Position numbers and translations under genes: made by a program
Assembly: GCA_023142905.1 (NCBI GenBank)
Contig: JAGLIP010000006.1
Span: 1 to 15,055, forward strand
Direction: 5' to 3'
Length of the DNA stretch: 15,055 nucleotides
Source: Candidatus Aenigmatarchaeota archaeon
GTDB lineage: Archaea; EX4484-52; B79-G9
Part shown: positions 1-15,055 of the stretch, piece by piece
How positions within the stretch are numbered: position 1 is the stretch's first letter
Layout: each line of letters starts with the position of its first letter
Notes under the pieces: model-generated
Told to the model about the DNA's origin: nothing
The model's input: only the letters and a program-made list of their open reading frames with translations
Database searches by the model: none

Positions 1-2
1 CA

Positions 3-845
3 GGAAAATGGACAGAGAACCTATATAATACATGGCTTTGGATGATACAGCCGGTCTTAAAAGAAAAGCCTGCTGGTTATCCGAACTGGATGAGGTCTGA
101 AGCCTGGAGAGATAAGGATTTGATTACGGCATTGTCCAGCTGGGCGCAGTTAAGGCATGACACAATTCTTTATGTAAAACAGAGTTATACCAGGGCGGTT
201 ATGAAGAGCATAACATCTGTTGGGCCTCAGCCAATACAATCAAAATACTACGGCTATGTTGAGCCGAACCCTGAGCTTTATGCAAGGGCAAAATACATTA
301 CTGAATTTTTGATACAAGGATTAGAAGATCAGGATTGCTTAACTGCGGATGTTAAAACATCATTAGAGCAGAGCCGTGATATTATGGCAAGACTGCAGGA
401 GATTTCTGAAAAAGAGCTTGAAGGGCAGGCATTAAGTGAAGATGACTACGATTACATAGAAAATATTGATTCTGTGTTTAACAGGATTATTGAAGATCTT
501 GCATCTGCACTGACTGTTGAGGCAAACAAGAAGCCGACAGGATCTGGTGTTGAAACACACACGAATTTGGAAGGCAAAGATGATGCATTCAAGACAACAA
601 TAATTGCTGATGTCCATACGGAGACAAACACCAAGAAAGCCTTAGAAGTCGGGACAGGAAAAATTGACTGGATTATTGTTGCGCATGCTTCAAAAGACGG
701 AAGAATAGGACTCGCAGTTGGCCCTGTGTTTAGCTATTATGAATTTCCCTGGCCAATGGATGACAGATTAACTGATGAAAAATGGAGAGAGATGCTAAAT
801 TCCGATGTACCTCCTGAACGGCCGGAATGGATTGCTGTTAATTAA
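3..845 (+). CDS. DUF3160 family protein, C-terminal part (5' end outside window)
   Basis: The reading frame is open from the first complete codon at position 3, so the gene begins upstream of the window. The first ATG in frame, at 42, is internal: residues before it (WTENLYNTWLW) already fit the family. About 280 residues remain. Family features seen are the block RSEAWRDKDLITALSSW followed by LRHDTILYVKQSYT, then GYVEPNPELYAR, and near the end ADVHTETNTKKALEVGTG and AVGPVFSYYEF. These are hallmarks, from memory, of the C-terminal half of DUF3160 proteins, which are usually much longer (around 700 residues). The function of the family is unknown to me; some members carry signal peptides, but the N-terminus needed to judge this is missing. 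The next gene has its own promoter, so the two are probably not one operon. Confidence 0.85.
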   Translation, partial: GKWTENLYNTWLWMIQPVLKEKPAGYPNWMRSEAWRDKDLITALSSWAQLRHDTILYVKQSYTRAVMKSITSVGPQPIQSKYYGYVEPNPELYARAKYITEFLIQGLEDQDCLTADVKTSLEQSRDIMARLQEISEKELEGQALSEDDYDYIENIDSVFNRIIEDLASALTVEANKKPTGSGVETHTNLEGKDDAFKTTIIADVHTETNTKKALEVGTGKIDWIIVAHASKDGRIGLAVGPVFSYYEFPWPMDDRLTDEKWREMLNSDVPPERPEWIAVN

Positions 846-850
846 GAACA

Positions 851-860
851 AAATATATAA
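851..860 (+). promoter_or_regulatory. TATA box of the MFS gene
   Basis: The sequence AAATATATAA is centred about 28 nt before the ATG at 884. With the usual archaeal spacing of about 25-27 nt from TATA box to transcription start, the mRNA would begin at or within a few bases of the start codon, giving a leaderless transcript. No Shine-Dalgarno motif is seen between the box and the ATG, which agrees. Confidence 0.6.
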
Positions 861-883
861 CCTGTGCCCTATAGTAAACAACT

Positions 884-2062
884 ATGAAAGAAACCACAAA
901 ATCATTTGTAATTATAACTGCAATATCCACACTTACAATGATTGGCGGGTATTTTTTGGCGCCGTTTGAGGTACGATTTCTTAAAAGCTTTACTGAAAAC
1001 ACAGCACTTATAGGGCTTACTTATTCTGTTGGCGCCATATTTTTCGCGCTTCTTTCCATATACATCGGGCGCTTGAGTGCAACTTATGGCAAAAAAAGAT
1101 TCATCACAATAGGCACAATTGCAGGAATATTTTATCCATTGCTTTTTGCAAACACTATAAATGTTTTCCAGTACATGGGTGTAAAATTTGTTTGGGCTTT
1201 TGCAGGGGCATCCACAGGCCCTCTTTTGGCCGCGTACCTGCAGGATACGATTTCAAAAACCAAAAATAAAGGAACCCTTCTTGGAGTATTCCATTCAGTG
1301 CACGCGATTGCAGGAAGTTTGGGCGCGCTTCTTGGCGGGCTTATAAGCGATGCATACGGGTTTAGAAACGCGTATGTTTCCGCAGGATATCTCCTTGTGC
1401 TTCCATGCCTGCTTGCCATTATTTTTATCGGTTTTAAAGACCACGAAAAGAAACCGAGAAGAGAAGAGAAGAGAAGTATTTTGTTTTCATTGAAGTATGT
1501 ATTATCAAAACCGGTTCTTGTTTTTCATCTTATGATCAACACACTTTTTGGGCTCAACTGGAGTGTGAAAGCAATATTGTATCCTTTGATAGTCTATGAG
1601 ATGGCAAAAAGCGATGCGGTCACGGGGAGCGTTTTTGCTGTGATGGGTATTACAGCCGCGTTTGTGCTTCCTTATGCCGGGCGCTTTGTCGATAAAAAAG
1701 GATATCTTAAAGGCGCTTTTGTTGCGTATATTGTTTTAGGGTTCGCTTCTTTAGGGCTTGCTTTCTCCACGCAGATTTGGATGTTCTTTCTTTTTTCAGC
1801 CTTTGTTGCTGTGGGTGAGGCATTCAACGGGCCTGTAAGCGGAGTCATTGAAATCGATAACATAGAGAACAAATTTCGCGGAGAGATTATCGGGTTCTAT
1901 ACCGCGTGGGCGTCTACAATAGGGGCCTTGTCTCCTCTTTTGGCAGGATTGCTTCTTGGTTTTATTGGTGCTAAAAGTGTTCTTTTTATCTATTCGGTGG
2001 TTATATTGACCGGATTTTTGGCTGCGCTTCGTGTTTTAAAAAGCAAATGTAAAATAAATTAA
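884..2062 (+). CDS. Major facilitator superfamily transporter
   Basis: A 392-residue hydrophobic protein with about 12 predicted membrane segments split by a charged cytoplasmic loop at residues ~184-199 (KDHEKKPRREEKR). The MFS loop motif appears in both halves: GRLSATYGKKR (residues 62-72, between segments 2 and 3) and GRFVDKKG (266-273, between segments 8 and 9). Glycine-rich helices such as GSLGALLGGLISDAYG are typical of segment 5 in drug/metabolite exporters of the superfamily. Length and topology match a complete 12-helix member in the cell membrane. The substrate cannot be read from the sequence; drug efflux or small-metabolite export is possible. The start at 884 lies just downstream of a TATA box, consistent with leaderless translation. 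It appears to be a single-gene unit, followed by a small hairpin. Confidence 0.9.
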   Translation: MKETTKSFVIITAISTLTMIGGYFLAPFEVRFLKSFTENTALIGLTYSVGAIFFALLSIYIGRLSATYGKKRFITIGTIAGIFYPLLFANTINVFQYMGVKFVWAFAGASTGPLLAAYLQDTISKTKNKGTLLGVFHSVHAIAGSLGALLGGLISDAYGFRNAYVSAGYLLVLPCLLAIIFIGFKDHEKKPRREEKRSILFSLKYVLSKPVLVFHLMINTLFGLNWSVKAILYPLIVYEMAKSDAVTGSVFAVMGITAAFVLPYAGRFVDKKGYLKGAFVAYIVLGFASLGLAFSTQIWMFFLFSAFVAVGEAFNGPVSGVIEIDNIENKFRGEIIGFYTAWASTIGALSPLLAGLLLGFIGAKSVLFIYSVVILTGFLAALRVLKSKCKIN

Positions 2063-2067
2063 TTTTT

Positions 2068-2091
2068 GGCGTTTAAAAAAGAAAAAACGCC
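2068..2091 (+). other. Short hairpin downstream of the MFS gene
   Basis: A perfect 7-bp inverted repeat, GGCGTTT (2068-2074) and AAACGCC (2085-2091), surrounds an A-rich 10-nt loop, 5 nt after the MFS stop codon. No T-run follows it on the plus strand, so it is not a standard intrinsic terminator. It could act as a 3'-end stabilising or processing structure for the MFS mRNA. Confidence 0.4.
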
Positions 2092-2122
2092 TAATTATCC
2101 CGTGTTAGAAGTAACAAAAATA

Positions 2123-2140
2123 CGAAACATTTTAATATAT
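2123..2140 (+). promoter_or_regulatory. BRE and TATA box of the TBP gene
   Basis: CGAAAC (2123-2128) resembles the archaeal B-recognition element and is followed by the TATA box TTTAATATAT (2131-2140). The predicted transcription start is around 2158-2162, leaving a leader of about 30 nt that holds the SD site. An in-frame ATG at 2139 lies inside the TATA box and so cannot be the translation start. Confidence 0.65.
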
Positions 2141-2173
2141 GAACACACCATCAAATTTATCATTTCTTTTTTG

Positions 2174-2178
2174 GGAGG
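2174..2178 (+). promoter_or_regulatory. Shine-Dalgarno site of TBP
   Basis: GGAGG within GGGAGGAG, 11 nt before the ATG at 2190. It decides the start: the product then begins MENINIHNVVAS, which matches the normal N-terminus of archaeal TBP. Confidence 0.7.
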
Positions 2179-2189
2179 AGAAAATACTT

Positions 2190-2729
2190 ATGGAAAACAT
2201 TAACATACACAATGTGGTTGCTTCCTGCCATGCAGGAACACAGATACCTTTAAACCGGCTTGCAATGGAGCTTGAAAGAACAGAATATGAGCCGGAACAA
2301 TTTCCAGGCCTTGTATTGCGGCTTGATGACCCAAAATCCGCAGCACTGATTTTTAACACAGGAAAAATTGTCCTTACCGGAACCAAATCGCCTGCACAGG
2401 CAGAATTAGGTGTTGAAAAACTTGTAAAACTTATACGCACTTTAGGGATAGATATAACTGAAGTTAAGGACATGAAAATCCAGAATATTGTGGCCTCTGC
2501 AAACATGAATGCCAAACTTAACTTAAATAAAATAGCATTTGAGCTTGAAGGAACAGAGTATGAGCCTGCCCAATTTCCGGGATTGGTCTATCGCCTTGAC
2601 GGGCCTAAAACAGTGTTTCTTCTTTTCAGTTCAGGCAAAGTAATCTGCACCGGCGGGAAATCTGAGGAAGATGTGCATGTGTCGGTTGCAAAACTTCGCG
2701 AGAAGCTGAAAGCAATAAGCGCGCTTTGA
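2190..2729 (+). CDS. tbp: TATA-box-binding protein (TBP)
   Basis: General transcription factor that binds and bends the TATA box and, with TFB, recruits archaeal RNA polymerase. The 179-residue product has the two direct repeats of the TBP saddle: residues ~4-85 and ~95-175. All four DNA-kinking phenylalanines are present: F38 and F55 in repeat 1 (QFPGLV, LIFNTGK), F129 and F146 in repeat 2 (QFPGLVYR, LLFSSGK). The Asn pair of the DNA-facing strands (N8, N99) is also kept. Length equals the usual 180-185 residues, with no extra acidic tail. The start at 2190 is chosen over the ATG at 2139 because the latter is inside the TATA box and 2190 has a strong SD site. It appears monocistronic, with its own promoter and a T-rich terminator downstream. 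Confidence 0.97.
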   Translation: MENINIHNVVASCHAGTQIPLNRLAMELERTEYEPEQFPGLVLRLDDPKSAALIFNTGKIVLTGTKSPAQAELGVEKLVKLIRTLGIDITEVKDMKIQNIVASANMNAKLNLNKIAFELEGTEYEPAQFPGLVYRLDGPKTVFLLFSSGKVICTGGKSEEDVHVSVAKLREKLKAISAL

Positions 2730-2734
2730 GTGCG

Positions 2735-2757
2735 TTTTTCTTTTTTCTTGAATTTTT
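2735..2757 (+). terminator. T-rich terminator after TBP
   Basis: Successive T-runs of 5, 6 and 5 bases begin 6 nt after the TBP stop codon. Archaeal RNA polymerase terminates on such T-rich tracts without needing a stable hairpin. A self-complementary AAGCGCGCTT at the very end of the gene could add a weak stem. Confidence 0.6.
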
Positions 2758-2773
2758 ATGTAAAATAAGATAG

Positions 2774-2783
2774 AAATATAAAT
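2774..2783 (+). promoter_or_regulatory. TATA box of the orphan gene
   Basis: AAATATAAAT is centred near 2778, predicting transcription from about 2804-2806 and a leader of roughly 19 nt before the ATG at 2824. An earlier in-frame ATG at 2782 overlaps this box and is therefore unlikely to be used. GGTG at 2815-2818 is a plausible SD site for the ATG at 2824. Confidence 0.55.
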
Positions 2784-2823
2784 GTTTCTTGGGTACTTAG
2801 AAGTAATTACAATTGGTGTTGTT

Positions 2824-4683
2824 ATGGATGTAGAATCACTTTACGAAGAAATATCAACGGAGAATACCTTTCCACAAACTAAAACGGGAATTAAAGGCCT
2901 TAAAAAAAATAGTGACTTTAACGGGTGTTGTAATGCTTACGGTGTGGATCCGGATGCATTCATAATATATGCGGTTGAGCAATTAGGCGATAATGAACAA
3001 ATAGACCCTAATATAGCTCCTTCATCTTTGCCGCCCGAGACGGATGAAATATTCTCGGGTATTAAGAAGACCAGACAGCAAGAAATATATTCTCAAAAAT
3101 CAGAAACCCCCGTATTTGGCGGTAATCGGCTTTCAGATGAAGACGGAACAGAAGTTATAAACTATTTATTCGACAAGGATTTTGATGATGTATCTATAGC
3201 CTATTTAAAAGAAAACTTAAAAACAAATAATGCCGTCATTCTTGACACGCCGTATATAATTGAACTTGCGCTTTCGAAAATATTGCAAACAGACAAATAC
3301 GAAAATTCAAATACGGAATATTATTGGGACACACCAAAAATAACCAAAAATGAAGAGTTTGTTTCAAGATTAGACAAACTATACGAGTTCATTACAAAAG
3401 AAAGAATTGAAAACGAAAGATTAGATGCGGAAGATATATACATCCCTGCAGTAAATGCGATAATGTCAAATAATTTCAAGTCAATAAAACAAAACACACT
3501 TAACGAAATATTTGAAGAACTAAAGGCGCGGGGCAAGGTAGACAAAACATTTGAAGAATTCATGAAAGAAAAAGGGAATTCAAAGATACAATCTAATGAG
3601 TTCCATCCTGCTGTTTTAATATATAATGCTCTTGAGAAAGAAATATTTGAAAAAGATTTTACAAATTCCGCGCTTGAGTGGTATGAAAACATTTCGGGAA
3701 CGGGATTTTCTAAATGTTTTGATGGCTCCGCCGTGCCTCCGGAAAAAGTAGAAGAATCAATGAATGGCAGACTAACAACTGGGTATCATTTATGCCTTGA
3801 TGGTTCTGGTCGGAGCATGCGCAAAAATATCGGTATGGGATATATAGAATACATAAACACAATAAAACTGGCTAAAGACTTTCTAAAAAATGCAGGATTT
3901 AACGAAGACGCTGAAACCATAAATAAAACTATAGAAGAAACAGTAAATGCATCTGTGGCACTTAATGTAATCAAGCAGCAAAAAGATAAAAGCGCCGATG
4001 GCACAAGAGATATTTTTTTGGATGTTATTGAATTCATGAATTCTGAAGGTTATTCTTTCCCGCCAAAAGATACCCAAAACCTACTGAAAGGATGGTATTT
4101 GGAAGAAACTAAATCTAAAAAAGGCGGTAAAAAAGCATATAGGCCGTATGGTCGATATTTTAAAACGAAAGAAGAAAGTATTGATTCAAAAATACTCCGA
4201 ATGTATCAAGAATTTGGCGGAAAGAAAAAAGACCTTGTTGTAAAAACGCCGGCGCAGATCTTTAAAGAACAAAAGATTAAAGAACAAAAGACTGCTGCTG
4301 AAAGACAAAGACAACAAAGAGAAGCTGATTTTCAGCGCGAAATGGGTGGGGAAACAGCACGAAGAGAAGAATTGCGAAGATTTGAAGAACCAGAATACAA
4401 AAGATTTCAAGAAGAGCCCGGAGAGGAAATAGAATTCTATGTAACAAATGCAAAGATTCGAACAAAAACTATTGAATTGAGGGGCAGACACACCACCGAT
4501 GGAAAATCCAAAGTTGTTGGTGAGATACCAAAAAGCGAATTTATCGATACCTGTGCTGCGGAACCGACAAGAGACGAGTTATTAAACAGTGTGTTTACAG
4601 GAATTGTAGCAAAGACCAAAGGCAAACATCTTGTATTAACCGATGTTGGCTTACATGATTCAGGATTATATTGTTCGCTGTAA
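2824..4683 (+). CDS. Uncharacterised 619-residue protein with coiled-coil segment
   Basis: I do not recognise this protein. It has no signal peptide or membrane segment and looks soluble and acidic to neutral, rich in Asn, Lys and Glu. An N-terminal region (~1-100) contains a Pro-rich spacer. A long, mostly helical middle carries two similar Cys motifs, KCFDGSAVPP and LCLDGSGRS, about 30 residues apart. A basic stretch (KKGGKKAYRPYGRYFK) is followed at residues ~477-533 by a highly charged coiled coil with a tandem KEQKIKEQK. A predicted beta-rich C-terminal domain of ~85 residues (EIEFYVTNAKIRTKTIELRG to LHDSGLYCSL) ends the protein and could be a small barrel. The start at 2824 is preferred because the ATG at 2782 overlaps the TATA box. 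The gene has its own promoter and lies between TBP and MCM. Its wobble positions look more AT-rich than its neighbours, which may mean lineage-specific or acquired origin. Confidence 0.8.
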   Translation: MDVESLYEEISTENTFPQTKTGIKGLKKNSDFNGCCNAYGVDPDAFIIYAVEQLGDNEQIDPNIAPSSLPPETDEIFSGIKKTRQQEIYSQKSETPVFGGNRLSDEDGTEVINYLFDKDFDDVSIAYLKENLKTNNAVILDTPYIIELALSKILQTDKYENSNTEYYWDTPKITKNEEFVSRLDKLYEFITKERIENERLDAEDIYIPAVNAIMSNNFKSIKQNTLNEIFEELKARGKVDKTFEEFMKEKGNSKIQSNEFHPAVLIYNALEKEIFEKDFTNSALEWYENISGTGFSKCFDGSAVPPEKVEESMNGRLTTGYHLCLDGSGRSMRKNIGMGYIEYINTIKLAKDFLKNAGFNEDAETINKTIEETVNASVALNVIKQQKDKSADGTRDIFLDVIEFMNSEGYSFPPKDTQNLLKGWYLEETKSKKGGKKAYRPYGRYFKTKEESIDSKILRMYQEFGGKKKDLVVKTPAQIFKEQKIKEQKTAAERQRQQREADFQREMGGETARREELRRFEEPEYKRFQEEPGEEIEFYVTNAKIRTKTIELRGRHTTDGKSKVVGEIPKSEFIDTCAAEPTRDELLNSVFTGIVAKTKGKHLVLTDVGLHDSGLYCSL

Positions 4684-4696
4684 AACAATCTAAACT

Positions 4697-4707
4697 AATT
4701 TAAATTT
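4697..4707 (+). promoter_or_regulatory. TATA box of the MCM operon
   Basis: AATTTAAATTT is centred at 4702, 24 nt before the ATG at 4726 and only 15 nt before the ATG at 4717. Usual TATA-to-start spacing places transcription initiation near 4726-4728, supporting a leaderless mRNA from the second ATG. No SD motif with normal spacing serves either ATG. Confidence 0.5.
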
Positions 4708-4725
4708 GCCTCAAGAATGTGGGGT

Positions 4726-6750
4726 ATGGAAAAAACTCTGGAATATTCTGATTTGCTTTCTAAGTTTGAAGTGTTTTTCTCAGAAATCTATTATGACAAC
4801 CTGTTAAAAGCAGTGCAGGCGGCAACGCCGGTGATTGTTGATTTTGAGGATTTGGAGAAATTCGACTCAGAAGTTGCAGATTATCTTTTGGAAAATCCGG
4901 ATGAAGTTTTCCAGGCAATTGAGGAAGCAGTCTCAAATGTTGATATTGGCGAGCCTATTGACACCAAAATAATTGTGCGATTCACAAACACGCCGGAATC
5001 AGGCTCGGTTGCAATAAAGAATGTTCGAAGCAAGCACATAAAGAAGTTCGTGGCAATTGACGGCATAATAAAACAGGCATCGGAAGTCAGGCCGGAAATA
5101 ACGCTTGCGACTTTTGAGTGCAAGGCATGCGGTGAGCGAATAAACATCATGCAGGAAGAGCAGCAGCTTGAAAAACCTTACATGTGCGCATGTGGAAACA
5201 AGCAGGGATTTGCAATGGTTTCTAGAAAAATGATAGACCTACAGCGGCTTGAAATTGAGGAGTCTCCTGACAAGCTTGACGGCGGGGCGCAGGCGAGAAA
5301 ACTTGCTGCGTTTTTGCAGGCAGACCTTGTTGACCCAAAATTCCAGAAAAAAGTAATTCCCGGTGCAAAAGTCAGGGTATTCGGCATTATACGCGACATT
5401 CCCTTAAAGGTTGAAAAAGGCAAAGAAACAAAAAGGCGCGACCTTTATATTGAGGCAAACTATCTTGAGACAATTGAGCAGGAATTTGAAGACCTTGATA
5501 TTACTGAAGAAGATGAAAAGGTCATAAAAGAGCTTGCCCAAAACCCAAAAATTTATGAGCTGCTCACACAATCAATTGCTCCATCTATTTATGGATATGA
5601 AAAAATAAAACAATCAATCGCTTTGCAGCTTTTCGGCGGGGTCAGAAAAGTAAGAAAGGACGGAGTTACAACAAGAGGAGATATGCACATACTGCTTGTA
5701 GGTGATCCGGGTGCCGGTAAATCCCAGCTTTTAAAATATGTTGCGGGTCTTGCCCCCAAAGCAAGATATGTTGTAGGTAAATCCACTTCCGGTGCGGGTT
5801 TGACCGCCACTGTTGTCAAAGACGAGTTCATGCGCGGTTGGGCACTGGAAGCGGGTGCATTGGTTCTTGCAAACAAGGGAATTGCAATGATAGATGAACT
5901 TGACAAGATGGGCAAGGATGACAGGAGTGCTATGCATGAAGTAATGGAACAACAAACAGTTACTATAAGCAAGGCAAATGTGCAGGCAACACTGAATGCG
6001 CAGACAACTATTTTAGGTGCTGCAAACCCAAAATTCGGCAGGTTTGATCCATACACATCCATTCCCGAACAGATTGATTTGCCGGATACGCTTATTTCAC
6101 GATTTGACCTGATGTTTATTATACGGGATGTGCCAAACAAAGAAACAGACACCCGCCTTGTGCGCCATATTCTGAAAATGCACGAAAACCCGGATATACA
6201 ACAGCCACCCATAGAGTCCGAAATGCTTCGAAAATACATAGCATACGCAAAAATAAATGTTGCGCCTGTACTGACCGAAGCTGCGCAAAAAGAGATTGAA
6301 AAATTCTATGTGTCCTTAAGAAACAAGTACACTGGAGAAGAACAGTCCGCGGTTCCTATTGGCGCAAGGCAGCTTGAGGCTTTAATAAGGCTTTCAGAGG
6401 CATCCGCAAAAGTGCGGCTTTCAGACAAGGTCTTGAAAAAAGATGCTAAAAAAGCAATTGACCTTCTTATGGAATACATGATGGCTGTTGGTGTTGACCC
6501 TGAAACAGGGCAGCTTGACATGGATCGGCTTGAAACAGGAACAACTGCAAGCCAGAGAAACAAGATTCGCCTGCTATTGAAAGTGATAGCGGAAATGCAG
6601 GAAGAATCGCCTGAAAAAACTGTGCTTATTGAAGATGTGATAGCTGCTGCAGAAGAGCAGGGAATAGAAGATGCTGAAGATATAATAAACAAACTGAAAC
6701 GCGAAGGCGAACTATTCGAACCAAAGCAGGGGCATATAAGAAAGGTGTAA
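4726..6750 (+). CDS. mcm: Replicative DNA helicase MCM
   Basis: Hexameric 3'-5' helicase that unwinds DNA at the archaeal replication fork. Residue numbers here count from the alternative ATG at 4717; subtract 3 for the start at 4726. The N-terminal domain holds a zinc-binding set, C135-x2-C138 and C157-x-C159. The AAA+ domain has Walker A GDPGAGKS (from residue 329), Walker B MIDELDKM (D393, E394), sensor-1 region LGAANPKFG and arginine finger SRFDL (R462). A C-terminal winged-helix domain (~615-677) ends LFEPKQGHIRKV. Length of about 675 residues is normal and no intein interrupts the Walker motifs. The start at 4726 is chosen from the TATA position; it gives MEKTLEYSDLL. It is the first gene of a tight operon with an OB-fold protein, aIF2-beta and a DUF424 protein. 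Confidence 0.97.
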   Translation: MEKTLEYSDLLSKFEVFFSEIYYDNLLKAVQAATPVIVDFEDLEKFDSEVADYLLENPDEVFQAIEEAVSNVDIGEPIDTKIIVRFTNTPESGSVAIKNVRSKHIKKFVAIDGIIKQASEVRPEITLATFECKACGERINIMQEEQQLEKPYMCACGNKQGFAMVSRKMIDLQRLEIEESPDKLDGGAQARKLAAFLQADLVDPKFQKKVIPGAKVRVFGIIRDIPLKVEKGKETKRRDLYIEANYLETIEQEFEDLDITEEDEKVIKELAQNPKIYELLTQSIAPSIYGYEKIKQSIALQLFGGVRKVRKDGVTTRGDMHILLVGDPGAGKSQLLKYVAGLAPKARYVVGKSTSGAGLTATVVKDEFMRGWALEAGALVLANKGIAMIDELDKMGKDDRSAMHEVMEQQTVTISKANVQATLNAQTTILGAANPKFGRFDPYTSIPEQIDLPDTLISRFDLMFIIRDVPNKETDTRLVRHILKMHENPDIQQPPIESEMLRKYIAYAKINVAPVLTEAAQKEIEKFYVSLRNKYTGEEQSAVPIGARQLEALIRLSEASAKVRLSDKVLKKDAKKAIDLLMEYMMAVGVDPETGQLDMDRLETGTTASQRNKIRLLLKVIAEMQEESPEKTVLIEDVIAAAEEQGIEDAEDIINKLKREGELFEPKQGHIRKV

Positions 6751-6754
6751 TTGT

Positions 6755-7525
6755 ATGAATGAAACAAAACAACCAATAAAACGCCTTGTGGCATATAAAG
6801 TCACAATCGCGGATGTAGTGGATGGTAACTACAAGGCACAGGAAGGATTCAATCCGTCGCGTGTTGAAATCTCATGGGGTCTTAGTGTCTCACGAGTGCA
6901 TATAATTGCAACTGTTGTAAACCACTATAAAAGTGAGGACTCCAAATACGCATTTATCACGCTTGATGACGGAACAGGTGTTATTAGGTCAAAAGCATTC
7001 CAGCAGGACACAAAATTTCTTGAAAAAATAAAAAAAGGAGATATTGTTGATGTAATTGGGCGCATCCGCGAATATAATGACGAGAGGTATATTGTTCCTG
7101 AAGTTGTGCGCGTTGTTGATGATTACAATATGATTACCCTGAGAAAGCTTGAAACAACGGTTTTCAAAAACAAATTTTTAAAGAAAGAGGGGATGGCAAC
7201 AAAACAAAAAGAAGATGGAAAAAAAGAGAGGGTCGAACCTGAAAAAAAGAAAAAAACGGTAAAAAACACCCCTCAAAAACAGGAACCTAAGCCGGAAAAA
7301 AAGAAAGATGCGGCAAAAGAAACAAAAAAACCGCTGGATGATAAGGAAATACGGGAGCGGGTTGTAAAAACAATAGAGGTTCTTGATGACGGCGAAGGTG
7401 TGGACTACACAGATATACTTAAAAATGTAGACTTGGAAGATAATCTAATTGAAAAGGCTATTGATGAACTGCTAAGCGAAGGCTCATGCTATGAACCGCG
7501 CGCAGGAAAAATAAAGGTGTTGTAA
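6755..7525 (+). CDS. RPA-like single-stranded-DNA-binding protein, OB fold plus winged helix
   Basis: Probably a subunit of the archaeal replication protein A type that coats single-stranded DNA at the fork (COG3390/RPA32-like, from memory). The 256 residues divide into an OB fold (~45-123: SRVHIIATVV, AFITLDDGTGVIRSKAF, GDIVDVIGRI, ERYIVPEVVRVV), a strongly charged Lys/Glu/Pro linker (~140-192) and a C-terminal winged helix (~196-256) ending CYEPRAGKIKVL. OB plus winged helix is the layout of RPA32 subunits. The tail resembles the C-terminal winged helix of MCM encoded just upstream. The ATG at 6755 follows the MCM stop by 4 nt; its SD site GGTG (6744-6747) is at the end of the MCM gene, which suggests coupled translation. 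Direct DNA binding is inferred from the fold. Confidence 0.85.
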   Translation: MNETKQPIKRLVAYKVTIADVVDGNYKAQEGFNPSRVEISWGLSVSRVHIIATVVNHYKSEDSKYAFITLDDGTGVIRSKAFQQDTKFLEKIKKGDIVDVIGRIREYNDERYIVPEVVRVVDDYNMITLRKLETTVFKNKFLKKEGMATKQKEDGKKERVEPEKKKKTVKNTPQKQEPKPEKKKDAAKETKKPLDDKEIRERVVKTIEVLDDGEGVDYTDILKNVDLEDNLIEKAIDELLSEGSCYEPRAGKIKVL

Positions 7526-7945
7526 ATGACAGAAGAATATGATTATGATGCGCTGCTTGAAAAAGCAAGAAAACAGCTCCCTGAAAAAGTGTTCAAGCAC
7601 GAAAGACTTGAAATGCCAAAACTCAACTCAGCTGTTATCGGAAACAGGACATTTGTAAAAAAATTCCCCGAAGCTGTAGGTATCATACGGCGGGACCCAA
7701 AGCATGTTGTGAAATATCTTGCAAAAGAGCTTGGAAGCCAGGGAAGCATTGAAGGAGAAGCCGCAATATTTCAGGGAAAATTTGGAAATATTCGCGTTAA
7801 TGAAAAATTCGAGAAATATGTAAATCTTTTTGTGCTTTGCTCTGAATGCAAAAAGCCAGATACAGCCCTTGTTAAAGAAAACAGGATTGATTTTGTGAAA
7901 TGCGAAGCATGCGGGGCTAAAAAACGCGTTGAAGGCATCAAATAG
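7526..7945 (+). CDS. aif2b: Translation initiation factor aIF2 subunit beta
   Basis: Beta subunit of the aIF2 heterotrimer, which delivers initiator Met-tRNA to the small ribosomal subunit. The 139-residue length is typical of the archaeal protein. The N-terminal helix that contacts the gamma subunit is at ~5-20 (YDALLEKARKQLP), the central alpha/beta domain at ~35-95 includes GNRTFVKKFPEAVGIIRRDPKHV, and a C-terminal zinc ribbon uses C105-x2-C108 and C126-x2-C129. The ATG follows the preceding stop codon directly, with SD site GGTG at 7516-7519 six bases before it. It is co-transcribed with replication genes upstream and a DUF424 gene downstream. Confidence 0.96.
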   Translation: MTEEYDYDALLEKARKQLPEKVFKHERLEMPKLNSAVIGNRTFVKKFPEAVGIIRRDPKHVVKYLAKELGSQGSIEGEAAIFQGKFGNIRVNEKFEKYVNLFVLCSECKKPDTALVKENRIDFVKCEACGAKKRVEGIK

Positions 7946-7948
7946 GTG
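7945..7948 (+). promoter_or_regulatory. SD site deciding the DUF424 start
   Basis: GGTG shares its first G with the last base of the aIF2-beta stop codon TAG. A six-base spacer leads to the TTG at 7955, the same spacing as GGTG to the ATG of aIF2-beta. The alternative GTG at 7946 lies inside this SD motif and would have no SD site of its own. Confidence 0.5.
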
Positions 7949-7954
7949 CATATT

Positions 7955-8245
7955 TTGAATTTCTTTTCAAAACGACATAGTACCGAAAAAGGCATTGTAG
8001 TTGCTGTGTGTGATAAAGATATTGCAGGACAGGTTTTTGAAGAAAATGAGTTTGTCCTTGATATTGACAAGGATTTTTTCTGTGGTGGGAATATAACAGA
8101 AACAGAACTTCTTGAAATACTGAAAAATGCGCATAGTGCGAATATCTGCGGGAACAAAGTTATTGAATTTCTTGTAGAAAAGAACATTCTTGAAGACGAA
8201 CAGGTAAAAACAATTGCCGGCGTAAAATATGCTATGGTGTTTTAG
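7955..8245 (+). CDS. DUF424 family protein
   Basis: A small protein of 96 residues from the preferred TTG start (99 if GTG at 7946 is used). It matches the archaeal DUF424 family (COG2412): an early strand GIVVAVCDKDIAGQVFEE, then FVLDIDKDFFCGGNITE, a helix with LLEILKNAHSANICGNKVIEFLVE and a final IAGVKYAMVF. The biochemical role of DUF424 is not established as far as I know. Its place directly behind aIF2-beta, overlapping its SD site with that stop codon, suggests a role linked to translation or RNA. It is the last gene of the MCM operon: the next gene has its own TATA box. No obvious strong terminator follows, only short T-runs at about 8260-8282. Confidence 0.85.
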   Translation: MNFFSKRHSTEKGIVVAVCDKDIAGQVFEENEFVLDIDKDFFCGGNITETELLEILKNAHSANICGNKVIEFLVEKNILEDEQVKTIAGVKYAMVF

Positions 8246-8288
8246 GGTCTTAACGCTGCTTTTCTGAAATCTATAACTTTTCATGAAA

Positions 8289-8300
8289 CATATATAAAAA
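8289..8300 (+). promoter_or_regulatory. TATA box of the PEP-synthase-like/MetRS operon
   Basis: CATATATAAAAA is centred near 8295 and predicts transcription from about 8320, leaving a ~35-nt leader before the ATG at 8357. A second TATA-like stretch, ATTTATATAA (8315-8324), could drive initiation near 8346. The in-frame ATG at 8312 lies at or before the first predicted transcription start and is disfavoured. Confidence 0.6.
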
Positions 8301-8347
8301 TTGAACTTCGTATGATTTATATAATTATAGCAGACAAAAAAATTCAT

Positions 8348-8352
8348 GTGAT
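8348..8352 (+). promoter_or_regulatory. SD site deciding the start at 8357
   Basis: GTGAT matches the GTGATC part of the archaeal SD consensus and sits 4 nt before the ATG at 8357. Homology supports this start, since the family's N-terminal block begins a few residues after it. Confidence 0.45.
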
Positions 8353-8356
8353 TTAT

Positions 8357-10864
8357 ATGTCCAACTGCACGAAGTTCATTGATTTAGCCGAAAGCGAAGT
8401 ATCCTTATTAGGCCAAAAAGCATCAGGCATTACAGCACTATTTAATTCCGGATATCCGATACCATCGGGTTTTGTTATTTCGGCATCATTGTTTGACTCG
8501 TTTCTTGCGCAAACAGGCCTAAAAGAAAAAGTATGGGATGTTTTGGCTCATGCAACCCTTGATGATTACCCTGCGGCGTCTCAAATTTCAAAACAGCTAC
8601 GGGATGCTATTCTCTCAATCGAATTCCCGCAGGTTCTTGAAGACGAAATATTGGAATGCTACAGAAAATTTAATTTATCCGAAGATATGCAAAAACTGAA
8701 TGATGTTGCAAAAAGCATAATAGATGCTGGAAGAAGCGATGTTTATGTCTCTGTACAGGCATCTCCAATAGCGGCACAGGAACAGTCAAGTTTTTCCGGG
8801 ATGCAGGACACACATTATTATGTGCATGGTACCGTAGGTGTAATAAAGGCAATACAAAAATGCATGGCATCTTATTTTTCTTTTCGCTCAATAATATACA
8901 GACTTAAGAACAATATACCGCACAACAGCCTTATGACAATAATTGTTCAGGAAATGATTCTTTCAGAAAAATCAGGTGTTATAGCCACAGCAAATCCTGC
9001 CAATGGCTCAAGAACGCAAACAGTTATTGAAGGGTTGTGGGGTCTTGGTGAGGGTGTTACCGGCGGGGTGGTTACCCCGGACAAATATGTAATCGACAAA
9101 GAGACCGGACATATCATTGATAAAAAAATAAGCATCAAAGACTGGCAGTATTCTGTTGACCCTATGAATGGCGGCCTTCAGAAAGACCAAATACGGGAAA
9201 CAAAAAAAGAAGAAAGGGTGTTGAGTGTAAATGAGCTTAAAGTTCTTTTTTCATTAAGTGAAAAAATACACAACCATTTCAGAAGGCCTCAGATGATTGA
9301 GTGGGCAATATACAAAAACCGGGTGTATATCCTGCAGTCAACACCATTATATATCCCGCAACAAGACATGATGCAAGAACCACCTACAGAAACTCAAGGG
9401 ACAACAATAGCGGGGTTCGGTAATTTTTCCAAGACAAAAACAGGAATTGTAACATTCATATACAATGATGTTGATTTTTCAAAACTTTCAGGTCCTGATG
9501 TAATTGTTTCGGGCTATGCAACAACAGACCTTGTGCCTGCGCTTCTTAATGCATCGGCAATTGTCACAGACGAAGGCGGAACCCTTTCGAATATGGCAAC
9601 AATTGCAAGGGAATTTGGAATTCCTATGGTCTGCGGCACAAAGCAGGCAACCCGAAAAATACCGGAAGGCGTAACTGTTACTGTAAACGCAAAAGAAGGT
9701 ATTGTTTTTGAATCCCGTCCGCCGGCACCAATGCCTGCTCCTACTGCATATCCTCCGCAATACCCACCTCAGGAAACGCAGCAGCAAAACACGCAATTTT
9801 ATCCACAAACGCAAGGTATGCCTCAACAGCCCGAACAGAATATTCCTGCGCAAACAGCACAAAATTACCCATCCCAATCAAATCCACAGCCGCAGCAATT
9901 CCCGCAGCCAACAGCATACCCAAATACACAGAATCAGCCAGAAGTTCCAATAGAGCCACAGGCACCCCAAAACACACAACAGGGGCATTCTAATCAAAAT
10001 GAAATGCCGACAAATCCAGGGCATAACCCACGCGAACCCACGCAGACCGCAATAAAAGTAAAATACAGCATTTCTGATTTAACAGAACTTAATTCAATAC
10101 AGGAAAAGCATGATGGTATTGGGTTTATAGACCTTAAGGCATTTTACAGCAGAAATACTGCGCCACAAACAGAAACACGGGAACCTATGCCGAGCATCAA
10201 TGGATTTACTCCAAGCACAAACTTCCCGGAACCGACAATGACCATTAATTCAAATGCAGTTTCTAAACTCATTGAAAAATTTTATCCAACAGAAGTGTGG
10301 CTTAAGATATCGGCAGTTGGTGAAAAAACAATGCAAAGTGATATTTCATGCCTAATTGATGTTTCTGCACGAGGTTACACAAACATTGGTGTGATATTGC
10401 CTTCGATCGACCATCCTGCAAAAATACAGGCCATAAGGACGATGGCACAACAGGCGGGTCTTGACATGTCAAGACTGAAATTGGGTGTTCTTATTGATTC
10501 GCCGACACAAGTATTCGTTTTAGAAGAACTTGTGAAAGAGGGTATAAACTTTGCAGTATTGGATGCAGAAAAACTGGCAAAAACATTTGCATCAGAGCCG
10601 CAGCCAAATCATGCAGCTACAACACATCCGGCATTCATAGCGGCAATGCGCCAAGCCATAAGTATATTAAACAAAAGCAAAGTTTCAACAACTATTAAAG
10701 GGTTTTCAGAAGACATATCTTTTATAGACAATATGATTTCATTTGGCGTTGAATCATTTACAGTTACTGCCCATACATCACAAACAGCTCTTCTTTCTAT
10801 AGAGCGCGCCGAGAAAGCAAAAATGATAAATCTCATGAAAGAGAGACACCAAATGCAATTCTGA
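8357..10864 (+). CDS. Phosphoenolpyruvate synthase-like protein, probable pseudoenzyme
   Basis: An 835-residue protein with the full layout of PEP synthase/pyruvate phosphate dikinase: ATP-grasp domain (~5-330), phosphohistidine domain (~370-445) and TIM-barrel-like PEP domain (~566-835). The fold is recognisable in LLGQKASGITALFNSGYPIPSGFVIS, VIEGLWGLGEGV, VTPDKYVIDKETG and EFGIPMVCGT. The catalytic residues are replaced. The swinging histidine (CHAAI in active enzymes) is Asn412 in TLSNMATIARE. The nucleotide-site Arg of VRSSA is Gln134, the Asp of DIEWA is Met313 and the Arg of QARP is Thr329, though K21, E315 and Q327 remain. The barrel lacks RGASR, EVPSN, SNDLTQ and the CGQ cysteine. Residues ~453-565 form an inserted Pro/Gln/Asn-rich linker. 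An active PEP synthase is therefore unlikely; a binding, structural or regulatory role is inferred. MetRS follows 28 nt later, probably in one transcript. Confidence 0.9.
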   Translation: MSNCTKFIDLAESEVSLLGQKASGITALFNSGYPIPSGFVISASLFDSFLAQTGLKEKVWDVLAHATLDDYPAASQISKQLRDAILSIEFPQVLEDEILECYRKFNLSEDMQKLNDVAKSIIDAGRSDVYVSVQASPIAAQEQSSFSGMQDTHYYVHGTVGVIKAIQKCMASYFSFRSIIYRLKNNIPHNSLMTIIVQEMILSEKSGVIATANPANGSRTQTVIEGLWGLGEGVTGGVVTPDKYVIDKETGHIIDKKISIKDWQYSVDPMNGGLQKDQIRETKKEERVLSVNELKVLFSLSEKIHNHFRRPQMIEWAIYKNRVYILQSTPLYIPQQDMMQEPPTETQGTTIAGFGNFSKTKTGIVTFIYNDVDFSKLSGPDVIVSGYATTDLVPALLNASAIVTDEGGTLSNMATIAREFGIPMVCGTKQATRKIPEGVTVTVNAKEGIVFESRPPAPMPAPTAYPPQYPPQETQQQNTQFYPQTQGMPQQPEQNIPAQTAQNYPSQSNPQPQQFPQPTAYPNTQNQPEVPIEPQAPQNTQQGHSNQNEMPTNPGHNPREPTQTAIKVKYSISDLTELNSIQEKHDGIGFIDLKAFYSRNTAPQTETREPMPSINGFTPSTNFPEPTMTINSNAVSKLIEKFYPTEVWLKISAVGEKTMQSDISCLIDVSARGYTNIGVILPSIDHPAKIQAIRTMAQQAGLDMSRLKLGVLIDSPTQVFVLEELVKEGINFAVLDAEKLAKTFASEPQPNHAATTHPAFIAAMRQAISILNKSKVSTTIKGFSEDISFIDNMISFGVESFTVTAHTSQTALLSIERAEKAKMINLMKERHQMQF

Positions 10865-10880
10865 GAATGGTATAGATACT

Positions 10881-10885
10881 GGAGG
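10881..10885 (+). promoter_or_regulatory. Shine-Dalgarno site of MetRS
   Basis: GGAGG lies 7 nt before the ATT at 10893, normal SD spacing. It is the strongest evidence that translation of MetRS starts at this non-canonical codon, since there is no in-frame ATG, GTG or TTG between the upstream stop codon and residues already conserved in the enzyme. Confidence 0.65.
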
Positions 10886-10892
10886 CAATCAT

Positions 10893-12968
10893 ATTAAAAA
10901 AATTCTTATTACATCCGCCCTGCCGTATGCAAACGGCCCGCTTCATTTAGGACACATTGCATCTACTTATCTTCCGGCAGACATTTTTGCAAGATATAAT
11001 CGGCTCAAAAAAAATAATGTTGTTTTTGTGTGTGCTACAGACGAGCACGGCACGCCAATAGAGCTAAATGCTATGAAGCAAAACATGAAACCTGAAGAAT
11101 TTGTAAAAAAATGGAGGGGCGAACATGCACGCGATTTCAAGAACGCGCGTATATCTTTTGATGAATTCCATTACACGCACTCGAATAAAAACAAGGAAAT
11201 GGCGGACTATTTTTTCAATAGCGCAAAAAAGAAAGGATATATCTATGAAAAAGAGATTGAAGCAACATACTGCCCAAAAGATGAACGGTTTCTTCCGGAC
11301 AGATTTGTAAAAGGCATATGCCCTTTCTGCAGGGAAAAAGACCAATACGGGGACTCATGTGAAAAATGCGGAAAAACATACAATTCTACAGAACTTTTAA
11401 CTCCTGTATGTGCACTCTGCGGAGCTACGCCCATCCAGAAGAAGACAAAACACTTCTTTTTTAAGCTGTCCTCGTTTTCAAAAGAGCTTGAAGACTGGCT
11501 TTTGAAAAACAAGAATCTTCAAAGCGATGTAGTTAATTATGTTAAAAACTGGATTAAAGACGGCCTAAAGGACTGGGATGTCACAAGAGACGGTCCTTAT
11601 TTCGGCTTTAAGATTCCGGGAGAGAAAAACAAATACTATTATGTCTGGCTTGATGCACCAATAGGCTATGTCTCATCAACAGTTTCTTGGGCTGGCAAAA
11701 ACAAAAAAAATTGGGAAGAGTTCTGGAAAAAGGATGCTGAAATATATCATTTTATCGGAAAAGACATTGTTTATTTCCATTATCTTTTCTGGCCGTCACT
11801 TTTATCCTCTGCCGGTTTTTCGCTTCCGCACAAAATTCCTACACGGGGGTATCTTACAGTCAATGGTAAGAAAATGAGCAAAAGCAGGGGAACATTCATA
11901 CTTCTTAAAGATTTTCTTGAAAAATATTCGGCAGACTATTTAAGGTATTATTTTACAGCAACTACACCGAATAATACAACAGATGTTGATTTTTCCTGGG
12001 GATTGTTTGAAAAAAAGATCAATAAAGAGCTTTTAAATGATTTCGGCAATTTCGTCCACAGGGCGCTGACTTTTGCAAACAATAATTATGGCGGCCAGGT
12101 TCCGAAAAATATCAAAGTCTCAAAAAACGAGCTATTTTTGAAAAAAATAAATGCACTCCCTCAAGATGTTGGTGCGGAATTCGATGCTGTGGAGCTTAAG
12201 CGGGGTCTTGAAAAAATTATGGAATTTGTCAGACACTGCAATAAATACTTCAATGAAAACGAGCCATGGAAAAAGATAAAAGAAGACAAAAAGAAGGCAG
12301 ACGAAGTTGTTTATCTTTCCATAAAGGCAATAGCGACACTCTCCATTGTAATTGAGCCTGTGATACCAGACACTGCTAAAAAATTGCAGGACATGCTTAA
12401 CTTAAAAAACCCTGAGTGGGGTGTTGTTGAGCCCAATGAAAAAATAAAAAAACCAAAAGTCCTCATTGAGAAAATAGAATGCAAAACAGAACAAGACAAT
12501 TTTTCAAAACTTGATATTAGAGCTGCTAAAATAACGAATGTTTCTAATCATCCAAAAGCAGACAGACTTTATGTGATTCAACTGGATTTGGGCTTTGAAA
12601 AAAGGCAGGTTGTTGCAGGACTGAAAAAGAACTATGGTCAAAAAGAGCTTGAGGGAAAAACAGTTTGTGTTCTTTACAACCTAAAGCCTGCTAAATTACG
12701 CGATGTTGAGTCAAACGGCATGATTCTTGCAGCTGATGACGGAGAAAATGTGAGTGTACTTTTCGCGCCAAAAGCAAAACCGGGGGATGTGGTTACGGTT
12801 GATGGGATAAAACAGGCGCCTGCAAACTTAATCGATTTTAAGGATTTTGAAGCAGTAAAAATGGAAGTTATAAAAGGAAAACGCGTCTCATACAACAAAA
12901 AAGAGCTTTTAGTAGGCAAAAATGCAGTTGTTGTTGAAAAAGTAAAAATCGGTGCTAAGGTTTGCTGA
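10893..12968 (+). CDS. metG: Methionyl-tRNA synthetase, apparent AUU start
   Basis: Charges tRNA-Met with methionine in the cytoplasm. The 691-residue class I enzyme shows the start block KKILITSALPYANGPLHLGH with HLGH at residues 18-21, the connective-peptide zinc knuckles (C143-x2-C146, C156-x2-C159, C173-x2-C176, plus C127), YVWLDAPIGY, KMSKS at 327-331 and an alpha-helical anticodon-binding domain. A fused C-terminal tRNA-binding OB domain of the Trbp111/EMAPII type runs from about 536 (FSKLDIRAAKI, HPKADRLYV, SNGMILAA). The first ATG in frame is at 11028, 45 codons in and past HLGH, so it cannot be the start. Upstream in frame there is no ATG, GTG or TTG after the previous stop. ATT at 10893, 7 nt after GGAGG, gives the expected N-terminus. 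Confidence 0.95.
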   Translation: MKKILITSALPYANGPLHLGHIASTYLPADIFARYNRLKKNNVVFVCATDEHGTPIELNAMKQNMKPEEFVKKWRGEHARDFKNARISFDEFHYTHSNKNKEMADYFFNSAKKKGYIYEKEIEATYCPKDERFLPDRFVKGICPFCREKDQYGDSCEKCGKTYNSTELLTPVCALCGATPIQKKTKHFFFKLSSFSKELEDWLLKNKNLQSDVVNYVKNWIKDGLKDWDVTRDGPYFGFKIPGEKNKYYYVWLDAPIGYVSSTVSWAGKNKKNWEEFWKKDAEIYHFIGKDIVYFHYLFWPSLLSSAGFSLPHKIPTRGYLTVNGKKMSKSRGTFILLKDFLEKYSADYLRYYFTATTPNNTTDVDFSWGLFEKKINKELLNDFGNFVHRALTFANNNYGGQVPKNIKVSKNELFLKKINALPQDVGAEFDAVELKRGLEKIMEFVRHCNKYFNENEPWKKIKEDKKKADEVVYLSIKAIATLSIVIEPVIPDTAKKLQDMLNLKNPEWGVVEPNEKIKKPKVLIEKIECKTEQDNFSKLDIRAAKITNVSNHPKADRLYVIQLDLGFEKRQVVAGLKKNYGQKELEGKTVCVLYNLKPAKLRDVESNGMILAADDGENVSVLFAPKAKPGDVVTVDGIKQAPANLIDFKDFEAVKMEVIKGKRVSYNKKELLVGKNAVVVEKVKIGAKVC
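12937..12949 (-). terminator. Possible T-rich terminator of GatD
   Basis: Read on the minus strand, about 26 nt past the GatD stop, the sequence gives two T-runs (ATTTTTACTTTTTC). It lies inside the 3' end of the MetRS coding region. With a 6-nt gap between convergent stops, termination of GatD transcripts here would be within the neighbour. Confidence 0.3.
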
Positions 12969-12974
12969 GATTAG

Positions 12975-14306
12975 TTAGTCCTCAAAAAATTCTTCTTTGC
13001 TTCGCTCGGTTATCTCGCCGCGAAGGTTTGTTCCATACATATGTTTTACTTCTTCTTTTTTGAAGTTGGATAAAAGCCATGAAAGTTTTGTAAATGCAGT
13101 TTCCGGAAGCATGTCGGTCATATTTCCAAGAACACCGATTGATAAAAGCTCTCTTCCCGCACTGTATACATTCATGTTTACCCGACCGTAAACTGCCTGG
13201 GATGTCATTGCAACAACGCAGCCGGAATTGATGAGTTTTTTGAGTTTGTCGAATACTTTTTCATTTGGCTTGCTTTTGTCATCAAATGCTATTATGTTTA
13301 AATGTCCTAAACCTGTTCCTTCAATCACGAGGCCGTCGAATTTGTTTTTTGTGTAAACGCCTATTTCTTCTTCAGTCATATTTGGGTGCGCTCTTAAGAT
13401 TCCGACTTTAACATCTTTGAATTTGCGGACAACCATTTTTTTGTCCTGTTTTATTGGGTAATTCTTTGTCTCAAAAATAATGTTTCCTGTTTTTGAATCA
13501 ACTGTTGCTATTTTGCCTGCATTTATTGCTCTAAATGCATCGCGCCTCGATGTGTGCATTTTTCTTGTCTTTGCTGCGGGATTTATTGCGCATTTGGTGT
13601 CGCTTGTGCTATCATGCATACAGATTGCGACTCCTGCAAACTTGGTTTTCGCAATGAAGTGTGATGCACATACAAGATTCATCTCAGCATCGCTTGAGCC
13701 CCTGTCTGATGACCTTTGGGCGCCTACAATTATTACAGGTATCGGAATATTCTCTAGCGCAAATGAAAGGGCTGTGGCTGTGTATCCAAGCGTATCTGTT
13801 CCGTGGGTGAGTATTATGCCGTCGACGCCTTTTTTTATCTGTTTTGCAATCTCGTCGACAAATATATTATAATGAGCGAACCTAAGGTTTTCCGAAAGCG
13901 CATTTGCGATTAAATATGACTTAAAATTGGCGATTCTTGTCAGTTCAGGAAACATATTAATTAGTTCTTCCGGCGAAAATGACGCAGATACCGCCCCGGT
14001 TTCATAATCTACTTTAGAAGCAATAGTTCCTCCTGTGTGGAGTATAGCAATTGTCTTTTTTTTAGAGTCGAATTTTATTGGCTCTTTTTTTGCATTTTGC
14101 TCTTTTTTTGCTTTTTTAAGAATTTCTATTTTTGTTTTCTGTGTTATCTCAACGCCGATGTTGTACCCGTTATCAAGCTTTAAAACAATCGTGTTTTTGG
14201 AACCAAGCTCGCTTTTGGGCATCAAAGTTCCTGTGTATGTATTTTTTCCGTCTTTGATTTTAAGCAATTCGCCGGTTTTTATTTTATCTGCAATATTTTG
14301 AACCAT
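12975..14306 (-). CDS. gatD: Glutamyl-tRNA(Gln) amidotransferase subunit D
   Basis: GatD is the asparaginase-like subunit of the archaeal GatDE complex; it releases ammonia from glutamine, used by GatE to turn Glu-tRNA(Gln) into Gln-tRNA(Gln). The 443-residue length is normal. An N-terminal GatD-specific domain (~1-75) precedes an asparaginase-type domain with HTGGTIAS (T94), LTHGTDT (T170, D171) and INPAAKTRKMHTSRRDAF, which holds the catalytic Lys (K246 by alignment from memory). These match the Thr-Thr-Asp-Lys tetrad of the family. The GatD-specific first domain and the KTRK-MHTSRRDAF block separate it from plain asparaginase. GatE is not in the window. The gene converges on MetRS with 6 nt between stops. 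Its TATA box is centred about 27 nt upstream of the ATG, so the transcript is probably leaderless. Confidence 0.95.
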   Translation of the reverse strand: MVQNIADKIKTGELLKIKDGKNTYTGTLMPKSELGSKNTIVLKLDNGYNIGVEITQKTKIEILKKAKKEQNAKKEPIKFDSKKKTIAILHTGGTIASKVDYETGAVSASFSPEELINMFPELTRIANFKSYLIANALSENLRFAHYNIFVDEIAKQIKKGVDGIILTHGTDTLGYTATALSFALENIPIPVIIVGAQRSSDRGSSDAEMNLVCASHFIAKTKFAGVAICMHDSTSDTKCAINPAAKTRKMHTSRRDAFRAINAGKIATVDSKTGNIIFETKNYPIKQDKKMVVRKFKDVKVGILRAHPNMTEEEIGVYTKNKFDGLVIEGTGLGHLNIIAFDDKSKPNEKVFDKLKKLINSGCVVAMTSQAVYGRVNMNVYSAGRELLSIGVLGNMTDMLPETAFTKLSWLLSNFKKEEVKHMYGTNLRGEITERSKEEFFED

Positions 14307-14328
14307 ACCGTTATTGTTTCAAAAGAAC

Positions 14329-14336
14329 TTATTAAA
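14329..14336 (-). promoter_or_regulatory. TATA box of gatD
   Basis: On the minus strand the sequence is TTTAATAA, centred about 27 nt upstream of the gatD ATG. No SD motif lies between it and the start codon, so transcription and translation probably begin at the same place. Confidence 0.55.
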
Positions 14337-14355
14337 TTTTGGTAACAATCCGACC

Positions 14356-14362
14356 AAAAAAA
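14356..14362 (-). terminator. T-run after the geranylgeranyl-reductase-like gene
   Basis: Seven consecutive T residues on the minus strand begin 17 nt after the stop codon at 14380. The run lies between that gene and the gatD TATA box, the right place for a simple archaeal terminator. Confidence 0.4.
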
Positions 14363-14379
14363 GATATAATCAAATTAGA

Positions 14380-14958
14380 TTATGTAAGAATTTTAAAGAT
14401 TTTATTTTTGAATATTTTGCGTTTCATCAGAAATATCATTAATTTATGAATAAACATTATTGAATGTCTGGAGTTTACGAGTATATTTGTTATTATAAAT
14501 TGTTGTTTTTTCTTTTTTAAAATTTCGTCGATGGATATTTTATAATTAGGATCAATTATTTTTTTACCTATTTCTTCGCCCGAAATCATTGCTGGATGAA
14601 TCCCTTCCCCCGTAAAACGATAAATTAATCCTGCAGCATCGCCAATCAAAAAAATATTTCCGAACTCCATACCCTGATAATCACAATTTAATGGATATGA
14701 TTCATATTTTGCACCCGTAATATCGATATTTTTTTGTTTTAACCAAATATGAAAATTATCTAGTAGTTTTTTTGTAGACATTACTTTTGGATTACAACCC
14801 GCCCCAATAGAGATATAATTCTTATGTGGTAAAATCCATGCATACCAGGGACCAAAAACTCGAGCGTTAAAAAATAGTTCAATATCTTTATACTTATTCG
14901 TTGAAATGATATAATGAATTACCCAATCGCAGCAAGCTGCGGGGTATCTAACTAAAGG
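14380..14958 (-). CDS. Geranylgeranyl reductase family FAD-dependent protein, C-terminal part
   Basis: The product resembles archaeal geranylgeranyl reductases, flavoenzymes that saturate isoprenoid chains of membrane lipids. Seen in order: CCDWVIHYII, FGPWYAWILPHKNYISIGAG, then the FAD-contacting block GNIFLIGDAAG followed by FTGEGIHPAMISGEEIGKKI, and a Lys-rich helical tail ending KIFKILT. The N-terminal Rossmann region with GxGxxG is missing, so this is roughly the last 190 residues of a ~400-residue family. The first ATG in frame, at 14781, is internal because conserved sequence continues upstream of it to a stop at 14959-14961. Upstream coding seems to continue in another frame, which implies a frameshift. 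Base composition is clearly more AT-rich than in the preceding genes. Reduction of geranylgeranyl groups is inferred from family; related members act on other isoprenoids. Confidence 0.8.
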   Translation of the reverse strand, partial: PLVRYPAACCDWVIHYIISTNKYKDIELFFNARVFGPWYAWILPHKNYISIGAGCNPKVMSTKKLLDNFHIWLKQKNIDITGAKYESYPLNCDYQGMEFGNIFLIGDAAGLIYRFTGEGIHPAMISGEEIGKKIIDPNYKISIDEILKKKKQQFIITNILVNSRHSIMFIHKLMIFLMKRKIFKNKIFKILT

Positions 14959-15055
14959 TTATCAATGTCAATTGCTTTACATCTCTGCCTTGTTTTCCCA
15001 CATATTTCTTAATTTCTTCTAATCCTCTTCCATCACCAACGGTATCTATATGCCC
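14951..15055 (-). pseudogene. Upstream fragment of the reductase gene in a shifted frame
   Basis: From the window edge one minus-strand frame is open for 35 codons and ends at TAG (14948-14950). Its product (VGDGRGLEEIKKYVGKQGRD) weakly resembles the GADG-to-RKYLG stretch that precedes the conserved part of geranylgeranyl reductases. Removing one base from the AAA at 14954-14956 (TTT in the coding strand) would join it to the downstream frame as TLITLVRYPAACCDWVIHY. Either the gene is broken or the contig end carries a sequencing error. The similarity is weak and the call is an inference. Confidence 0.4.

Follow-up and report, generated by a model that had tools for sequence, protein, structure and literature searches.

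The closest known system to the protein analysed here is PEP synthase (PPS; pyruvate, water dikinase, EC 2.7.9.2; TIGR01418) in its multimeric archaeal form, represented by the structures from P. furiosus (8a8e) and S. marinus (9dae). More distant comparisons were made with PPDK (1dik, 1kbl) and with rifampin phosphotransferase (5hv3 and others), whose His domain is C-terminal according to the alignment. The latter enzyme has a rifampin-binding domain between its other two domains. Pseudoenzymes as such are well known; nevertheless, no description of a PPS-fold family of the present kind was found in the literature searched, from which subscription papers were mostly absent, and the pseudoenzyme matches there concerned PRPS and PGK. 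A 24-subunit assembly is known for the PPS of relatives (PMC8100219).

The window, i.e. the whole stretch of 15,055 nucleotides that was analysed (contig JAGLIP010000006.1 of assembly GCA_023142905.1, Candidatus Aenigmatarchaeota archaeon), encodes a degenerate PPS-like protein, the features of which are listed in Table 1. The reading frame starts with ATG at 8357, and the start Met is common to relatives (M1 invariant in 19 sequences), so that the 835-residue frame and the coordinates given in the earlier note are correct. The domain order (ATP-grasp, swinging domain and PEP barrel) is that of PPS according to both Pfam and the predicted structure, as had been claimed. The PPDK_N match scored 229 bits and the PEP-utilizers match 61 bits, and PEP-utilizers_C, at residues 658–807, reached 19.8 bits, which is below its cut-off of 22.8. 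The barrel is shortened, and is separated from the swinging domain by a linker of ~113 residues, with pLDDT values below 50 at residues 456–561 of the predicted model. Such long linkers are not general, as they comprise at most 52 residues in 9 of 19 members from the same phylum and 15–41 residues in the 11 dead copies of a second phylum (see below).

Table 1. Features of the degenerate PPS-like gene and its downstream neighbour (coordinates within the window).
Feature	Coordinates	Strand	Evidence or remark
Degenerate PEP-synthase-like gene, 835 aa	8357..10864	+	Reading frame, Pfam, alignment
ATP-grasp domain (PPDK_N, residues 16–344)	8402..9388	+	K21/E315/Q327 kept; Q134/M313/T329 altered
Y102–V131, 30 residues including a ~15-residue insert, mark of the PPS lineage	8660..8749	+	Length comparison
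Swinging (PEP-utilizers) domain, residues 380–448, His-free	9494..9700	+	Pfam, His scan
Asn412 codon, position of the phosphorylated His	9590..9592	+	Alignment
Pro/Gln-rich low-complexity linker, residues 453–565, predicted disordered	9713..10051	+	pLDDT, linker lengths
Degenerate PEP-binding barrel and C-terminal helix, residues 566–835; without RGIRR segment, NDLTQ and catalytic Cys	10052..10861	+	
MetRS, neighbour	10893..12968	+	Pfam; functional link to the pseudoenzyme not supported

The best solved relative of the window protein was P. furiosus PPS (8a8e; E = 8.6e-84). The eight structure matches with E < 1e-30 were all named PEP synthase, and PPDK accounted for none of the 11 matches listed; accordingly, the sequence is nearer to PPS than to PPDK. 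The TIGR01418 model of PPS matched the window protein in two pieces, scoring 300.2 and 33 bits, compared with a cut-off of 739.75. The structural comparison called for by the earlier note was positive, in that the C-terminal barrel is predicted to keep the fold that forms the octahedral core in P. furiosus PPS. For the ATP-grasp and swinging domains of the model, the best match was rifampin phosphotransferase, from which the protein differs in having a PEP-type barrel (566–835) and a His-free swinging domain.

Residue register was set using P. furiosus PPS (8a8e) and a 55-row alignment in which 23 intact PPS were counted. Residues are discussed in C. symbiosum PPDK numbering, and we take the roles assigned to K22, R92, D321, E323, Q335 and R337 to apply; the Asp of the D321 type and the second Arg, of the R337 type, are presumably the residues of phosphoryl transfer. 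Titles of PDB entries name K22A and R337A mutants. Window residues K21, Q134, M313, E315, Q327, T329 and N412 were all in register, and the spacing of 12 between the Glu and the Gln equals that in the intact reference. Asn412 replaces the phosphorylated His of the swinging domain, three ATP-grasp positions are altered (Gln134, Met313 and Thr329), and the barrel carries K650 for the first Arg, D714 for the Glu, E738 and K739 for the Asn and Asp of NDLTQ, and K781 for the catalytic Cys. EVPS and NDLTQ are gone, and the RGIRR segment is absent. The earlier note, which had described loss at each of these sites along with retention of K21, E315 and Q327, was right in its residue calls. Gln134 proved private to the window, since the 93%-identical relative (G001) has Arg there. 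In comparison, 13 of the 15 residues considered are present without exception in all 23 intact PPS, and the two RGIRR Arg columns vary among them. Only the Lys is kept from the four-residue PPDK signature (K22, R337, His and Cys). Of the columns that are invariant in intact PPS but non-catalytic, the window protein keeps 21/33 in the ATP-grasp domain, 13/23 in the swinging domain and 11/31 in the barrel.

Residues 345–455 contain no His; therefore, a misregistered carrier His is not hidden there, and the note's own counter-case, an active-site His elsewhere in the swinging domain, did not arise. A hidden catalytic Cys was likewise considered and rejected, as the barrel has a single Cys (665), at a long sequence distance from the catalytic position.

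Selection was assessed as dN/dS by NG86, using pairs that are not all independent. The window gene and its 93%-identical relative (JAUVEX010000015.1, ‘archaeon isolate CSMAG_334’) gave 0.134, with 0.10 for the ATP-grasp domain, 0.09 for the swinging domain, 0.25 for the linker and 0.12 for the barrel. Nine other degenerate pairs gave 0.11–0.17, including one second-phylum pair with dS above 2, and three pairs from the divergent family f6 gave 0.10–0.19, of which the first has dS of 2.7 and the remaining two cover 204 residues; three further degenerate pairs were saturated. Six intact PPS pairs gave 0.04–0.11. With values of ~0.1–0.2, the dead protein is therefore clearly constrained in all three domains, more weakly than the intact enzyme. 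Between the window's genome and that of its 93%-identical relative, the neighbouring MetRS and MCM genes gave 0.142 and 0.018, respectively. A 633-aa ORF of the window (2782–4683, + strand) without Pfam match, 59% identical between the two genomes, evolves fast, with dN/dS of 0.39 compared with 0.02–0.14 for five other window neighbours.

The phylum was sampled with 34 genomes from seven families (f1–f7), including the window's own genome (G000). Degenerate PPS-like genes were present in 26 of these genomes and six of the families, in a tally that includes a profile search: 7/11 in f1, 0/4 in f2, 3/3 in f3, 9/9 in f4, 1/1 in f5, 4/4 in f6 and 2/2 in f7. The f6 copies are very divergent, being weak or unlisted in single-protein searches and recovered by profile search, and their count includes one 204-aa piece; the f7 count consists of barrel-only ORFs. 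Protein and profile searches found no degenerate gene in eight genomes, comprising all four of f2 and four others with completeness of 59–81% (G002, G005, G006 and G008), so the gene can be lost. Apart from G001, relatives of the window protein include a partial one in G003 (63% identity over 241 residues) and those of G007, G009 and G010 (37–38% over the first 445–460 residues).

Two observations concern the extremes of this set. The f7 barrels (L058, 4249–4995, and L059, 3468–4220, in G016 and G021) stand alone, without ATP-grasp or swinging part, and adjoin a gene grouped with the TATA-binding protein of the window; the dead-barrel profile gave them scores of 109 and 105 bits, compared with 33–65 bits for three other profiles. 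The most eroded members, of 616–652 aa in a single frame, are L249 (4735–6693), L250 (4259–6214) and L251 (3010–4860), in G015, G020 and G025; in G015 and G020, a small ORF of 112 aa, similar in sequence, lies beside the gene on the opposite strand.

A decaying pseudogene, or an error in sequencing or assembly, would account for the fact that every catalytic step is affected and for the eight relatives in which the gene was not found, but we consider it barely credible. The dN/dS values are ~0.1–0.2 across 13 species pairs (not all independent), the phylum's degenerate genes have no internal stops among the matches listed, and the same sites are degenerate in the long copies of five families. 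Moreover, the 93%-identical relative shares all the substitutions except Q134. Fold retention, loss of catalytic residues and purifying selection, i.e. the general marks of a pseudoenzyme, are all present, and degenerate relatives extend through most of the phylum. The note's proposal of a conserved pseudoenzyme is thus upheld, and we hold it to be almost certain that the protein is conserved and catalytically dead.

The residues lost and kept were examined in a long set of 19 degenerate members from f1, f3, f4 and f5, with f6 described apart, and with G003 (241 aa), the C-terminal piece of G014 and two barrel-only ORFs left out. The carrier-His site holds Asn in 7 of them, Asp in 5, His in 3, Arg in 3 and Pro in 1. 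Because the site varies in this way, Asn is not a phylum-wide rule; the clade with Asn412 that the earlier note had anticipated holds for G000, G001, G007, G009 and G010 and does not extend to the phylum. The R337-type Arg is kept in 1/19 and the D321-type Asp in 4/19, and the barrel Cys and the Asn and Asp of NDLTQ are each kept in 0/18. The K22-type Lys is kept in 17/18 and the E323-type Glu in 16/19 (Asp in the other three), followed by the R92-type Arg in 13/19 and the Q335-type Gln in 9/19. At non-catalytic columns that do not vary among intact PPS, retention is 63% in the ATP-grasp domain, 53% in the swinging domain and 51% in the barrel. Within f6 (three members of 616–652 aa and the 204-aa piece), the K22-type Lys and the R92-type Arg are kept; in the three long members, the E323-type Glu is replaced by Asp and the carrier His by Arg, Tyr or Asp; their alignment, in which the catalytic Cys is not aligned, is uncertain further on. 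Judged from these alignments, the phylum's degenerate members examined have lost putative transfer residues, those with complete barrels have lost the Cys, and most have lost the carrier His. The retained Lys and Glu may fit a nucleotide that is bound without transfer; alternatively, their retention may be structural.

The same pattern bears on whether the protein is still an enzyme, in which the ATP-grasp half would perform a changed reaction (e.g. ATP hydrolysis, or phosphate or AMP transfer to a different acceptor) without the relay through the swinging His. The window protein retains K21, E315 and Q327, and G007, G009 and G010 keep the Arg and the Asp too. Re-targeting of the fold has a precedent in rifampin phosphotransferase, which is also the best match for the first two domains in structure. 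However, the window protein has neither the Asp nor the second Arg, both of which are rare in the long set, as given above, and we judge a changed reaction to be quite improbable.

The lineage of the family was traced through the Y102–V131 stretch, which comprises 29–30 residues in the phylum's degenerate proteins and 23–30 residues in PPS of a second phylum (that of G037), many of them with AGR near its end, compared with 9–15 residues in intact PPS of other lineages. Nineteen further archaeal PPS have 12–24 residues here, and none of them has AGR; length alone is not a sharp mark, as two of these have 23 and 24 residues and the second-phylum minimum is 23. All 19 scored as intact (13–14 of 14 scored residues), which indicates that the residue scan does not mislabel ordinary PPS as dead. 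The insert was rejected as a mark of pseudoenzymes only, since intact enzymes of the second phylum (e.g. G176, G198, G115 and G526) have the same long stretch and fall on the same side of the tree (support 97). Among the 30 second-phylum loci taken, 17 keep 13 of the 14 scored residues and 13 are partly or wholly degenerate; in the 17, the exception is the first RGIRR Arg, replaced by His in 16 loci and masked in the other. In the 55-row alignment, the intermediates L144 and L147 are outside the intact set, and L088, L090–L092, L143 and L151 are outside the second-phylum set. Three half-altered PPS, L143, L144 and L147 (G146, G235 and G528), keep both the His and the Cys, with 8, 9 and 10 of the 14 scored residues, and are possible intermediates toward inactivation. 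The PPS profile matches at L128 and L133 (G056 and G310) span an in-frame TAG.

A quick tree of 46 rows, computed without f6 and f3, separated 33 insert-bearing proteins from 13 others on a branch with SH-aLRT of 97, and the phylum's own intact PPS were among the 13 without insert. The dead proteins of the second phylum nest within its intact ones, with the exception of genus g16, which is joined by G014 with support of 38. An earlier quick tree of 59 rows, with fewer second-phylum rows and eight rows dropped, grouped 19 degenerate proteins of the window's phylum with one g16 protein; both trees have long branches. A single origin of all dead copies was rejected, as the starred branches of the unrooted 46-row tree require a minimum of two switches between the dead and the intact state. 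Because part of the second phylum keeps intact insert-bearing members, catalysis would have been lost at least twice unless it was regained.

Gene order was compared across both phyla. The arrangement L10e, dead PPS, rhomboid and Dph2 on one strand is supported by Pfam in G037 and recurs by similarity in G144 and G206. L10e is upstream of the dead gene in G004, G030 and G019, and L10e and aIF2-beta lie within 2.6 kb of it on the same strand in G020. The window copy has aIF2-beta close upstream and no L10e, rhomboid or Dph2 gene beside it. Intact PPS share the setting, between L10e and the rhomboid gene in G167 and near L10e in G115. The shared order is evidence for an orthologous family and points to a position inherited from the active gene. 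On insert, tree and gene order, the family is assigned to a PPS lineage of two archaeal phyla.

The link with MetRS put forward by the earlier note was not supported, as MetRS is downstream only in G000 and the 93%-identical G001. The downstream side of G003 is cut off, G004 has a class I LysRS there, and G007, G009 and G010 have Dph2. A role in translation would be in keeping with the genes (MetRS, aIF2-beta, L10e, LysRS and Dph2) that flank the dead gene in several genomes, including G020, but immediate neighbours differ between genera, and L10e, together with the rhomboid gene in G167, also accompanies intact enzymes. These neighbours were therefore rejected as a sign of function; the position reflects ancestry first, and such a role appears very improbable. 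The window MetRS (10893) and L066 (~3141, − strand) have no ATG, GTG or TTG at the conserved N-terminus; in the MetRS genes of G000 and G001, an ATT is found ~7 bases after GGAGG and may be the start codon.

A second, intact-looking PPS is present in the window's genome, as the earlier note had suggested looking for, although it is cut by a contig end and only its ATP-grasp part was checked. Across the phylum, a complete PPS with 14/14 scored residues was found in 25/34 genomes and in 19 of the 26 with a dead gene. The copies in G000, G014, G024 and G033 are cut or split but retain every scored residue that is visible, G003 has a 64-residue piece as its second copy, and none was found in G028 and G029. 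The TIGR01418 cut-off was passed in 22 of 38 genomes searched, including 18 of the phylum's 22 with a dead gene (f6 excluded) and four (G131, G121, G037 and G134) of the 15 from the second phylum that have dead copies. Judging by match pattern, nine of the other 11 second-phylum genomes have long frames that resemble PPDK. The window's genome has a third PPDK_N match, which is very divergent and scores 26.6 bits, in a 346-aa frame (L003, G000:C158:623-961).

A working PPS in most of the same genomes is what would be expected if the dead protein were a non-catalytic subunit or regulator that tunes the active PPS, or another enzyme of the PEP–pyruvate node. Regulation of an enzyme by a paralogue is a common role of pseudoenzymes, and the dead gene of G019 is directly upstream of an intact PPS on the same strand (L074, 4861–10046). 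Nevertheless, such adjacency was found in this one genome only, the tree assigns the phylum's active PPS to another subfamily than the dead protein, and 11 of the 15 second-phylum genomes with dead copies, some of them incomplete, lack a PPS above the TIGR01418 cut-off. A C-terminal motif, [AS]RxE[KR][KR], is present in 12/19 and 10/11 dead proteins, compared with 3/12 insert-bearing rows of the intact group, and it is missing from the tails of five active PPS (that of G019 excluded). We regard regulation of this kind as unlikely; among the possible roles, it ranks next after the scaffold considered below.

As a whole, we give about even credence to the following explanation, inferred from the evidence above, by which a redundant old PPS was kept as a non-catalytic, oligomeric scaffold of PPS fold, possibly one that binds nucleotide. 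The old PPS would have been made redundant by a second enzyme (PPS or PPDK), and the dead protein would then have been retained for a structural property, namely assembly and perhaps ligand binding. The likeliest such property would be a homo-oligomeric barrel core, as in the 24-subunit archaeal PPS, which would display the ATP-grasp and swinging domains. As the losses fell on the transfer residues and mostly spared the Lys and the acidic residue that anchor the nucleotide, these arms may bind ATP or AMP without using it, and the protein would act as a scaffold or ligand-responsive partner rather than as a catalyst. As for the present-day role itself, an oligomeric scaffold, with or without nucleotide binding, is proposed tentatively. 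Several findings count against this explanation: the C-terminal motif is missing in its strict form from the window protein, f3 and f6 have Asp for the Glu, with most other sites gone, long linkers are not general, eight of the 34 genomes yielded no dead gene, selection is weaker than on intact PPS, and a complete intact PPS was not found in seven of the 26 genomes. A more specific version, which we consider rather doubtful, would involve at least two replacements in the two phyla, after which PPS was kept as an octahedral core with dead ATP-grasp and swinging domains, serving as a nucleotide-responsive scaffold, with disordered tethers of up to ~240 residues in part of the window's phylum and the barrel alone in one family.

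A single PPS lineage has both intact and dead survivors across two phyla, some of them sharing a gene order. How catalysis was lost while the protein was retained, which seems to have happened repeatedly, can therefore be traced site by site. Small-genome archaea could be credited with PPS on the strength of a gene that is incapable of being one. Beyond annotation, the dead PPS provides a clean test case for the roles of a metabolic-enzyme fold beyond catalysis.
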